Positions 1-64,000 of a stretch of DNA of 64,000 bases are shown piece after piece. The stretch's first letter is position 1. Each line of letters starts with the position of its first letter. The stretch comes from Dermabacteraceae bacterium TAE3-ERU5 (GTDB taxonomy: Bacteria; Actinomycetota; Actinomycetes; Actinomycetales; Dermabacteraceae): positions 186,001 through 250,000 of the forward strand of contig JAHUUK010000003.1 of assembly GCA_019218375.1 (NCBI GenBank). Direction: 5' to 3'. The position numbers and the translations under genes were made by a program. The notes under the pieces are model-generated. The model did no database searches and was not told the DNA's origin. It saw only the letters and a list, made by a program, of their open reading frames with translations.

Positions 1-575
1 TGAAGGTGGAGGCGGGCGAAGAAGCGCTCAACAAGCACCTTTGGGTAGCCGAGGGCGATGATCCGGCGGCCGACTGGATGGCGGGCGGTACCTACTACGC
101 GGCCCGTAAGATCCGCATGCTGCTGGAAATCTGGGACCGCCTGCGCCTGGTGGAGCAGGAGGAAGTAATCGGACGGGACAAGCGCCACGGCGCGCCGCTC
201 AACATTCCCTCCCCGCACGGTAAGGACGAGTTCCAGCCCGTCGGCCTGGAAGAAATGGACGCCGAAGGCTCCCCGGTGATCCCGATGGACGCCCACGTAC
301 GGCTCGTTTCCCCGTCGGCCAACAACGGCGCCACCATGCTGCGCCGCGGCTACAACTACACCAACGGCAACGACTCCCTGGGCAGAATCAACGCGGGCCT
401 GTTCTTCATCGCTTTCGTGCGCGACCCGCGCAAGGACTTCTTCCCGGTACTGCGCCGCATGACCAACGAGGACGCCCTCACCGAATACATCCAGCACCAC
501 GCGAGCGCGCTGTTTGCCATCCCACCGGGCATGGGAAGCGCCGACACGTTCGTGGGGCAGAAACTGTTTTCCTAG
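1..575 (+). CDS. efeB: Dyp-type peroxidase / EfeB, C-terminal part (5' truncated by window)
   Basis: The open frame runs in from the left edge, so the start is outside the window and about 190 residues are visible. They match the C-terminal half of EfeB-type Dyp peroxidases, heme enzymes that take part in ferrous/heme iron uptake with EfeU and EfeO and are usually Tat-exported. Recognisable blocks are GRDKRHGAPL, DAHVRL (its His is where the proximal heme ligand lies in this family), MLRRGYNYTNG, FFIAFVRDPRKDF and HASALFAIPPG. The C-terminus is intact. efeU and efeO would be expected upstream but cannot be seen. A non-Efe member of the DyP family is the main alternative. Confidence 0.88.
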   Translation, partial: KVEAGEEALNKHLWVAEGDDPAADWMAGGTYYAARKIRMLLEIWDRLRLVEQEEVIGRDKRHGAPLNIPSPHGKDEFQPVGLEEMDAEGSPVIPMDAHVRLVSPSANNGATMLRRGYNYTNGNDSLGRINAGLFFIAFVRDPRKDFFPVLRRMTNEDALTEYIQHHASALFAIPPGMGSADTFVGQKLFS

Positions 576-601
576 ACGGACGCTGAACGAGGGCCGCAGG
601 C

Positions 602-2011
602 GTGGCAGGAACATCACGCTCGCGGCCCTCTGCCGTCCCCGCCCCCGGTGCTAGATTGATGCCCGTGCCTTATTCGGGAAACCTGCGCAGCAGGTTAAAA
701 CCGCCGCAGCGTATCGCCCTTGCCATGCTCGCGGTGATGATAGCCGGTACCATCGCGCTGTCGCTGCCGGTAGCCTCCTATCCGCAGGCCCGCCCGCGCT
801 TCATAGACTCCCTTTTCACGGCCGCCTCCGCGCTTTCCGTTACCGGCCTGATTACACAGGACACCCCCACCTTCTGGACGCCCTTCGGGCAGCTGGTGAT
901 TCTCTGCCTAATCCAGGTGGGTGGCTTCGGAGTGATGGCGCTGGCCACCCTGCTTTCCCTGGCTACCGCCCGCAAGATCGGTTTGCAGGCGCGCATGAAC
1001 GCCGCCAACGAAACCAAGTCCGAAAGGATGGGGCAGGCCGCCTCCGCCGTGCGCGGCATCCTCATCATCACGATCATCGTGGAAACCACGGTGGCCGTGG
1101 TGCTCGGGCTGCGTTTCCATTACGGCTACGAAATGAGCCCCGGCCAGGCCGCCTGGAACGGCATATTCCACTCCGTCAGCGCCTTCAACAACGCGGGCTT
1201 TGCGCTGTTTAGTGACAGCCTGATGGGCTTCGCGGGCGACCCGCTAATCCTGCTCACCATCTCCTTCGCGGTGATAGTCGGCGGCATCGGTTTCCCGGTG
1301 ATCTTCGAACTGCTCAAGCGCTACCGCATGCCGCACTTCTGGTCGATGCACACCAAGCTCGTGCTCTCCGGCACGGCCGCGCTGCTGGCCATCGGCTGGC
1401 TCTACTGCCTGCTGCTGGAATGGAACAACCCGGACACGCTCGGCCCCATGCCCACCTGGCAAAAAATACTGGGCGGTTTCTTCCAGTCCGTCACCTCCCG
1501 CACGGCGGGCTTCAACGCGATGGATACCGGTCTGATGGAGCCGGGAAGCTGGCTCGGCACCGACATTTTGATGTTCATCGGAGCCAGCCCCGCAGGCACC
1601 GGCGGCGGCCTCAAAGTCACCACCCTGCTCGTCATCTTCTTCATCATGCGCAGCGAACTGCGTGCCGACAGGGCGGTGCTGATCTTCGGCAAACGCCTTT
1701 CGCGTTCCGTGCACCGCCAGGCGATCACGGTCATGTTCTTGATGATCGTGCTCGTGATTATCGCCAGCGTGATCCTGCTCGACCTCGAAGGGCAGCCGCT
1801 GGACAGGGTGCTGTTTGAGGTGGTGTCGGCCATCTCCACCACCGGGCTATCTACCGGAATCACGGCCAGCCTGCACGATGTTTCCAAACTCGTCCTGGTG
1901 ACGTTGATGTTCATAGGTAGGGTCGGCCCGATCACCCTCGGCACCGCCCTCGCGATTAGGCATCGCCCCGTCCTCTACACCCCCTCTAAGGAAAGGCCGA
2001 TCATTGGTTAG
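602..2011 (+). CDS. ktrB: KtrB/TrkH-family potassium transporter subunit
   Basis: This is the membrane subunit of a Ktr/Trk K+ (Na+-coupled) uptake system, 469 residues from GTG. Four pore-loop repeats are visible: SALSVTGLI near residue 80, SAFNNAGF, TSRTAGFNAMD and SAISTTGLSTG. Each carries the conserved filter glycine, and multiple hydrophobic helices surround them. The first 30 residues are Pro/Ser-rich and cytosolic, so an in-frame ATG at 659 (residue 20) is an alternative start. The RCK-domain gene ktrA follows immediately, which favours Ktr over the larger TrkH-TrkA arrangement. The first gene after efeB begins only 26 bases downstream, so co-transcription is possible. Confidence 0.93.
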   Translation: MAGTSRSRPSAVPAPGARLMPVPYSGNLRSRLKPPQRIALAMLAVMIAGTIALSLPVASYPQARPRFIDSLFTAASALSVTGLITQDTPTFWTPFGQLVILCLIQVGGFGVMALATLLSLATARKIGLQARMNAANETKSERMGQAASAVRGILIITIIVETTVAVVLGLRFHYGYEMSPGQAAWNGIFHSVSAFNNAGFALFSDSLMGFAGDPLILLTISFAVIVGGIGFPVIFELLKRYRMPHFWSMHTKLVLSGTAALLAIGWLYCLLLEWNNPDTLGPMPTWQKILGGFFQSVTSRTAGFNAMDTGLMEPGSWLGTDILMFIGASPAGTGGGLKVTTLLVIFFIMRSELRADRAVLIFGKRLSRSVHRQAITVMFLMIVLVIIASVILLDLEGQPLDRVLFEVVSAISTTGLSTGITASLHDVSKLVLVTLMFIGRVGPITLGTALAIRHRPVLYTPSKERPIIG

Positions 2012-2081
2012 GTCACCGTTTTCCCCGCGCAGCGGCCGCGGCAAGCACCCCATCGCCGCAGGCGTACCGGCAGGCCCCCTC

Positions 2082-2756
2082 ATGGAATCCTCCCGGGGCG
2101 TTTCCAAGGTGGAATCCGTGGCCGTGCTCGGCCTGGGCCGTTTCGGGGTCGCGATGTCGCTGGAACTGATGAGCCTCGGCATCGAAGTGCTCGGGGTGGA
2201 CACCGACGAGGACGTGGTGCAGGAAATGGGGGAGTACCTGACCCACGCGGTGCAGGCCGACGTTTCCCGCGCCGAGGTACTGGAACAGCTAGGCGTGACC
2301 GACTTTGACCGCGTGGTAGTGGCGATCGGGGCCGACCTCACGGCGAACATCCTCACCACCTCGCTGCTGCGCAAACTGGGCGTACCGGAACTGTGGGCCA
2401 TGGCCACGAGCGAGGCGCACGCAGAGATTCTGCGGCAGCTAGGCGTGGAGCACGTGGTTAGCCCGCAGCAGGATATGGGCCGACGCACGGCGCACATTTT
2501 GGGCGGCCGCCTCCAGGACTGGGTCGATTACGGCGGCGGATTCGGGATGGCGAAAATTGAGGCCCCCGAGTTCATGATCCACCACAACGTGGCGGAGGCC
2601 CGGCTGCCGGAGCTCTTCGACGTCAAGGTGGTGGCGCGCCGCAGCCCCGGTCAGCCCTGGGTTTACATCACCCCGCAGACGGAGATCCAGCCGGGCGACG
2701 TACTGATCGTCGCGGGCGGCGTGGACCACCTGGCGGAGTTCGCGAAGAAATCCTAG
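2082..2756 (+). CDS. ktrA: KtrA, RCK-domain regulator of potassium uptake
   Basis: Cytosolic nucleotide-binding gating ring subunit that pairs with KtrB. The Rossmann motif GLGRFG lies close to the N-terminus and an acidic GVDTDED strand end follows, which is typical of TrkA_N. A TrkA_C domain occupies the last ~80 residues, ending at GDVLIVAG. I chose ATG 2082, which begins MESSRGVSKVES directly before the first strand. The frame remains open to a TTG at 2004 that would overlap ktrB by 8 bases, but the extra 26 residues are low-complexity Pro/Gly/Arg. Its stop TAG lies 4 bases from the stop of the convergent ung gene. Confidence 0.9.
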   Translation: MESSRGVSKVESVAVLGLGRFGVAMSLELMSLGIEVLGVDTDEDVVQEMGEYLTHAVQADVSRAEVLEQLGVTDFDRVVVAIGADLTANILTTSLLRKLGVPELWAMATSEAHAEILRQLGVEHVVSPQQDMGRRTAHILGGRLQDWVDYGGGFGMAKIEAPEFMIHHNVAEARLPELFDVKVVARRSPGQPWVYITPQTEIQPGDVLIVAGGVDHLAEFAKKS

Positions 2757-2760
2757 CCCG

Positions 2761-3456
2761 CTAGGAGATACGCCAATCGATAGGCTCCGCGCCCTGCCGC
2801 TGGAGCAGCTCGTTCACCTTAGAAAAGGGGCGGGAACCGAAGAAGCCCCGGTGCGCGGAGAGCGGGCTGGGGTGCGGGGACGCTACCGTCGGCACCCCTT
2901 CCAGCAGGGGCCGCAGAGACTGTGCATCCCTGCCCCAGAGGACGGCCACCAGCGGCCCGCCGCGTTCCGCGAGCGTACCGATGGCGCGCCGGGTGACTTC
3001 CTCCCAGCCCAGCCCGCGGTGTGAACCGGCTTCCCCCAGGCGGCAGGTGAGAACCGTGTTAAGCAGCATCACTCCCTGCCGTGACCAGGCGCTTAAATCC
3101 CCGTGCGGAGCGGGAGCGATCCCAAGATCGTCACGCAGCTCAAGGTAGATATTTGCCAGCGAACGCGGCAGCGGGCGCACGTCCCGGTGCGCGCTGAAAC
3201 TCAGCCCCATCGCGTGGCCGGGGGTGGGGTACGGGTCCTGGCCGACTATCAGCACCCGCACGTTCGCGAGCGGTTCCTGGAAAGCCCGAAAAACGTTCGC
3301 TGCGGGAGGCCCAAAGGCCCTGCCCGCCGCCTGTTCCTGGCGCAGAAATTCGCCCATCTTGCGGATCGTCGGCTCCACCGGGGCGAGGGCCTGCGCCCAA
3401 TCCGGGGCCATCAGCGTGTTTAGCGGGGCGGGGGAAAACTCACTCATGCCCACCAT
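2761..3456 (-). CDS. ung: Uracil-DNA glycosylase, family 1
   Basis: Removes uracil from DNA in base-excision repair. Both family-1 signatures are present: [21 protein letters not shown], where the Asp of GQDPY activates water, and [18 protein letters not shown] near the C-terminus, which supplies the His and the DNA-intercalating loop. Length 231 residues is normal. Two ATGs are possible (3456 and 3447, the latter giving MSEFSPAPL) and neither has a clear Shine-Dalgarno sequence. The gene diverges from the DUF3263 gene at 3481 with only 24 bases between starts. Confidence 0.95.
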
Positions 3457-3480
3457 TGTGACAGGGCTAAAGTTCTCTCT

Positions 3481-3708
3481 ATGGCAGCTAGCGAACTGGA
3501 CCCGACGGAAAAGGCAATCCTTGACTTCGAGGGGGAGCTATACCGCCACCAGGGAGCCAAACAAAGCCGGATCGGTCAGCGCTTCGGAATCTCCCTAACC
3601 GAGTACCTGCTGCGCTTAAATCGGCTGCTAGATGACCCCCGCGCGCTCGCCTATGCCCCGCAAACGGTGGCGCGGCTGCGGCGGGTGCGGGAATCTCAGC
3701 GGCGGTAG
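3481..3708 (+). CDS. DUF3263 small protein
   Basis: A 75-residue protein of the actinobacterial DUF3263 family: an N-terminal '[19 protein letters not shown]' helix, then a helix-turn-helix-like segment ([18 protein letters not shown]) and a basic tail ([13 protein letters not shown]). The family has no settled biochemical role. Its pattern resembles a small DNA-binding helical domain, which is my inference. It sits directly before the LytR_C gene and the two are commonly neighbours in actinobacteria. Its stop (TAG, 3706-3708) overlaps a possible GTG start of the next frame by one base. Confidence 0.82.
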
Positions 3709-3758
3709 TGTCGGCGCGGCAGTATCCCCACGGCGGTGGAACGTTGTTTAATAGGGAC

Positions 3759-4481
3759 GTGACAGATAACGACTACCCCTACCCGCCGGACAAGTTCGAC
3801 GAAGAAGCGCAGCACTCCACCCACTTCGGAGCGCACCGCGAAGAAGAACCGTTCTGGCGCCGCAACCTGCTCGCGATGATCATCGCGGCGGTCGCGTTTG
3901 TGATCATTGCTCTGATGCTCGCCTACTCGCTGTCCCTGTGCGGCGGCGAAGGCGAAGCCGCCCCGAAGGAAAAGGCCGGGCAGGAAGCACCCGCTAAGGC
4001 CGGAGCCGACGCGAAGCAGGACGGCGCGCAGTCGGGCGCTAAGAACGACGCCGCCAAGAGCAACAGCGCCGCTAATTCCGGTGAGGACGAAGGCGATACT
4101 CCGGCCCCCAAGGGCAGTGAACAGGAGAAGGAAGCCAAGGCCAAGGCCGAAGAAAAAGCCAAGCAGGGCGATAACAACCAGGCTGGCGAGCAGGCGGCTG
4201 GTAACGGGGTCGATAAGAACCTCAAGGTAGCCGTACTGAACGCGACCACCGTGAACGGCCGCGCTGCGAAGTGGAAAGAAAAGTTCTCCGGCGAGGGCTG
4301 GAAGAACGTCGAGGCCTCCAACGCGCAGGGCGCCAGCAAGGAAAACGTGGTCTTCTACCGCGATGCGAAGGATCGCGCCAGCGCAGAAGCCCTCGCCAAG
4401 GCGGCGGGCCTGAGCGGCGCCACCCAGTCCAACAAGTACCCGGCCCCGATCACGCTCATTGTCGTCACCAGGGCCAACTAA
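3759..4481 (+). CDS. Membrane-anchored LytR C-terminal domain protein
   Basis: About 240 residues. A short cytosolic N-terminus (TDNDYPYPPDKFDEEAQ) is followed by one membrane helix at ~36-60, then a ~95-residue Ala/Lys/Glu/Gly-rich low-complexity linker, and a LytR_C domain from ~residue 154 (NLKVAVLNATTVNGRA) to the end. LytR_C domains are found at the C-terminus of LCP wall-polymer ligases; here the domain stands alone on a cell-surface stalk, which suggests a wall-associated role. I preferred GTG 3759 because a -10-like TTTAAT (3747-3752) lies where a leaderless start would need it. A longer form from GTG 3708 would overlap the DUF3263 stop. Confidence 0.78.
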   Translation: MTDNDYPYPPDKFDEEAQHSTHFGAHREEEPFWRRNLLAMIIAAVAFVIIALMLAYSLSLCGGEGEAAPKEKAGQEAPAKAGADAKQDGAQSGAKNDAAKSNSAANSGEDEGDTPAPKGSEQEKEAKAKAEEKAKQGDNNQAGEQAAGNGVDKNLKVAVLNATTVNGRAAKWKEKFSGEGWKNVEASNAQGASKENVVFYRDAKDRASAEALAKAAGLSGATQSNKYPAPITLIVVTRAN

Positions 4482-5280
4482 CCACGCCGCGCACGCCGCC
4501 CCCTCCCGCCGCACCCTGCTGGCCGGAGCGGGCGGCGTCGCCGTAGGTGCGCTCGGAGGAATCGGCGGATACGCCGTCTGGCGCGGCCACGCCCGCAACC
4601 TCCAAGACGCACCCCCGCGCAGCGAAGACGACCCCCGCGCGCTCAGCGCGCAGGTGATCTTCCGCCGCGCGGGCGGGAAAAAACTAATCGCCCTCACCTT
4701 CGATGATGGGCCGGACCCGCGCTGGACCCCCACCGTGCGCGACACCCTGAACCGGCACGGTGCCCGCGCCACGTTCTTCCAGATGGGTAACGCCCTGCAG
4801 ACCCCCGAGGGGTTGGCGCTCGCGTCGGCCCTGGCGGGAGACGGGCACGAACTGGCAATCCACGCCGACACCCACGAAAACCTGGCCACCCTCAGCTACG
4901 CCGAAGTGACGCGGCAGGTGGAGGTGACCGCCAGGGCAAGCCAGGAGGCCAGCGGGAAAATCCCCCGGCTGTGGCGGCCACCCTACGGGGCGCTCAGTGC
5001 GACGGTGGCGAAAGTCGCCGCGGACCGCGGCCTGCAGCTAATCCTCTGGTCGCACCACATCACCGGTGCCGACCCGGAATGGATGCGCGAAAGGCTGCTC
5101 GCCAGCGCGAACGGGGGAGAGATCGTGCTGCTGCACGACGGGCGCGGCGACCCGAACCGGGAACTAATGGACAGCCTCGGCAAGCTCGTCGGCAAGCTTC
5201 AGCGGGACGGCTGGGAAATGCTGACCGTAAGCGAACTGCTGGCACGCACGCCCGCAGCGAACAAACCCGCAAACCGTTAG
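4459..5280 (+). CDS. Polysaccharide deacetylase (NodB domain), exported
   Basis: Carbohydrate esterase family 4 enzyme, 273 residues, probably a peptidoglycan or other wall-glycan N-deacetylase. The N-terminus has [11 protein letters not shown] plus a glycine-rich hydrophobic stretch, a likely Tat-type signal or anchor. The NodB motifs are in order: TFDDGPD (Asp82/Asp83), the metal ligands His135 and His139 (HADTH), RPPYG at 173-177 and LLHDG (His226). It starts with TTG and overlaps the upstream LytR_C gene by 23 bases, so the two are probably co-translated. Its stop codon lies inside the first CIRCE operator of groEL2. Confidence 0.88.
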
Positions 5281-5303
5281 CACTCAAAGGCCTAGAGTGC
5301 TTA
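5277..5303 (+). promoter_or_regulatory. CIRCE operator 1 upstream of groEL2
   Basis: TTAGCACTC, 9-base spacer, GAGTGCTTA. This matches the CIRCE consensus (TTAGCACTC-N9-GAGTGCTAA) at 17 of 18 arm positions and is the binding site for the heat-shock repressor HrcA. Its left arm overlaps the stop codon of the preceding deacetylase gene. A -10-like TATGAT (5302-5307) lies at its right edge, so a bound repressor would block polymerase. Confidence 0.92.
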
Positions 5304-5310
5304 TGATGAA

Positions 5311-5337
5311 TTAGCACTCTCCGTGCACGGGTGATAA
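5311..5337 (+). promoter_or_regulatory. Second, degenerate CIRCE operator upstream of groEL2
   Basis: A perfect left arm TTAGCACTC, an exact 9-base spacer, and a right arm GGGTGATAA that differs from consensus at two positions. It begins 8 bases after the first CIRCE ends, which puts both repressor sites around the likely transcription start. Confidence 0.75.
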
Positions 5338-5414
5338 CCGGGCGCGGGTGCGGGTTGGCGGATACGTCAACCGCCAACCACCGGTAAGGGTGAGGGGTAG
5401 CTGTCAGGCCGTGA

Positions 5415-7127
<1,713 letters not shown>

Positions 7128-7147
7128 CACCCGCTTTTAGCGCCGAC

Positions 7148-7190
7148 GAGGCCCCGCACGGATTTTCCGGGCGGGGCCTCTCGTTGTCTT
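7148..7190 (+). terminator. Rho-independent terminator of groEL2
   Basis: A perfect 10-bp stem GAGGCCCCGC / GCGGGGCCTC (7148-7157 and 7171-7180) with a 13-base loop, followed by TCGTTGTCTT. It lies 20 bases after the groEL2 stop. Confidence 0.85.
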
Positions 7191-7201
7191 GGTGTTGCCA
7201 G

Positions 7202-7340
7202 TTACGTTTGGGTGCACTTTTGGTTGTGCCTTACGTTCAGGTGCACTTTTGGTGGGTTAAACCCCGTTTTCGTAGCGCTTAGTGCACCCAAACGTTAGGG
7301 GAGGGGTGAAACAGCGCTTAGTGCACCCAAACGTTAGGGG
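7202..7340 (+). repeat. GTGCAC-centred direct and inverted repeat cluster
   Basis: Four related copies lie between groEL2 and the glycosyltransferase gene. Two forward copies of 22 bases (7202-7223 and 7231-7252) differ at 2 positions. Two identical 28-base copies in the opposite sense (7274-7301 and 7313-7340) follow. The shared 15-base core is ACGTTTGGGTGCACT at 7204-7218, with exact inverted matches at 7280-7294 and 7320-7334. It could be a multi-copy operator, a REP-like intergenic element, or a folded 3' structure for either convergent transcript. No open frame of note is present. Confidence 0.85.
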
Positions 7341-7361
7341 ACAAGCGGTGGCGGCTCGTTT

Positions 7362-8540
7362 TCAGAGCCGGGGAAGTACCGTCAAGGCATCATCCACGCT
7401 ACGCACGTGCAGGCGCGCCATCGCGTCCGCGTAGGCCTGTTCGATGATCTCGGTAGAGGCCGTCCAGGAACGCTTCAGCGCATCCTCCCGCGCCGCCTCG
7501 CCCATGCGGGTGCGCGCGTCCCGGTCTTGGTAGACGCTGCGTAGGCAGCGGGCGAAACCGTCGTGGTCTCCCGGCTGTACCAAGAAGCCGGTCTTGCCGT
7601 GGTGGATAGTGTCTGGGATACCGCCTGCGTTCGCGCCCACCACCGGGACGCCGGAAGCCAGCGATTCCAGGCTGACCAGGCCCAGCGTGTCGGTAGTGGA
7701 GGGGAACGCGAAAACGTCCGAACTGGCAAAAGCCTGCGCCAACTCCTCCCCGCGCATCACGCCGGGGAAGGTTGCGGGCAGGTGCGAAAACTTGCGTTTC
7801 AGCTCATCCTCGAAGGGGCCGGTGCCGACGAAAGCGATGCGGGCCTCGGGTAGCCGCTCCATCACCGGGATTAGCTGGTCCAGGCACTTTTCTTTCGATA
7901 GCCGCCCCACGGAAAGCACGAGGGGGCGTTCCGGTTCGCCGCCGGAAAGCCGCTCGCGCATCTTCGCGTTTGCCTGATCGGGCCGGAAAAGCTCGGTGTC
8001 CACCGCGCCTGGCCACAGGCGTACCCGGCGCATACCGTCGCGGCGAGCGATATCCGTGAGCGGCACGGACGGGCACAGGTTTACGTCGGCCCGGTTATGG
8101 ATCGTAAGCAGCCAGTTACGGGCCACGTTGCGCAGCGCCCCCAGCCCCAGCGCCTCCGTGTACTGCGGAATATCGGTGTGATAGGAGGCGACGATGGGCA
8201 GGCGCTGCTGGTAGGCGTGCAAAATGCCCCAGCCGCCCAGCACCAGCGGGCTGACCGCATGCACCACGTCAGGCTGAAACTCGCGTAGCAGGCGGCCGAT
8301 CTTAGGCATGGGCAGGCCCACGGAAATCTCCGGGTAATACGGCTTGAACGGGAACGAAGCGATTCCCTCGACCCGCGCCCCCAGGTACTCCTTTTGGGGG
8401 TTGCCGGGGGCGATCACCAGGATCTCGTGCCCCTCGCGGCGCAGGTATTCGATGGTCTTGATGACCGTGGTGACCACGCCGTCAATTTTCGGCAGGAATA
8501 CCTCGGTAAACATCGCGATGCGCAACGGCCTATCCACCAT
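7362..8540 (-). CDS. GT4-family glycosyltransferase (mannosyltransferase-like)
   Basis: A 392-residue GT-B fold enzyme resembling the actinobacterial MgtA/SqdX-type alpha-mannosyl- and sugar-lipid transferases. The N-terminal acceptor domain starts RIAMFTEVFLPKIDGVVTT and continues to ASYHTDIPQY. The donor domain shows VLSVGRLSKEKCLD, the FAFPSTTDTLGLVSLESLASG block containing the E-x7-E motif region, and GGIPDTI. It is cytosolic or membrane-peripheral and probably acts on a lipid acceptor. The second GT4 gene ends 15 bases upstream in the same direction, so the two are likely one operon, pointing to glycolipid or lipoglycan synthesis. Substrate is not determinable from sequence. Confidence 0.88.
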   Translation of the reverse strand: MVDRPLRIAMFTEVFLPKIDGVVTTVIKTIEYLRREGHEILVIAPGNPQKEYLGARVEGIASFPFKPYYPEISVGLPMPKIGRLLREFQPDVVHAVSPLVLGGWGILHAYQQRLPIVASYHTDIPQYTEALGLGALRNVARNWLLTIHNRADVNLCPSVPLTDIARRDGMRRVRLWPGAVDTELFRPDQANAKMRERLSGGEPERPLVLSVGRLSKEKCLDQLIPVMERLPEARIAFVGTGPFEDELKRKFSHLPATFPGVMRGEELAQAFASSDVFAFPSTTDTLGLVSLESLASGVPVVGANAGGIPDTIHHGKTGFLVQPGDHDGFARCLRSVYQDRDARTRMGEAAREDALKRSWTASTEIIEQAYADAMARLHVRSVDDALTVLPRL

Positions 8541-8555
8541 GTCCCTACCTAACCC

Positions 8556-9647
8556 CTAGTTACCGGCAGCGTTTCCGGCCATTTTTCCACGGACTCCCTG
8601 GGAATAAAGGACCTCTCCCAGTTTTTCGGTAACGGCGGGGATTCCCCGCTCGTGCGCTACCGCCATTCCTCCCGGCACGGTATCCGGCGCGGTTCCCGTA
8701 AGGAGCGCCTTTATCCGCTCCCGCGCGGCGGCCACCACGGCCTCGCTATCCGCTGGATCGGCCGCGAGCACGTGTGCGCTTTCGCCGTCCACCAGCCAGG
8801 GGCGAAACACGCCGATGTCGCGCACTATCGTGGGAATGCCGCAGGCCAGGGCCTCCAAAACCACGATTCCTTCGGTTTCTTCCCGGCTGAGGAAGCAGAA
8901 AATATCCGCGCCGCAGTAGGCATCCCGCACCTCATCGGGGGGCACGAAACCCGCGAAGGTCAGGTTTTCGGGTGCCGACGCGATGGCGGCTTTCACCACC
9001 GGGGTGAGCACGCTCGCCGGGGTATCCCCAAACCAGATGAAACGGACCTCGGGCAGAGAGTGCGCGAGGGCCACGAAATCGTCGATCCCCTTACGGGTGA
9101 ACAGGTGGCCGACGCTCACCACGGCAGGCTGCTTGGGGGAGAGGCCGTAGCGGTCGCGGAAACGCTGCCCGGCCGGTGCATCGGGCCGGAACGTATCAGT
9201 ATCTATACCGTTGCTGAGCGCGACGATGGGCCGCTTCACCCCGTAGGCGGTGACCAGGGAACGCGAATAGTCGGTGGGGGTGACGATGACATCCCCGAGC
9301 GAATAGAGCCAGGTTATCCAGCGGCGAAACAGCGGGGCCAGGGTGTCGGCGCCCCGGAACGAGGAACGGAAGTCCTCTTCCGTGGAATGCGCGTGCATGA
9401 CCACCGGTATGCGCCGGGCGCGCGCCAGCAACGCCACCGCCGCGGTGTCCGGGAACACCGAGTTCAGGTGGGCTACGTCGGCCCCGAAAACGCTGGATTC
9501 GCGCATCCCGAGCAGGCGATACATCTTCTTTTGATGCTGCACGGCGACCCCCAGGCCGCTTTTTGCCACCAGGCGCAGCAGCCCCGTGTAGTGGCAGACT
9601 CGGGCACCCGAAAGCGCTGTGCGGGCGGGCATACCTTCGGTTTTCAC
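8556..9647 (-). CDS. GT4-family glycosyltransferase
   Basis: About 363 residues. An N-terminal acceptor domain (ADVAHLNSVFPDT, VVMHAHSTEEDFR) is followed by a donor domain with VVSVGHLFTRKGIDDF, REETEGIVVLEALACGIPTIVRD and a C-terminal helical region. It belongs to the GT4 group (retaining, nucleotide-sugar donor). The frame is open to an ATG at 9683, but GTG 9647 overlaps the stop of the upstream VTT gene as GTGA, a common coupling signal, so I chose it; ATG 9632 is a shorter possibility. The pairing with the next GT4 gene suggests consecutive steps on one glycolipid. Acceptor and sugar are unknown. Confidence 0.86.
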   Translation of the reverse strand: MKTEGMPARTALSGARVCHYTGLLRLVAKSGLGVAVQHQKKMYRLLGMRESSVFGADVAHLNSVFPDTAAVALLARARRIPVVMHAHSTEEDFRSSFRGADTLAPLFRRWITWLYSLGDVIVTPTDYSRSLVTAYGVKRPIVALSNGIDTDTFRPDAPAGQRFRDRYGLSPKQPAVVSVGHLFTRKGIDDFVALAHSLPEVRFIWFGDTPASVLTPVVKAAIASAPENLTFAGFVPPDEVRDAYCGADIFCFLSREETEGIVVLEALACGIPTIVRDIGVFRPWLVDGESAHVLAADPADSEAVVAAARERIKALLTGTAPDTVPGGMAVAHERGIPAVTEKLGEVLYSQGVRGKMAGNAAGN

Positions 9648-10312
9648 GACAGGTTCACTCCCGGAATTAGGTTGAGAATCCAAATTAGCCCGAAGGTGTA
9701 AACAATCAGCGCCCAGGGCTTGAGCAGCCAGATGATCAGCCAGTAGGTGCGGGCCTTCATCGAGGTGGTGCCCGCGAGGTAGCAGAGGTAGTCATCCGGC
9801 GCTACCGGCAGCAGGATCGCGATAGCGAACCAGAACGCCGCTTTGGGATGGTTGGCCCATTTCTCGTAGCGGGCGAACATTTTTTCGGAAAACATGCGCT
9901 TCAGCAGCGGGGTGCCGTACATGCGGGCCAGGTGGAACACATACACGGAACCGATGCAGATGCCCAGGTAGTTATAGAGCGTGCCCAGCACCGGGCCGAA
10001 CAGTACCGGTCCCGCAACCAGCCCTATCCCGGCGGGCAGAACGGGGAAAACCACCTGCACGGCTTGCAGTGCGATGAAGATGATGGGGCCGAAAACACCG
10101 AACCCTTCGACCACCGTGCGCAGTTCCTCGACGGAACGAAAAGCGCCGGAATAGTAGCCGTAACCGCACAGCAGGGCGGAGCCGACGAGTACGCCGATGG
10201 TGCTCCAGCGCGCAAACTTCATTTTGCGGTCGATATCGGGAAGCGCGCGGCCCTCCTGAGGCAGGTCGTGCGCGTCCTGCTGCGCGACCTCGTTTGCGGG
10301 CGGAACGGGCAC
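9644..10312 (-). CDS. VTT-domain (TVP38/TMEM64, DedA-like) membrane protein
   Basis: A 222-residue polytopic membrane protein. A ~35-residue charged N-terminus precedes about five hydrophobic segments. The VTT core is visible as AGIGLVAGPVLFGPVLGTLYN ... LGICIGSVYVFHLARMYG and RYEKWANHPKAAFWFAIAILLPVAPDDYLCYLAG. VTT proteins are implicated in lipid scrambling or flipping, which fits the two glycosyltransferases translated immediately after it: it could move a lipid-linked intermediate (inference). The GTG start has a good GGAGG eight bases upstream. It overlaps the next gene by 4 bases. Confidence 0.85.
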   Translation of the reverse strand: MPVPPANEVAQQDAHDLPQEGRALPDIDRKMKFARWSTIGVLVGSALLCGYGYYSGAFRSVEELRTVVEGFGVFGPIIFIALQAVQVVFPVLPAGIGLVAGPVLFGPVLGTLYNYLGICIGSVYVFHLARMYGTPLLKRMFSEKMFARYEKWANHPKAAFWFAIAILLPVAPDDYLCYLAGTTSMKARTYWLIIWLLKPWALIVYTFGLIWILNLIPGVNLS

Positions 10313-10461
10313 TTCTGCAACCTCCGGGGAGCGAGCGGCGAATGGTTTCGTGTGCAGTCGGTCTGCACGTTACCTATCTTGCGTTAATTCCGTTCCGTGC
10401 GCTAACAACCTTTAGTTTATTCCCGGGCATACCTAGGGATGATTTTTGCGGATGATAACGA

Positions 10462-11295
10462 TTACAAGAACGGGTTGTAGAAGCGTGACCCGTTCACGTG
10501 CAGCAGCCAAAGAGCGAGCAGCACTATCCCCGCGCCAGCGGCGATCACCAGCCAGTCTGCTAGCCGCAGGGGCCGCGTGGAATACCAGGTGCGGCGTTTA
10601 CCCCGCCCGAAACCACGCAGCTCCATTGCCGTAGATGCGACCTCGATCCGCTCGAAGCTGCCGAGCAGAAGCGGGAACAGAATCCCGCCACCGTTGCGCA
10701 GGCGGGCCCGTAGGGGTGCCTTGCGGGAAATATCCAGGCCGCGTGCCTGCTGGGCCTGAGAGATGGCGTGAAAATCGCGCTGCACGTCGGGAATGTAACG
10801 CAGCGTGAGCGCTACCGCGTAAGAAATGCGGTAGGGCAGGCCGAGGCGATTGAGGGAGGCCGCGAACTCGCTCGGCTGCGTGGTGGCGATGAACAGCACC
10901 ACCGGGGGCATCACGGCAAAGTATTTGAGGGTCACGTTCAGCTGGTAAAAGAGCTGTTCCGACGTAATATCCCAGCCGCCGGGGCCAGCCAGCAGCAGGT
11001 GCCGGGTGCCGTAGAGTTCGCTGCCGTAGTCGGGGGCGAACAGGAAGATGAGCAGGTTGTTGAGCAGCATGAAGATTGCCAGCAGCCACAGGATCAGCGA
11101 AAAATCGCGCAGCCGCATCCCGCTGAAGAAGAACATCAGCAGGGATACGCAGAATTCCAGCGCCAGGAAACGGGTGTCAAAACTGATGATCGAACCCACC
11201 AGCAGGCAGATAGTGAGCAGCAGTTTTGAGGTTCCTGTTAGCGAATGCAGGAAAGAGGGCCGGGCGCTGTAGCCGAGCAGGGGGGCGTCGCTCAT
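10462..11295 (-). CDS. ecfT: ECF transporter T component (EcfT)
   Basis: The transmembrane coupling subunit of an energy-coupling-factor vitamin/nutrient importer, 277 residues with about five to six hydrophobic helices. The two coupling motifs are present: AQQARGLDIS and MELRGFGRGK (A-R-G and R-G-x-G), which sit in cytosolic helices that dock into the two ATPases. ATG overlaps the stop of the fused ATPase gene by 4 bases (ATGA). It is the last gene of the DUF62 - S - A1A2 - T operon. The 149 bases between it and the VTT gene hold nothing I recognise. Confidence 0.9.
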   Translation of the reverse strand: MSDAPLLGYSARPSFLHSLTGTSKLLLTICLLVGSIISFDTRFLALEFCVSLLMFFFSGMRLRDFSLILWLLAIFMLLNNLLIFLFAPDYGSELYGTRHLLLAGPGGWDITSEQLFYQLNVTLKYFAVMPPVVLFIATTQPSEFAASLNRLGLPYRISYAVALTLRYIPDVQRDFHAISQAQQARGLDISRKAPLRARLRNGGGILFPLLLGSFERIEVASTAMELRGFGRGKRRTWYSTRPLRLADWLVIAAGAGIVLLALWLLHVNGSRFYNPFL

Positions 11296-13052
11296 CGGGG
11301 GCCTGCCTTCCCGGCCGACTGTTCCGCGCGGATGAACGCTTCCGCAAAGCCCGCTTCGTCGGTAATTGCGGCCCGCCGCGCCAGTTCGTACAGACTGGTC
11401 GTGACCAGGGAGGCCCGCTGCGTCAGGGAAGGGTCGCTAAGCACCTGGGAACAGGGGGCGTCGGCCAGCAGCCCGCCCTCGCTCAGCACGAGTACGCGCG
11501 GCGTGTATTCGAGCGCCAGGTGCATGTCGTGGGTAATCAGCAAGATGGTGTGGCCCTGTTCGTTGAGGCTGCGCAGGAACTCCATGATCTCGGTGTAGTG
11601 CGCCCAGTCCTGCCCCGCCGTGGGTTCGTCCAGGATTAAAAGATCGGGGGAAGTGACCAGGATTGCCGCTACGGTGAGCCGTTTCTTCTGGCCGTAGCTG
11701 AGCGCGCCGATGGGCCAGTTGCGCATCGGCCAGAGGCCGCATACCTCCAGCGTTTCGCGCATCTGTACGCGCTGTGCTTCGTTTAGTTCGCCGCCCTTAC
11801 CGCCGGTCAGGGAAAGCGTGACCTCCGCCGCCACGGTTGGCTGGGAGATCATCTGGTTCGGGTTTTGCAGTACGAAGCCGACCCTGCGCCCGCGCTCCGC
11901 GATGGTCAGCCCCGCAGCATCCTCACCGGCGAACTCGATGCTTCCCGTATAGGGGGCGAAACCGCAGATAGTGCGCGCGAGGGTAGATTTTCCGGCCCCG
12001 TTGTTTCCCAGCAGCGCCAGCATTTCGCCGCGGCGCACGGTGAAAGACACGCCTTTCAACACCGGGGTGGTGCCCAGGGTGCAGCGCAGGTCGCTTACCC
12101 GCAGCGCGGGGGCCGGGGCCGACGTTTCCTCCCGCGCGGCAGGCGCGGGCTCCTGCGCTGCATACCAGGTACGCAGGGCGGGGGCGTCGAAACACACGGT
12201 GGCTACGTGCTCCGGGGAATCCGCTGCGGTGATTTTCTGCCCTGCCAGGCGCAGAGCGCTCAGGTATAGCGGCGTGCGGATACCGTGGCGGGGCAGCAGA
12301 TCGCCCGTCAATATCTGCGCCGGGGGAGCGTCGGCGATGATCCGGCCCTCGGCCATCACCACGATCCTGTCCACGCCGTGATCCAGGACGTCCTCCAGGC
12401 GATGTTCGACGATGATTATCGTCTTGCCTTCCGTCCGGTTAAGTTCGTCCAGCAGCGCAATCGTGGATTTTCCACTGGCCGGGTCCAGGCTCGCCAGCGG
12501 TTCATCGCACAGCAGCACGTCCACGTCGTCCACCAGCACACCCGCGATCGCGACCCGCTGCTTTTGCCCACCGGAAAGGTTTTGCGGCGCGTGCCCCAGC
12601 CTGTCGGCTATCCCCACGGCTTGCGCGGCGCGGGACACGCGTGCGTGCATCTGCTGCACCGGCACCGCCTGGTTTTCGAGCGAAAACGCGATGTCTTCCG
12701 CGACGCTCAACCCCACAAACTGGCCGTCGGAATCCTGCAGTACCGTGCCCACCCGCGTGCCAAGTTCAGCCACGTGAACCTTGCGCGGGTCTAGCCCCAG
12801 GATGTCTATCTCTCCGCTTAGCTCACCCCGGTAACGGTGCGGAATCATGCCGTTGAAGATGTGCATCAGCGTTGATTTGCCGCAACCGGACTGGCCGATG
12901 ATGGCAATTTTTTCCCCGCGCCGCACCGTCAGGTTGATGTCGTGCAGGGTGGGCGAGGACTGCTCCCGGTACTGGAAAGAAACCCCGCGCAGGGAAATAA
13001 CAGGCGCAGCCCCACCTGTTTGGTGGGGCTGCGGCGGGTGCTGTCTGGGCAC
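11292..13052 (-). CDS. ecfA: ECF transporter fused double ATPase (EcfA1-EcfA2)
   Basis: A 586-residue protein with two ABC ATPase domains in one chain. Domain 1 has Walker A GQSGCGKST (~53-61), the signature LSGGQKQRV and Walker B VLLCDEP. Domain 2 has Walker A GNNGAGKST, a variant signature LSYGQKKRL and LLILDEPTAGQD. It supplies ATP-driven force to EcfT and the S subunit; many ECF modules use two separate genes instead. GTG start. A perfect 12-bp hairpin lies 19-47 bases into the coding sequence. Residues 1-17 are Pro/Gln-rich and probably unstructured. Confidence 0.92.
   Translation of the reverse strand: MPRQHPPQPHQTGGAAPVISLRGVSFQYREQSSPTLHDINLTVRRGEKIAIIGQSGCGKSTLMHIFNGMIPHRYRGELSGEIDILGLDPRKVHVAELGTRVGTVLQDSDGQFVGLSVAEDIAFSLENQAVPVQQMHARVSRAAQAVGIADRLGHAPQNLSGGQKQRVAIAGVLVDDVDVLLCDEPLASLDPASGKSTIALLDELNRTEGKTIIIVEHRLEDVLDHGVDRIVVMAEGRIIADAPPAQILTGDLLPRHGIRTPLYLSALRLAGQKITAADSPEHVATVCFDAPALRTWYAAQEPAPAAREETSAPAPALRVSDLRCTLGTTPVLKGVSFTVRRGEMLALLGNNGAGKSTLARTICGFAPYTGSIEFAGEDAAGLTIAERGRRVGFVLQNPNQMISQPTVAAEVTLSLTGGKGGELNEAQRVQMRETLEVCGLWPMRNWPIGALSYGQKKRLTVAAILVTSPDLLILDEPTAGQDWAHYTEIMEFLRSLNEQGHTILLITHDMHLALEYTPRVLVLSEGGLLADAPCSQVLSDPSLTQRASLVTTSLYELARRAAITDEAGFAEAFIRAEQSAGKAGPR
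13005..13033 (-). promoter_or_regulatory. Hairpin inside the 5' end of the ECF ATPase gene
   Basis: A perfect 12-bp inverted repeat CGCAGCCCCACC / GGTGGGGCTGCG with a 5-base loop, in the first codons of the ATPase gene and right after the S-subunit gene. It is G+C-rich enough to fold in the mRNA. It could set the expression ratio of S and ATPase subunits, but that is only an inference. The DNA after it on the minus strand (CTGTTATTTCC) is only weakly U-rich. Confidence 0.6.
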
Positions 13053-13078
13053 GAAAAACCTTTGCGTTTCGGGAGGGG

Positions 13079-13642
13079 TTAGTCCTCGAGCTTGAGGCTG
13101 CCGGTGCGGGTCTGCGTCTTGACGTAAACCGCCGCAAGCAGGGTGCCGACTAGGCAGGTAACCACCGAGTTAGAAGCGAACGCGAAGACTCCCTGCGTGT
13201 AAACCTTGCCCGCGGGTTCGGCGTAGATCAGCACATCCAGGGTCGGTGCGATGAGCAGCCAAGCCACCGCGTTAGCGACGATGATCGCCCCGTTAAAGGC
13301 GAAAATGTCTTTGCTGCTGAAAACGCCGTCGCGTACGTTCACGCGCAGCAGCAGGATGCCGACGATAAGGCCGAAAGCCAGGGTCGATATCTCCCACGAG
13401 ATCCACAGGCCGTAGCCGGTGGTGTCTATCAGCAGGTGGCCGACGAAGCCGGCGATTGCTGCGACGAGGGGGCCGTAGACGAGCGCGAGCAGCGCGAGCG
13501 CCGCGTACTGCAGGCTGATCGAGGTGTTGGGAATGGGCGAGGGGATGGCGACGAAACGGCCGAGCACGAAGAAAATCGCGGCACCGATACCGATCGCTAC
13601 CACCTGGGTAGCGGGCGATGCGCCCTTGCTCCAGAAGGTCAT
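13079..13642 (-). CDS. ECF-type S component, UPF0397 family
   Basis: A 187-residue integral membrane protein with about five to six helices. The motif GRFVAIPSPIPNTSISLQYAAL is the hallmark of the UPF0397 group of substrate-binding S components, whose ligand is not firmly established. FGPLV-type loops and a VGHLLID segment follow. It starts with ATG overlapping the stop of the SAM hydroxide adenosyltransferase gene by 4 bases, so the two proteins are coupled. The likely ligand is something generated or consumed by the neighbouring enzyme, such as a nucleoside or methionine-related compound (inference). Confidence 0.87.
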   Translation of the reverse strand: MTFWSKGASPATQVVAIGIGAAIFFVLGRFVAIPSPIPNTSISLQYAALALLALVYGPLVAAIAGFVGHLLIDTTGYGLWISWEISTLAFGLIVGILLLRVNVRDGVFSSKDIFAFNGAIIVANAVAWLLIAPTLDVLIYAEPAGKVYTQGVFAFASNSVVTCLVGTLLAAVYVKTQTRTGSLKLED

Positions 13643-14505
13643 GACGGGGTCCTTTCGGATAGTAGCGGGGTGAGGCTAATGCACCAGTCGGTGCCGGTGG
13701 AAATATTGAAAGCGCGGGCGTAACTGCCGCGGTTAATGGCAAGCGCCATCCTGTCCAGGCTGTTCACGTACAGCAGGGACTCGCCCACCTCTACGGCGGC
13801 GAAACTTGTGGCGTAGACGAGCTGGCTGACGTGCGTGATGCGGGACTGGTGCGTGATCGCCACTCGTACCCTGTCGCCGTGTTTGCAGCCGAGCTGCAGG
13901 AAGGTTTCGCGCGGGATCGAGGTCCAGAGCGAACCATAGCGAATGTCTAGTGCATCGACGGTGCCGTGCACGGCGCCGTCGGCAATGCGCGGTTCCACCA
14001 CGGGGAGCTGCTCCAGGGTTTCCAGCGGAAGCAGCGGGCCGACCTCGGCATAATCGATTACCCCGGCTGCCAGGCGCGCGCCGGTGTAGGCGTAAATGTC
14101 GCGGCCGTGGAAGGTGTAGGACTCGCCGGAACCGGGAAGGCGGTTTACGCTTTCGTCGATCTCGCGCAGCTCCGCCACCCCGAACAGCCTGTGCAGGTGC
14201 GTCAGGGTGCCGTTGTTGGGGGTGACAACGTAGTGGCCGCTATTCGTGCGCGCGACCACGGAAAGACGATCGGAGCCGACGCCGGGATCGACCACGGAAA
14301 CAAACACGCTGCCCTGCGGCCAGTAATTGACGGTCTGGGCCAGGCGGTAGGAGCCTTCCCAGATGTCGTACGGCGGGATGTTGTGCGTGACGTCGTGGAT
14401 GCGCAGCTCATCGCTAACGCAGGCGGCCACGCCGTACATGGCGCTCACCGCGCCGTCGTCGTAACCAAAATCGGACTGCAGCACCAGGGGGCTTGTTTTA
14501 CTCAC
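13639..14505 (-). CDS. SAM hydroxide adenosyltransferase (DUF62 / chlorinase-fluorinase superfamily)
   Basis: A 288-residue member of the family that splits S-adenosylmethionine, with hydroxide as usual nucleophile, to adenosine and methionine; a few relatives use chloride or fluoride. The N-terminal block SDFGYDDGAVSAMYG and the Asp-Arg-His triad of the hydroxide-using group are visible: Asp73 (VVDPGVG), Arg80 and His133 (FHGRDIY). The first gene of the ECF operon; DUF62 genes next to ECF modules are known from other Gram-positives. No halogenase-specific loop can be asserted from reading alone. Tandem 18-base repeats lie upstream (14577-14611). Confidence 0.9.
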   Translation of the reverse strand: MSKTSPLVLQSDFGYDDGAVSAMYGVAACVSDELRIHDVTHNIPPYDIWEGSYRLAQTVNYWPQGSVFVSVVDPGVGSDRLSVVARTNSGHYVVTPNNGTLTHLHRLFGVAELREIDESVNRLPGSGESYTFHGRDIYAYTGARLAAGVIDYAEVGPLLPLETLEQLPVVEPRIADGAVHGTVDALDIRYGSLWTSIPRETFLQLGCKHGDRVRVAITHQSRITHVSQLVYATSFAAVEVGESLLYVNSLDRMALAINRGSYARAFNISTGTDWCISLTPLLSERTPS

Positions 14506-14576
14506 GTGCCAATCTTAGTGACCAGCCAGGTGAGGGGGTAGTGGTGTGAACATCTGTTTCATCTACCGCTGCACCT

Positions 14577-14611
14577 GGTAGCCGCTGTGCAGACGGTAGC
14601 CGCTGTGCAGA
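14577..14611 (-). repeat. 18-base tandem repeats just after the siderophore ATPase gene
   Basis: GGTAGCCGCTGTGCAGA occurs at 14577-14593 and again at 14595-14611. Partial copies flank both sides: the region around the stop codon of the gene at 14617 (CGGCTAGCGG) and a degenerate CTACCGCTGCAC at 14564-14575. The block lies downstream of one gene and 70-105 bases upstream of the DUF62 start, so it may be either a decayed 3'-end duplication or part of the ECF operon's control region. Confidence 0.75.
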
Positions 14612-14616
14612 TACGG

Positions 14617-15432
14617 CTAGCGGGCCACCATCATCGGGGTGCCGGTGACGGGATCGGGAACCACCAGGCAGGGCAAACCAAAAACTTCCGTCACCAAATC
14701 GGCGGTAAGCACCTCTTCGGGAGCACCCTGGGAAACCACCCGGCCGTCCTTCATCGCAACCAGGCGATCCGCGAAACGCGCCGCCTGGTTTAGATCGTGC
14801 AGCACCGTCACCACGGTCTTGCCGTCACGCTTGAAACCCTGCAGCAGGCGGAGAACCTCGAACTGATGGGACACATCAAGGTAGGTGGTTGGTTCGTCGA
14901 GCAGCATGTATTCGGTTTGCTGGGCCAGCAACAGGGCAATCCAGACCCGCTGCCGCTGCCCTCCCGAAAGCTCGTCCACCCGTGCCTGGGCCAGTTCGGT
15001 AACCCCGGTGGCGCGCAGCGCCGCGCTTATCGCCGCTTCGTCATCGTTACTCCACTGGCGTAACGGGCCGGTGTGCGGGCTGCGCCCGCGCGAAACCAGA
15101 TCGGCCACCGTGATGCCGTCGGGCGCGGTCGCACTCTGGGGCAGCAGCCCCAGACGCAGCGCAAGTTTGCGCGAGGGGAGACGGTGTATCTCGTTGCCGT
15201 CCAGCGTGATGTGGCCGCCCGCCAGGGGCAGCACGCGCGCCATGCTGCGCAGCAGGGTGGATTTACCGCAGGCGTTCGGGCCGATGATGGCGGTAAAGGT
15301 GCCGGGCGTTATACCCAGATCTACCCCGTGTAACACCTCGCGGCGATCGTAGGAGACGCGCACGGCGCGGGCGTGCAGCCCCGGCTCGCTTGCCGAAGCC
15401 GCACGCCCGTCACGGTGAGTAGTTTCAGCCAC
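14617..15432 (-). CDS. Iron-siderophore ABC transporter ATP-binding protein
   Basis: FepC/FecE-type ATPase, 271 residues: Walker A GPNACGKST, Q-loop LLPQSA, signature ELSGGQRQRVWIA, Walker B YMLLDEPTTYLD and switch His in VLHDLNQA. YLDxxHQ after Walker B is typical of siderophore/heme/B12 importers. The GTG start overlaps the stop of the binding-protein gene by one base (TAGTG), so the two are coupled. Works with the two FecCD permeases transcribed in the opposite direction from 16418. Confidence 0.92.
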   Translation of the reverse strand: MAETTHRDGRAASASEPGLHARAVRVSYDRREVLHGVDLGITPGTFTAIIGPNACGKSTLLRSMARVLPLAGGHITLDGNEIHRLPSRKLALRLGLLPQSATAPDGITVADLVSRGRSPHTGPLRQWSNDDEAAISAALRATGVTELAQARVDELSGGQRQRVWIALLLAQQTEYMLLDEPTTYLDVSHQFEVLRLLQGFKRDGKTVVTVLHDLNQAARFADRLVAMKDGRVVSQGAPEEVLTADLVTEVFGLPCLVVPDPVTGTPMMVAR

Positions 15433-16391
15433 TACTTGTTGAACGCCTTTTCGATATCGTCCAGCGCCGCGTTAGAGCCGATAACGCCGATGCCGGTCAT
15501 CCAGGTGGATTCGTCTACCTGGTAAACGTGGCCGGCCTTCACCGCGGGCAGCTGGCCCCACACCTTGGCGACCTCGCCCGCGGCGTTCTCGTTTGCCTTG
15601 CCGCCGTGCGCGGTGAAGAAGATGTAATCGGCGTTCATCTCCGCGTAGTTTTCAACGCTCAGCTTTTCGATCGAGTACTGGTTCCATTCGCGCTTGGGAA
15701 TGGTGAAACCGACCTTTTCGAGCAGGCTGCCGGAGAAGCTGTTGGGGCCGTACAGGCGCAGGTGATCCTTGCGGAAACGCACCATGTTTACGGTCTTGCC
15801 CTTGGCCTGGATCTTCTCTCCCACCTGCGCGGCGCGCTCATCAACCTGCTTGATGAGGGCGGTCATTTCGGCCTGCTTACCGAGCGCCTGGGCGGTCAGG
15901 TTCGCCTGGTTTTGCCAGTCGGTGCCGGAGGTCTCGGTGAAAACGGTGGGGGCGATAGCGGCCAGTTCGTCGTAAATCTTCTCGTGGCGCAGCTTCGAGC
16001 CGATGATCAGGTCCGGGTTCAGCTTCGCGATGGCGTCCACGTCAGGCTCGGTAAGCAGGCCGACGGGGGTGGTGTCCTTCAGCTTGTCGGCCAGGTAGGT
16101 GGGGAAACCGTTGCCAGCGGCCTTGGTGGTGGTTGCGCCGACGGGAACCACGCCCACGGCGACGGCGGCATCCAGCATCGGGGTATCGAGCACGACCACG
16201 CGCTGGGGATTCTTCGGGATCTCCGAGGTGCCCATCGCATGTTCAATCTTGACCGCCTCGCCCTTGGGCTTTGCGGGCGGGCCTGCGGGTTTACCGCAAG
16301 AGGCCAGCAGCAGTGCCAGGCTGAGCAGCAGCGCCACGAAAGCGAACGCGCGCAGGCGGGTGTGTCGGGTTAGGGAAAAGGGAATAAACAT
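15432..16391 (-). CDS. Iron-siderophore ABC transporter binding lipoprotein
   Basis: A 319-residue periplasmic-binding-type lipoprotein (TroA/FepB fold). A signal peptide of basic residues and a long hydrophobic stretch ends in the lipobox LASC with Cys32. The mature domain shows RVVVLDTPMLDAAVAVGVVPVG, LNPDLIIGSKLRHEKIYDELAAIAPTVF and the long central helix typical of the fold. Its ATG touches the iron box, indicating repression by an IdeR/DtxR-type regulator when iron is plentiful. The exact siderophore cannot be told, and no siderophore synthesis genes are in the window. Confidence 0.92.
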   Translation of the reverse strand: MFIPFSLTRHTRLRAFAFVALLLSLALLLASCGKPAGPPAKPKGEAVKIEHAMGTSEIPKNPQRVVVLDTPMLDAAVAVGVVPVGATTTKAAGNGFPTYLADKLKDTTPVGLLTEPDVDAIAKLNPDLIIGSKLRHEKIYDELAAIAPTVFTETSGTDWQNQANLTAQALGKQAEMTALIKQVDERAAQVGEKIQAKGKTVNMVRFRKDHLRLYGPNSFSGSLLEKVGFTIPKREWNQYSIEKLSVENYAEMNADYIFFTAHGGKANENAAGEVAKVWGQLPAVKAGHVYQVDESTWMTGIGVIGSNAALDDIEKAFNK

Positions 16392-16409
16392 TAGGCCAGG
16401 CTAACAAGA
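16391..16409 (+). promoter_or_regulatory. IdeR/DtxR-like iron box between divergent siderophore uptake genes
   Basis: TTAGGCCAGGCTAACAAGA agrees with the DtxR/IdeR consensus TTAGGTTAGSCTAACCTAA at 14 of 19 positions, including the TTAGG and AGGCTAAC blocks. It lies in a 26-base gap, abutting the binding-protein start codon on one side and ending 9 bases before the permease GTG on the other. One site could repress both directions. With so little room, one or both transcripts may be leaderless. Confidence 0.75.
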
Positions 16410-16417
16410 TTCGGTTA

Positions 16418-17458
16418 GTGTTGCAGCAAATGGTTGCTACAGACACCCGTCCCCTACGCGTGGGGAGAAAGGCCCCGCTCAGCCTGCTGGCGGGGCTGCT
16501 TTTGCTGTTTGCGGCCGTATGCGCCAGCTTCGCCCTGGGGGCCCGCGCGATTCCCCTGCCGGAAGTCTGGTCCGCCCTGCACGGTGTAGGCGCCCCCGAC
16601 GTGGTGGTGACGGTCACCGATCTGCGCCTGGGAAGAACCCTGCTGGGGCTGCTAGCCGGGAGCGCGCTGGGAGCGGCCGGGGTGCTCATGCAATCCCTCA
16701 CCCGCAATCCGATAGCCGACCCCGGTCTGCTCGGCGTGAACGCCGGGGCCGCCTTCGGCGTCGCCCTGGCAATCACCCTGTTCGGCACCCTTTCCCAACC
16801 GGCAACCATCCTTGCCGCCTTCACCGGCGCAGGGCTTGCCGCCGGGGTGGTTTTCGTGTTCGCCGGGGCGCGCAACACTGCGAACTCGCCGGTACGCCTT
16901 ACCCTGAGCGGGGTGGCGATAGCCGCCATCCTGGCTGGGTTCACCCACGCGCTCGTGGCCACCAACGAACGGGTGCTGGACGAATTCCGTTTCTGGCGGG
17001 TCGGCTCCCTGCTGGCGCACGGGCTGCGCGATGTTGCCTGGTTCCTGCCCGCGATATTCGTCGGCCTGCTGCTCACCCTGTTCCTATCCCGCACCCTGGA
17101 CACGATCGCGCTCGGTGACGACAGCGCGCTCGCGCTCGGGGTAAACCCTGCAAGGACCAGGCTGGTCGGCCTTTTCGCCGTAACCATCCTGGCGGGCACG
17201 GCCACCGCACTGGTTGGTCCGATCACCTTCGTCGGCCTGGCGGTGCCGCACCTGGTGCGTCGCGTAGTCGGCCCCCGTCACACCCTGGTGGTGCCGCTCT
17301 CAATCCTGATCGCCCCCGCCCTGCTGCTGATGGCCGACGTGGTCGGCAGGTTAATCGGCGGCTACGGGGAAGTGCCCGTGGGAGTGGTTACCGCGCTAAT
17401 CGGCGCGCCGTTGCTCGCCCTAATGGTGATCTTCGGCGGGAAGGGGAAGCTCGGATGA
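16418..17458 (+). CDS. Iron-siderophore ABC transporter permease (FecCD family) 1
   Basis: A 346-residue permease with about nine to ten membrane helices. FecCD hallmarks are LLGLLAGSALGAAGVLMQSLTRNPIADPGLLGVNAGA and, near the C-terminus, GPITFVGLAVPHLVRRVVGPRH, the cytoplasmic ATPase-docking loop, followed by GEVPVGVVTALIGAPLL. GTG 16418 is taken; ATG 16430 is equally possible. Neither has a Shine-Dalgarno, which fits a leaderless start beside the iron box. It overlaps the second permease by 4 bases (ATGA). Forms the heterodimeric channel with it. Confidence 0.92.
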   Translation: MLQQMVATDTRPLRVGRKAPLSLLAGLLLLFAAVCASFALGARAIPLPEVWSALHGVGAPDVVVTVTDLRLGRTLLGLLAGSALGAAGVLMQSLTRNPIADPGLLGVNAGAAFGVALAITLFGTLSQPATILAAFTGAGLAAGVVFVFAGARNTANSPVRLTLSGVAIAAILAGFTHALVATNERVLDEFRFWRVGSLLAHGLRDVAWFLPAIFVGLLLTLFLSRTLDTIALGDDSALALGVNPARTRLVGLFAVTILAGTATALVGPITFVGLAVPHLVRRVVGPRHTLVVPLSILIAPALLLMADVVGRLIGGYGEVPVGVVTALIGAPLLALMVIFGGKGKLG

Positions 17459-18492
17459 GCCTGCTTCCCCAGTACCGCGTATTTGGCCGGGCGGGGCTCT
17501 CGGTGCGGATACATCGCCGCAGCCTCCTGGTGATCGGGCTGCTCGCGCTCAGCCTGTTTTGCATCCTGGCGCTGTCCCTGGTCAGCGGCGGCTACACGGT
17601 CAGCGCCGCAGACGCCTGGAATGTGCTGAAAGGTGAAAGCGTTTCGCGCCTGACCGACTTCTTCGTGCTGCAGCGCCGCCTGCCGCGCGCGCTGCTCGCC
17701 GCTACCGTCGGCGCCTGCCTCGGCCTCTCGGGCAACCTGTTCCAGGCGGTCACCCGGAACCCGCTGGCCAGTCCCGACGTAATCGGCGTGACCAACGGCG
17801 CCTCAGCCGGGGCTGCCATCGTGTTACTGCTGCTCGGAGGATCGTTTGCGCAGGCTTCGCTGGGCGCGCTCGCCGGAGCCGCCGTAACCGCCGTCCTCAT
17901 GCTCCTTTTAGCTTCCCGCACGGGCCTTACCGGCTCCCGTTTCGTCATTTTCGGCATCGCCCTCGGCGCGCTTTCTTCGGCCGTGGTTTCCTATCTGATG
18001 ACGCAGGTTTACGTGGGTAACGCGGCCACCGCCCAGATGTGGCTGCTGGGTTCCCTGCAGGGGCGCGGCTGGCAGGAACTGCCCCTCGCCGCCTGGGGGC
18101 TTGTCGCGGCATTCTTGCTGGTTATTTACTGCAGCAAGGACATGCTGCTGGGCGAACTGGGAGAGGAAAGCGCTGTTTCGCTGGGTGCTAACGTGCGCCG
18201 CAGCCGTGCGCTGTTGATCTTGGCGGGCATCCTCGCGGTCGCGGCAGCCATCGTTTCCGCCGGGGCGATCAGCTTTGTGGCGCTGGCCGCGCCGCACATC
18301 GCGCAGCGTCTCGCGGGGCGGGCCAGCCCGCTCGCGGCGGCACTGTGCGGTGGGCTGCTGCTCGCCGTCTGCGATCTGATCGCGCTGTACGCTTTCCCGG
18401 TTCCCATCCCGGTCGGGGCGGTCACCATCGCCGTCGGCGGAGCCTTCTTCCTCTATTTGCTGTGGCGCGAGGGAGCGGTGCGCTCCCGGTGA
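17455..18492 (+). CDS. Iron-siderophore ABC transporter permease (FecCD family) 2
   Basis: A 345-residue polytopic partner of the preceding permease. Motifs LPRALLAATVGACLGLSGNLFQAVTRNPLASPDVIGVTNGAS and AGAISFVALAAPHIAQRL place it firmly in FecCD. The tail PVPIPVGAVTIAVGGAFFLYLL is also standard. ATG overlaps the previous stop by 4 bases. No terminator is obvious after it; about 100 bases separate it from the RNase H gene. Confidence 0.92.
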   Translation: MSLLPQYRVFGRAGLSVRIHRRSLLVIGLLALSLFCILALSLVSGGYTVSAADAWNVLKGESVSRLTDFFVLQRRLPRALLAATVGACLGLSGNLFQAVTRNPLASPDVIGVTNGASAGAAIVLLLLGGSFAQASLGALAGAAVTAVLMLLLASRTGLTGSRFVIFGIALGALSSAVVSYLMTQVYVGNAATAQMWLLGSLQGRGWQELPLAAWGLVAAFLLVIYCSKDMLLGELGEESAVSLGANVRRSRALLILAGILAVAAAIVSAGAISFVALAAPHIAQRLAGRASPLAAALCGGLLLAVCDLIALYAFPVPIPVGAVTIAVGGAFFLYLLWREGAVRSR

Positions 18493-18592
18493 GCATCGTC
18501 CCGGCAAACGCGGGGCCTTCCGGGAGTCTTTTTCGGGTCGCTTTCCCGGACCGATTTTCTGCGCCGACACCACCCCCTAATACGATGGGGGC

Positions 18593-19459
18593 ATGACGAT
18601 TATTGCGGCGGCTGACGGCTCATCCCTAGGCAATCCCGGCCCGGCTGGCTGGGCCTGGTTCATCGACGAACAAACCTGGGCGGCAGGTGGCTGGGAACGC
18701 GGCACCAACAACATGGGGGAACTGGAAGCGGTAGCGAATCTGCTGGAGCAGACCTCGGCCACTACCGAGCCGCTGCTGATCCTCTGCGATAGTCAGTACG
18801 TCATTAACAGCGTCACCAAATGGATGCCCGGCTGGAAACGCAACGGCTGGCGCAAAAAAGACAAGAAGCCCGTTCTCAACGTAGATATTTTGCAGCGCAT
18901 AGATGCCCTGCTGGTGGGCCGACAGGTGCGGTTTGAATGGGTAAAGGGGCACGCCGGGCACGATCTGAACGAACGCGCCGACGATCTGGCGCGCGCCGCC
19001 GCCACCGCGTACCAGACCGGTGGCGAGGTAGAGCGCGGTCCCGGCTACGCGGCGGAAAGCGCGCCCAAAGACCCCGCGGCTTCCCGACCGGCCACGCCCG
19101 GCAGGGGAGAGGCAGAAAGCGCGCAGGCCGCCGCACCTGCCTATGCGCAGGACGATCTTTTTGCTTTCAGCACCGTCGGCTGCGTGACGGGAATGCAGGT
19201 GACCCCGGAACAGGAAGCGCTGGAGGCAACCAAGGAGCTGCTGCTAACCCCCGACCGCTACCGCGAGGTGATTTTCCCGGCCACGGGAGAGCACCCCGAA
19301 CTTTCCGGGTACGTTACCTGGCGCACCAGCGAGCTGACCGCCGGGGCGGTACTCGTGACGGCGGAAACTGCGGCAGCCGCCCTGAGCGCAACCTGGGTCA
19401 GGGAAAACAGCGAGGGCACGCCGCTGCGGCTGGCGCACCTGCATTGGAGCGCGCTCTAA
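18593..19459 (+). CDS. Ribonuclease HI with C-terminal extension
   Basis: 288 residues. The N-terminal ~145 form an RNase H domain that cleaves RNA in RNA-DNA hybrids; the carboxylates are at Asp8 (AADGSS), Glu43 (NNMGELEAV), Asp66 (ILCDSQ) and Asp130 (NERADDLA), with WVKGHAGH before the last. A Pro/Ala/Glu linker (~150-195) leads to a ~90-residue domain ending RENSEGTPLRLAHLHWSAL. That domain looks like an NTF2/DUF4440-type fold, seen beside RNase H in other actinobacteria; this assignment is tentative. It ends 4 bases from the convergent histidine kinase gene. Confidence 0.88.
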   Translation: MTIIAAADGSSLGNPGPAGWAWFIDEQTWAAGGWERGTNNMGELEAVANLLEQTSATTEPLLILCDSQYVINSVTKWMPGWKRNGWRKKDKKPVLNVDILQRIDALLVGRQVRFEWVKGHAGHDLNERADDLARAAATAYQTGGEVERGPGYAAESAPKDPAASRPATPGRGEAESAQAAAPAYAQDDLFAFSTVGCVTGMQVTPEQEALEATKELLLTPDRYREVIFPATGEHPELSGYVTWRTSELTAGAVLVTAETAAAALSATWVRENSEGTPLRLAHLHWSAL

Positions 19460-19463
19460 ATGA

Positions 19464-21026
19464 TTAACCGGTGGCGGAAGTGTTATTCTCCCGGCCACCG
19501 TTAGGAGCGGGGTGCAAAACCACCCTAAAGATCGCGCCGCCACCGGCGGTTTCGTGCACGCTAATGCGGCCTCCGTGCTGTTCCACGATCTTTGTGGCGA
19601 TGGATAGCCCGAGGCCGGAACCGCCTCCCTGCCCGGTCGGTCGCTGGCGGGAGGAATCGGTGCGATAGAAGCGTTCAAAGATGCGGGTGCGTTCTTCGCG
19701 CGAAATTCCTGGCCCGTGATCGCGCACCTCTATTGCAACCATGCCATCACGCTGGATGCCGACAGTCAGCTCCACCGGGGTGCCGCTGGGAGTGTGACGG
19801 AAAGTGTTTCCCACCAGGTTGGAAAACACCTGGCGCAGCGAGGCTTCGTCAGCGAGCACTATCACCGGCTCGGCATCTCCCGAAACGGGTAGGCCCGCCA
19901 GGTTACAGATAGTGACCTGCCTGCTGGGATCGAGGGCGCGCAAATCCTGCGCGCTATCCATGACAGTCTTCATCACGTTCAGGGGCCGCAGCTCCAGGTG
20001 CGGGTTGTCCTCTAGGCGCGCTAGCCGGAGAAGATCTTCGACCAGGCTCCCCATTCGCCGAGCCTCGTCCTCAATACGGCGGATTGCGGATTCGACCTCG
20101 GCATCCGTATGCAGCGCGCCCATACGATATAGCTCCCCGAACCCGCGAATTACCGCCAGGGGAGTGCGCAGCTCATGGGAAGCGTCGGCCACAAACTGCC
20201 GCATCTTTGCTTCCGAACGGGTGGCGCGCGCCTCCGATTCGGCCTGAGACGAAAAGGCTTTTTCGATCTGCACCAGCATCTCGTTGAGCGAAACGGACAG
20301 GTGGTGCACTTCGTAGGAGGAGGTCGTGACGGGGACGCGTTTTCCAAGGTCGCCACGGGCGATGTGGCCGGCCGCAATCTCCATGTCCTGTAGGGGAGAC
20401 AGCGAACGATGGGTGACATAACCGCCGATGCCTACGCCGACCAACACCACTAGGGAGCCGGTGATAAGAACCGCCATCCCCATCGTGCGCATATTGGTAT
20501 CCAGGCTTTTGAGGGGTATCGCCAGGAACACCGAGCTGGGCTGCGGCGCGTTAGGTAATTCGGTGGCTATCACGCGCCAACGCTGATCGTTCTTATCGGA
20601 GACCGTAAAGGGATGTTTTTCGAGCGCCTTCACTTCCGCGAGGGAGAGATCCGGCAGTTCGATGGTGGGAGTTTCAATCCCGGCCTCTTTGCGGTGAATG
20701 CGCTGTTCGAGGTCCCCGTTTTCCCGGTGAAATTCGACGATGAAATCGACCGGGGAATAGCTTGATTCGCTGGTGTATTTGTTGACGGCGACCATCGGCC
20801 GTTCGCTCTTTTGCGCGACATCAACCAGTACGTCTATGCCACGGTTGAGGTCGCTATCTATCGTTCCCAGCAGGGTGCGCTGCAGGAGGAACAGGGAGGT
20901 GAGGCCCGTAATCAGGGTGCCCGCTACCAGCAGTAGCACTATCAGGCTAACTATCCGGGTCCAGAGGGAGACCGGATGAGATGAGTCTGTCAGATGAGAG
21001 GCATACAGGGACGGGCGCAGCACCAT
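19464..21026 (-). CDS. Sensor histidine kinase (HAMP-HisKA-HATPase)
   Basis: 520 residues. Membrane helices at ~21-49 and ~183-205 bracket a ~130-residue extracytoplasmic sensor with no recognised fold. HAMP follows (SLSPLQDMEIAAGHIARGDLGKRV), then HisKA with the phospho-acceptor His284 in DASHELRTPL, and a HATPase domain with N box (NLVGNTFRHTP), G1 RDHGPGIS, F box IFERFYR and G2 GGGSGLGLSI. It resembles the actinobacterial TcrY/TrcS-type kinases. ATG follows the stop codon of the response-regulator gene with no gap, so the pair is one operon. Stimulus unknown. Confidence 0.93.
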   Translation of the reverse strand: MVLRPSLYASHLTDSSHPVSLWTRIVSLIVLLLVAGTLITGLTSLFLLQRTLLGTIDSDLNRGIDVLVDVAQKSERPMVAVNKYTSESSYSPVDFIVEFHRENGDLEQRIHRKEAGIETPTIELPDLSLAEVKALEKHPFTVSDKNDQRWRVIATELPNAPQPSSVFLAIPLKSLDTNMRTMGMAVLITGSLVVLVGVGIGGYVTHRSLSPLQDMEIAAGHIARGDLGKRVPVTTSSYEVHHLSVSLNEMLVQIEKAFSSQAESEARATRSEAKMRQFVADASHELRTPLAVIRGFGELYRMGALHTDAEVESAIRRIEDEARRMGSLVEDLLRLARLEDNPHLELRPLNVMKTVMDSAQDLRALDPSRQVTICNLAGLPVSGDAEPVIVLADEASLRQVFSNLVGNTFRHTPSGTPVELTVGIQRDGMVAIEVRDHGPGISREERTRIFERFYRTDSSRQRPTGQGGGSGLGLSIATKIVEQHGGRISVHETAGGGAIFRVVLHPAPNGGRENNTSATG

Positions 21027-21749
21027 TTAAGGAGAATTTGGGTTTGCCGGGCGCAGCACGTAGCCGACCCCACGCTTGGTGTGGATCATCGGCTCTCCAA
21101 TCACATCGATCTTGCGGCGCAAATACGAAATGTAGGACTCCACAATACCGACTTCTCCCGACCAGTCGTAATCCCAGACGTGATCGAGGATCTGGGCCTT
21201 GGAAACCACCCGTCCCGAATTAAGCATCAGGTAGCGCAAGAGCTTGAACTCGGTCGGAGAAAGATCAATCGGGGTGCCGGCGCGAGTCACGTCGTGGCTG
21301 TCCTCATCGAGATGCAGATCGCCGACGCTCAGGCCGCTGCCCTCGGTCGTGTCCAGCGGCGACGCCGTGCGGCGCAGGATGGCGCGAATGCGCGCAACAA
21401 CTTCCTCGAGGCTGAAAGGCTTGGTTACGTAGTCGTCTCCGCCGACGGTCAGCCCGGCTACCTTGTCCTTGGTTTCGTCCCGTGCGGTCAAAAAGAGCAC
21501 CGGGTAGTGCTCGTTGCGCTCGCGCAGGCGACGGGTGATGGTGAAGCCGTCCATGTCGGGCAGCATGACGTCGAGCACTATCAGATCCGGATTTAAATCG
21601 CTCGCCATGCGCAGCGCGTCGTTTCCAGCCCCGGCTGTGAAAACTTCAAAGCCGGCGAAACGCAGCGAGGTAGCCAAAAGTTCGCGGATATTAGGCTCGT
21701 CATCAACGACGAGGAGTCGCGCTTCATAAGCTTGCTCGGTGGTCATCAC
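21027..21749 (-). CDS. OmpR-family response regulator
   Basis: 240 residues. The receiver domain has the acidic pair Asp16/Asp17 (VVDDEP), the phospho-acceptor Asp60 (LIVLDVMLP), Thr in FLTAR and Lys in DYVTKPF. The C-terminal winged helix shows LSPTEFKLLRYLMLNSGRVVSK and VESYISYLRRKID ... VRGVGY-like HTKRGVGYVLR. It resembles the TrcR/TcrX group. Cognate kinase gene follows directly. Regulated genes cannot be inferred from position. Confidence 0.94.
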   Translation of the reverse strand: MMTTEQAYEARLLVVDDEPNIRELLATSLRFAGFEVFTAGAGNDALRMASDLNPDLIVLDVMLPDMDGFTITRRLRERNEHYPVLFLTARDETKDKVAGLTVGGDDYVTKPFSLEEVVARIRAILRRTASPLDTTEGSGLSVGDLHLDEDSHDVTRAGTPIDLSPTEFKLLRYLMLNSGRVVSKAQILDHVWDYDWSGEVGIVESYISYLRRKIDVIGEPMIHTKRGVGYVLRPANPNSP

Positions 21750-21806
21750 TACAGTTTGGTATCGGTAAATGAAATTAACCTGAAAGAAAACTGTATGAGT
21801 CGTGTG

Positions 21807-22214
21807 TCAGCGCGCGGAATTGACCAATTTCTCCTGGTATTTACGGATCTTGCGTAGCTGTCGGCGCATCTGGAACATGCGTACGGAACCGACCAGGGCC
21901 ATCACCAGCGCGCCCGCGATTGCCGCCAGCAGCATGGCTACGCCGAGGGGCAGCTCGAAACCGTAGTTGAAATAGGTGAACGTGGCCGGGGTGTTGTTCT
22001 GCACGATGAAAATGAGCAGCAGAATCATCACGATAGCGCCGACGATCAGGGCCGCCCAGGTGGCTGCGGTGCGACCGCCCGAAGGTGCTGCTGGGAGTTC
22101 CAGCTCCGGCTTGGGGGCGGGCTTTGCTGCCTGGGGCGCTGCCGCCGTAGCTTTCGCGGCGGTCGGCGCGGCCTTGGGGGCGGCGGGGGTTTCGTCGGGC
22201 AGCTGGGAGGTCAT
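21807..22214 (-). CDS. LapA/DUF1049-domain membrane protein
   Basis: 135 residues from ATG 22214. The first ~45 are an Ala/Pro/Lys-rich cytosolic tail (KAAPTAAKATAAAPQAAKPAPK). Two membrane helices follow (~51-72 and ~86-107), with IVQNNTPATFTYFNYGFELPLGVAMLLAA between them, the typical LapA/YciS-like pattern, then a basic coiled C-terminus. Despite the family name, actinobacteria have no lipopolysaccharide; the role here is unknown. The open frame extends further upstream to 22799 but that part is antisense to 6-phosphogluconate dehydrogenase and is not real. Confidence 0.85.
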   Translation of the reverse strand: MTSQLPDETPAAPKAAPTAAKATAAAPQAAKPAPKPELELPAAPSGGRTAATWAALIVGAIVMILLLIFIVQNNTPATFTYFNYGFELPLGVAMLLAAIAGALVMALVGSVRMFQMRRQLRKIRKYQEKLVNSAR

Positions 22215-22338
22215 GTGAAGTCCTTGGGAACGGGAAATGGGAAAAGTAGTTCGCCCCCACTTTAGCCGCCCCCTGTAGCGCCGGGGCAACGTGCGCCTAG
22301 AATAAATATGACCAATCGTCTTTCGTTTAGGAGCCAAC

Positions 22339-23796
22339 ATGGTTGAGTTCAGTCCTTCCCCCGCTAACAGTGCAGACATCGGCGTTACCGGCATGGCGGT
22401 GATGGGGTCTAACCTGGCCCGCAACCTGGCCCGCAACGGCTTCAAGGTGGCGATCCACAACCGCAGCACCGGCAGGACCAAGGCCGTCATGGACGCACAC
22501 GGGGACGAGGGCGAATTCTTCCCCGCCGAAACCATGGATGACTTCGTGAACTCCCTGCAGAAGCCCCGTGTCGCCCTGATCATGGTGAAGGCCGGCCCCG
22601 CTACCGACGCCGTGATTGAGGAACTCGCTTCCCGCATGGAAGAGGGCGACATCATCGTGGACTGCGGTAACTCCCTCTTTAGCGACACCCGCCGCCGCGA
22701 GGCAGCCCTGCGCGAGCGCGGCCTGCACTTCGTGGGTGCCGGTGTTTCCGGTGGTGAAGAGGGCGCGCTCAACGGCCCCTCGATCATGCCCGGCGGCACC
22801 GTGGAGTCCTACGACCGCCTCGGCCCGATGTTCGAAAAGATTGCTGCGCAGGTAAACGGCGAACCCTGCTGCACCCACGTGGGTGCCGACGGTGCCGGTC
22901 ACTTCGTGAAGATGGTGCACAACGGCATCGAATACGCCGACATGCAGGTTATTTCCGAGGCTTACGACATCATGTCGCGCGCGCTCGGCATGAGCGCTGC
23001 CGAAATCGCCGAGGTGTTCTCCGCCTGGAACCAGGGCCCGCTCGAGTCCTACCTGGTAGAGATCACCGCTGAGGTGCTCGCGCACGTAGACCCCAAGACG
23101 CAGCAGGCATTCGTTGACATCGTGGCCGACCGTGCGGGGCAGAAGGGCACCGGCGCCTGGACCGTGCAGACCGCCCTCGACCTCGGTGTGCCGGTAACCG
23201 GTATCGCGGAGGCCACCTTCGCCCGCGCCGTTTCCGGCTCCGTGCCGCAGCGCACCGCGGCCCTGTCGGCCTTGCCCGCGCTTGCCGAGGACGTCACGAT
23301 CGAGGACCGCGCGGCCTTCATCGAGGACCTGCGCAAGGCCCTTTACGCTTCCAAGCTGGTCGCCTACTCGCAGGGCTTTGATGAGATCAACGCCGCCGCC
23401 GAGGAATACGGCTGGGCCATTGATCGCGGCGCTATGGCGCGCATCTGGCGCGGCGGCTGCATCATTCGCGCGCGCTTCCTGGACCGCATCACCGAGGCCT
23501 ACGAGCGCAACCCGCAGCTGCCCCTGCTGCTGGCCGATGAGTACTTCACCAAGGAAATTTCCGACGTGGTTCCGGCCTGGCGGCGCGTGGTTTCCTTCGC
23601 GGCGCGCGCGGGCTTCCCGGTGCCGGTGTTCGCCTCCACCCTGTCCTACTACGACGCGATCCGCTCCGAGCGTCTCCCCGCAGCCCTGATTCAGGCGCAG
23701 CGCGACTTCTTCGGTGCGCACACCTACCAGCGCGTTGATCGCGAGGGCACCTTCCACACGCTGTGGAGCGGCGACCGCAGCGAGGTGCAGGAGTAA
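22339..23796 (+). CDS. gndA: 6-phosphogluconate dehydrogenase, decarboxylating
   Basis: Oxidative pentose-phosphate enzyme converting 6-phosphogluconate to ribulose 5-phosphate with NADP+. 485 residues of the long homodimeric form. Features: the dinucleotide motif GMAVMGSN (18-25), a HNRS segment after strand 2 typical of NADP use, catalytic Lys191 in GHFVKMVHNGIEYADMQ, the GVSGGEEGA substrate loop and C-terminal SYYDAIRSERLPAALIQAQRDFFGAHTYQRVDREG. An AGGAG site lies eight bases before ATG. It is followed by a strong hairpin and then a tRNA gene. Confidence 0.97.
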   Translation: MVEFSPSPANSADIGVTGMAVMGSNLARNLARNGFKVAIHNRSTGRTKAVMDAHGDEGEFFPAETMDDFVNSLQKPRVALIMVKAGPATDAVIEELASRMEEGDIIVDCGNSLFSDTRRREAALRERGLHFVGAGVSGGEEGALNGPSIMPGGTVESYDRLGPMFEKIAAQVNGEPCCTHVGADGAGHFVKMVHNGIEYADMQVISEAYDIMSRALGMSAAEIAEVFSAWNQGPLESYLVEITAEVLAHVDPKTQQAFVDIVADRAGQKGTGAWTVQTALDLGVPVTGIAEATFARAVSGSVPQRTAALSALPALAEDVTIEDRAAFIEDLRKALYASKLVAYSQGFDEINAAAEEYGWAIDRGAMARIWRGGCIIRARFLDRITEAYERNPQLPLLLADEYFTKEISDVVPAWRRVVSFAARAGFPVPVFASTLSYYDAIRSERLPAALIQAQRDFFGAHTYQRVDREGTFHTLWSGDRSEVQE

Positions 23797-23808
23797 TTCC
23801 TTGAAACT

Positions 23809-23842
23809 CCCGGGTGGCGGCAGGCGGCTGCCGCCACCCGGG
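23809..23842 (+). terminator. Hairpin after gndA
   Basis: A perfect 15-bp stem CCCGGGTGGCGGCAG / CTGCCGCCACCCGGG with a 4-base loop (23824-23827). It lacks a U-tract but a second small hairpin CGCCCC / GGGGCG (23846-23851, 23860-23865) follows. A stem of this strength probably terminates or stabilises the gndA transcript before the tRNA. Confidence 0.7.
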
Positions 23843-23909
23843 AATCGCCCCGCTTGCTCGGGGCGGTATAAAATCTAAAAGCAACCGTTTATGCGACGGT
23901 GTAGCGCCT

Positions 23910-23985
23910 GCCCCTCTAGCCCAACGGTAGAGGCAGAGGACTTAAAATCCTTGTGTTCCGGGTTCGAATCCCGGGAGGGGTACCA
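23910..23985 (+). tRNA. tRNA with UAA anticodon (reads UUA, Leu), class I shape
   Basis: A complete cloverleaf ends with encoded CCA. Acceptor GCCCCTC pairs with GAGGGGT (one G-U). The D arm is GCCC / AGGC with loop AACGGTAG. The anticodon stem is GAGGA / TCCTT with loop CTTAAAA, so the anticodon is TAA at 23943-23945. The variable region is only GTGTT (5 bases). The T arm is CCGGG TTCGAAT CCCGG. The discriminator is A. Leucine tRNAs normally have a long variable arm, and this one does not. A -10-like TATAAAAT lies at 23867-23874. Confidence 0.9.
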
Positions 23986-24087
23986 TTCCAGAAAAATCGC
24001 TGTTTAAGCAGGGGTTATTCATTCTTAGCGGGCTTGGGCGCGCCGCGTGGAAATGCGCCGCGGAAAAGGCGATGAGGGGCGGCAAGA

Positions 24088-24816
24088 GTGACGCAAACAC
24101 CGGACGTACAGGCCCTAAATGCGCGTATAGATAAGGTGCTGGCGCGTATCGCCAGTTCTGCGCAAGAAGCCGGGCGCGACCCCGGCGCGATACGCCTGGT
24201 GCTCGCCAGCAAAACCCGTACGCCCTCGGAAATAGCGGCTGCTCTCGCCCACCTGTCCCGACTAGGGGTTAAACCCGTGGCGGGCGAAAATCGGGTGCAG
24301 GAACTCGTAAAACACGCCGAAATCACGGATATTCCTTACGAACTGCACATGATCGGGCGTTTGCAGCGCAACAAGCTTTCGCACGCCATGCGCGGCTGCA
24401 GCATGATTCATAGCCTGGATCGCGAAAGCCTGCTTACGGCGCTGCTGAGGCGGCACGAGGAAGACCCGGCGGCTACCCCCGAAGTGCTGCTCCAGGTGAA
24501 TACGTCGGGAGAGCCAAGTAAAGCGGGCTTCGCGCCGGAAACTGAACTGTTGGCCGACGCCGCCGGTCGCCTGCTCGCGGCCGGGGTCGCGCTGCGCGGC
24601 TTAATGACCATCGGGGCCCGGAGCGAGGACTCCTGCCGCGTGCGTGCCTCCCTGGCCCTGCTGCGGCAGCTGCGCGACGAACTGGCCCTTTCTGAGGTGC
24701 GGGAGCTGTCCATGGGCATGAGTGGCGACCTCGAACTGGCCGTTGCCGAGGGTGCGACCCTGGTGCGGGTCGGGTCCGCCGCGTTTGGTCCCCGCCCTGC
24801 TCAGCCGGGGGCGTAA
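24088..24816 (+). CDS. YggS/PLPBP-family pyridoxal-phosphate-binding protein
   Basis: A 242-residue TIM-barrel protein of the PLP homeostasis family, which binds PLP and affects amino-acid and keto-acid balance rather than catalysing a known reaction. The PLP lysine is Lys42 in LVLASKTRTPSE. HMIGRLQRNKLSHAM, NTSGEPSKAGF and ELSMGMSGDLELAVAEGATLVRVGSAAFG are diagnostic. GTG start, no clear Shine-Dalgarno. In many actinobacteria this gene is in the ftsZ cluster; here it stands alone after the tRNA. Confidence 0.93.
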   Translation: MTQTPDVQALNARIDKVLARIASSAQEAGRDPGAIRLVLASKTRTPSEIAAALAHLSRLGVKPVAGENRVQELVKHAEITDIPYELHMIGRLQRNKLSHAMRGCSMIHSLDRESLLTALLRRHEEDPAATPEVLLQVNTSGEPSKAGFAPETELLADAAGRLLAAGVALRGLMTIGARSEDSCRVRASLALLRQLRDELALSEVRELSMGMSGDLELAVAEGATLVRVGSAAFGPRPAQPGA

Positions 24817-24907
24817 AACATGGCTAAGTGCATCGCCAACAGGTAGTATTGAGCGTCAATGGCATCGGCGTCTTAGGTGCCATTTCAACCACTTACATGG
24901 AGGCCCC

Positions 24908-25822
24908 GTGGCACGTCACAACACTGTCCTCGGCAACGACAAGCGATTCCAGCCGAACCCCTACGCAGACTTCTCCGCGCAGCGGCGCGACGCGGCACCT
25001 CAGTACCAGTACCCGCAGCAGTCGGCTCCGCAGTACGGTCAGCCCGCACCTCAGCAGCCCACCGCCGAAGAACTGAACATGATGTACGCCCGTCCGGCGG
25101 CAAACAGCTACGACACGGACAGGATGTCTTATGACGACGTCCTCTCTAAGTCGAGCATCGTCTTTGGCGTGATTACCCTGCTCGCGGTCGCAACCGCTTC
25201 GCTGCCCATCATCACCGGCATTTTGGGGATGGGGCAGAGCGTCGGCTACGGGCTGGCTTCGATCGCCACCTTCGTCGGCATGATCGGCGCGCTAGTAATT
25301 GGCCTGATTGCCGCTTTTAAGCGCGTGAGCGGTCCCGGACTGGTTCTCACCTACTCCGTATTTGAAGGCATGTTCCTGGGCGGCATCAGCATGTTCTTCG
25401 AGATCAGGTATCCCGGCATCGTGCTGCAGGCGGTTATCGCCACCCTGGCTACCTCCGCTGCGGTGCTGCTGCTGTTCCGTTCCGGCAAGGTGCGTACCAG
25501 CCCCCGCCTAAACAAGATCTTCTTCGTGGCCATGCTCGGTTACCTGCTGTTCAGCCTGGTAAACCTGGTGCTCATGCTGACCGGCGTGGTGGGCGGCGAA
25601 TTCGGCCTGCGCTCCGGTGTGTTCGGTCTGGCGATCGGCGCACTGGCCGTGCTGATGGCTTCCTACTCGCTCGTGATGGACTTCGAGGACATCAAGAACG
25701 GCGTAGACAACGGGGTGCCCCGCAATACCGCCTGGCTGTGCGCGTTCAGCCTCGCCGTAACCATCGTCTGGATGTACGTCGAGTTCCTGCGCATCCTGGC
25801 GATTTTGCGCAGTAACGACTAA
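24908..25822 (+). CDS. Bax inhibitor-1/YccA family membrane protein
   Basis: 304 residues from GTG 24908, selected by a GGAGG at 24899-24903; the frame is open further upstream but that overlaps yggS and is unlikely. An ~80-residue Gln/Pro/Tyr-rich cytosolic N-terminus (YADFSAQ..QYQYPQQSAPQYGQ) precedes about seven helices. The BI-1 family signature is seen as GGISMFFEIRYPGIVLQAV, YSLVMDFEDIKNGVDNGVP and a closing WMYVEFLRILAILRSND. These proteins are proton/calcium leak channels in other systems; bacterial role unclear. The last codons and stop are duplicated in tandem downstream. Confidence 0.9.
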   Translation: MARHNTVLGNDKRFQPNPYADFSAQRRDAAPQYQYPQQSAPQYGQPAPQQPTAEELNMMYARPAANSYDTDRMSYDDVLSKSSIVFGVITLLAVATASLPIITGILGMGQSVGYGLASIATFVGMIGALVIGLIAAFKRVSGPGLVLTYSVFEGMFLGGISMFFEIRYPGIVLQAVIATLATSAAVLLLFRSGKVRTSPRLNKIFFVAMLGYLLFSLVNLVLMLTGVVGGEFGLRSGVFGLAIGALAVLMASYSLVMDFEDIKNGVDNGVPRNTAWLCAFSLAVTIVWMYVEFLRILAILRSND

Positions 25823-25841
25823 TTTGCGCAGTAACGACTAA
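25804..25841 (+). repeat. Perfect 19-base tandem duplication of the BI-1 gene 3' end
   Basis: TTTGCGCAGTAACGACTAA occurs at 25804-25822 and again directly after it at 25823-25841. The first copy encodes the last residues LRSND plus the stop codon, and the second is non-coding. Confidence 0.95.
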
Positions 25842-25866
25842 ACAGCCGGTTCTCCCGGCAAACACA

Positions 25867-25917
25867 AATAACAGTAGTGCGGCGTTCCCGTTCAGGGGAC
25901 GCCGCACTACTGTTATT
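25867..25917 (+). terminator. Long bidirectional-type terminator after the BI-1 gene
   Basis: A 23-bp stem with a single wobble (25867-25889 and 25895-25917) and a 5-base loop GTTCA. The G+C core GTGCGGCG / CGCCGCAC is flanked by AATAACA / TGTTATT, so a U-rich tail is present in either direction. Confidence 0.9.
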
Positions 25918-25948
25918 GCTAGCAAACTAGGTAGTAGGAGATAGCGCT

Positions 25949-27448
25949 TTGCTGGTGTGGATAGAGTTCTTTTTCGCCTGGATGTTAGAGCACGCCGGGA
26001 TCATAGTTACGGGGCTGCTATTCGCACTGGATATATCTCTGCGCATAGCCGCGCTGATAGTGGTGCCCCGTAACCGTCGGCCCGGTTCCGCCATGGCCTG
26101 GCTGTTCGCGATCTTCCTGCTGCCCTTCGTGGGCTTTCCCCTGTATTTGCTGCTCGGCCGCACCGAACTACCGAAGAAGCGCAGGGTGAAGCAGCAAGCC
26201 GTTAATCAGCTGATGCGGGAGCGTTCGCAAAACATTAAAGATGCCGAACTGGATACGGATTCCCCCTCCTGGCTCCAGTCCGCGGTGCAGCTGAATCGTT
26301 CGCTCGGCGCGTTCAGCCTGACGGGGAACAATTCCGCCGATCTTTTCACCGACTACGACGACACGATTCAGCGCATGGCCAACGACGTGCGCACCGCCCG
26401 GCGCTTCGTGCACGTGGAGTTTTACACCGCCTGCTACGACGATGTGACGGAGGACTTCTTCCGCGCGCTCGCCGAGGTGCGCGAGCGGGGCGTAGCGGTG
26501 CGTTTCCTCTACGATCACCTGGGTTCGTTCACGCACTGGCAGGGTTACCGAAAAATGCTGCGTTTCCTGGATCGGATCGGCGCGGAACACTACCCGATGA
26601 TGCCGCTTAAACCTTTCAGCGATGGTGCATTCCAGCGCCCTGATCTGCGCAACCACCGCAAGATTTTTGTGGTTGACGGCGAGATCGGCTGGATGGGTAG
26701 CCAGAACCTGATTTCGCGCGATTACAACAGTCGAAAAAACATTCGCCGCGGCCTGAAATGGCAGGAAACCATGGGGCGTTTCCGGGGTCCGGTGGTGGAA
26801 GAAATGAACCTGCTGTTCGCCACCGACTGGTTCTATGAGTCGGGCGAGATCCTGTCGGGAGACATCCTGCTGCCCGGCACGGGAGATTCCTCCGGTAGCT
26901 ACGAGGCCCAGCTAGTGCCGTCGGGCCCCGGCTTCGTGCAGGAAAATAACCTGGCGCTGTTTAATCAACTGATTTACGGGGCGCAAAAGAAAATCTGCGC
27001 CGTCAGCCCCTATTTCGTGCCCGACGAATCGATGCTGGCCGCGCTGGTGACGGCGGCCCGGCGCGGGGTAGAGGTGGAGCTGATAGTTTCCGAAATAGGC
27101 GATCAGTTCCTGGTTTTCCATGCCCAGCGCTCCTACTATGAGACGCTGCTGAACGCGGGCGTGAAAATCCTGATGTACAAAGCCCCCTACATCCTGCACG
27201 CAAAGCATTTGAGCGTGGACGAATCGGTGGCGGTGATCGGCAGTTCCAACATGGATATGCGTTCGTTCCTGCTGGACATGGAATCTTCGCTAATGGTGGG
27301 CGGGCGCGACTTCCTGGAAAAGCTACACGCGGTGGAGGATCGCTACCGTGCGGCCAGCCGCGAACTAACACGGGAGGAATGGGAGTCCCGGCCCGCGCTT
27401 TCCCGCTACCTGGATAACCTTTGCCGGCTCGCCTCGGCGATTGTTTAG
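25949..27448 (+). CDS. cls: Cardiolipin synthase (PLD superfamily)
   Basis: 499 residues. It condenses phosphatidylglycerol (or CDP-diacylglycerol-type substrates) to cardiolipin at the membrane. Two N-terminal hydrophobic helices (EFFFAWMLEHAGIIVTGLLFALD, AWLFAIFLLPFVGFPLYLLLG) precede two PLD domains. The HKD motifs are at His236 (NHRKIFVVDG) and His417 (HAKHLSVDESVAVIGSSNMD). TTG start is supported by AGGAG at 25936-25940 with 8-base spacing. Its stop codon region is duplicated once. Confidence 0.93.
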   Translation: MLVWIEFFFAWMLEHAGIIVTGLLFALDISLRIAALIVVPRNRRPGSAMAWLFAIFLLPFVGFPLYLLLGRTELPKKRRVKQQAVNQLMRERSQNIKDAELDTDSPSWLQSAVQLNRSLGAFSLTGNNSADLFTDYDDTIQRMANDVRTARRFVHVEFYTACYDDVTEDFFRALAEVRERGVAVRFLYDHLGSFTHWQGYRKMLRFLDRIGAEHYPMMPLKPFSDGAFQRPDLRNHRKIFVVDGEIGWMGSQNLISRDYNSRKNIRRGLKWQETMGRFRGPVVEEMNLLFATDWFYESGEILSGDILLPGTGDSSGSYEAQLVPSGPGFVQENNLALFNQLIYGAQKKICAVSPYFVPDESMLAALVTAARRGVEVELIVSEIGDQFLVFHAQRSYYETLLNAGVKILMYKAPYILHAKHLSVDESVAVIGSSNMDMRSFLLDMESSLMVGGRDFLEKLHAVEDRYRAASRELTREEWESRPALSRYLDNLCRLASAIV

Positions 27449-27470
27449 CTGGCGCTTGTTTAGCTGACGC
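27441..27470 (+). repeat. 15-base tandem duplication at the cls stop codon
   Basis: TTGTTTAGCTGGCGC (27441-27455) is followed at once by TTGTTTAGCTGACGC (27456-27470), differing at one base. Copy 1 holds the stop of cls. Copy 2 holds the stop of the convergent gene on the minus strand. Confidence 0.9.
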
Positions 27471-28365
27471 GCAGGCTGGATATTACTTCTTCCAAGGCGG
27501 CGCGGTGCCCGGGAACGTCGGCGGCAACGTCGGAAACGAGCGCTGCACGGCGGCCATCGCCGGTTTCGACGATAATCGCCGTCACGACCGAACTGGAGGT
27601 CGTGGTGAGCCGCTGCGAGTTGAAGTTGTAAACCGCCTGCACTTTCCAGGCCCGGTGGCCGTCCACGGTTATCGCGCTGGAAGAATAATCGGTCACCAGG
27701 GAATCGTCGCCAAATTCTTCGTACACCCCGGCGGAGGTCGCATAGCACTGGAAGATCGCCTCGGCCGCCTGTTTATCTCCCGGATAGGCCTGGCCCGGCT
27801 CCCACACGACCCGGCCCAGCGTGACCACGCTGTACCAGTTCCCCTCCACGTGCGCGCCGCGCCCCACCGTGTCGGTCAGGTAGCCGATTTCCTGCCCCCA
27901 GCTTTGCCCGAAGAAATCCGGGTAGGTTGCCGTCAGCCCCGCCACTGATACCGCATCGCCGGATTCTCTGGCGCGGTAGCTTGCGGGCGGGTGATAGCAG
28001 GGCTTGGTCGGAGCGGTGGTGAAGATGGGCGGCGGCGGTGTCTCATCCGGTTTGTCCGGCGGCGGCGTGTATTCCTGCCCGGTATGCACCGGCTCGGTGT
28101 TCAGCGGCTGGCCGCGCAGCGCAGAAACGTCGCTATCTTGGCCCCGGAAGAAGGTCAGCCACAAAATCAGCAGCAGCGCTAAAACCAGCACCGAGCCGCC
28201 GATGAGAATTGAAAGCACGGTGCGGTGGGTGTCGTCGTGCCGCTGCGGCGCGGGGGAGGCGGCGTTTGCCGCGTTGTGATCCGGCAGCGAGATCTGCTGA
28301 CCGGAGTTGTTCTGCGGTGGCTGCACGCGCATCTCCCCTCTCTTCTTCTGCCGTAATTTTTGCAC
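27460..28365 (-). CDS. Hypothetical membrane-anchored protein
   Basis: About 301 residues from GTG 28365; ATG 28332 (MRVQPPQNNSG) is an alternative. A polar N-terminus of ~45 residues precedes one membrane helix (VLSILIGGSVLVLALLLILWLTFF, ~50-73), then a Pro/Thr-rich stalk (TPPPDKPDETPPPPIFTTAPTK) and a ~180-residue extracytoplasmic domain. Two cysteines (PCYHPP, FQCYAT) could form a disulfide outside the cell. The domain contains VDGHRAWKVQAVYNF and TAIIVETGDGRRAAL strands, but I do not recognise the fold. Convergent with cls, probably monocistronic. Confidence 0.75.
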   Translation of the reverse strand: MQKLRQKKRGEMRVQPPQNNSGQQISLPDHNAANAASPAPQRHDDTHRTVLSILIGGSVLVLALLLILWLTFFRGQDSDVSALRGQPLNTEPVHTGQEYTPPPDKPDETPPPPIFTTAPTKPCYHPPASYRARESGDAVSVAGLTATYPDFFGQSWGQEIGYLTDTVGRGAHVEGNWYSVVTLGRVVWEPGQAYPGDKQAAEAIFQCYATSAGVYEEFGDDSLVTDYSSSAITVDGHRAWKVQAVYNFNSQRLTTTSSSVVTAIIVETGDGRRAALVSDVAADVPGHRAALEEVISSLRVS

Positions 28366-28441
28366 ATCTAACCTGGGCGGGGTGGCTTGATGTGGGGTAG
28401 CGTCAATGCTGACACAGGCTCATAGTTTAGGAGTTTTGCTA

Positions 28442-29311
28442 ATGCGCCCGCCCATAGCTCTCAGTGTTGCCGGTTCCGACCCCAGCGGCGGAGCTGGAAT
28501 CCAGGCCGATCTGAAAACCTTTACCGCCCTCGGCGTCTACGGCTGCGCCGTGGTTACCTCCCTGACCGCGCAAAACACGCAGGGCGTGCAGGGCGTGCAG
28601 AGCGTTTCCGGGGACTTCGTGGCCGCGCAGCTGACCTCCGTGCTGGACGATTTGCCGGTGCAGGCAACCAAGGTAGGGATGCTTGCCAACGCGGAAATTG
28701 CGAGCGCGGTAGCGGACGTGTTTACGCGGCGGCGCGCCGACCTGGGCAGGCTGGTGTTGGATCCGGTAATGATCGCTACCAGCGGGGACCGGCTGCTGGA
28801 TGAGGCGGCAATTAGCGTGCTTACCCAGCGCATCATTCCGTTGGCCGACGTAATCACGCCGAACCTGCACGAGGCCGCCTACCTGCTGGGGGCAGACCTG
28901 GCGACCGACGTGGACGAGATGCGGGAGCAGGCCGACGAACTGCTAGCGCTGGGGGCGCGCGCCGTGCTGCTTAAAGGCGGCCACCTGCGCGGACGCGAGG
29001 TGGTGGACGTCTACCGGGACGGTGAACGCACCGAACTGCTGCGCGGCACCATGTTCACCACGCAAAACACGCACGGCACCGGCTGCACGCTGTCCTCCGC
29101 GATCGCCGCACAGTTCGCGCGGGTAGCGCGGCTTGCGCAAATGGAGCGCGAAGCCGGCACGCAACCGCCCGCGAGCGACGACGTGGTGGCGATTGCCAGC
29201 GCACGCGAATACCTGGCCAGCGCCATCGAAAACGCGATTGATTGGCGGCTTTCTAAGACCCCGGAAAGCGGGCACGGCCCGGTAAACCACCTGATCACAG
29301 TAGGAGCGTGA
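28442..29311 (+). CDS. thiD: Hydroxymethylpyrimidine/phosphomethylpyrimidine kinase
   Basis: Phosphorylates HMP and HMP-P for thiamine synthesis or salvage. 289 residues, ribokinase-like fold: [22 protein letters not shown] at the N-terminus, [24 protein letters not shown], and the anion hole with catalytic Asp region [18 protein letters not shown] 28442 is chosen from AGGAG at 28429-28433; the open frame begins at 28406 but the extra residues are not family-like. tenA starts 7 bases after its stop. No THI-box (TPP riboswitch) is visible in the 76 bases upstream. Confidence 0.94.
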
Positions 29312-29318
29312 AAAATAG

Positions 29319-30005
29319 ATGCGTGAGCTGACCCCCGCCGGGCCAATCACCGCAGAACTGTGGCAGGCCGCCACCCAGATCCGTTCCCGCATCTCTGCCC
29401 TGCCCTTTCTGGAGCAGCTTGCCGACGGCACCCTAGCGCCGCGCATATTCGTGAACTACCTGCAACAGGACGAGTTTTATTTGGCGTCCTACGCGCGGGC
29501 GCTGGCGATGCTCGCGACGCGCGCCTACACGTCGGAATCGGCCGAGTTTTGGGCGCGTAGTGCCAGTGAAGCGGTCACCGCGGAACGCGCCCTGCACGAT
29601 GACCTATTCAACGACCCGCATCTAAGCGGCCTGATCCGCCCGGAAGTGGCTTCGCCAACCACCCGCGCCTACGCTAATTTCATGCTCGCCACCTGTGCTT
29701 TTGAACCGTACCCGGTGGCTGCGGCAGCGGTTTTGCCCTGTTACTGGGTGTATGCGGAAGTCGGGGCCGAGCTTGCTGCACGGGCCAAAACGGCTGCCGG
29801 TCATCCTTACGCCGCCTGGGTCACCGCATACGATGATGCGGAGTTTCGCGAGATCGCCCAGCGCGCGATAAACGAGGTGGAATTGGCCTGCACGGGCCTC
29901 AGTGAAGCGCTACATGGCAAGATTAAAACTGTTTTTCTGGACGCCACCCGCTACGAAGAGCTGTTTTGGCTTTCGGCGATGGAATGCGAACAGTGGCAGC
30001 TATAG
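29319..30005 (+). CDS. tenA: TenA-family aminopyrimidine aminohydrolase (thiaminase II)
   Basis: A 228-residue all-helical protein. TenA salvages the HMP moiety from degraded thiamine. The nucleophilic Cys is at 141 (VLPCYWVY), and FVNYLQQDEFYLASYARALA, TAERALHDDLF and the C-terminal DATRYEELFWLSAMECEQW contain the usual acidic and aromatic active-site residues. With ThiD next door, it forms a two-step HMP salvage module. It ends 15 bases before the oligopeptidase, whose AGGAGG overlaps the tenA stop region. Confidence 0.93.
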   Translation: MRELTPAGPITAELWQAATQIRSRISALPFLEQLADGTLAPRIFVNYLQQDEFYLASYARALAMLATRAYTSESAEFWARSASEAVTAERALHDDLFNDPHLSGLIRPEVASPTTRAYANFMLATCAFEPYPVAAAAVLPCYWVYAEVGAELAARAKTAAGHPYAAWVTAYDDAEFREIAQRAINEVELACTGLSEALHGKIKTVFLDATRYEELFWLSAMECEQWQL

Positions 30006-30020
30006 GAGGAAACTGACGAC

Positions 30021-32126
30021 ATGCGCGAAAACCTGCGGCCCGCCCTACCCGCCAACGACGGCAGCAGTGACCCCTGGCTGTGGCTGGAAGAGATCGAATC
30101 GCCGCGGGCGCTGGATTGGGTGCGCGAACATAACCGCAGTTCCGAGCAGGAAATAGACGCCGACGGGCTGAGCGATATTTTCGCCGCGCAGGTGAAGGAA
30201 ATCCTGGATTCTAGCGAACGCATCCCGCACGTCGTAAAACGCGGCGAATACGCCTACAACTTCTGGCAGGACGAAGCGCACCCCAAAGGTATCTGGCGCC
30301 GCGCCCCGTTTAGCGAATACGCCGCGGGAAACCCGACCTGGGATGTGCTGCTTGACGTAGACGCGCTAAACCGCGAAGAGGGCGAAGACTGGGTTTGGCA
30401 CGGGGCGTCGCTGCTGCGCGAAAACGGCACCTACCCGCTCGCTCTCATCTCTCTATCCCACGGAGGCAGTGATGCGGACGTAACGCGAGAGTTCGACCTC
30501 GTGGCCCGCCGCTTCGTTCCCGAAAGCGAGGGCGGGTTTTTCCGGCCCGCCGCGAAGGGCGAGCTTTCCTGGATAGACCGCGACAGCGTCACCGTCTACA
30601 CCGATTTTGGCCCCGATTCGCTCACCCTTTCGGGCTACGCACGCCAGGGGAGGATCTGGCGGCGCGGCCAGGCCCTAACAGACGCGGAAATGGTGGCGCA
30701 GGCCGGAGAGGACGATAACGCGCTCGCTATCTGGCACGAACAAACCCCCGGTTACGAACGCACCTGGGTAAACGTCAGCCACACCTTCTACACCTCCACC
30801 ACATACCTGCTGCGGGACGGCGCGCCCCAGCGCATAGACGTGCCCGACCACGCGCAGGTGTCGGCCTTCCGCGACACCCTGCTGATCCTGCCGCGTAAGG
30901 ACTGGGAACTGAACGGCACCACCTATCTGGCGGGCAGCCTTCTAGCTACCTCGCTCACCGCTTACCTAGCGGGGGAGCGCGAAGTGCAGCCGCTCTTCAC
31001 TCCCGACTCCGCCCGCGTGCTGCAGGACCTGTGCGTAACCGCAAACTACCTGCTGCTCACCCTTTCCGAGCACGTAAACACCCGCCTCCACGCCGTCTGG
31101 CACGACGGCGAAGACTGGGTGCAGGCACCCGTTTTCACCAAGCTAACGGGAACCGTGAGCGCCCGCGCCGTGGACCGAGAGGTAAGCGACGAGGTCTGGC
31201 TGACCGCCGCCGGATTCCTTTCCCCGGCCTCCCTCTATCTGGGGGATCTGGGGGGCGTCTCCTCCGGCGAAGGCAGCAGCCAGCGGCTCCTGCGGAGCGA
31301 ACCCAGCCACTTTTCGGCAGATGGGCTGCGGGTTGAACAGCACTTCGCGCTCAGCGACGACGGCACCCGTATCCCCTACTACCAGGTCGGCCCCGAAAAC
31401 CCGCACCCTGAGGCGCCGACCCTGCTTTACGGCTACGGCGGTTTTGAGGTTTCGCTGCAGCCCGCCTACTACGCCAGCATCGGAAAGACCTGGTGCGAAC
31501 GCGGCGGCACCTTCGTGCTGGCCAACATTCGCGGCGGCGGTGAATACGGTCCGCGCTGGCACCAGGCCGCCCTGCGCGAAAAGCGCCCCCGCGCCTACGA
31601 AGATTTCGCGGCGGTAGCCAAGGACCTCATCGCGCGCGGCGTAACGCAGCCCTCCCGCCTGGCCTGCCAGGGCGGCAGCAACGGCGGGCTGCTCACCGGC
31701 AACATGCTGGCCAGCTATCCAGAACTGTTCGGGGCCATCGTGATTCAGGTGCCGCTTATCGACATGAAGCGGTACACGAAACTGCTCGCGGGGTATTCCT
31801 GGATGGCGGAATACGGCGACCCCGAGGGAGAAGACTGGGACTACCTGCGTAATTACAGCCCCTATCACCTGCTCGATGAGGCTACCGAATACCCGCCCAC
31901 GCTGGTGACTACCTCCACGCGAGACGATCGGGTGCACCCCGGCCACGCCCGCAAACTCGTGGCGGCGCTGGAAAGCATCGGCAAGAACGTGCGGCTGTGG
32001 GAGAACGTCGAAGGCGGTCACGGCGGCGCCGCAGATAATGCCCAGCGTGCCCGCATGACCGCCCTAATGATGGCGTTCCTGTGGCAGCAAGTGGGCGCGG
32101 GCGCGCCCGGAAGCGCGACAGAGTGA
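30021..32126 (+). CDS. Prolyl oligopeptidase family serine peptidase (S9A)
   Basis: 701 residues, full-length S9A enzyme: an N-terminal DPWLWLEEIESPRALDWV segment, a beta-propeller (~70-410) and a C-terminal hydrolase domain. Catalytic Ser553 is in GGSNGG, the Asp is in STRDDRVHP and His667 is in EGGHGGA. No signal peptide, so it is cytosolic and would cut short peptides after Pro or basic residues (oligopeptidase B-like specificity cannot be excluded). RBS AGGAGG at 30005-30010. The stop overlaps the next gene as GTGA. Confidence 0.93.
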   Translation: MRENLRPALPANDGSSDPWLWLEEIESPRALDWVREHNRSSEQEIDADGLSDIFAAQVKEILDSSERIPHVVKRGEYAYNFWQDEAHPKGIWRRAPFSEYAAGNPTWDVLLDVDALNREEGEDWVWHGASLLRENGTYPLALISLSHGGSDADVTREFDLVARRFVPESEGGFFRPAAKGELSWIDRDSVTVYTDFGPDSLTLSGYARQGRIWRRGQALTDAEMVAQAGEDDNALAIWHEQTPGYERTWVNVSHTFYTSTTYLLRDGAPQRIDVPDHAQVSAFRDTLLILPRKDWELNGTTYLAGSLLATSLTAYLAGEREVQPLFTPDSARVLQDLCVTANYLLLTLSEHVNTRLHAVWHDGEDWVQAPVFTKLTGTVSARAVDREVSDEVWLTAAGFLSPASLYLGDLGGVSSGEGSSQRLLRSEPSHFSADGLRVEQHFALSDDGTRIPYYQVGPENPHPEAPTLLYGYGGFEVSLQPAYYASIGKTWCERGGTFVLANIRGGGEYGPRWHQAALREKRPRAYEDFAAVAKDLIARGVTQPSRLACQGGSNGGLLTGNMLASYPELFGAIVIQVPLIDMKRYTKLLAGYSWMAEYGDPEGEDWDYLRNYSPYHLLDEATEYPPTLVTTSTRDDRVHPGHARKLVAALESIGKNVRLWENVEGGHGGAADNAQRARMTALMMAFLWQQVGAGAPGSATE

Positions 32127-33439
32127 GGCAAATCAGGCACGACAGGCTCCGCCAGGACGAACTGCTGCTGATCCGTAACGACATCTTCACGGTTTACCGG
32201 CCCGTGGAAGAAGGCGCGGCGCCGCTGTTTCCCCTGCGCTACGCCCGCACCCGGCCGGGAAACGAAAGGGTGCCCGCGCTGATAGTGCCCGGCGGTCCCG
32301 GCACGGCCTCCGTGCTGCCCTTCGACCAGGCCAGGAAACTGTTTGCGGGGCGCGGTATCGACGCCGTGATGATGGAACATCGCGGCGTAGGCCTTTCCCG
32401 GCTGGACGCACGCGGCAGGCAAATTCCCCCCGCCGCGATCACCACCGACGCGGTGGTGGCGGACATGCGCGCCGTCCTCGACCATGCGCGCATCCCGCGC
32501 GCCTGCCTCTACGGCACCGGATACGGCGCCTATCTCTGCCTGGCGTTTGCGCTGCGCTACCCGGAACGCACCGATTCCCTCGTACTTGATTCCCCACTGG
32601 TGGCGGCCAGCGATCAGGTTTGGTCGCGCCGCGTGCTGCGCGAAAAACTCTGGTCGCGCCCCGGAGAAAACCCGCTCGCGGCGCGGGTGCGGGATCTGGT
32701 GGCCGACGGCACGTTAGACCCGCTAGAAGCGGGGCACGGCCTACGTGCGGTACACGAAATTGGTGGCCCGGCGGCGGTGGAAAAACTCATCGGTCTGCTC
32801 GGCGAAGCCGGTCCCGGTCTAACCTGGACGCTGATCGTGGCGGCCATGAAACAGCACTTCTTCAGCCACGCCCCCTACGTGCAAGAAAACGATCTGCTGC
32901 ACGACTTAGCGTTCAGGGAACTGGGGCGCGGCAGCTACGCCGACGGCCTACCGCTAGACACCGCCAGCCCGCTGATGCCGATTCCCAGCCCCGCCGCCGG
33001 GCCGCTGCTTGCCCCCGATGGGCACTGGGACAAGCTTTCGCAAATCCGGGTGCCGGTAACCGTGCTGTCGGGCACCTGGGACGTTACGTGCCCGCCCGAA
33101 CTAGCCGCGGAAGCAGCCCGACGCATTCCGCAGGCGCAGCTAATTCGCGTTCCCGAAACCGGCTTCAGCGTTCTGGATGCCCGCGCGGGAGCCGCCGCCA
33201 TCGCAACCCAGTGGACGCTGCGGGGATCGGCCGCGGAACTGGCTAGCAGGGAAGATGAGCTGCTCACCCTGCCGCGCACGGCGAGCGGGCAGGTGCTAAA
33301 CGGGTCGGTGCAGCTCGGGTTGGCCGCAGAAAGCCTCAGCCCTTTACGTTGGCGCATACAGCGCGCCAAAGTCAGACGCGCCCAGGACCCGGGCGCGCGC
33401 CGCCGGAACCGTCGCGCACACGCGCAAGGAAGACGATAA
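32123..33439 (+). CDS. Alpha/beta-hydrolase fold protein lacking catalytic Ser and His
   Basis: 438 residues, of the S33 proline-iminopeptidase-like group by overall layout: oxyanion loop IVPGGPGTAS, MEHRGVGLSRLD and a cap region. The nucleophile elbow reads LYGTGYGAYLCLAFALRYPER, where relatives have G-x-S-Y-G, so Ser is replaced by Gly133. Asp320 (SGTWDVTCPPE) is kept. The usual G-H-S near the C-terminus reads ETGFSVLD with Phe348. It is full length, uninterrupted and coupled on both sides (GTGA upstream, TAATG downstream), which suggests a maintained non-enzymatic function rather than a dying gene. Cytosolic, with no signal sequence seen. Confidence 0.85.
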   Translation: MRQIRHDRLRQDELLLIRNDIFTVYRPVEEGAAPLFPLRYARTRPGNERVPALIVPGGPGTASVLPFDQARKLFAGRGIDAVMMEHRGVGLSRLDARGRQIPPAAITTDAVVADMRAVLDHARIPRACLYGTGYGAYLCLAFALRYPERTDSLVLDSPLVAASDQVWSRRVLREKLWSRPGENPLAARVRDLVADGTLDPLEAGHGLRAVHEIGGPAAVEKLIGLLGEAGPGLTWTLIVAAMKQHFFSHAPYVQENDLLHDLAFRELGRGSYADGLPLDTASPLMPIPSPAAGPLLAPDGHWDKLSQIRVPVTVLSGTWDVTCPPELAAEAARRIPQAQLIRVPETGFSVLDARAGAAAIATQWTLRGSAAELASREDELLTLPRTASGQVLNGSVQLGLAAESLSPLRWRIQRAKVRRAQDPGARRRNRRAHAQGRR

Positions 33440-34914
33440 TGACGCAAGAAACCCGCCGTCCCTGGCTGGCGCTCGCCGTGCTGGTGATGCCGGTGCTGCT
33501 CATCAGCATCGATATGTCGGTACTGAGCATCGCGATTCCGGCGATCAGCGAAGACCTGCAACCCTCCACCACCCAGCTGCTGTGGATAGTGGATATTTAT
33601 TCGCTCCTCCTTGCCGGGCTGCTCATCCCGATGGGGTACTTGGGGGACACGATAGGCAGGCGGAAACTGCTGCTGAGCGGGGCGTTAGTGTTTGGCCTGG
33701 CATCGCTGGGGGCGGCCTTTGCGCGCAGCCCGGAAATGTTGCTGGCGGCGCGTTTGGTGCTGGGGATCGGCGGGGCCACCCTGATGCCCGCCACCCTGGC
33801 TTTGCTGCGGGTGATCTTCCCCGACCCCGATAGACGCAGGATGGCGATAGCGGTCTGGGCGGCGGCGTTCTCGGTAGGTGCGGCCGCCGGTCCGCTGTTT
33901 GGCGGCATTTTGCTGGGGGCGTTCAGCTGGGGAGCGGTGTTCTTAATCAACGTGCCGGTCATGCTGGTATTCCTGGTGGCCGCCCGCCTGCTGGTTCCCG
34001 AATCGCGGCCCGGGGCCGGGGCGGGGATCGATCTGCTTTCGGTATTTCTGGTGCTGACAGGGATGATCGGCGCTGTGTGGAGCGTAAAAGAGGCGGTGCA
34101 CGCCCCCCACTGGGGAATCGCCCCGGTTGCCGTGGCCGCGCTGGCGCTGCTGGTGGTGTTCGTGAGGCGACAGCGGACCCTCGCCAACCCGTTGCTGGAA
34201 CTTTCCCTATTTTCACTGCCGGAATTTCGCGGCGCTCTTGCCACCAACACCGTGATGATTTTTAGCGTGGTCGGCGTGATGTTCTTCCTGCCCCAGTATT
34301 TCCTTTTAGTTTGGGAAATGACCCCCTTCAAAGTGGGGCTTTACCTCTTGCCGCTCGCCATTTCCACGGTGGCCGGGGCAATGCTTTCTCCGCTTTTGCT
34401 GCGCTTCTTTACGGCGCGCACGGTTATTAGCGGCGGCCTGCTTCTCGCCGCTAGCGGTTTAACCCTGTGCGCTGCATTAATACTTTCTGAAGGTTCGCTT
34501 ATTGCGGTTTGTGCGGGAACTGTTTTGCTCGGAATCGGTTCGGGATTCGCGGAGACGCTGACTAACGACGTCATCTTGGAAGCCGCCCCGGAGGAACGCG
34601 CAGGGGCGGCGTCGGCCATTTCCGAGACGGGCTACGAGCTGGGCGGCGCCCTGGGAACAGCCCTGCTGGGCAGCCTTGGCATGGGCATTTACGCGACAAA
34701 ACTGGCCGCGGCGCTGCCCGAGCTGCCGCACGCGGCCCTGCAAACCCTGGGCGGTGCGCACCGGGTAGCGGAGGGCACGAAAACGGCTTACTCGCTGGTA
34801 ACCGAAGCGAATCATGCTTTTGCGGCGGGTAGCGCCGCAGCGTGTCTCGCGGCGGGCATATTATGCGCCGCAATAGCGTTTTACGCCGCTTATGCCCTTC
34901 GTGTGCGCGCGTGA
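33439..34914 (+). CDS. MFS transporter, DHA2 (EmrB/QacA-like) drug exporter
   Basis: 491 residues with about 14 hydrophobic helices, proton-driven efflux. DHA2 markers: LLISIDMSVLSIAIPAI in helix 1 (motif D1 region), the motif A loop GYLGDTIGRRKLLL, RLVLGIGGATLMPATLAL (motif B) and VGAAAGPLFGGILLG (motif C). ATG is joined to the previous stop by TAATG. Last gene of the thiD-tenA-peptidase operon; it may export a compound related to the upstream enzymes (inference). No terminator is evident after it. Confidence 0.92.
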   Translation: MTQETRRPWLALAVLVMPVLLISIDMSVLSIAIPAISEDLQPSTTQLLWIVDIYSLLLAGLLIPMGYLGDTIGRRKLLLSGALVFGLASLGAAFARSPEMLLAARLVLGIGGATLMPATLALLRVIFPDPDRRRMAIAVWAAAFSVGAAAGPLFGGILLGAFSWGAVFLINVPVMLVFLVAARLLVPESRPGAGAGIDLLSVFLVLTGMIGAVWSVKEAVHAPHWGIAPVAVAALALLVVFVRRQRTLANPLLELSLFSLPEFRGALATNTVMIFSVVGVMFFLPQYFLLVWEMTPFKVGLYLLPLAISTVAGAMLSPLLLRFFTARTVISGGLLLAASGLTLCAALILSEGSLIAVCAGTVLLGIGSGFAETLTNDVILEAAPEERAGAASAISETGYELGGALGTALLGSLGMGIYATKLAAALPELPHAALQTLGGAHRVAEGTKTAYSLVTEANHAFAAGSAAACLAAGILCAAIAFYAAYALRVRA

Positions 34915-35048
34915 GTTATGTTTCATCACCGTGCAAATCTGGTACTGACAGTGTTTCTCAGGCATGCTTAAAGGAGAGGGTTTTCGTCTCGTGTATCACG
35001 CGGTGACGCAACATTCTCGTTTCCCAACCCCGACTGAGAGAGCTAACA

Positions 35049-36206
35049 ATGAATGATTTTCTCGCCGGTCTCCAGCTGCCCGTGGTAGCTAAGACCGCCA
35101 TCTTCGCAGTGCTTATTCTGCTGGTGACCTGGATTATTGCCACCGTGCTGAAGAGCGCAATCGTGAAGCTGTCGGAGCGTGTCGCGTTCCTGAACCGCAC
35201 TGATGGCAACGGACAGGCCCTCGGTACCACCCTTGGCACCATCGCTTCGCTGGTTGTCTGGCTGTTCGGCCTGATGGCCCTCATGGATCTGTTCGGTCAG
35301 CACAACGCTCTGGCCCCGATCCGCGCCATGCTCGAGAGCTTCCTCGGCTACCTGCCCCGCCTCATCGGCGCTGGCATCATCCTGTTCGTGGGCGTCATGG
35401 TCGCCAAGATCGTGCGCACCCTCATCGAGACCGCTATGGGCGCTGCTAGCGTTGACAAGCGCCTCGCTAGCGTCATGCCGGGCAAGAAGGGCGCCGACGC
35501 CAAGCCGTTCCCGCTGACCAACCTGGTTGCTTCCTTCGTCTTCGTGATGATCGTCCTGGTCGTTGCTATCGCCGCTGTTGAGACCCTCGAGATCGAAGCG
35601 ATCTCCGTCCCGCTGACCGCGATGCTGACCACCGTCTTTGACATGATCCCCGCGATCGTTACCGCTGCCGTTCTGTTCACCGCTGGTGCACTCCTCGGTG
35701 GCTTCCTCGGCAACTTCGCTGAGAGCGCCATCTCCGCCACCGGCGTTGACGGCAAGGTACACAGCCTCGGCCTGCTCCCGCAGGGCACCAACCTGTCCAA
35801 GCTCGTGGCTATCGTTATCCACGCTGTTCTGGTTGTTCTGTTCGCCATCATGGCGTTCGACGTCCTCAACCTGCCGCAGGTTAGCGCGATCCTGAACGAC
35901 GTTCTGAGCCTCACCGGCCAGGTCCTCTTCGGCGCTGTCATCATCGCCCTCGGCGTTGTTGTTGCCAAGTTCCTGACCACCCTCGTCAGCGGCCCGGTCA
36001 AGCCGGTCCTGTACTGGGGCGTCATCGTTCTGTTCTCCGCCATGGGCCTCAAGTTCATGGGCATCGCAGACTCCATCGTGAACCTGGCCTTCGGTGCCGC
36101 AGTGATCGGCGTTGCCGCCGCTGCCGCCCTGGCCTACGGCCTCGGTGGCCGCGAAGCCGCTGCCCGTTCCCTCGAGAACGTTGGCAAGTGCAAGAAGGAG
36201 ATCTGA
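35049..36206 (+). CDS. Mechanosensitive-channel-like protein with conserved TM-helix repeats
   Basis: 385 residues and about ten hydrophobic segments. The repeated unit (GYLPRLIGAGIILFVGVMVAKIVRTLIE, MIPAIVTAAVLFTAGALLGGFLGNF) and the closing AYGLGGREAAARSLEN are characteristic of the TM_helix (CmpX/YnaI-related) group of MscS-superfamily membrane proteins. Codon choice (many GCT, GTT, CTG, ATC) resembles highly expressed genes such as groEL and differs from the flanking MFS gene. It has its own 134-base upstream region and a strong terminator, so is likely monocistronic. Confidence 0.86.
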   Translation: MNDFLAGLQLPVVAKTAIFAVLILLVTWIIATVLKSAIVKLSERVAFLNRTDGNGQALGTTLGTIASLVVWLFGLMALMDLFGQHNALAPIRAMLESFLGYLPRLIGAGIILFVGVMVAKIVRTLIETAMGAASVDKRLASVMPGKKGADAKPFPLTNLVASFVFVMIVLVVAIAAVETLEIEAISVPLTAMLTTVFDMIPAIVTAAVLFTAGALLGGFLGNFAESAISATGVDGKVHSLGLLPQGTNLSKLVAIVIHAVLVVLFAIMAFDVLNLPQVSAILNDVLSLTGQVLFGAVIIALGVVVAKFLTTLVSGPVKPVLYWGVIVLFSAMGLKFMGIADSIVNLAFGAAVIGVAAAAALAYGLGGREAAARSLENVGKCKKEI

Positions 36207-36237
36207 GCCCTAAGGCTTAGCTAACTTTCTAAAGAGG

Positions 36238-36270
36238 AAGGCCCCGCCGTACGGCGGGGCCTTTCTTTTG
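36238..36270 (+). terminator. Rho-independent terminator after the TM-helix channel gene
   Basis: AAGGCCCCGCCG / CGGCGGGGCCTT (36238-36249 and 36252-36263), 12 perfect base pairs with a 2-base centre, followed by TCTTTT. Confidence 0.92.
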
Positions 36271-36341
36271 CGCCTTGTTCTTCTACGTCTTGTGCCCGGC
36301 CCTTTGCCAAACCCGCACCCGCCCGTCGGGACGGGAACCCC

Positions 36342-36887
36342 TTACCGCCTGTTAGCCAGCCAGAAGGTGCAAAGCGCAAGCCCCGCCACCGTAGCGGCGG
36401 TAAACGCCCCGCCCGCGGCGGGTAAGGCAAGACCCGGCAGGAATAGCAGCAATGCCGCGCACGCGGTGCCAAGGGCGCAGCACAGCAGCAGCGAACGCAG
36501 GAAGGGCCACCAGAGGGCGGCGGAAAACCTGGCGTGTGCCGGAGCGGCGGCAGCGAGCGCCCAAGCCTGGTGGGAGACGCACAGCAAAATCCCGGCGGCG
36601 AAAGCGGTTTCCCAAGCGAGCGTCGGGTTTGCCGCATACATCAGCACGGCTCCCGCCGTGCAGGCCAGCCCCGCGTACGAATCCGGGTGGAACGACGCCC
36701 AGGCAGCGCCCCCGCACAAAGCCAGACAGCCACCCCAGGCCCAAACATTATGAGCGGGATAGCCCAGCAAAAACAGGGTCAGGAGAGCGCAAAGCAAGGC
36801 CAGCGTACGTACCGCGTACTGGCCTCGGCTGGTTAGGGAAAGCGCGTCGCGCCATGCCAATACGCGTTCGATCAGTCGATTAGTCAT
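36342..36887 (-). CDS. Hypothetical polytopic membrane protein
   Basis: 181 residues, mostly hydrophobic, about five helices (for example TLALLCALLTLFLLGYPAHNVWAWGG and LLLCCALGTACAALLLFLPGLALP). No motif I recognise. It is the last gene of the MoxR/DUF58 operon, overlapping the DUF58 stop by 4 bases. In many actinobacteria this place is taken by a large transglutaminase-like membrane protein; here only a short membrane protein is present. Confidence 0.72.
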   Translation of the reverse strand: MTNRLIERVLAWRDALSLTSRGQYAVRTLALLCALLTLFLLGYPAHNVWAWGGCLALCGGAAWASFHPDSYAGLACTAGAVLMYAANPTLAWETAFAAGILLCVSHQAWALAAAAPAHARFSAALWWPFLRSLLLCCALGTACAALLLFLPGLALPAAGGAFTAATVAGLALCTFWLANRR

Positions 36888-38110
36888 CTGCGCCTCCGTG
36901 CTCCCTGCCGCGATAGCGATGCCAATACGGGCGAGAGCGATTCGCTGCCACGCCAGGGAATAACGGGGGTGCCGTATTCCTCTATGCGTGCCACGGTTTC
37001 CGCGCGCTCCAAAAGCCGCAGCCGCCAGGCGAGCCTGCGCGTCTCGTCACCCTCCGCCGTAAGATCGCCAGGCAGCGTATCGATCAGCACCACCTGCGCG
37101 CCGCGCGCAAGCAGTGAAATCACCTCATCGGTAACGTCGGCCCGCAGCAGCGGGGAACAAACGAAGACCAGGCTGCCGCCGCGTAGCCGATAGAGGGGAC
37201 GGGGGCGGTTATTACGCGCCGTGGCGCGTTCCGCACCCGCCACCAGATCCGTGAGCAGCCGGTACTGGCCGCGCCCGGAACGCGGGCGCAGCGAACCGAG
37301 CACGGTCCCGAAATCGTGCAGGCCAACCCGGTCCCCGGCATCCAGGTAGTAGCGGGCCAGCACGTTTAGCGCCGACACGCTGGTATCCAGGCTGGAGCCG
37401 GTATCGCTGCCGACATCGGTGAGGGTATCGACGGCGATGATGACATCGGTATCACGGTCGGTCAGGGTCGCGTTCGTGTGTAATTCCCCGACGCGAGAAG
37501 TAACCCGCCAGTTGATGCGCCGCAATCTATCCCCCGGCAGGAAGGGGCGCACGTCCGCGAGCGCCGAACCGTCCCCGCGCCGGGGAGAGGTATGCGCGCC
37601 GGTGACCCCTATCGGGTGGGCGAGGGAGGAACGGGCGCTGCTCGTATCCGCCCGGGGGGTGACCCTGACGGGCGGCAGCTGACAGGGGGAGAGGCAGCGC
37701 TGGCTAAACAATGCATCGTGCGAAACGAGCGTAACGGGACCGACCTCGTACATTCCCCAGCGCGAAAACGAGAGGGAAATCTTGGCTTTGCTACCCGCGC
37801 CGCCTAGCACCGCACCCCAGGCCGGGGTGTATTTCGTGTGCGCACGCAGCGTAGTAGCGAGCGCTACCGGACCGGCGGCCTCGGAGGTCAGCTCGCACAC
37901 CTCACCCTCGCGGGCGCGCGAGGAAGAAAGCCGGGCGGCTGCCGGACGCGGCTTGGGGGAAGCTGCGGCGAGCGCCAACCAGGCAGCGAGCGCAGAAACC
38001 AGCAGCAAAACCTCCGCCCTGCCGGTCAAAATCGCCAGCAGTGCCCCGAACGAACAGGTGAGCAGGGCGCGGACGTAAGCGGCGGTATGGCCGCTGGCAG
38101 CGGCTGGCAT
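36884..38110 (-). CDS. DUF58 domain protein (MoxR-associated)
   Basis: 408 residues from ATG 38110, which overlaps the MoxR stop as TAATG. Two N-terminal membrane helices (ALLTCSFGALLAILTG, LLLVSALAAWLALAAA), a beta-rich segment, and the DUF58/vWA-like core with RRGDGSALADVRPFLPGDRLRRINWRVTSRVGELHTN, then DVIIAVDTL. DUF58 proteins act with MoxR AAA+ ATPases, probably in maturation of envelope complexes. The frame is open upstream to 38527 but that portion is antisense to moxR's own coding frame and not real. Confidence 0.9.
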   Translation of the reverse strand: MPAAASGHTAAYVRALLTCSFGALLAILTGRAEVLLLVSALAAWLALAAASPKPRPAAARLSSSRAREGEVCELTSEAAGPVALATTLRAHTKYTPAWGAVLGGAGSKAKISLSFSRWGMYEVGPVTLVSHDALFSQRCLSPCQLPPVRVTPRADTSSARSSLAHPIGVTGAHTSPRRGDGSALADVRPFLPGDRLRRINWRVTSRVGELHTNATLTDRDTDVIIAVDTLTDVGSDTGSSLDTSVSALNVLARYYLDAGDRVGLHDFGTVLGSLRPRSGRGQYRLLTDLVAGAERATARNNRPRPLYRLRGGSLVFVCSPLLRADVTDEVISLLARGAQVVLIDTLPGDLTAEGDETRRLAWRLRLLERAETVARIEEYGTPVIPWRGSESLSPVLASLSRQGARRRR

Positions 38111-39087
38111 TAACGCTCCGCCGGGTCGATGTCGGGCACGGGTACGCTGCGCAGCAGGTCGGCCACTACGTCGCCGGGCTGCACCTCCTGCAGCCAGAGT
38201 TCGGGCTTGATGGCGATGCGGTGCGTGAGGGCGGCCGGTGCCAGTTCCTGCACATCGCTTGGCAGCACGAAATCGCGGCCCTGCATGAGCGCCCAGGCCC
38301 GCGCCGTGGTCAGCAGGGCCAGGGAGCCGCGCGGCGATGCGCCGAGCAGCACCTGGCGGTGTTCCCGGCTGGCGGCGCAAAGCTGCACCAGGTAACGCAC
38401 GATGTCGGGATGCACGTAAACGGTTTCGGCGCATTCCTGCAGTGCCAGCAGGGTCTCGGGATCGACCACGGTGCGCAGCACCGTTTCTTCGCTGCCGCGC
38501 GTCATGCGGGAGGCGAGCACCCGGCATTCGTCGTCCAGGCTCGGGTAGCCGAAGCTGAGGCGGAGCAGGAATCGGTCCAGCTGCGCCTCCGGCAGGGGAT
38601 AGGTGCCCTCGTGTTCGACCGGGTTAGCGGTGGCGATGACGTGGAACGGGCGCGGCAGGGGATGGGTTGTTCCCTCTACCGTCGCCTGCCCCTCCTGCAT
38701 GGCTTCGAGCAGCGCGGCCTGGGTCTTGGGGGGAGTGCGGTTGATTTCGTCGGCCAGCAGCAGCCCCGTGAACACCGGGCCGGGACGGAAGTTGAAACGC
38801 CCCTCGGCAGGGTCGTAAACGTAGCTGCCGGTGAGGTCCGAGGGGAGCAGATCGGGGGTGAACTGGGCACGCGTAAAGGGCAGCCCTAGCACCTGTGCGA
38901 ACGCGCGGGCCGTGACCGTTTTACCCAGCCCCGGATAGTCCTCAATCAGCACATGACCGCGGGCGATAAGGGAGGCGAGCAGCATCTGGAGCGGTTTCTC
39001 GGCACCGATAACGGCGCGGGCAACCTCCGCCAGGATTTCCTGGCTCAGCCGGTGGGCTTCTGCGTGGCTAAGGCTTTGCGTGTTCAC
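38110..39087 (-). CDS. MoxR-family AAA+ ATPase
   Basis: 325 residues. Walker A is in LIEDYPGLGKTVTARAFAQ; Walker B and sensor are in GLLLADEINRTPPKTQAALLEAMQEGQATVEG; sensor 1 is in FHVIATANPVEHEGTYPLPEAQLDRFLLRL. A lid domain with SPRGSLALLTTARAWALMQGRDFVLPSDV closes it. A cytosolic chaperone for the DUF58 protein and its partners. Starts by a 4-base overlap with the upstream gene. Confidence 0.93.
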   Translation of the reverse strand: MNTQSLSHAEAHRLSQEILAEVARAVIGAEKPLQMLLASLIARGHVLIEDYPGLGKTVTARAFAQVLGLPFTRAQFTPDLLPSDLTGSYVYDPAEGRFNFRPGPVFTGLLLADEINRTPPKTQAALLEAMQEGQATVEGTTHPLPRPFHVIATANPVEHEGTYPLPEAQLDRFLLRLSFGYPSLDDECRVLASRMTRGSEETVLRTVVDPETLLALQECAETVYVHPDIVRYLVQLCAASREHRQVLLGASPRGSLALLTTARAWALMQGRDFVLPSDVQELAPAALTHRIAIKPELWLQEVQPGDVVADLLRSVPVPDIDPAER

Positions 39088-39548
39088 AGTGACTCGATTT
39101 CTCCTAGGTAGGCGGAAAGCTTACGGCCGTCCATTTGTTGCTCCGTATCGCGCAGCAGCCGGGTGAGTTCCGGGGTTAGTACGCCGTCGGTGAGCAGCGG
39201 GTCTTTCCCGTGCAGGCGCTGGCCGCGGGTGCTGGCGCAGGCTGCTAGCCGACGCTGCAGGGTGCGGGACTCACGCCCGGTGAGAACGGCGCGCACGGCG
39301 TCCTCGGTTTGCGTGATCTGACTGGTGTCGGCCCCGAAAACTTCCGCTTCGGCTGCGGCGGGCGAGGGCCAGGCGACGCTATCCGCCGCGAGCGGCCCGG
39401 TCTTTAGCAGCAGATAACCGATCGCTCCCAGGAAGGTGGCGCAAACCAACAGGTAGGGAGCGAGTGCCACCCCCATTAAGAACAGGGCCGCAGCGGTGAG
39501 TGTCACTACCGCCGCGCTGCCCAATAGGGCGAGCGAAAAACGTTTCAC
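39084..39548 (-). CDS. Hypothetical two-helix membrane protein
   Basis: 154 residues: two adjacent N-terminal membrane helices (SLALLGSAAVVTLTAAALFLMGVAL, YLLVCATFLGAIGYLLL) and a ~100-residue cytosolic helical domain ending LLRDTEQQMDGRKLSAYLGEIESL. I do not recognise the family. It overlaps both neighbours by 4 bases, so it is made together with MoxR and the DUF4129 protein and probably belongs to the same membrane assembly. Confidence 0.75.
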   Translation of the reverse strand: MKRFSLALLGSAAVVTLTAAALFLMGVALAPYLLVCATFLGAIGYLLLKTGPLAADSVAWPSPAAAEAEVFGADTSQITQTEDAVRAVLTGRESRTLQRRLAACASTRGQRLHGKDPLLTDGVLTPELTRLLRDTEQQMDGRKLSAYLGEIESL

Positions 39549-40288
39549 ACCGCCTCACCCCCGGCCGGAGAATCGGCCTGACGCAGGTTTGCATCGGCCT
39601 GGGGCAGGCTTGTTAGAAGGCGGCGCAAAGCGGCTTCGGCAGCGGCCACCGCAGCTTCATCAAGCACCCGGCCAGAATAGCGTTCCTGCTGGTAGAGGGA
39701 CTCTAGGCGTTTTAGCGCGGCAGCGTCCAGGGGGAGCGCCGACAGCGCCCGACTGGTGAACTGATCGGCGGTTTCGTGAGGCCGCCGGGGCACGCCACCC
39801 GCAGCGGCAGCAAACTCTAGCTTCCGCCAGGCGCGACAAACCGCTCCCGCGGGAGGGCCGTTATCCAACTCCGCGCGGGCCGCCACGAAAGCGTCAGCCA
39901 CGGCCCCTAAATCGCGCGGGGCGGAAACCGGGCCGGCAGCTACATCTACCTCTTCCCGTAGCGGGGTGCCGTGAGTATGCAAAGCCCGCACCACGCGCAG
40001 CACCAGCCAGGCGGCGCAGATAACCGCGACCACCACCGCCAGCGTAATGAGTATCCCCAGCCAGGCTTGCGTCTCGTAGGCGCGGGCCGGATCCACCACC
40101 GGCTGCTGCGGCGGGGGCGGCGGTTCCTCGGGAGAAACGGTGCGGGGCGGGGGAGGCGAAAGCCTAAACTCCCTGCCGGGAATCGTATGGCTCGGGGAGG
40201 GGCGCGCAGAACGGGCCGACACCACGGCGGCGGCACCTAACAAGAAAACCCCCAGCGGTAGCAGGAAGCTCCCACGCCCAGGCTTCAC
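39545..40288 (-). CDS. DUF4129 domain membrane protein
   Basis: 247 residues. A signal/anchor helix (FLLPLGVFLLGAAAVV), a Pro-rich extracytoplasmic stretch (SPPPPRTVSPEEPPPPPQQP), a second helix (AWLGILITLAVVVAVICAAWLVLRV) and a cytosolic DUF4129 domain with CRAWRKLEFAAAAGGVPRRPHETADQFTSRAL ... LYQQERYSGRVLDEAAV. DUF4129 is often the C-terminal domain of transglutaminase-like proteins in these clusters. Coupled to the methyltransferase stop by 4 bases. Confidence 0.87.
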   Translation of the reverse strand: MKPGRGSFLLPLGVFLLGAAAVVSARSARPSPSHTIPGREFRLSPPPPRTVSPEEPPPPPQQPVVDPARAYETQAWLGILITLAVVVAVICAAWLVLRVVRALHTHGTPLREEVDVAAGPVSAPRDLGAVADAFVAARAELDNGPPAGAVCRAWRKLEFAAAAGGVPRRPHETADQFTSRALSALPLDAAALKRLESLYQQERYSGRVLDEAAVAAAEAALRRLLTSLPQADANLRQADSPAGGEAV

Positions 40289-41520
40289 AGTGGCTCCGCC
40301 TCGGTATTTTTAAGCGGCTCAGCCACTATCACACTATGTTTTCCGGCCACCCTGGTAAGGAAGATGGTGGCCCGCCCGTCACCGTTTTGGGCGGGGCGCA
40401 GCATTCGCCGCAGCTGCTCCGGTTCCAGCGCCGCCCCGCGCTTCTTAATGACGAGGTTCCCGATGCGTTCCTTACGCAGGTACGCCTTCAACGCCTTCAC
40501 GCCGAACGGCAGCACGTCCCGCACGCGATAACCGGTCAGGAACGGGCTTTCCTGCGCGGCAGCGCCGCTCAGGTAGGCGATGCTCTGATCAATCACGTGC
40601 AGATCGAGCGCGGCGGCCAGGGTGCCGAGCAAGCCGGAGCGAATCACCGCGCCGTCCGGTTCGTACAGGTAAGGGCCGACCTCGCCCACCGGAACCTCGC
40701 TGTCTTCCCCGGTGCCGTCCAGGCGGTGCGTACCGCCGGGGCCGAGCAGGAGCGCGCTGCGGCGCACCCCCGGCCGCGCCAGGGGGCCACACCAGAGGGC
40801 CGCCTCCACCACGCTGCCGCGCACGCTCACCCACTGGGTTTCGCAATCATCCGGCAGCGCCGCGTGGTCGATACCGGGGCCAAGTTTCACGCCGACGGGG
40901 CCGTATGCGCCGTCGCTGCCCAGCCTGCGGGCCAGCTCCAACACCTGGCTGAGCGGAGGGGAACATTCCTCCGGGTCGTAGAGGCGCCGCCCGTTTTCGC
41001 GCCGGGCCGGGTCCAGCCAGAGGGCATCCCCGGTCGTCGGCACATACGCGTGGAAATCTCCCGCCTCCGCGCGGGCCGAGGGGAAGGGCATCAGGTTAAT
41101 GCTGGCCAGGGACGCGGTGACAGGATCGCGGTCGATCGCGAGCACGTTTAGCCCCATTCCCGCGAAAGCCAGGGAATCCCCGCCCAGACCGCAGCCCAGA
41201 TCCACCACCCGCTGCGGGGAAAGCGCGGCGTAACGCTGGGCGTGATGGGCGGCGACGCTGAGCCGCGTGGCCTGCTCCAGGCCGTCCGGGGTAAAGAGCA
41301 TCCGCTGCGCGAACTCCCCGAACTTATCGGCGGCGCGAGCACGCAGGCGCGACTGCGTGAGCAGCGCCGCCACGGCCCCCGCCGGATGCCCCTCGCGGCG
41401 CAGCTTTTCGTTCAGCGCCAGCGCCCCGTCCTCGCTGTAGGGCGGCAGGGAATTGAGCAGCTGCCAGCCCTCCGGTTGGAGCACGTATTGCAGGTTTTCA
41501 AGAAAGGCATCCTGGGTCAC
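40285..41520 (-). CDS. Class I SAM-dependent methyltransferase with THUMP-like domain
   Basis: 411 residues from GTG 41520 (MTQDAFLENLQ). The central Rossmann fold has RVVDLGCGLGGDSLAFAGMGLNVLAIDRDPVTASLASIN (SAM-binding motif I and acidic motif II) and WLDPARRENGRR. The C-terminal region GVKALKAYLRKERIGNLVIKKRGAALEPEQLRRML is the THUMP-like domain of a conserved actinobacterial family. RNA is the likely substrate by analogy to THUMP proteins; not established. It leads the MoxR operon and diverges from moeA with 33 bases between starts. The frame is open to 41559 but the shorter start avoids overlapping moeA's start. Confidence 0.87.
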   Translation of the reverse strand: MTQDAFLENLQYVLQPEGWQLLNSLPPYSEDGALALNEKLRREGHPAGAVAALLTQSRLRARAADKFGEFAQRMLFTPDGLEQATRLSVAAHHAQRYAALSPQRVVDLGCGLGGDSLAFAGMGLNVLAIDRDPVTASLASINLMPFPSARAEAGDFHAYVPTTGDALWLDPARRENGRRLYDPEECSPPLSQVLELARRLGSDGAYGPVGVKLGPGIDHAALPDDCETQWVSVRGSVVEAALWCGPLARPGVRRSALLLGPGGTHRLDGTGEDSEVPVGEVGPYLYEPDGAVIRSGLLGTLAAALDLHVIDQSIAYLSGAAAQESPFLTGYRVRDVLPFGVKALKAYLRKERIGNLVIKKRGAALEPEQLRRMLRPAQNGDGRATIFLTRVAGKHSVIVAEPLKNTEAEPL

Positions 41521-41553
41521 TCGGCCATCGTAGTGCCTGGCACAATAGGGGGC

Positions 41554-42750
41554 ATGCATGATGAGCCGTCTTTGGAAGCGTGGCGCAGCGCCGCAGCCGC
41601 CCTGAACGTTCCCGCGCAGATCGCGCAGCTGCCGCTGGAAGCGGCGCTCGGAATGCCTTTAGCCGAACCGGTTACCGCACCGCACCCGCTGCCGCACGTG
41701 CTCTGCTCCGCGATGGACGGCTACGCGGTGGCTGCGGGAACGGACCCCACCGCCACGCTGCCGGTGGTGGCCGACATCCCGGCGGGCGTCGGCCTGCCCG
41801 CGCCCCTTCCCGAAGGGACGGCAGCCCGCATCATGACCGGCGCGCCCCTGCCCGCCGGGGCGGGAATTGTGGTCCCCGTAGAACTAACCGACGCGGACCC
41901 GTTCGGCCCGCTGCCGCAGACGGTGACACTCGCCGCGCAGGAAACGGACATGCGCGACGGCAGGCACATTCGCGCCGTGGGTGAAGAACTCGCGCAGGGC
42001 GCGGTGATCGCCGCCGCCGGACAACGGGTCGGCCCCGGGCTGGTCGGGCTTGCCCGCGCCGCCGGCATAGACACCTGCACCGTGCGCAAACCCGTGCGGG
42101 TCGGAATCATCGCTACCGGGGACGAACTGGTGGACGAATCTTGCGCCGACGGTTCCGTGCGCGAATCCAACACCGGAATGTTGGCCGCCGCCGTCACCGC
42201 CCTCGGCCACAGCGCCGAAACGGTGCGCAGCGGGGACGACCCCGACGACTTTTTCGCCTGCCTGAGCGCGCTCGCCGCCCGTAGCGACCTGGTGCTCACC
42301 ACCGGCGGCGTGGGGGTGGGCGCGTTCGACGTGGTGAAGTTGGCGCTCACCGAACAGGGGTGTTCGCGCTTTGCGCACCTGGCCCTGCGTCCCGGCGGGC
42401 CGCAGGGGATGGGGGAGCTGCTCGGGGCCGACGGCCGCCGGGTACCGCTACTGCATTTCCCCGGCACCCCGGTGGGGGCACTGCTGGCGTTCCACCTGTT
42501 CGCGCGCGAGGCGCTGGGGCAACCCGCGCTGCGCTGCGTGATGCCGCTGGCTTCGGGCGAGGAAATCCTGCGTAAGCCGGGTGTGTTCGCGCGCCCGGTA
42601 AGGATCGGTGCCGACGGCGCGCACGTGATGGGAGGGAAACGGCTTGCCCCGTTCGCTACCGCCCACGGGGTGGCGCTGCTCGGCTACGGGCAGAGCGCCG
42701 GCATGAAACAGATTCCGGCCGCGCACATGGTCGATATCTTGCTGTTTTAA
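41554..42750 (+). CDS. MoeA-like molybdopterin molybdotransferase (divergent copy)
   Basis: 398 residues from ATG 41554. MoeA inserts molybdate into adenylylated molybdopterin. Domain order is normal: CSAMDGYAVA (51-60), MTGAPLPAGAGIVVPVE, GRHIRAVGEEL, the MoCF-binding domain VRVGIIATGDELVDE and TTGGVGVGAFDVVK, then FPGTPVGALLAF and a C-terminal beta domain. Several conserved positions differ: the usual D-N before SAMDGY is Leu50-Cys51, and PGNPVSA is PGTPVGA. A -10-like CACAAT (41541-41546) lies eight bases before ATG, suggesting a leaderless transcript. The long open frame upstream of 41554 is antisense to the methyltransferase. Confidence 0.87.
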   Translation: MHDEPSLEAWRSAAAALNVPAQIAQLPLEAALGMPLAEPVTAPHPLPHVLCSAMDGYAVAAGTDPTATLPVVADIPAGVGLPAPLPEGTAARIMTGAPLPAGAGIVVPVELTDADPFGPLPQTVTLAAQETDMRDGRHIRAVGEELAQGAVIAAAGQRVGPGLVGLARAAGIDTCTVRKPVRVGIIATGDELVDESCADGSVRESNTGMLAAAVTALGHSAETVRSGDDPDDFFACLSALAARSDLVLTTGGVGVGAFDVVKLALTEQGCSRFAHLALRPGGPQGMGELLGADGRRVPLLHFPGTPVGALLAFHLFAREALGQPALRCVMPLASGEEILRKPGVFARPVRIGADGAHVMGGKRLAPFATAHGVALLGYGQSAGMKQIPAAHMVDILLF

Positions 42751-42776
42751 CGGCTTTTCGGCCCTATGCTGGGGTT

Positions 42777-43064
42777 ATGGCACGTAAAGATGATCCCCGC
42801 GTAATCGCTACCCTCAACGAATGGGCCACCGCCGTTTCTCAGGACCTCGAAATGGAGCAGGTCTTTGACGAGGACTCGGTAGGCATGTACCTGGCCCTGA
42901 CCGGCGCCGCCGCCGTAGAGGTGGTTCGCCCCGCAGCCCCGTTCGTCGCCCTGTTCGCCGGTTACCTGTACGGGGCTGGCCGCGCCGACTCCCTGGAAGA
43001 GGCGGCTGATCTAGCCGCGCAGGCGATGCGCCGCCATCTGCCGGTAAAAGAAGAAGAGGAATAG
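42777..43064 (+). CDS. DUF6457-like small protein
   Basis: 95 residues: VIATLNEWATAVSQDLEME, a central helix with VVRPAAPFVALFAGYLYGAGRA, and an acidic tail VKEEEE. This pattern matches the DUF6457 family, found next to or fused with molybdenum-cofactor guanylyltransferase genes in actinobacteria. Role unknown. It follows moeA by 26 bases. TATGCT (42765-42770) seven bases before ATG may be a -10 for a separate leaderless transcript. Confidence 0.75.
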   Translation: MARKDDPRVIATLNEWATAVSQDLEMEQVFDEDSVGMYLALTGAAAVEVVRPAAPFVALFAGYLYGAGRADSLEEAADLAAQAMRRHLPVKEEEE

Positions 43065-43074
43065 TCCGCAGGGG

Positions 43075-43383
43075 CTAGAGGGAATCAATATCCAGCTGCT
43101 TGCGGCGTCTTTCGTCCTGCTGCTTCTTAATTTCTTCTAGCCGCCGACGGTTGCGGGCGAAATCCCGCCCCCAGAGCGTCAGTGTGACGCTGCAGGTACC
43201 GATCGACGCGCCGAGTGTGAATGAAAGCAGATTCGCACTGTAAAGGTAGCCCGAGAGCGGGATTAACAGCAGAACGACGGTGGGTAGCGGCCATTGTGGC
43301 AGGTCACGGTGCCTTAAGAGGTCGTGACCGGCTATCGCCGCCACGACTCCGGACGCGAGTAGAAGTGCTTGCCACAGACTCAT
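43075..43383 (-). CDS. Hypothetical small membrane protein
   Basis: 102 residues. About three hydrophobic helices (LLLASGVVAAIAG, PTVVLLLIPLSGYLYSANLLSFTLGASIGTCSVTLTLWG) and a strongly basic coiled-coil-like cytosolic tail (RNRRRLEEIKKQQDERRRKQLD). Not recognised. Convergent with the DUF6457 gene, 10 bases apart, and divergent from the peptide transporter operon. Confidence 0.65.
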   Translation of the reverse strand: MSLWQALLLASGVVAAIAGHDLLRHRDLPQWPLPTVVLLLIPLSGYLYSANLLSFTLGASIGTCSVTLTLWGRDFARNRRRLEEIKKQQDERRRKQLDIDSL

Positions 43384-43573
43384 TTCGCTATCGTACTGTG
43401 ACGTCTTGATTGTGAACTACTTGCTCCAAAGGGGTAATCTGTGTGGGACTTCCGTGCGGTAACCCCACCGCGTAAATAAGACAGTAAGTAAGGAAGGCTG
43501 CCTCGGTTTGCGGCGAACGTTTTTTGGAAAACGGCCATCGCCGCCGCTCAACTCCGCGTAGGCTCGCAGTATT

Positions 43574-43594
43574 GCGCTCCTACAGGAGGAGCGC
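43574..43594 (+). promoter_or_regulatory. Hairpin in the leader of the oligopeptide transporter operon
   Basis: GCGCTCCT, 5-base loop ACAGG, AGGAGCGC. It lies ~50 bases before oppB in a 263-base upstream region and sequesters an AGGAGG-like stretch. It could influence translation or stability of the leader; no clear promoter was fixed. Confidence 0.5.
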
Positions 43595-43627
43595 TGGACG
43601 TAGCTAACCCGAGGATAAGGAGTGTGC

Positions 43628-43654
43628 ATGATGAGCCGGAGGCACCGTGGCTAG
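43628..43654 (+). CDS. Possible 8-residue leader peptide overlapping the oppB start
   Basis: ATG ATG AGC CGG AGG CAC CGT GGC TAG encodes MMSRRHRG. It has an excellent AAGGAG (43617-43622) five bases upstream and terminates inside oppB, whose GTG (43647) is in another frame. Ribosomes finishing it could re-initiate on oppB. Translation is unproven and could be incidental. Confidence 0.4.
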   Translation: MMSRRHRG

Positions 43655-44639
43655 ATTCATTGCAACCCGATTCGTGACCTACGTCATTCTCGCGTTCGTC
43701 GCAACCAGCATCGCCTATGTTCTCGCGGCGACATTCCTGCACCCCGAAGAGGTGCTTTACCCGCCGGCAGCCACCAAGCCGGTTCCCGCCGCGACCGCGC
43801 AGGCATATCTAAACGTGCGTAACGTCAACCCCGATACGCCCGTTATGGAACGCTACGCCACCTGGGTGGGTGGCCTGGTGCGCGGCGATCTCGGTATGAC
43901 TACCGGTACTAACAAGGAACTGCGCCCCGTCCTAGACGTGATGGCTGAGCGCATCCCGATCTCGCTGCGCCTCGTGGTGATCGGTACCGTAATCGGCGTT
44001 ATCCTCGGCGTCACCGTGGGTGCGGTCACCGCCGTTAAGCGCAATGGCGTGGGCGACCGCGTAGCCACCCTGTTCTCATTCATCGTGCTGTCGCTCCCCA
44101 CCGTCGTGGTGATCCTGATCGTGCAGCAGATAAACCAGTTCATCATGGACTACACCGGTTACGGCCTGCCCGCCATTAACCCGGTGAACCCGCTGCTCGA
44201 AAATCAGCCTTGGGAATACTTCATTTACCAGGTGCAGGCGCTGGTCATGCCGACCATCGTGCTCGCCATCTTCGGCCTGGCCTCCTACTCGCGCTACATG
44301 AAGGTGACGACCCTGGACGTACTGGGCTCGGACTACCTGCGTACCGCTCGCGCCAAGGGACTCACGCGCTCCCAGGCCATGCGTAAGCACGGTCTGCGCA
44401 TGGCGCTGATCCCGATGGGCCAGTACTTCGCCTTCGCGGTGGGCGCTGCATTCAGCGGCTCGCTGTTCGTTGAGCGCATGTTCAACTGGCAGGGCATCGG
44501 CGCCTACGCCGTGCAGTCGATTTCGATTGCCGACGTTAACGGCACCGCCGCGATCGTGCTTTACTCCGCGGTCCTGACCCTGCTTTCCGCGACGTTCGCA
44601 GACTTCCTGCAAGGCCTGCTCGACCCGAGGATTCGGTAA
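43647..44639 (+). CDS. Oligopeptide ABC transporter permease (OppB/DppB-type)
   Basis: 330 residues, six helices. The first helix MARFIATRFVTYVILAFVATSIAYVLA is typical. LGVTVGAVTAVKRNGVGDR is the N-terminal loop and the C-terminal block DVLGSDYLRTARAKGLTRSQAMRKHGLRMALIPM is the EAA loop that docks with the ATPase. GSLFVERMFNWQGIGAYAV is diagnostic for OppB/DppB. GTG start with CGGAGG five bases upstream. It overlaps a small leader frame. First structural gene of the operon. Confidence 0.94.
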   Translation: MARFIATRFVTYVILAFVATSIAYVLAATFLHPEEVLYPPAATKPVPAATAQAYLNVRNVNPDTPVMERYATWVGGLVRGDLGMTTGTNKELRPVLDVMAERIPISLRLVVIGTVIGVILGVTVGAVTAVKRNGVGDRVATLFSFIVLSLPTVVVILIVQQINQFIMDYTGYGLPAINPVNPLLENQPWEYFIYQVQALVMPTIVLAIFGLASYSRYMKVTTLDVLGSDYLRTARAKGLTRSQAMRKHGLRMALIPMGQYFAFAVGAAFSGSLFVERMFNWQGIGAYAVQSISIADVNGTAAIVLYSAVLTLLSATFADFLQGLLDPRIR

Positions 44640-44641
44640 AA

Positions 44642-45604
44642 ATGACGAACCCGACTACCCCCACCGTGGCAGAGGTGGAGGAACTGGATCAGCTTGCCCC
44701 GGACGCACCGGAGGCGGCTCCGGCAGCCCCAGGCTCCAAGCCCATGTCGCGCGGCCAGCTGCTGCGCCGCCGCTTCCTGCGCAACCCGAGTGCCTGGATC
44801 GGCATGAGCGTGCTCAGCGTGCTGATTGCCGCCGCCGTTTTCGGCCCCATGTTCTACCCCTGGACGCCCTTCGAGCGCGACCTCGCGAACTCCTTCACGC
44901 CGCCGAGCGCGGAGCACTGGTTCGGGGTGAACTCCAACGGCCTGGATATCTTCTCGCGCACCGTCGCCGGTCTGCGTGTCTCGCTCATCATCGGTGCGGG
45001 TACCGCGCTGCTGACCTCCTTCATCGCGGTGCTCGTCGGCACCATCGCCGGCTTCGTGAGCCACCGCGGCAAGGTCGGGGCGATGGTCGATACCTTCATC
45101 GTTAACCTGATTAACCTGTTCCTGGTTGTGCCGGGCCTGCTGCTGCTGATGCTGTTCAGCCCGGCGCTGCAGAGCGCCAGCTGGCTGTGGTTGATCCCGC
45201 TGCTCGCCATGTTCGGCTGGATGCTCACCGCCCGTGTGCTGCGCTCCCTGACCCAGCAGCTCGTGCGCACCGATTACGTGGAAGCGGCCAAGTTCATGGG
45301 CGTGAACCCGGTGGTAAATGTGCTGCGCCACATCATCCCGAACGTGGCCAGCTGGATCATCATCGACACCACGCTGGGCGTGGGCGGCGCGATCCTCGGC
45401 GAAACCGGCCTTTCCTTCATCGGCTTCGGTATTCAGTACCCGATGGTTTCCCTCGGCACCGTGCTGCAGGACTACAACATGGCCGCCCCCTACACCTGGG
45501 TACCTGCCGCAGCGGTACTGGCTGCCCTGGTCATTTCGATCAACCTGATGGGCGAGGCTCTGCGTGACGCGCTCGATCCCACCAGCGGCTCATCCCGGAT
45601 CTGA
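44642..45604 (+). CDS. Oligopeptide ABC transporter permease (OppC/DppC-type)
   Basis: 320 residues. An ~45-residue acidic/Pro-rich N-tail precedes RRRFLRNPSAWIGMSVLSVLIAAAVFGPMF and HWFGVNSNGLDIFSRTVAGLRVSL, classic OppC features, then the EAA loop TDYVEAAKFMGVNPVVNVLRHIIPNV and GGAILGETGLSFIGFGIQYP. It forms the channel with OppB. Starts two bases after the OppB stop. Confidence 0.94.
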   Translation: MTNPTTPTVAEVEELDQLAPDAPEAAPAAPGSKPMSRGQLLRRRFLRNPSAWIGMSVLSVLIAAAVFGPMFYPWTPFERDLANSFTPPSAEHWFGVNSNGLDIFSRTVAGLRVSLIIGAGTALLTSFIAVLVGTIAGFVSHRGKVGAMVDTFIVNLINLFLVVPGLLLLMLFSPALQSASWLWLIPLLAMFGWMLTARVLRSLTQQLVRTDYVEAAKFMGVNPVVNVLRHIIPNVASWIIIDTTLGVGGAILGETGLSFIGFGIQYPMVSLGTVLQDYNMAAPYTWVPAAAVLAALVISINLMGEALRDALDPTSGSSRI

Positions 45605-45615
45605 GGTATTTGAGC

Positions 45616-47697
45616 ATGAATAACGAACCCATACTGTCCGTAGAGAACCTGACGGTCGACTTCTTCTCCGAAGCTGGCACGGTTCACGCGGTACGCGGTC
45701 TTTCCTACGATGTGAAGCCGGGCGAAGCCCTGGCCATCGTGGGTGAATCCGGATCCGGTAAGTCGGTTAGCTCCCTCGCGATTATGGGCCTGCTGCCCGG
45801 AAGCGCCAAGGTAAACGGCTCCATCACCTTCGACGGCCAGGACATGCTGAGCATGAACGACCAGCAGCTTTCCAAGCTGCGCGGCTCGGCCTTCTCGATG
45901 GTGTTCCAGGACCCGCTGTCGGCGCTGACCCCCGTCTACACGGTGGGCGATCAGATCGCGGAAGTGATCATGATTCACCGCAAGGTGAGCAAGGCCGAAG
46001 CGCGTAAGCGCGCCGTCGAACTACTTGACGCGGTGGGTATTCCGAACCCGTCGCGCCGCGCCAACGCCTACCCGCACGAATACTCGGGCGGTATGCGCCA
46101 GCGCGCCATGATCGCGATGGCGATCGCGAACGAACCGCGCCTGATCATCGCCGACGAACCCACCACCGCGCTGGACGTAACCATCCAGGCGCAGGTGATG
46201 GAGCTGATGAAGACCGCGCAGGAAATGACCGGCGCGGCCACCATTCTGATTACCCACGACCTCGGCGTCGTGGCGGGCTTTGCCGACCGCGTGCTGGTGA
46301 TGTACGCGGGCAAGGCGGTCGAATACGGCCCCATCAAGGAGGTCTTCGACAGCCCCCGCATGCCCTACACCGTAGGCCTGATGGCGTCGGTGCCCCGCGT
46401 GGACGCGAACTCCTCCAAGGAACCGCTGATCCCGATTAAGGGCAACCCGCCCTCGCTGGTAAACGTGCCCGCGGGCTGCCCGTTCGCTGCGCGCTGCCCG
46501 ATCGCGGAAGACAAGTGCGGCGGCGACGAACCGCAGCTGATTCCCGTCACGAGGGGGGATCGCCTGGACGAAAGCCACCTGGCTGCCTGCCACCGCAGCA
46601 GCTACCTGGCGGAGAACCGGGACATCTTCCCGCGCCCGAAGATCGCGGAGCCTTCCATCCGCACCCCGCGCGAAGAGCGCGAGCCGGTGCTGGAGATCTC
46701 CGGCCTGCAGCGCGTCTTCCCCGTTACCAAGGGTGCGCTGGTCAAGCGCCGCCTGGGCGAGGTCAAGGCGGTAGACGAGATCGACCTCGACATTCGCGAA
46801 GGCGAAGCCCTCGCGCTGGTGGGTGAATCCGGTTGCGGTAAGTCCACCACGCTGATGGAGATCATGCAGCTGCGTTCGCCGCAGAAGGGCACCATCCGCA
46901 TCACGGGTAAGGACACCTCCACCCTCACGCGCAAGGAAAAGTCGCGTATGCGCGCCGACGTTTCCATCGTGTTCCAGGACCCGATGTCCTCTCTCGACCC
47001 GCGTATCCCGATTGGCGATATTCTGCGCGAGCCGATGAAGGTGCAGGGCTACAGCGAGGAAAAGATGCGCGAGCGCGTCGCCTGGCTGATGGAAACGGTT
47101 GGCCTGATCCCGGAACAGGCTTCGCGTTACCCGACCGAGTTCTCGGGCGGCCAGCGTCAGCGCGTGGGTATCGCGCGTGCCCTGGCCTGCGATCCGAAAC
47201 TAATCGTGCTGGACGAACCGGTTTCTGCACTGGATGTATCAATTCAGGCGGGCGTTATAAATCTGTTAGATGATTTGAAGAATCGTCTCGGAATTAGTTA
47301 TCTATTTGTGTCCCACGATCTCTCGGTTGTCAGCCATATTTCCGATCGTATTGCGGTAATGTACCTAGGAAAGATCGTGGAAATCGGGGATACAAACTCC
47401 GTATTCAACGATCCGCAGCATCCTTACACCAAGGCTCTGCTCTCCGCGGTTCCGGTGCCTGATCCGGCACGGGAACGCACGCGCAAGCGGCTTGTTCTGA
47501 CGGGCGATCTGCCCTCTCCGGACAAGATCCCCACGGGATGCCGTTTCGCGGGCCGCTGCCCCGTCTACCGGGACATTCTCGGCCCGACGGAACAGCGCCG
47601 CTGCTCGGGAGAGCTGCCGGCTTTGGCGGGTATGGGTGCAGACCACGCGGCAGCGTGCCACTTTGTGGATCGCGCCGCGAGTCTTGAAGTGTCGTGA
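45616..47697 (+). CDS. Oligopeptide ABC transporter fused ATPase (OppD-OppF in one chain)
   Basis: 693 residues from ATG 45616 (a TTG at 45610 is less likely; GAGG lies nine bases before ATG). Domain 1 (OppD-like): Walker A GESGSGKS, signature YSGGMRQRAMIA, Walker B LIIADEPTTALDV, and a Cys-rich C-terminal piece (GCPFAARCPIAEDKCGG). Domain 2 (OppF-like): GESGCGKST, SGGQRQRVGIA, LIVLDEPVSALDV, and CRFAGRCPVYRD ... RRCSGELP. The paired Cys motifs are typical of OppD/OppF and may bind an Fe-S cluster. An AT-rich stretch with unusual codons spans 47221-47420. Confidence 0.94.
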   Translation: MNNEPILSVENLTVDFFSEAGTVHAVRGLSYDVKPGEALAIVGESGSGKSVSSLAIMGLLPGSAKVNGSITFDGQDMLSMNDQQLSKLRGSAFSMVFQDPLSALTPVYTVGDQIAEVIMIHRKVSKAEARKRAVELLDAVGIPNPSRRANAYPHEYSGGMRQRAMIAMAIANEPRLIIADEPTTALDVTIQAQVMELMKTAQEMTGAATILITHDLGVVAGFADRVLVMYAGKAVEYGPIKEVFDSPRMPYTVGLMASVPRVDANSSKEPLIPIKGNPPSLVNVPAGCPFAARCPIAEDKCGGDEPQLIPVTRGDRLDESHLAACHRSSYLAENRDIFPRPKIAEPSIRTPREEREPVLEISGLQRVFPVTKGALVKRRLGEVKAVDEIDLDIREGEALALVGESGCGKSTTLMEIMQLRSPQKGTIRITGKDTSTLTRKEKSRMRADVSIVFQDPMSSLDPRIPIGDILREPMKVQGYSEEKMRERVAWLMETVGLIPEQASRYPTEFSGGQRQRVGIARALACDPKLIVLDEPVSALDVSIQAGVINLLDDLKNRLGISYLFVSHDLSVVSHISDRIAVMYLGKIVEIGDTNSVFNDPQHPYTKALLSAVPVPDPARERTRKRLVLTGDLPSPDKIPTGCRFAGRCPVYRDILGPTEQRRCSGELPALAGMGADHAAACHFVDRAASLEVS
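47221..47420 (+). other. AT-rich patch inside the fused Opp ATPase gene
   Basis: I count 87 G+C in these 200 bases (43.5%), against clearly higher G+C on both sides. Codons rare elsewhere in the window cluster here (ATA, TTA, CTA, AGT, many NNT). The protein remains a normal OppF sequence (DVSIQAGVINLLDDLKNRLGISYLFVSHD). Confidence 0.85.
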
Positions 47698-47742
47698 ACT
47701 TAAAAGAAGCGCGGCAGTAAATCGGATTCTTAGGAGCAATAA

Positions 47743-49461
47743 ATGCAGCTCACTCGACGCACCGTCATCGGTGCTACCGCCGCCTCCGTGGTTGGCCTGG
47801 CAGCCGCTGGCTGCACGAAGAAGGGCGGCTCCGCCAGCGGCGCCGACTCCGGCACCAAGGCCGAGGCCATCAAGGCAGATTCGAACGACATCAACCCGCT
47901 TAAGCGCGATGAGCTTGGCGACGGCGGCACCATTCGCCTCACCATGAACTCGTTCATCTCGAACTGGAACGGCTTCCACACCGACGGCAACACCCGCAAC
48001 ACGAGCGACGTTATGGCCGCGGTTTACCCGTCGCTGGTGCGCAGCAACGCGAAGGCTGAGCTTGAGCCGAACCCGAACTACCTCAAGCGCATGGAGGTCG
48101 TCTCCAAGGAGCCGTTCACCGTTGAGGTTGAGCTGAACGAAGGCATGAAGTGGTCCGACGGCACCCCGATCGACTACAAGTCGATTGAGAACGTCATCCG
48201 CGTCATGTCGGGCAAGGACGATAAGTACCAGGTCGTCTCCACCGAAGGTTACGACAAGGTCACCAAGATCGAGCAGGGTGCGAACGACCGCACCGCTCGC
48301 ATGACCTTCTCCGCCATCTACCCCGACTGGCCGGGCATCCTCGGCGTTATGCCCGATTCGCTCGCGGCAACCCCCGAAGCATTCAACACCGGCTGGGTCG
48401 ATGGCCCGAAGGTGACCGCTGGCCCGTTCAAGATCGGCGCTATCGACACCGCGAACAAGACCGTCACCCTTGAGCGTGACGAGAACTGGTTCGGCGAGAA
48501 GCCGGCTCTGAAGCAGATCCTCTGGACCACCATTGAGGATCCGTCGGCAGCCGTTACCTCCTTCAAGAACGGCCAGCTCGATTCCATCGAGACCACCGTT
48601 CCGGCCATGTACACCGTGGTTAAGGACATGATCGGCCACGGCGCCGTGCTGCGTAAGGCCGCAGGCCCGAACTGGACTCACCTCACCCTGAACGGTGCCG
48701 AGGGTCGTCCGCTCGCGGACCAGGCCGTGCGTCAGGCATTCTTCCGCGCCGTTGACCGCAAGGAAGTATTCCTCTCGGTTAACGCCGTTATGCCTTACCC
48801 GAAGGACATGGTGCAGCTCAACAACCGTCTGCTCATGACCAACCAGGAAGGTTACGAGAACACCTCCAAGGGCCGTGGCGACTACGACATCGAAGCTGCC
48901 AAGAAGATCCTGACCGACGCTGGCTACACCTTCGACGGTGAAGGCCGCGCGGTTAAGGACGGCAAGCCGGTCGAGATCACCTACGTCTACAACGATGGTT
49001 CCAAGACCAACGAGGCCGTGGTTCCGGTTGTGCAGGAGTCGCTGAAGAAGGCCGGCATCACCATGAAGGTGCAGAAGGTGCCGCCGACAGACCTCTTCTC
49101 CAAGTACGTCATCCCCGGCAACTACGACGTGACCCTGTTCGGCTGGGTAGGCACCCCCTACCTGTCCTCGGGCGACGCGATCTGGAAGACCACCGGTGGC
49201 CAGAACTTCAGCCACGTTGGTTCCCCGGAGGCGGACAAGCTCATCAACGAGGCTGCGAGCGAGGTCGATATGGCCAAGCGTCTCAAGCTGATGAACGAGA
49301 CCGACTCGATCCTGTGGGACGTCGCGGGCACCCTGCCGCTGTGGCAGGCCTACACCTTCCAGGTGCAGGACCCCGATCTCGCCAACTACGGTGCGTTCGG
49401 CTTCGAGAGCGTCGACTGGACCATGGTCGGCTACAAGAAGGGCTCGCCGAAGGCCAAGTGA
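47743..49461 (+). CDS. Oligopeptide-binding lipoprotein 1 (SBP_bac_5)
   Basis: 572 residues. The N-terminus LTRRTVIGATAASVVGLAAAGC combines a twin-arginine motif with a lipobox, so it is likely Tat-exported and lipidated at Cys24. Family-5 binding-protein features: EGMKWSDGTPIDYKSIENV, AGPFKIGAIDTANKTVTLERDENWFG, ADQAVRQAFFRAVDRKEV and AKKILTDAGYTFDGEG. AGGAG is seven bases before ATG. It lies 45 bases after the ATPase gene and so is probably the last gene of the core operon. Strongly similar to the next two genes. Confidence 0.93.
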   Translation: MQLTRRTVIGATAASVVGLAAAGCTKKGGSASGADSGTKAEAIKADSNDINPLKRDELGDGGTIRLTMNSFISNWNGFHTDGNTRNTSDVMAAVYPSLVRSNAKAELEPNPNYLKRMEVVSKEPFTVEVELNEGMKWSDGTPIDYKSIENVIRVMSGKDDKYQVVSTEGYDKVTKIEQGANDRTARMTFSAIYPDWPGILGVMPDSLAATPEAFNTGWVDGPKVTAGPFKIGAIDTANKTVTLERDENWFGEKPALKQILWTTIEDPSAAVTSFKNGQLDSIETTVPAMYTVVKDMIGHGAVLRKAAGPNWTHLTLNGAEGRPLADQAVRQAFFRAVDRKEVFLSVNAVMPYPKDMVQLNNRLLMTNQEGYENTSKGRGDYDIEAAKKILTDAGYTFDGEGRAVKDGKPVEITYVYNDGSKTNEAVVPVVQESLKKAGITMKVQKVPPTDLFSKYVIPGNYDVTLFGWVGTPYLSSGDAIWKTTGGQNFSHVGSPEADKLINEAASEVDMAKRLKLMNETDSILWDVAGTLPLWQAYTFQVQDPDLANYGAFGFESVDWTMVGYKKGSPKAK

Positions 49462-49483
49462 CCTGCTCTTTTGTGAGATAAGC

Positions 49484-49527
49484 AACTGCGCCCCAGATGA
49501 TTCGTTCATCTGGGGCGCAGTTTTGTT
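49484..49527 (+). terminator. Rho-independent terminator after binding protein 1
   Basis: CTGCGCCCCAGATGA / TCATCTGGGGCGCAG (49486-49500 and 49506-49520), 15 perfect pairs extended by AA/TT, loop TTCGT, then TTTTGTT. Confidence 0.93.
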
Positions 49528-49642
49528 CATATATCTTCCAAATCTCCATAAGTCTCTCACGTGCAGGTTTAGGCTCATGCCTGGGTTGCGCTAAGCAACT
49601 CAGGGTCGGCAAACGCCGACACGCAGACTCACAGGAGACAAC

Positions 49643-51364
49643 ATGCAACTCACACGACGCACCCTGATCGGGGCTACCGCCGCAACCGCGGTCGGCCTGG
49701 CAGTAGCTGGTTGCACCAAGGCCGGTTCCGGCGGTGCTAATGCAGGTGCGGCCGGAGAAGGTAAGGCCATCGCCGCCAACGTGAACGACATCAACCCGCT
49801 GCCGCGCGAGGAGCTCGCGGACGGCGGCACCCTGCGCCTGGTGGTGAACTCGTTCGTTCCGAACTGGAACGTTTTCCACCAGGACGGCAACGAAACCAAC
49901 ACGAACAGCATTGTCGCCGCGCTCTACCCCTCGCTGGTGCAGAGCAACGCGAAGGGCGAACTCAGCCCGAACCCGAGCTACCTCAAGCGCATGGAGATAG
50001 TTTCCGAAAGCCCGTTCACGGTTGAGGCGGAGCTGAACGAGGGCATGAAGTGGTCCGACGGCACCCCGATTGACTACAAGTCGATCGAGAATGTGTTCCG
50101 CATTTCCTCGGGCAAGGAGGAGGGCTACCAGATCCTCACCTCCGAGGGATACGACAAGGTGACGAAGATTGAACCGGGCGCGAACGAGCGCACCGCCCGC
50201 ATCACCTTCTCCGAGGTTTACCCGGACTGGACCGGCCTGCTCGGTGTCATGCCCGACGCTCTCGCGGCCAGCCCCGAGGAGTTCAATAGCGGCTGGCTTG
50301 ACGGCCCGAAGGTTACCGCAGGTCCGTTCAAGGTCGGCGCGATTGATAAGGCGAACAAGACCGTCACCCTCGAGCGTGACGAGAACTGGTTCGGCGAAAA
50401 GCCCGCGCTGCAGCGCGTGCTCTGGACCTCGATTGAGGATTCCTCCGCAGCCGTCACCGCCTTCAAGGCCGGTCAGCTAGATTCGCTTGAAGCCAGCGTG
50501 CCCGCTCAGTACACCGTGCTCAAGGGCGATATCGGCAACACCGCTGCGCTGCGCAAGGCGGCGGGGCCGAACTGGACCCACCTCACCCTAAACGGCGAAA
50601 AGGAACGTCCCTTCGGCGATAAGGTGCTGCGCCAGGCGTTCTTCCGCGCCGTACCACGCGAAGAGGTGTTCCTGACGGTAAACGCCGTCATGCCCTACCC
50701 GAAGGACGTCAAGCAGCTGAATAACCGTCTGCTTATGACCAACCAGGAAGGTTACAAGGACAACTCCGAGGGCCGCGGTGAATACGACATTGAGGCCGCG
50801 AAGAAGATTCTGGCCGACGGTGGCTACACCTTCGATGCGCAGGGCCGGGCGGTTAAGGACGGCAAGCCGGTAGAGGTCACCTACGTCTACAACGACGGTT
50901 CTAAGGCTAACGAGGCGATCCTGCCGGTCGTGCAGGATTCACTGAAGAAGGCGGGAATTACGCTCAAGGTGCAGAAGGTGCCGCCGAGCGATCTGTTCTC
51001 GAAGTACATCATCCCCGGCAATTATGACGTCTCCATGTTCCGCTGGACGGGCACCCCGTACCTGTCTTCCGGCAACGCGATCTGGCGCTCTAACGGGGGG
51101 CTTAACCTGAGCCGTATCGGTACCCCCGAGATCGACAAACTGATCGATCAGTCCTCGGTAGAGGTCGATCGCGAAAAGCGTCTGGAACTGCTGAACCAGA
51201 CCGACGCGCAGCTGTGGGACCTGGCCACCGTGCTGCCGCTGTGGCAGACCTACACCTTCCAGGTGCAGCACCCTGACCTGGCTAACTACGGGGCGTTCGG
51301 TTTCGAAACCGTCGACTGGACGAAGGTCGGTTACAAGAAGGGTTCACCGAAGGCGGCAGCCTGA
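49643..51364 (+). CDS. Oligopeptide-binding lipoprotein 2 (SBP_bac_5)
   Basis: 573 residues, closely related to protein 1 along its whole length (shared EGMKWSDGTPIDYKSIENV, GPNWTHLTLNG, NRLLMTNQEGY, VPPSDLFSKYIIPGNYDV). Tat-lipoprotein N-terminus LTRRTLIGATAATAVGLAVAGC. It sits behind its own 115-base leader after a strong terminator, so it either uses read-through or its own promoter. The mature sequences diverge mainly near the N-terminus and in charged surface loops, which suggests different peptide preferences. Confidence 0.93.
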   Translation: MQLTRRTLIGATAATAVGLAVAGCTKAGSGGANAGAAGEGKAIAANVNDINPLPREELADGGTLRLVVNSFVPNWNVFHQDGNETNTNSIVAALYPSLVQSNAKGELSPNPSYLKRMEIVSESPFTVEAELNEGMKWSDGTPIDYKSIENVFRISSGKEEGYQILTSEGYDKVTKIEPGANERTARITFSEVYPDWTGLLGVMPDALAASPEEFNSGWLDGPKVTAGPFKVGAIDKANKTVTLERDENWFGEKPALQRVLWTSIEDSSAAVTAFKAGQLDSLEASVPAQYTVLKGDIGNTAALRKAAGPNWTHLTLNGEKERPFGDKVLRQAFFRAVPREEVFLTVNAVMPYPKDVKQLNNRLLMTNQEGYKDNSEGRGEYDIEAAKKILADGGYTFDAQGRAVKDGKPVEVTYVYNDGSKANEAILPVVQDSLKKAGITLKVQKVPPSDLFSKYIIPGNYDVSMFRWTGTPYLSSGNAIWRSNGGLNLSRIGTPEIDKLIDQSSVEVDREKRLELLNQTDAQLWDLATVLPLWQTYTFQVQHPDLANYGAFGFETVDWTKVGYKKGSPKAAA

Positions 51365-51373
51365 CAATAGCCC

Positions 51374-51410
51374 AAGGCCCCGCGCCGGGAAACGGTGCGG
51401 GGCCTTTCTT
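51374..51410 (+). terminator. Rho-independent terminator after binding protein 2
   Basis: AAGGCCCCGCGCC / GGTGCGGGGCCTT (51374-51386 and 51394-51406) with one G-T pair and a 7-base loop, then TCTT. Confidence 0.9.
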
Positions 51411-51471
51411 CGCGTAAATATATAAAAAAGAGATGATTCCGTAATCGTCCCGTTATAGGTTTCCAAATCGT

Positions 51472-51500
51472 TATAATTTTTATTCGGTAATATTGCCGAA
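51472..51500 (+). promoter_or_regulatory. Candidate promoter -10 and palindromic operator of binding protein 3
   Basis: In an unusually AT-rich 170-base gap, a consensus -10 TATAAT (51472-51477) is followed by the near-perfect 18-base palindrome TTCGGTAATATTGCCGAA (51483-51500), which would span the start site. A small hairpin GCAAGCC / GGCTTGC (51539-51545, 51551-51557) lies in the leader. No good -35 was found at 16-18 bases. Confidence 0.55.
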
Positions 51501-51582
51501 AACCGCACTTTCTTCGTTTTGGGGCGGCTAATGTTTCTGCAAGCCATTTCGGCTTGCGAAAAGAAACTACTTGGGAGGAAGC

Positions 51583-53301
51583 ATGCGGTTCACTCGACGC
51601 ACACTGATCGGTACCACCGCGGCGTCGGTCATCGGGCTGGCAGCCGCAGGGTGCACAAAGAGCGGCGGCAAGGCCGGCGGCCAGAGCGCCGACGAAAAGA
51701 AAGAGCTGGTTAACGGCAACGCGGACATCAACCCGCAGGAGCGAGACGCGCTCGCGGACGGCGGCACGGTGCGCCTCACCATCAACTCCTTCATTCCCCA
51801 GTGGAACCTTTACCACCAGAACGGCAACCTGAAGAACACGGAAGACGTTATGCGTCCCATCTTCCCGTTCCTGGTAAACATCGATGCGGAGGGCAATAAG
51901 TCTCCCAACCCGCACTACCTGAAGCGGATGGAGCAGGTATCCGAAAGCCCGTTCGTTATCGAAGCGGAACTGAACGAGGGCATGAAATGGTCCGACGGCA
52001 CCCCGCTCGATTACAAGTCTTTGGAAAACACTTTCCGGGTGCTTTCGGGGAAGAACAAGGAATACCAGATCGGCTCTTCCGACGGCTATGACAAGGTGAG
52101 CAAAGTCGAGCAGGGCGGCAACGACCGCACCGCGCGGGTCACGTTCTCCCAGCCCTATGCCGACTGGCAGCAGCTGCTGGTGGCCATGCCCGATGCGATG
52201 GCGGCGACCCCGGCGGCGTTCAACGATGATTGGGTGGAACAGCCGAAGGTGACCTGCGGGCCGTTCAAGATCGGCTCGATCGACAGGGCCAACCAGAGCG
52301 TGACCCTGGTGCCGGACGAAAACTGGCACGGCCCCAAGCCGAAGCTGCAGCGCTTGCTGTGGACGGTAATCACCGACGAGGCCGCCACCGTACCGGCGTT
52401 CAAGGCGGGGCAGCTGGACAGCCTAGAGGTTTCCCGCCCGGTCGCCTACACCACGGTGAAGGATACCGTCGGTAGAACCTCGGTGATGCGGCGTGCCTCC
52501 GGTTCTTCCTGGACCCACTTCACGCTGAACGCGGAAGAGGGTAGGCCGCTGGCGGATAAGGCGCTGCGCCAGGCGTTCTTCCGGGCGGTTCCCCGCGAGG
52601 AAGTGTTCGCTACCGCGAATGCCGTCATGCCCTACCCGGAGGGGCACAAGCCGCTCGGCAACCACATCATCATGCCGGGGCAGACTGGTTACCAGGACAA
52701 TTCGGGAGACTGGGCGAAGTATGACGTCGAGGCCGCGAAGAAGATCCTGACCGACGCTGGCTACACCTTTGACAGTGAGGGCCGGGCGGTTAAGGACGGC
52801 AAGCCGGTTGAGATCACCTACGTTTACAACGAGGGCGATTCGGAGGACGAATCTCTGCTGCCGATCATCCAGGAATCCCTGGCCAAGGCCGGTATCACGC
52901 TGAAGATCCAGAAGGTGCCCTCGAACGACCTGTTCTCCAAGTACGTTATCCCCGGCCGTTACGACGTCACCATGTTCACCTGGGTGGGTGCGCCCTACCT
53001 GTCGAGCAGCGACGCGGTCTGGCGCAGCGACGGCGGCTACAACATCTCGCGTGCGGGCACGCCGGAGGTGGACAAGCTGATCGACGCTTCCTCGCAAGAG
53101 GCCGACCAGAAGAAACGGCTGGAACTGGCCAACCAGATCGATAAGCACCTGTGGGAGTACGCCAGTGTGCTGCCGCTGTGGCAGCGCTACACCTTCCAGG
53201 TGCAGCACCCTGACCTGGCTAACTACGGCGCTTTCGGTTTCCAGACGCCAGACTGGACGAACGTCGGCTACGTGAAGGGATCGGAGAAGGCGAAGTCCTA
53301 A
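51583..53301 (+). CDS. Oligopeptide-binding lipoprotein 3 (SBP_bac_5)
   Basis: 572 residues from ATG 51583, chosen by GGGAGGA at 51573-51579. Tat-lipoprotein leader FTRRTLIGTTAASVIGLAAAGC. The most divergent of the three paralogues but with the same skeleton: EGMKWSDGTPLDYKSLENTF, GPFKIGSIDRANQSVTL, ADKALRQAFFRAVPREEVF, VPSNDLFSKYVIPGRYDVTMF. It has its own AT-rich promoter region with a palindromic operator, so is likely regulated separately from the transporter core. Confidence 0.93.
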   Translation: MRFTRRTLIGTTAASVIGLAAAGCTKSGGKAGGQSADEKKELVNGNADINPQERDALADGGTVRLTINSFIPQWNLYHQNGNLKNTEDVMRPIFPFLVNIDAEGNKSPNPHYLKRMEQVSESPFVIEAELNEGMKWSDGTPLDYKSLENTFRVLSGKNKEYQIGSSDGYDKVSKVEQGGNDRTARVTFSQPYADWQQLLVAMPDAMAATPAAFNDDWVEQPKVTCGPFKIGSIDRANQSVTLVPDENWHGPKPKLQRLLWTVITDEAATVPAFKAGQLDSLEVSRPVAYTTVKDTVGRTSVMRRASGSSWTHFTLNAEEGRPLADKALRQAFFRAVPREEVFATANAVMPYPEGHKPLGNHIIMPGQTGYQDNSGDWAKYDVEAAKKILTDAGYTFDSEGRAVKDGKPVEITYVYNEGDSEDESLLPIIQESLAKAGITLKIQKVPSNDLFSKYVIPGRYDVTMFTWVGAPYLSSSDAVWRSDGGYNISRAGTPEVDKLIDASSQEADQKKRLELANQIDKHLWEYASVLPLWQRYTFQVQHPDLANYGAFGFQTPDWTNVGYVKGSEKAKS

Positions 53302-53326
53302 CCCGAGCAACCGTTCGTGGCAGGTG

Positions 53327-53363
53327 ACGGCGGGGGAGGCCCATGCGGGGCCGCCCCCGCCGT
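53327..53363 (+). terminator. Strong hairpin after binding protein 3
   Basis: ACGGCGGGGG..GGCCC pairs with GGGCC..CCCCCGCCGT (53327-53342 and 53348-53363) with one A-G mismatch and a 5-base loop. No U-tract follows, so termination is likely but not certain. Confidence 0.65.
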
Positions 53364-53403
53364 TACCATGTATAGGTCACGTAAACGGGGAGGTCTAAAC
53401 GGT

Positions 53404-54528
53404 ATGACGCGCGAAACGGTGAAGGAACTGTCCGGCCCGGAAAGGGCACGCTATGCCCGTCACCTGACCCTGCCCGGCTTCGGGGAAGACACCCAGCTGC
53501 GGCTAAAGAACGCGCGGGTCGCCGTGGTCGGCGCGGGCGGGCTTGGTTCTCCCGTGCTCATGTACCTGGCGGCGGCAGGCGTCGGCCACCTTACGGTGAT
53601 AGACCCGGACAGGGTGGACGAAAGTAACCTGCAACGCCAGGTGATCCACGGCCAGTCGCGCCGGGGGGAACTAAAGGCGGAATCGGCCCGGCTCAGCATC
53701 GCGGAAATAAACCCGCACGTACGGGTGACATGCGTGACCGAGGCGCTGGAGGCGGCGAACGCGCTGGAAATCTTGACCGGTCACGACGTGGTGTTGGACG
53801 GCACGGATAACTTCCCCACCCGCTACCTGGTTTCCGACGCCTGCGAAATCCTTAACCTGCCGCTGGTGTGGGGATCGATCCTGGCCTTTAACGGCCAGCT
53901 CAGCGTGTTTTGGGCCGACGCGGGCCGGGGCGTCACCTACCGTGACATCCACCCGAACCCGCCCGCTCCCGGAAGCGTGCAAAACTGCGCCGAAGCGGGC
54001 GTGCTCGGCATGCTGTGCGGACAGATCGGCACCGCGATGGCCAACGAAGCGGTGAAACTGATTACCGGCATCGGGCGGCCCCTGCTGGGCCGGATCGCGC
54101 TTTACGACGCGCTGGAAGCACGCTGGCAGGAAGTGCCGGTGCGCCGTAATCCGGAGCGTGCGCCGGTGCGGGAACTGGTGGACTATCAGGACCTGTGCGG
54201 GGTGCCGCGCCGGGCCGGGGGAGTGGCCGTGGCCGACCTCCCCGAACTGCTAGCCGCGGGACGCGCCCTGGTGGACATCCGCGAAGACGCCGAGGTTGCG
54301 GGGGGCATGCTGGAGGGCGCGCACCACATCCGTATGGGGGAGCTACTGGCCGATCCGCAGGCGGCGGATAACGCTCTGCGCGCAGCGGGGGCGGCGGGGC
54401 TGGCCGACGCGGTGCTGTACTGCCAGGGCGGGATTCGCAGCGCCAAGGCGCAGGCGGCGCTGGCGGAGGCGGGCTGGCGGGTCGGCAGCCTGAACGGCGG
54501 CTACGCGCACGCCGCGCGCAGCCTATGA
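53404..54528 (+). CDS. MoeZ/MoeB-like adenylyltransferase-sulfurtransferase (ThiF + rhodanese)
   Basis: 374 residues from ATG 53404. The N-terminal E1-like domain adenylates the C-terminal glycine of MoaD/ThiS-type carriers: VAVVGAGGLGSPVLMYLAAAGVG, IDPDRVDESNLQRQVIHG, DGTDNFPTRYLVSDAC. NCAEAGVLGMLCGQIG follows. The C-terminal rhodanese (LVDIREDAEVAGGMLEGAHHI) has an active-site Cys in VLYCQGGIRSAKA that can pass sulfur. The paired CxxC zinc motifs of MoeB are not seen. It is next to moaD, its probable partner. Confidence 0.92.
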   Translation: MTRETVKELSGPERARYARHLTLPGFGEDTQLRLKNARVAVVGAGGLGSPVLMYLAAAGVGHLTVIDPDRVDESNLQRQVIHGQSRRGELKAESARLSIAEINPHVRVTCVTEALEAANALEILTGHDVVLDGTDNFPTRYLVSDACEILNLPLVWGSILAFNGQLSVFWADAGRGVTYRDIHPNPPAPGSVQNCAEAGVLGMLCGQIGTAMANEAVKLITGIGRPLLGRIALYDALEARWQEVPVRRNPERAPVRELVDYQDLCGVPRRAGGVAVADLPELLAAGRALVDIREDAEVAGGMLEGAHHIRMGELLADPQAADNALRAAGAAGLADAVLYCQGGIRSAKAQAALAEAGWRVGSLNGGYAHAARSL

Positions 54529-54572
54529 TCTAAATCTGAACTCTTAAACAGCACTCGTAGGGGAGGAGACAG

Positions 54573-54764
54573 ATGCAAACCCTTTTACGTTCGGTAGCTG
54601 CGGGCCTGCTGGGAGGGGTCGTCACCTTCCTAGTAATTTCCGCCCTCAACTACTTCTTCCCGACGCCCGGCGGCACCCGGATGGCGCTCATCGCGGCCTC
54701 ATTCGTCGTAGTTTTCGAGGCCGGTTTCGTTTATTACCGGGAAAAGAAGCTTAAAGCGGCGTAG
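54573..54764 (+). CDS. Small two-helix membrane protein
   Basis: 63 residues: LLRSVAAGLLGGVVTFLVISALNYFF, a short loop, MALIAASFVVVFEAGFVYY, and a basic end REKKLKAA. GGGGAGGAG is a strong ribosome site seven to eight bases before ATG, which supports translation. Not recognised. Convergent with moaD. Confidence 0.7.
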   Translation: MQTLLRSVAAGLLGGVVTFLVISALNYFFPTPGGTRMALIAASFVVVFEAGFVYYREKKLKAA

Positions 54765-54783
54765 GGGCGGCGCTTTCTGGCGC

Positions 54784-55068
54784 TCAGCCGCCCGCGAACG
54801 GGGGCAGCAGGTCCAGGTGGTCCCCGTCGTTCAGCGCGCGCTGCGGGTCCTCGCAGCTCACCTCGTTAAGCAGCACGGAGCAGTTTGCGAGCACGCGGGC
54901 CGCGTCGGGGCCCTGTGCCTGGGTGGTGGCCGCCTCCAGCGCTGCGGCCACGGTGCCGGCTGAAACGTCCAGTTCATTACGGCCGACCGCCGCCGCTGCG
55001 GCGGCAAAGAAACGCAGGTGGACGCGGGGAGCCTGTGCGCCGCCGGGGGTGGCGTTGTTTTTGCTCAT
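54784..55068 (-). CDS. moaD: Molybdopterin synthase small subunit MoaD
   Basis: 94 residues, ubiquitin-like sulfur carrier. The sequence begins its beta-grasp fold at VHLRFFAAAAAAVGRNELDV and ends PPFAGG, the double glycine that is adenylated and thiocarboxylated. ATG 55068 is chosen with GGAGTT upstream; the frame is open to 55194 but that would overlap moaA. It lies 29 bases after moaA in the same direction. Partner of MoaE (58669). Confidence 0.92.
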   Translation of the reverse strand: MSKNNATPGGAQAPRVHLRFFAAAAAAVGRNELDVSAGTVAAALEAATTQAQGPDAARVLANCSVLLNEVSCEDPQRALNDGDHLDLLPPFAGG

Positions 55069-55097
55069 GGAAATAACTCCTATTGGCCTAGGTTTTG

Positions 55098-56198
55098 TCA
55101 GCCGCCGATAGCGCTCATGGGGCGGTCGGGCTGCACGAAATCGGGGCGATCCATGCCGTGCCCGGCCTGCTTGCCCCACTGGGCGGCGCGCCAAATGTCG
55201 GCCACCTCGGCGTCGCTCGCCCCGCTGCGCATGGGGGTGAGCAGATCGGTTTCATCGCGCGAGAACAGGCAGGTGCGCACGCGCCCCTCGGCGGTCAGCC
55301 GGGTGCGGGTGCAGTCGGCGCAGAAAGGCCGGGTCACGGAGGCGATGATGCCTACCTTGCCCAGGCATTCGGCGCTGCCGCGCGGATACACCCTAAACAG
55401 TTCCGCCGGTGCGCCGTTGCGCGGCTGTTCGTCGGGGCGCAGCGTGTAGCGTTCGCTGAGCAGCCCCATGATGTCGGCTGCGGTCAGCATGCTGGAACGG
55501 TTCCACGAATGGCCCGCATCCAGCGGCATCTGCTCGATGAAACGCAGCTGGTAGCCGCGATCCAGGCACCAGGTCAAAAGATCGGCGGCCTCGTGGTCGT
55601 TCACGCCCGGCATCAGCACGGCGTTGATCTTCACCGGGTTCAGCCCGGCTGCGGCAGCGCCGTCCACGCCCTCGATCACGCGGTGCAGCAGGGGGCGGCG
55701 GGTGATCGTTTCGAACGTTTCCGAAACCACCGAATCTAGCGAGACGTTGATGCGGTCTAGCCCGGCCTCTTTCAGCTCGGCGGCCCGCACCTCTAGCCCG
55801 ATGGCGTTCGTGGTCACGGAGATGTCCGGCTTGGGGGAAATCTGCGAAACGCTGCGCAGGATTTCCGGCAGGTCCTTGCGGGTCAGCGGCTCGCCGCCCG
55901 TGAAACGCACCTGTTCCACCCCGAACTCGTGCACGGCGATGCGTACCAGCCGGGTGATTTCCTCGACGCTCATCAGCTTATCGCCGCGTAGGAAGTCCAA
56001 CCCCTCGGCGGGCATGCAGTAGGTGCAGCGCAGGTTGCAGAAGTCGGTCAGGGAAATGCGCAGGTCTATCGCGTGGCGGCCAAAGCGGTCCACCAAGCCC
56101 GGATCGTCGGGCCTGCCGGTGGTGTCGGGGAGCCCAGTTTCGGGGTCAACCGACCGGGGGATGCGCGGCATCCCGAGGACAGTGCGACCGGACGACAT
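55098..56198 (-). CDS. moaA: GTP 3',8-cyclase MoaA
   Basis: 366 residues from ATG 56198, supported by AAGGAG seven bases upstream. A radical SAM enzyme that starts molybdopterin synthesis from GTP. The first Fe-S cluster is Cys54-Cys58-Cys61 (CNLRCTYC), the SAM contacts are in VRFTGGEPLTRKD, and the second cluster is CADC ... RVRTC (C-x2-C-x13-C). The C-terminus ends in Gly-Gly, as functional MoaA requires. moaD follows. Divergent from the moeA-moaCB-moaE operon across 135 bases. Confidence 0.95.
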   Translation of the reverse strand: MSSGRTVLGMPRIPRSVDPETGLPDTTGRPDDPGLVDRFGRHAIDLRISLTDFCNLRCTYCMPAEGLDFLRGDKLMSVEEITRLVRIAVHEFGVEQVRFTGGEPLTRKDLPEILRSVSQISPKPDISVTTNAIGLEVRAAELKEAGLDRINVSLDSVVSETFETITRRPLLHRVIEGVDGAAAAGLNPVKINAVLMPGVNDHEAADLLTWCLDRGYQLRFIEQMPLDAGHSWNRSSMLTAADIMGLLSERYTLRPDEQPRNGAPAELFRVYPRGSAECLGKVGIIASVTRPFCADCTRTRLTAEGRVRTCLFSRDETDLLTPMRSGASDAEVADIWRAAQWGKQAGHGMDRPDFVQPDRPMSAIGG

Positions 56199-56333
56199 GG
56201 CACTCCTTTGCGCGCTCAGAGAGGCTGTAGACAATTCCTGCTAGGACTATCAAGTGTAACGAGAAGCGAACTTTTTTCTGGCCGTTTACGAGATACTGAG
56301 AAAAAGCCAGGGCGCATTAGGGAGGGCATGCAG

Positions 56334-57641
56334 ATGAGCGAACAGGAAAAAGACCGGTTGGCCAGCGTGCAGCAGTACCGAGAAACGGTTGCGCAGCTAT
56401 TACGCGCAGAACGAAAAACAGTGCGTTTGCCGCTTTCCCTCGCCGTGGGAGCCACACTTGCGCAAACCGTGACCAGTTCGGTGGACGTGCCGGGGGCCGA
56501 TAATTCCGCGATGGACGGTTACGTGCTTTGCGCTGCGGACGTCGCGAGCGCGCTGCGCGGAGAAGCTCCCGCCCCGTTCTGCGTCGTGCCCAACACGGCG
56601 GAAACCGCGCTGCGGGTGCAGGCGCCGCTGTCGGCCACCATCGCGGCGGGCGATGCCCCCGGCAAGCTGGCACCGTTCAGCGCCGCCGCGATCATGACCG
56701 GAGCGCCCGTGCCGGAGGGGGCCGACATCGTGGTGCCCGTGGAGGACTCCCTGCACGGCACCTTCCAGCCGGATGCGGAAACCGTGGAACTGACGCTGCC
56801 CGCCGACGTGCTCGGCGCGCGCGGCCGCTTCATTCGCGAACGCGGCTCCGACGTGGCCAGCGGCGCGGTGATCGGTGAGGCGGGGGATCTGCTCACCCCG
56901 GCCCGGATAGCCCACCTGGCCTCCTGCGGTGTGCGCGAGGTAGCCGTGGCCGAGCGGCTGCGCGCACTGGTCGTATCCACCGGCAGCGAGGTGGTTTCCC
57001 CCGGCGCGCAGCGCGGCGCGGGCATGGCGTTTGATGCGAACTCGGCGGGCCTGGCCGCCGCGCTCAGCCTGGCAGGTGCCGACGTGGTGGCCTGCGAGCG
57101 GGTGCCCGACAGCGCCGATGCGCTGCTTGAGCTGCTGGAAACCTACACCGGCATGATTGACCTGGTGGTGACCACCGGCGGGGTGAGCCGGGGGGCGTTC
57201 GAGGTGGTGCGCCACGCCGCCACCCGCCCCGCCGTAAACCTGCAGATGACGCGGGTAGCGATGCAGCCGGGCGGGCCGCAGGGCTGCGGCACGCTCACCC
57301 TGGGCGGCAGCCGCGTGCCCTGGGTTGCATTCCCCGGCAACCCGGTATCCGCGCTGATCAGCATGGAAGTTTTCCTGCGCCCGGCGCTGCTGGGGGCGGC
57401 CGACGGGCAGCGTTTGCACGTCACGGCCCGGCTCAACCTGGAGGGAGAGGAAACCTCCCCGGAGGGAAAGCTGCAGTGGCGGCGCGGCATACTGGCCGAC
57501 GACGGCACGGTGACGCTGGAGGGCGGCCCTTCCTCGCACTTGCTCGCCGCCATGGCCCGCGCTAATTGCCTGGTGGAGATTCCCGCAGAAACCACGCTGC
57601 TGCGCGACGGCGACGCGGTGCGTGTCAGGATAGTGCGGTGA
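56334..57641 (+). CDS. moeA: Molybdopterin molybdotransferase MoeA (second copy)
   Basis: 435 residues from ATG 56334, eight bases after GGAGG (56321-56325); ATG 56328 is too close to it. Canonical DNSAMDGY, MTGAPVPEGADIVVPVE, a MoCF domain with LRALVVSTGSEVVSPG and TTGGVSRGAFEVV, and FPGNPVSALISMEVFLRPALLG. GRFIRERGSDV has Ser where many MoeAs have Glu (RGED). It retains the motifs that the copy at 41554 has lost, so is probably the main enzyme. Overlaps the next gene as GTGA. Confidence 0.93.
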   Translation: MSEQEKDRLASVQQYRETVAQLLRAERKTVRLPLSLAVGATLAQTVTSSVDVPGADNSAMDGYVLCAADVASALRGEAPAPFCVVPNTAETALRVQAPLSATIAAGDAPGKLAPFSAAAIMTGAPVPEGADIVVPVEDSLHGTFQPDAETVELTLPADVLGARGRFIRERGSDVASGAVIGEAGDLLTPARIAHLASCGVREVAVAERLRALVVSTGSEVVSPGAQRGAGMAFDANSAGLAAALSLAGADVVACERVPDSADALLELLETYTGMIDLVVTTGGVSRGAFEVVRHAATRPAVNLQMTRVAMQPGGPQGCGTLTLGGSRVPWVAFPGNPVSALISMEVFLRPALLGAADGQRLHVTARLNLEGEETSPEGKLQWRRGILADDGTVTLEGGPSSHLLAAMARANCLVEIPAETTLLRDGDAVRVRIVR

Positions 57642-58672
57642 ACCAAAACGAACTTTCCCACGTGCGCGGCGACGGCTCCTCCCACATGGTCGACGTCAGC
57701 GACAAGAACGTAACCAAGCGCGAGGCCACCGCCCGTGCGGTACTGCACACCCGCCCCGACGTGATCGCCAAGATCGCGGACGGCTCCCTGCCCAAGGGGG
57801 AGGCCCTGCCCGTCGCGCGGGTCGCCGCGATCATGGCCGCGAAACGCACCCACGATCTGATCCCGCTCTGCCACCCGCTGCCGATCTCCGCCGTCACCGT
57901 GGACTTCATAAGCGGCGATAGCAGCGTGAGCGTTACCGCCACCGTGCGCACCACCTCCCGCACCGGCGTGGAGATGGAAGCCCTCACCGCCGCCAGTGTC
58001 GGCGCTCTCACCGTCTACGACATGATCAAAGCGGTGGATAAGCACGCCCGCATCGACGGCATCCAGGTGCTCGCGAAATCCGGCGGTAAAAGCGGCGACT
58101 GGCAGGTTACGCCCGATGCTGAACCGGCCCGGCCCGCGGTGGAAAGCACCGCCGCGGAGCACCCCGTGCGGGCGAACGCCACCACGGAAAGGCGCGGTGA
58201 AAAACGTGCGGCCGTGCTGATCGCATCGACTCGGGCCGCGCGCGGCGAATACGCGGACCTCACCGGCCCCGAGCTCGTGGCCTGGCTGCGCGAGCAGGGA
58301 TACGAAACCCCGGAACCGACCGTGGTGGCCGACGGCCCCGAGGTGGGCAAGGCCGCCCGCGAACTGCTGGCCACCGGCATCGACGTGTTGATCAGCTCCG
58401 GTGGCACCGGCATTTCCCCGAGCGATGCGACTCCGCAACAGCTGGCCCCCCTCATCGAAACGCCCCTGCCGGGGATCGCGGAAAAAATCCGTGCCGTCGG
58501 CCAGGAAAAGACCCCCTATTCGCTGCTCACCAGGGCGGTTGCCGGGCTGAACGGTAACACCCTGCTGGTGGCCCTGCCCGGCTCGCCCGGCGGCGTGCGC
58601 GACGGCATAGCCGTGCTCACGCCTATCCTGGAGCACGTACATCACCAGCTACGCGGAAGGAACCACGAGTGA
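57638..58672 (+). CDS. MoaC-MoaB fusion (cyclic pyranopterin synthase + MPT adenylyltransferase-like)
   Basis: 344 residues from GTG 57638. Residues ~5-160 are MoaC (HMVDVSDKNVTKREA, HDLIPLCHPLPISAV, TGVEMEALTAASVGALTVYDM.KAVDK), which with MoaA makes cyclic pyranopterin monophosphate. A ~30-residue Ala/Glu/Pro linker joins a MoaB/MogA domain (~190-340) with VLIASTRAARGEY, LISSGGTGISPSDAT and ALPGSPGGVRDGI, which adenylylates molybdopterin for MoeA. Such fusions are known in actinobacteria. It lies between moeA and moaE with 4-base overlaps on both sides. Confidence 0.94.
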   Translation: MNQNELSHVRGDGSSHMVDVSDKNVTKREATARAVLHTRPDVIAKIADGSLPKGEALPVARVAAIMAAKRTHDLIPLCHPLPISAVTVDFISGDSSVSVTATVRTTSRTGVEMEALTAASVGALTVYDMIKAVDKHARIDGIQVLAKSGGKSGDWQVTPDAEPARPAVESTAAEHPVRANATTERRGEKRAAVLIASTRAARGEYADLTGPELVAWLREQGYETPEPTVVADGPEVGKAARELLATGIDVLISSGGTGISPSDATPQQLAPLIETPLPGIAEKIRAVGQEKTPYSLLTRAVAGLNGNTLLVALPGSPGGVRDGIAVLTPILEHVHHQLRGRNHE

Positions 58673-59139
58673 GCCAGCTACGCGAAAGCGGCGATCCGCA
58701 GATGGGGCAGGTGGCCGAGCGCTGCCGCTACGCCGACGTCACGGAAAACGAAATCTCCACCACCCGCATGGCCAGCCTGGTCGCGGACCCCCGCTGCGGC
58801 GCGCTCGTCACCTTTGACGGCGTAGTGCGCGATCACGACGGCGGCAAGGGAGTGCTGCGGCTCGTCTACTCGATGCACCCGAGCGCGCCGTCCGTCATGG
58901 CCGACGTAGTTGCCGAGGTGGCTGAGCGGCACCCCGACGTCATCATCGCCGCCGTGCACCGCGTCGGCCCCCTCACCATCGGGGAAACCGCGCTCGCCGC
59001 CGCCGTTTCCGCGCCGCATCGCAAGGCCGCGTTCGTGGCCTGCGACGACCTGGTGGACACCGTGAAGAAACGCCTGCCCATCTGGAAAGAGCAGGGATTC
59101 ACCGACGGTTCGAGCGAATGGGTTAACGCACTCGACTAG
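58669..59139 (+). CDS. moaE: Molybdopterin synthase catalytic subunit MoaE
   Basis: 156 residues, GTG start overlapping the previous stop (GTGA). A ~30-residue lead precedes the MoaE core: ALVTFDGVVRDHDGGKGVLRLVYSMHPSA, ADVVAEVAERHPDVIIAAVHRVGPLTIGETALAAAVSAPHRKAAF, and VKKRLPIWKEQ with the conserved Lys residues. It transfers sulfur from MoaD thiocarboxylate to make the dithiolene. Last gene of the operon. Confidence 0.94.
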   Translation: MSQLRESGDPQMGQVAERCRYADVTENEISTTRMASLVADPRCGALVTFDGVVRDHDGGKGVLRLVYSMHPSAPSVMADVVAEVAERHPDVIIAAVHRVGPLTIGETALAAAVSAPHRKAAFVACDDLVDTVKKRLPIWKEQGFTDGSSEWVNALD

Positions 59140-59243
59140 CGCACACGCTGCGCCGCGAGGAGTAGGGTACGAAAGCGTGGGCTTTCAGCCCGCCAGAGGT
59201 AAACGGGGCCGCACTACACGCGGCTTTTCCAGAAAGGTTTTTC

Positions 59244-59837
59244 ATGCCCGATAATCTCCCGCTCAGCGTCGCAGAAGCCATCGCAGCCCGCCGCGCGGTA
59301 CGCGCCTTTCAAGAACGGGAGATCCCCGGCGAAATCCTGGAGCGCGTGATCGTCCAGGCACTCGAAGCCCCCAGCGCGTTCAACGCACAGGCGCGCGACC
59401 TGGTTGTGGTGCGGGACGAGAACGTGAAGCGGGCACTGTACGAAGCCTCCGGGCAAAAACAGTTCCTCACCGCGCCCGCCACCCTCATCGCGGTGGGGCG
59501 CGCCGAGGTGCTGCCGGAGGACGCGCACGAAATCCTGCCCCCGGAACGCATCGCCATCGTGGAAGCGTTCAATTCCGCGAAGAACCCGGCGCAGCTGCGC
59601 GAGGCCGCGCTGCGTGACGCCATGCTGCTGGCGGGCTTCGCCATGCTGGCGGCGGCGGGGGAGGGGCTGGCCACCAGCCCCACCAGCGGCTGGGACGAAG
59701 AAGCCGTGAAACAGGCCATCGGCCTGGGCGGCCGCGCGGATCGCCTGATCGCGCTGGTGCTGGCGGTCGGCTACGCGGACGAAAAGCCGCGCCACCCCGG
59801 ACGCCTCGCCTCGCGCAGGATTAACGACAGCTACTAA
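59244..59837 (+). CDS. Nitroreductase-family flavoprotein
   Basis: 197 residues, FMN-dependent NAD(P)H oxidoreductase fold. IAARRAVRAFQEREIPGEILERVIVQALEAPSAFNAQARDLVVV contains the FMN-contacting RRSxR-like and P-S-x-x-N motifs; AALRDAMLLAGFAMLAAAGEGLATSPTSGWDEEAVKQAIGL and LVLAVGYADEKPRHPGR are the other family blocks. Substrate not predictable. Its stop region is duplicated imperfectly and the EamA gene starts 35 bases on. Confidence 0.9.
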   Translation: MPDNLPLSVAEAIAARRAVRAFQEREIPGEILERVIVQALEAPSAFNAQARDLVVVRDENVKRALYEASGQKQFLTAPATLIAVGRAEVLPEDAHEILPPERIAIVEAFNSAKNPAQLREAALRDAMLLAGFAMLAAAGEGLATSPTSGWDEEAVKQAIGLGGRADRLIALVLAVGYADEKPRHPGRLASRRINDSY

Positions 59838-59852
59838 AACAACGGCTACTAA
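59824..59852 (+). repeat. Imperfect tandem duplication at the nitroreductase stop codon
   Basis: ACGACAGCTACTAA (59824-59837) and ACAACGGCTACTAA (59839-59852) match at 12 of 14 bases with a 15-base period. Copy 1 holds the last residues (DSY) and stop. Confidence 0.7.
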
Positions 59853-59872
59853 ATAAGGTCGGCGCTTACCAC

Positions 59873-60757
59873 GTGAACCTACTGCTAACGGCCCTCACCC
59901 CCATCATCTGGGGCACGAGCTACCTGGTCGTTACCGATACCCTCCCACCGAACCGCCCCATCCTCGCGGGCGTCATGCGCGCCCTGCCCGCCGGGCTGCT
60001 GCTACTGCTCTGGTATCGCAAACTGCCCAGGGGAGACTGGTGGCTAAAAGCGATAGTGCTAGGCATCGTGAACATCGGGGCGTTCTTCGCCTTCCTGTTC
60101 CTCACCGCCTACCTGCTTCCCGGCGGCATCGCCTCGGTGCTAACCAACTCGGTGCCGCTCGTGGTGATGGTGCTCAGCCGCCCCCTGCTGGGCGTGCGCG
60201 TCTATCCGATGCAGGTATTTACCGGGCTGCTCGCGCTCGCCGGGGTGGCGGCGCTGGTGCTTTCCCCCGGCGTGAGCCTGAACCCGACCGGCGTGGTGTC
60301 GGGCCTGATCGCCACCCTGCTGGCCGGGACCGGCATGGTGCTCGCGAAACGCTGGGGCACCCCGGAGGGCGTACCGCAACTCGCGGTCACCGGCTGGCAG
60401 CTGCTGTTTGGCGGGCTTTTCCTATCCCCGCTGCTGCTGTGGGAGGGGCTGCCCTCCCACCTCACCCCGCTGAACCTGGCCGGATACGGCTACCTCACGG
60501 TGATGGGGGCGCTCGTGGCCTACGGGCTGTGGTTTAGGGGGATTGCGCTGCTGGATGCCGTGAGCGTTTCCCTGCTGAGCGTGCTCAACCCGCTCACCGC
60601 CTCCCTGCTCGGGCTGCTGGTGAAGGGCGAACAGTTCACGGCCCTGCAGGCCGTGGGTGCGGTGGTCATCGTCTTTGCCGGACTCGCCGCGCAGATCGTG
60701 GGTATTCGCTACCGGGCGCGGGAAGAGAAAACAAAACAGACGCGCGCCGTGGCTTAG
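59873..60757 (+). CDS. EamA-family (DMT superfamily) transporter
   Basis: 294 residues, ten helices in two EamA repeats: LLTALTPIIWGTSYLVVTDTLPPNRPILAGVMRALPAGLLLLL opens repeat 1 and GVVSGLIATLLAGTGMVLAKRWG opens repeat 2. The block VSVSLLSVLNPLTASLLGLLVKGEQFTALQAVGAVVIVFAGL is typical of metabolite exporters. GTG start, no good Shine-Dalgarno. Substrate unknown. Confidence 0.91.
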   Translation: MNLLLTALTPIIWGTSYLVVTDTLPPNRPILAGVMRALPAGLLLLLWYRKLPRGDWWLKAIVLGIVNIGAFFAFLFLTAYLLPGGIASVLTNSVPLVVMVLSRPLLGVRVYPMQVFTGLLALAGVAALVLSPGVSLNPTGVVSGLIATLLAGTGMVLAKRWGTPEGVPQLAVTGWQLLFGGLFLSPLLLWEGLPSHLTPLNLAGYGYLTVMGALVAYGLWFRGIALLDAVSVSLLSVLNPLTASLLGLLVKGEQFTALQAVGAVVIVFAGLAAQIVGIRYRAREEKTKQTRAVA

Positions 60758-60780
60758 AGCCGACGGCGCGCGGGTTTATC
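60741..60780 (+). terminator. Hairpin terminator overlapping the EamA stop codon
   Basis: CGCGCGCCGT / ACGGCGCGCG (60741-60750 and 60763-60772), 10 perfect pairs, then GGGTTTATC. The stop codon TAG (60755-60757) is in the loop. Confidence 0.65.
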
Positions 60781-60804
60781 TGAAAGTTGGCTTACCGGGG
60801 TAAA

Positions 60805-60981
60805 TTACCGAGGTAGTCCGGAGGTTCCCATGCCCGTTTGGGTGCGGGCGTTGAGGAACCGGGCGTAGGTTTCTCCCTCACGCTTTTTACCGCGTGATTC
60901 GCTACGGTCATCATTGTCCGTGCGACGGAAGAGATCCAGTAGTCGGTTAGTTTTTGGGCTGTCCGACTGGCGGCGCATCAT
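60805..60981 (-). CDS. Possible small basic protein
   Basis: 58 residues from ATG 60981 (or 60978): a very polar, Arg-rich sequence (MRRQSDSPKTNRLLDLFRRTDNDDRSESRGKKREGETYARFLNAR) ending GMGTSGLPR. A weak GGAAG lies upstream. I do not recognise it. The absence of another gene on either strand and the protein-like composition are its only support; it could be non-coding. Confidence 0.4.
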   Translation of the reverse strand: MMRRQSDSPKTNRLLDLFRRTDNDDRSESRGKKREGETYARFLNARTQTGMGTSGLPR

Positions 60982-61237
60982 CTTTCGCTCACTTCCTTGT
61001 GGACTCGGATTGGGTGCCATTTTGGAGGGGGAGTCCCGACCTCTCACCAGCCACACTAACCGGCTTTTTTCGCCCGCGCAGGGGTTTGCGCAAGCCTGGG
61101 TGCAGGCTGGGCAAGATCTTTTGCGCGATGCCCGTTTTTAGGACAAACGTCCTGGTCAGAAAAGGTTTGAGGGCAAAGTATTTCTCCGCTGTGGGTGGTG
61201 GCCCCGCAGCCCCTTCGCTTAGCCGACGGCGAAACGT
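60982..61237. other. Intergenic region upstream of the groES operon, no gene seen
   Basis: No credible open frame. A small inverted repeat AGGAC / GTCCT is near 61140. I see no tRNA or recognised structured RNA. It lies before the first CIRCE and may hold distal regulatory sequence. Confidence 0.5.
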
Positions 61238-61264
61238 CTGGCACTCGTGTTGCAAGAGTGCCAA
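61238..61264 (+). promoter_or_regulatory. CIRCE operator 1 upstream of groES
   Basis: CTGGCACTC, 9-base spacer, GAGTGCCAA. Arms match CIRCE at 15 of 18 positions and match the CTGGCACTC form usual in actinobacteria. It covers the -35 element. Confidence 0.9.
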
Positions 61265-61278
61265 ACGGGGCCTAGATT
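61250..61278 (+). promoter_or_regulatory. Promoter of groES-groEL1
   Basis: -35 TTGCAA (61250-61255), 17-base spacer, -10 TAGATT (61273-61278). The -35 begins inside the spacer of the first CIRCE and the predicted start falls just before or within the second, so HrcA would block the promoter directly. Confidence 0.75.
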
Positions 61279-61286
61279 AAGGAACG

Positions 61287-61313
61287 TTGGCAGTCTCTTA
61301 GTTAGAGTGCTAA
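61287..61313 (+). promoter_or_regulatory. CIRCE operator 2 upstream of groES
   Basis: TTGGCAGTC, 9-base spacer, GAGTGCTAA. The right arm is perfect, the left has two mismatches. Located at about +4 to +30 of the transcript. Confidence 0.8.
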
Positions 61314-61421
61314 CCACAGAGGTTCAACCGGTCGGCACCGCGACGGCGATCGGAAGGGCCATCCTGGCGGCAGCAGCCGCCAGCCACGAATTTTTCTATG
61401 CTGAGACGAAGGAGAGGTCGT

Positions 61422-63316
<1,895 letters not shown>

Positions 63317-63361
63317 CCGGCCGGGTCGCTAAGCGGCCGGGCGGTAACTGCACCGTCTCGT

Positions 63362-63408
63362 AAGGGCGGGCGGGCACTCCGTGTGAGTGTCCGCCCGCCC
63401 TTCCTTTT
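63362..63408 (+). terminator. Terminator between groEL1 and aroD (bidirectional)
   Basis: An 18-bp stem (63362-63379 and 63385-63402) with one G-T pair and loop CGTGT, followed by CCTTTTT. It lies between convergent genes and the preceding strand context (CTTACG on the other side) makes it stronger for the groEL1 direction. Confidence 0.92.
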
Positions 63409-63426
63409 TGCTGCGTGCCGATTCCT

Positions 63427-64000
63427 TTAGCGCGCCGGGGGCAGCAGAGCGAATGCTCGCCGCACCTCTGCCACGGGTAACTGGCCGGGGGCCGACGCGG
63501 CGCTGGCCACCGCGAAGCTGGCGCAGGAACCGAAGAGGTGCCCGCCGAGGCGGGTTAGCGCTCCCGCCTGTCCCATGCCTACCGTAATCACGGGGACCGG
63601 GCAGGCCCCCTGGCTGGCGCGCAAGGTGGCCGTGCAGAGGGCCAGCAGATCGTGCGGCCCCTGCGGGGTGAGCGCTAGCTTGGCCGCGTCGGCGCCGCTC
63701 GCTGCCAGCGCGCACAGCAGGGATACGATTTCTTCCTCGCCCGGCGTGCGTACGAAATCGTGGTGGGAGGCGAGCACCGTGTGCCCCGCCGAACGTAGTG
63801 CCGCGACCAGCGCGGGCGCGTCGTGGCAGCGCAGTGCCTCCACGTCGAACCCGGCGCAGGCAACCTGCCCCGCGCACGCCGAAAGCAGCCGGGAATAGTC
63901 GGTGGGGGATATTTCCATCTGCCCGCCCTCGGCCGCGCTGCGCAGGGTGAGCAGCACGGGCAGGTCAATCTCGGCCAGCTCGGCACAGACCCGCGCCACC
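63427..64000 (-). CDS. aroD: 3-dehydroquinate dehydratase, type I (5' truncated by window)
   Basis: About 190 C-terminal residues are visible; the start lies beyond the right edge. Shikimate-pathway enzyme removing water from 3-dehydroquinate via a Schiff base. DLPVLLTLRSAAEGG opens the visible part; the catalytic His pair is in VLASHHDFVRTPGEEE and the Schiff-base Lys is in AAKLALTPQGPHDLLAL. PVITVGMGQAGALTRLGGHLFGSCASFAVA and APGQLPVAEVRRAF match the class I consensus. Convergent with groEL1. Confidence 0.9.
   Translation of the reverse strand, partial: VARVCAELAEIDLPVLLTLRSAAEGGQMEISPTDYSRLLSACAGQVACAGFDVEALRCHDAPALVAALRSAGHTVLASHHDFVRTPGEEEIVSLLCALAASGADAAKLALTPQGPHDLLALCTATLRASQGACPVPVITVGMGQAGALTRLGGHLFGSCASFAVASAASAPGQLPVAEVRRAFALLPPAR

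Follow-up and report, generated by a model that had tools for sequence, protein, structure and literature searches.

Introduction

Pseudoenzymes of the α/β-hydrolase fold are already known. In the eukaryotic, non-enzymatic NDRG family, the residues of the catalytic triad are described as being swapped for non-reactive ones, with the fold retained (PMC7022630). Among bacteria, DUF3530 (PF12048) is described as an α/β-hydrolase family without the triad, with a conserved gene neighborhood and a proposed non-enzymatic role, and the same source describes α/β-hydrolases of the epoxide hydrolase type (Cluster 64), which combine an Asp nucleophile with His and Asp (PMC11878206).

Here, we consider an S33-like α/β-hydrolase pseudoenzyme, denoted Q below, which is encoded in a 64,000-nucleotide stretch of DNA (the window) from Dermabacteraceae bacterium TAE3-ERU5 (Table 1). 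Among the matches listed in the open-access literature there was, judging from the listings, no paper on Q. With the S33 group of prolyl aminopeptidases/proline iminopeptidases and tripeptidyl-aminopeptidases (PF12146, PF00561, PF08386) it shares the fold, the GGPG loop, the EHRGxGxS strand, the GxxYG elbow, and the triad Asp, but the catalytic Ser is replaced by Gly, as in 40 out of 44 family orthologs, and the catalytic His, by Phe. A retained fold with a replaced triad makes Q similar to the NDRG proteins; with DUF3530 it has in common the bacterial origin, the lost triad, the conserved neighborhood and a proposed non-enzymatic role, although DUF3530 is another family, present in Pseudomonas and absent from the Pfam hits to Q. 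Two of the 44 orthologs resemble the Asp-nucleophile hydrolases in having Asp, His and Asp, whereas the window protein and 39 other orthologs have Gly at the elbow. The iRhom pseudoproteases are membrane proteins with a fold unrelated to α/β-hydrolases. They are inactive relatives of proteases, as Q is predicted to be, and act on the pathway of the active rhomboids (PMC3149277); for Q a tie to the adjacent S9 peptidase is putative.

Table 1. Features of the Q locus (positions in the window).
Feature	Positions	Strand	Comment
thiD-like gene	28406-29311	+	5' of S9 in the same tight gene run
tenA-like gene	29319-30005	+	5' of S9 in the same tight gene run
S9 prolyl-oligopeptidase-family gene	30021..32126	+	GGSNGG, DDRV and GGHGG motifs intact; conserved upstream neighbor of Q
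GTGA, S9 stop overlapping Q start	32123..32126	+	
Q, S33-like α/β-hydrolase pseudoenzyme	32123..33439	+	438 aa, GTG start
Oxyanion loop GGPG, residues 57-60	32291..32302	+	Intact in the window protein
Gly133 codon GGA, catalytic-Ser position	32519-32521	+	
Glu255-x-Asp257	32885..32893	+	
Asp320 codon	33080..33082	+	Triad acid retained
Phe348 codon TTC, catalytic-His position	33164-33166	+	
Basic C-terminal tail of Q	33347..33436	+	Last 30 residues: 13 K/R, 1 D/E
MFS gene	33439..34914	+	1-base overlap with Q stop (TAATG, at 33439)

Results

The initial annotation described Q as a hydrolase-fold protein with Gly133 and Phe348 in place of the catalytic Ser and His, with Asp320 and GGPG retained, and as an intact frame overlapping both neighbors. 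Translation and alignment to solved hydrolases agree with this: both printed alignments place the catalytic Ser at G133 and the catalytic His at F348, and the frame overlaps S9 at GTGA and the MFS gene at TAATG. Hence, compared with active S33 serine peptidases, Q has the catalytic Asp and lacks both the Ser of the GxSxG elbow and the C-terminal catalytic His. The protein scores above the Pfam gathering thresholds for Abhydrolase_1 (48.2 bits, cut-off 25.8) and Hydrolase_4 (45.7 bits, cut-off 27), and below the cut-off for Abhydrolase_4 (PF08386; 18 bits against 21). A weak match to Ndr around the elbow (21.9 bits) is below the cut-off of 23.3 passed by four of the scanned relatives (L003, 27.5; L039, 27.9; L041, 38.0; L090, 25.5); since L039 and L090 bear the catalytic Ser, this match reflects the fold and is no mark of a lost triad, and membership of Q in the NDRG family was rejected. 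AlphaFold2, run on the window protein together with one relative, gave a model of too low confidence to be used (pLDDT 33, pTM 0.26).

Of the 47 Dermabacteraceae genomes surveyed, 44 contain Q. Position 133 is Gly in 40 of these, Asp in two, and Ser in two, while the nucleophile Ser is kept in each of the 51 extra-family matches that were read and in all six in-family paralogs. The loss of the nucleophile is thus family-wide and no accident of one strain; strain-specific loss or sequencing error is ruled out by this count and by the second genome of the window's genus (L031), whose codons 133 and 348 are identical. Phe348, in turn, occurs in both genomes of this genus and nowhere else in the family: in the 42 other family proteins position 348 is His in 41 and is not covered in one. 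Among the 42 orthologs that could be aligned, His348 is present in 40, that is, in all 40 outside the window's genus, and Asp320 is kept in 38 of the latter, with Asn in two aligned members. The Gly/Phe pair, whose conservation in orthologs the initial annotation proposed to check, is therefore not supported as a unit: its first half is a property of the family and its second half, of the genus. Orthologs with a complete triad, which the initial annotation would have read as a sign of a strain-specific loss, do exist (G042 and G045, 2/44, with the same gene order), against a background of family-wide loss.

One more acidic residue deserves mention, as Glu255 is invariant in all 42 aligned family orthologs and in all 26 Ser-bearing homologs of the tree. 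In the prolyl aminopeptidase of Serratia, Glu204 and Glu232 are reported to be involved in substrate recognition (PMC9147577), and Glu255 may be their equivalent; it could not be paired individually with the glutamates of solved aminopeptidases, since the five profile alignments printed, out of 162 matches, are confined to the N- and C-terminal ends of the domain.

Q is under purifying selection: between the window and L031, dN/dS is 0.074 for Q, 0.062 for S9 and 0.123 for the MFS gene. Taken together with the replacement of catalytic residues across the orthologs (40 Gly and two Asp out of 44), this bears out the suggestion that Q is a maintained pseudoenzyme. There were probably two or more losses of the Ser, unless it was regained. 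The AU test rejects a single clade of all non-Ser forms (p = 0.00096) and does not reject one uniting the window's genus with g2 (p = 0.366), both p-values being approximate because the groups were named after the tree had been seen; the test is also compatible with one loss of Ser followed by two regains. Of the 37 columns invariant in the 26 Ser-bearing homologs, the window's genus keeps 32, the five changes being S133G, H348F, L101I, V259L, and T323C; triad positions are enriched among them, but this is a weak signal from a post hoc comparison (P = 0.042).

The position of Q next to a prolyl oligopeptidase, pointed out in the initial annotation, is conserved: S9 lies 5' of Q on the same strand in all 44 Q-bearing genomes, 0–793 bases apart, with S9 motifs intact in all of them. 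The distance does not exceed 174 bases in 31 genomes, and in the remaining 13 there are 685–793 bases between the two matches. Conversely, two genomes with S9, G044 and G046, yielded no Q, and hence S9 does not need Q; in G044, the next large frame after S9 encodes a related MFS protein. The exporter, proposed earlier as another partner, fared differently. The MFS gene, drug-efflux-like by NCBIfam matches that are all below their cut-offs, adjoins Q in only two of the 44 genomes, both of the window's genus (three of the 44 have less than 1 kb of downstream sequence), which rules it out as a conserved partner.

Discussion

As a tentative reading of these sequence data, which we favor although it may well prove wrong, Q could be a maintained non-hydrolytic partner of the S9 peptidase that binds a ligand, possibly a peptide. 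Its ancestor would have been a catalytically active hydrolase of the S33 type, encoded 3' of the S9 oligopeptidase gene and probably working as an aminopeptidase inside the cell. In most Dermabacteraceae the Ser nucleophile was then replaced, with the fold residues, the carboxylates of the cap region, and the place behind S9 kept, and the window's genus has lost the catalytic His too; with both Ser and His gone, no serine-hydrolase chemistry would be left there. Presumably co-expressed with S9 and made in step with it, Q may use its former active site to hold peptides or their termini, and may present, sequester or sense substrates or products of S9. Several observations speak against this proposal. 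The retention of His348 (40/40) and Asp320 (38/40) outside the window's genus is at odds with a pure binder, which would need neither, and the partnership with S9 is challenged by the genomes that keep S9 without Q and by the 13 genomes with long distances between the two.

The retained His would fit a re-wired enzyme in which, in most of the family, Asp57 of the oxyanion loop or Asp133 of the elbow replaces Ser and works with the His348–Asp320 pair in a new reaction. We consider this somewhat unlikely; the same holds for the other half of this joint reading, in which the window's genus has lost, or never had, the Asp and would be a dead branch, which is not our leading expectation. Position 57, which we take to be the neighbor of the second oxyanion-hole residue, is Asp in 36 of the 42 aligned orthologs, and its distribution is reciprocal to that of Asp133: Gly133 is combined with Asp57 in 36 proteins, Asp133 with Gly57 in two, Ser133 with Gly57 in two, and Gly133 with Gly57 in two, while none has both Asp residues. 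Thus, exactly one Asp at these positions is present in 38 out of 40 aligned members without Ser, the two others, with Asp at neither position, being the proteins of the window's genus. Two lineages that are separate in the tree, g2 and a subclade of g3, combine Asp57 and Gly133, and the exchanged form is found in two members of g2. It is also relevant that residues beside the second oxyanion-hole residue are described as frequent ligand contacts in the α/β-hydrolase fold (PMC7034887). On the other hand, independent events are few (a sign test over the three pairs that fall on starred branches gives p = 0.25), one of the exchanged members, L008, is attached at a weak node (82/13), Asp320 is replaced by Asn in two members, the Asp57 side chain would have to point into the pocket, and the window's own protein is left unexplained.

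It is conceivable, if improbable, that both readings apply to different branches, so that an S33 peptidase was rebuilt around a movable carboxylate, with Ser lost, one Asp gained in the loop or the elbow, and the His–Asp pair kept, and that the window's genus represents a further state, without Asp57/133 and His, restricted to binding. Should the Asp exchange prove functional, this way of arranging an active site would be new for a very large fold.

It seems doubtful that Q is slowly decaying, or moonlighting without any relation to S9, persisting for structural or different reasons in a compact run of genes while dispensable and being lost. This would fit the failure to find Q in two genomes with S9 and the long stem leading to the window's genus in the Q tree (1.08 changes per column). 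However, the S9 stem in the same genus is likewise long (1.29), hence the fast evolution looks lineage-wide and an acceleration special to Q is unsupported. Moreover, decay agrees poorly with the low dN/dS and with one open frame over nearly the entire gene in 42 out of 44 genomes, the exceptions being G029, where both Q and the adjoining S9 are fragmented (the assembly is 85% complete), and G033, where Q extends past the contig end.

Finally, relocated catalysis, with activity in the window's genus restored by Cys323 or by one of the genus-only His residues 245, 249, 260, and 301, is very improbable, since, although both genomes of the genus share all of these and the other 66 aligned proteins lack them at the respective columns, the only genus-specific Ser (Ser395) is near the C-terminus, residue 133, the nucleophile seat of the fold, is Gly, and the new His residues appear, by sequence position, to be outside the catalytic-His loop.

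The family hence offers a natural series, from the active triad (G042, G045) via proteins that have lost Ser and have an Asp (the majority) and those that have lost both Ser and His (the window's genus) to genomes where the gene was not found (G044, G046), with the S9 peptidase gene present throughout. This makes it possible to test how an enzyme turns into a non-enzyme, and whether the latter then becomes a partner of an active enzyme.

As for the basic C-terminal tail of Q, an Arg-rich tail was also seen by eye in all 13 g2 proteins inspected.

Q gene and its product

In the window, the gene of Q, an S33-like alpha/beta-hydrolase protein, overlaps both of its neighbors: its GTG start lies over the stop of the upstream prolyl-oligopeptidase-family gene, S9 (GTGA), and its TAA stop over the ATG of the downstream MFS gene (TAATG). 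The protein passes the cut-off for two Pfam families, Abhydrolase_1 (1.4e-12) and Hydrolase_4 "Serine aminopeptidase, S33" (6.7e-12), and its top matches among solved structures are proline iminopeptidase and esterases. In two alignments to solved structures, Gly133 is aligned with the nucleophile and Phe348 with the catalytic His; the triad acid, Asp320, and the oxyanion loop GGPG (positions 57–60) are retained. A single structure prediction, made from a two-sequence alignment, had pLDDT 33.3.

Features of the Q locus and of related loci in the family
Feature	Location	Strand	Remarks
Q	window 32123-33439	+	438 residues, GTG start
Basic C-terminal tail of Q	window 33347-33436		K/R at 13 of the last 30 residues; unchanged in L031, the copy from the second genome of the genus
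thiD- and tenA-like genes (thiamine pyrimidine salvage) running into the S9/S33 pair	window 28406-33439		
S9–MFS region of G044, Q not found between them	L112 3052-7181	minus	TetR-like frame (by eye) further downstream
Frame in S9–Q gap	L059 8147-8794		co-directional; mycothiol-S-transferase (DinB superfamily), the one scanned
Frame in S9–Q gap	L085 8190-8852		co-directional

Catalytic positions within and outside the family

At E<=1e-15, Q was found in 44 of 47 family genomes and not in G044, G046, and G028; the last one, whose assembly is fragmented and 88% complete, also yielded no S9. The Dermabacteraceae genera at NCBI are Dermabacter, Brachybacterium, Devriesea, and Helcobacillus, and our guess is that the largest genus, g2, is Brachybacterium. 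The window's genus is represented in the collection by two genomes, the second of which carries a 90%-identical copy.

The Ser position is occupied by Gly in 40 of the 44 Q-bearing genomes, by Asp in two (G034, G016), and by Ser in two (G045, G042). These counts include G029, where Q is in pieces, and G033, where a contig end cuts it; both were excluded from the alignment and tree, which comprise 42 family orthologs and 26 Ser-bearing homologs. Among the aligned orthologs, positions 133/57 are Gly/Asp in 36, and Gly/Gly, Asp/Gly, and Ser/Gly in two each; Asp320 is kept in 40 and replaced by Asn in two, and 40 have His348, the two with Phe both being from the window's genus (2/2). Thus, Gly133 is a family trait, and Phe348 is restricted to the window's genus. 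Asp at the nucleophile with Gly at position 57, seen in G034 and G016, is as in epoxide-hydrolase-type elbows.

Outside the family, every nucleophile read is Ser (51/51 matches that reached the search threshold in two samples, which are draws rather than full surveys). The order sample (396 genomes drawn, 63 with a match at 1e-30, 32 of them family members) contributed 32 matches from 31 non-family genomes, all of them read, and the class sample (394 drawn, 22 with a match) contributed 19, new and labeled with the same class only. Gly57 is present in all 50 matches covering it, and His at 348 in all 49. Six in-family paralogs at other loci (L045–L050) likewise have Ser, His, and GGPG.

Origin of the Ser loss

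In the tree of 68 proteins, which includes 20 of the 51 non-family matches and from which four trait columns were left out, the 42 family proteins are united in a single starred clade. Within it, the Ser-bearing protein of G042 clusters with three congeneric Gly proteins (100/98), a group adjoined by the Ser-bearing G045 protein (100/100); in the S9 tree (34 rows), G042 again joins the three Gly members from the same genus (99/99). A single clade of all 40 non-Ser proteins was rejected (p-AU 0.00096), which suggests at least two losses of Ser, unless one loss was followed by two regains. The AU test does not reject the window's genus and g2 constrained together (p 0.366). The position of the window's genus in the tree is unsure, since long branches meet there (program warning).

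The tree requires five changes at the nucleophile, four at position 57, and one at the His. Asp57 and Gly133 occur together in two lineages; in g2, two members, one of them (L008, from G034) weakly placed, combine Asp133 with Gly57. All three independent pairs in the 133/57 pairing test point in the same direction (p 0.25), but their number is too small for the test.

Selection and retained residues

Between the window and L031, dN/dS (Nei–Gojobori) is 0.074 for Q, compared with 0.062 for S9, 0.123 for MFS, 0.084 for tenA, and 0.101 for thiD. For both Q (1.08) and S9 (1.29), a long stem leads to the window's genus, indicating fast evolution of the whole lineage and not of Q alone. Of 37 columns invariant across the 26 Ser-bearing homologs, 32 are kept in this genus, the five changes being S133G, H348F, L101I, V259L, and T323C; the chance of hitting at least two of the three triad residues is P = 0.042, a weak, post-hoc value.

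All 68 proteins share Glu85, Arg87, Tyr134, Gly135, and Glu255, and 41 of the 42 family members also have Asp257. S33 enzymes carry a cap between the elbow and the acid, and Glu255 and Asp257 are positioned in this interval. In PMC9147577, Glu204 and Glu232 of the Serratia prolyl aminopeptidase are described as contributing to substrate recognition; Glu255 may be equivalent to one of them.

S9 as a putative partner

S9 was found in 46 of 47 family genomes and lies upstream of Q on the same strand in all 44 Q-bearing ones, with its motifs GGSNGG, DDRV, and GGHGG intact in each. The S9 and Q matches overlap or are at most 174 bases apart in 31 genomes and are separated by 685–793 bases in 13/44, a co-directional frame lying in each of two such gaps examined; a possible Q start overlaps the S9 stop or lies within 32 bases of it at 20 of 30 loci examined for starts. 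In G029 (L051/L089; 85% complete, single contig), the Q and S9 frames are both in pieces, possibly due to an assembly error.

Two genomes without Q count against an obligate partnership and indicate that Q is dispensable to S9. In G044, the next same-strand frame of at least 150 aa past S9 is MFS, 50% identical to that of the window; in G046, S9 is divergent (44%), and no other window neighbor was found near it.

Possible role of Q

In the alpha/beta-hydrolase fold, loss of both the nucleophile and the base excludes ordinary serine-hydrolase chemistry. As both are lost in the window's Q, such chemistry is excluded for it. Given the strong constraint, the carboxylates that were kept, and the intact S9 gene that overlaps it, Q is most economically read as a binding partner, which would hold peptide termini rather than cut them. 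The main alternative concerns relatives from other genera of the family, whose pocket may still be catalytic or bind a charged group, given that His348 is kept in all 40 aligned ones and that Asp exchanges between positions 57 and 133.

Non-enzymatic alpha/beta-hydrolase proteins have already been described from eukaryotes (NDRG, PMC7022630) and bacteria (DUF3530, PMC11878206). The literature search yielded nothing on the S33 group of Q among the matches listed.

C-terminal tail and other neighbors

By eye, the Arg-rich C-terminal tail was not recognizable as such in 14 other Ser-bearing homologs inspected and has a different form in four proteins from genera g3 and g5; a tail like that of the window is present in all 13 g2 proteins inspected, nine of them with a "DP...R/K" stretch. 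MFS was found next to Q in two of 44 genomes, both of the window's genus (three of the 44 have less than 1 kb of downstream sequence). Upstream of S9 in the window lie thiD and then tenA, at spacings of 7 and 15 bases, and the order thiD–tenA–S9–Q is kept together in some other family members.
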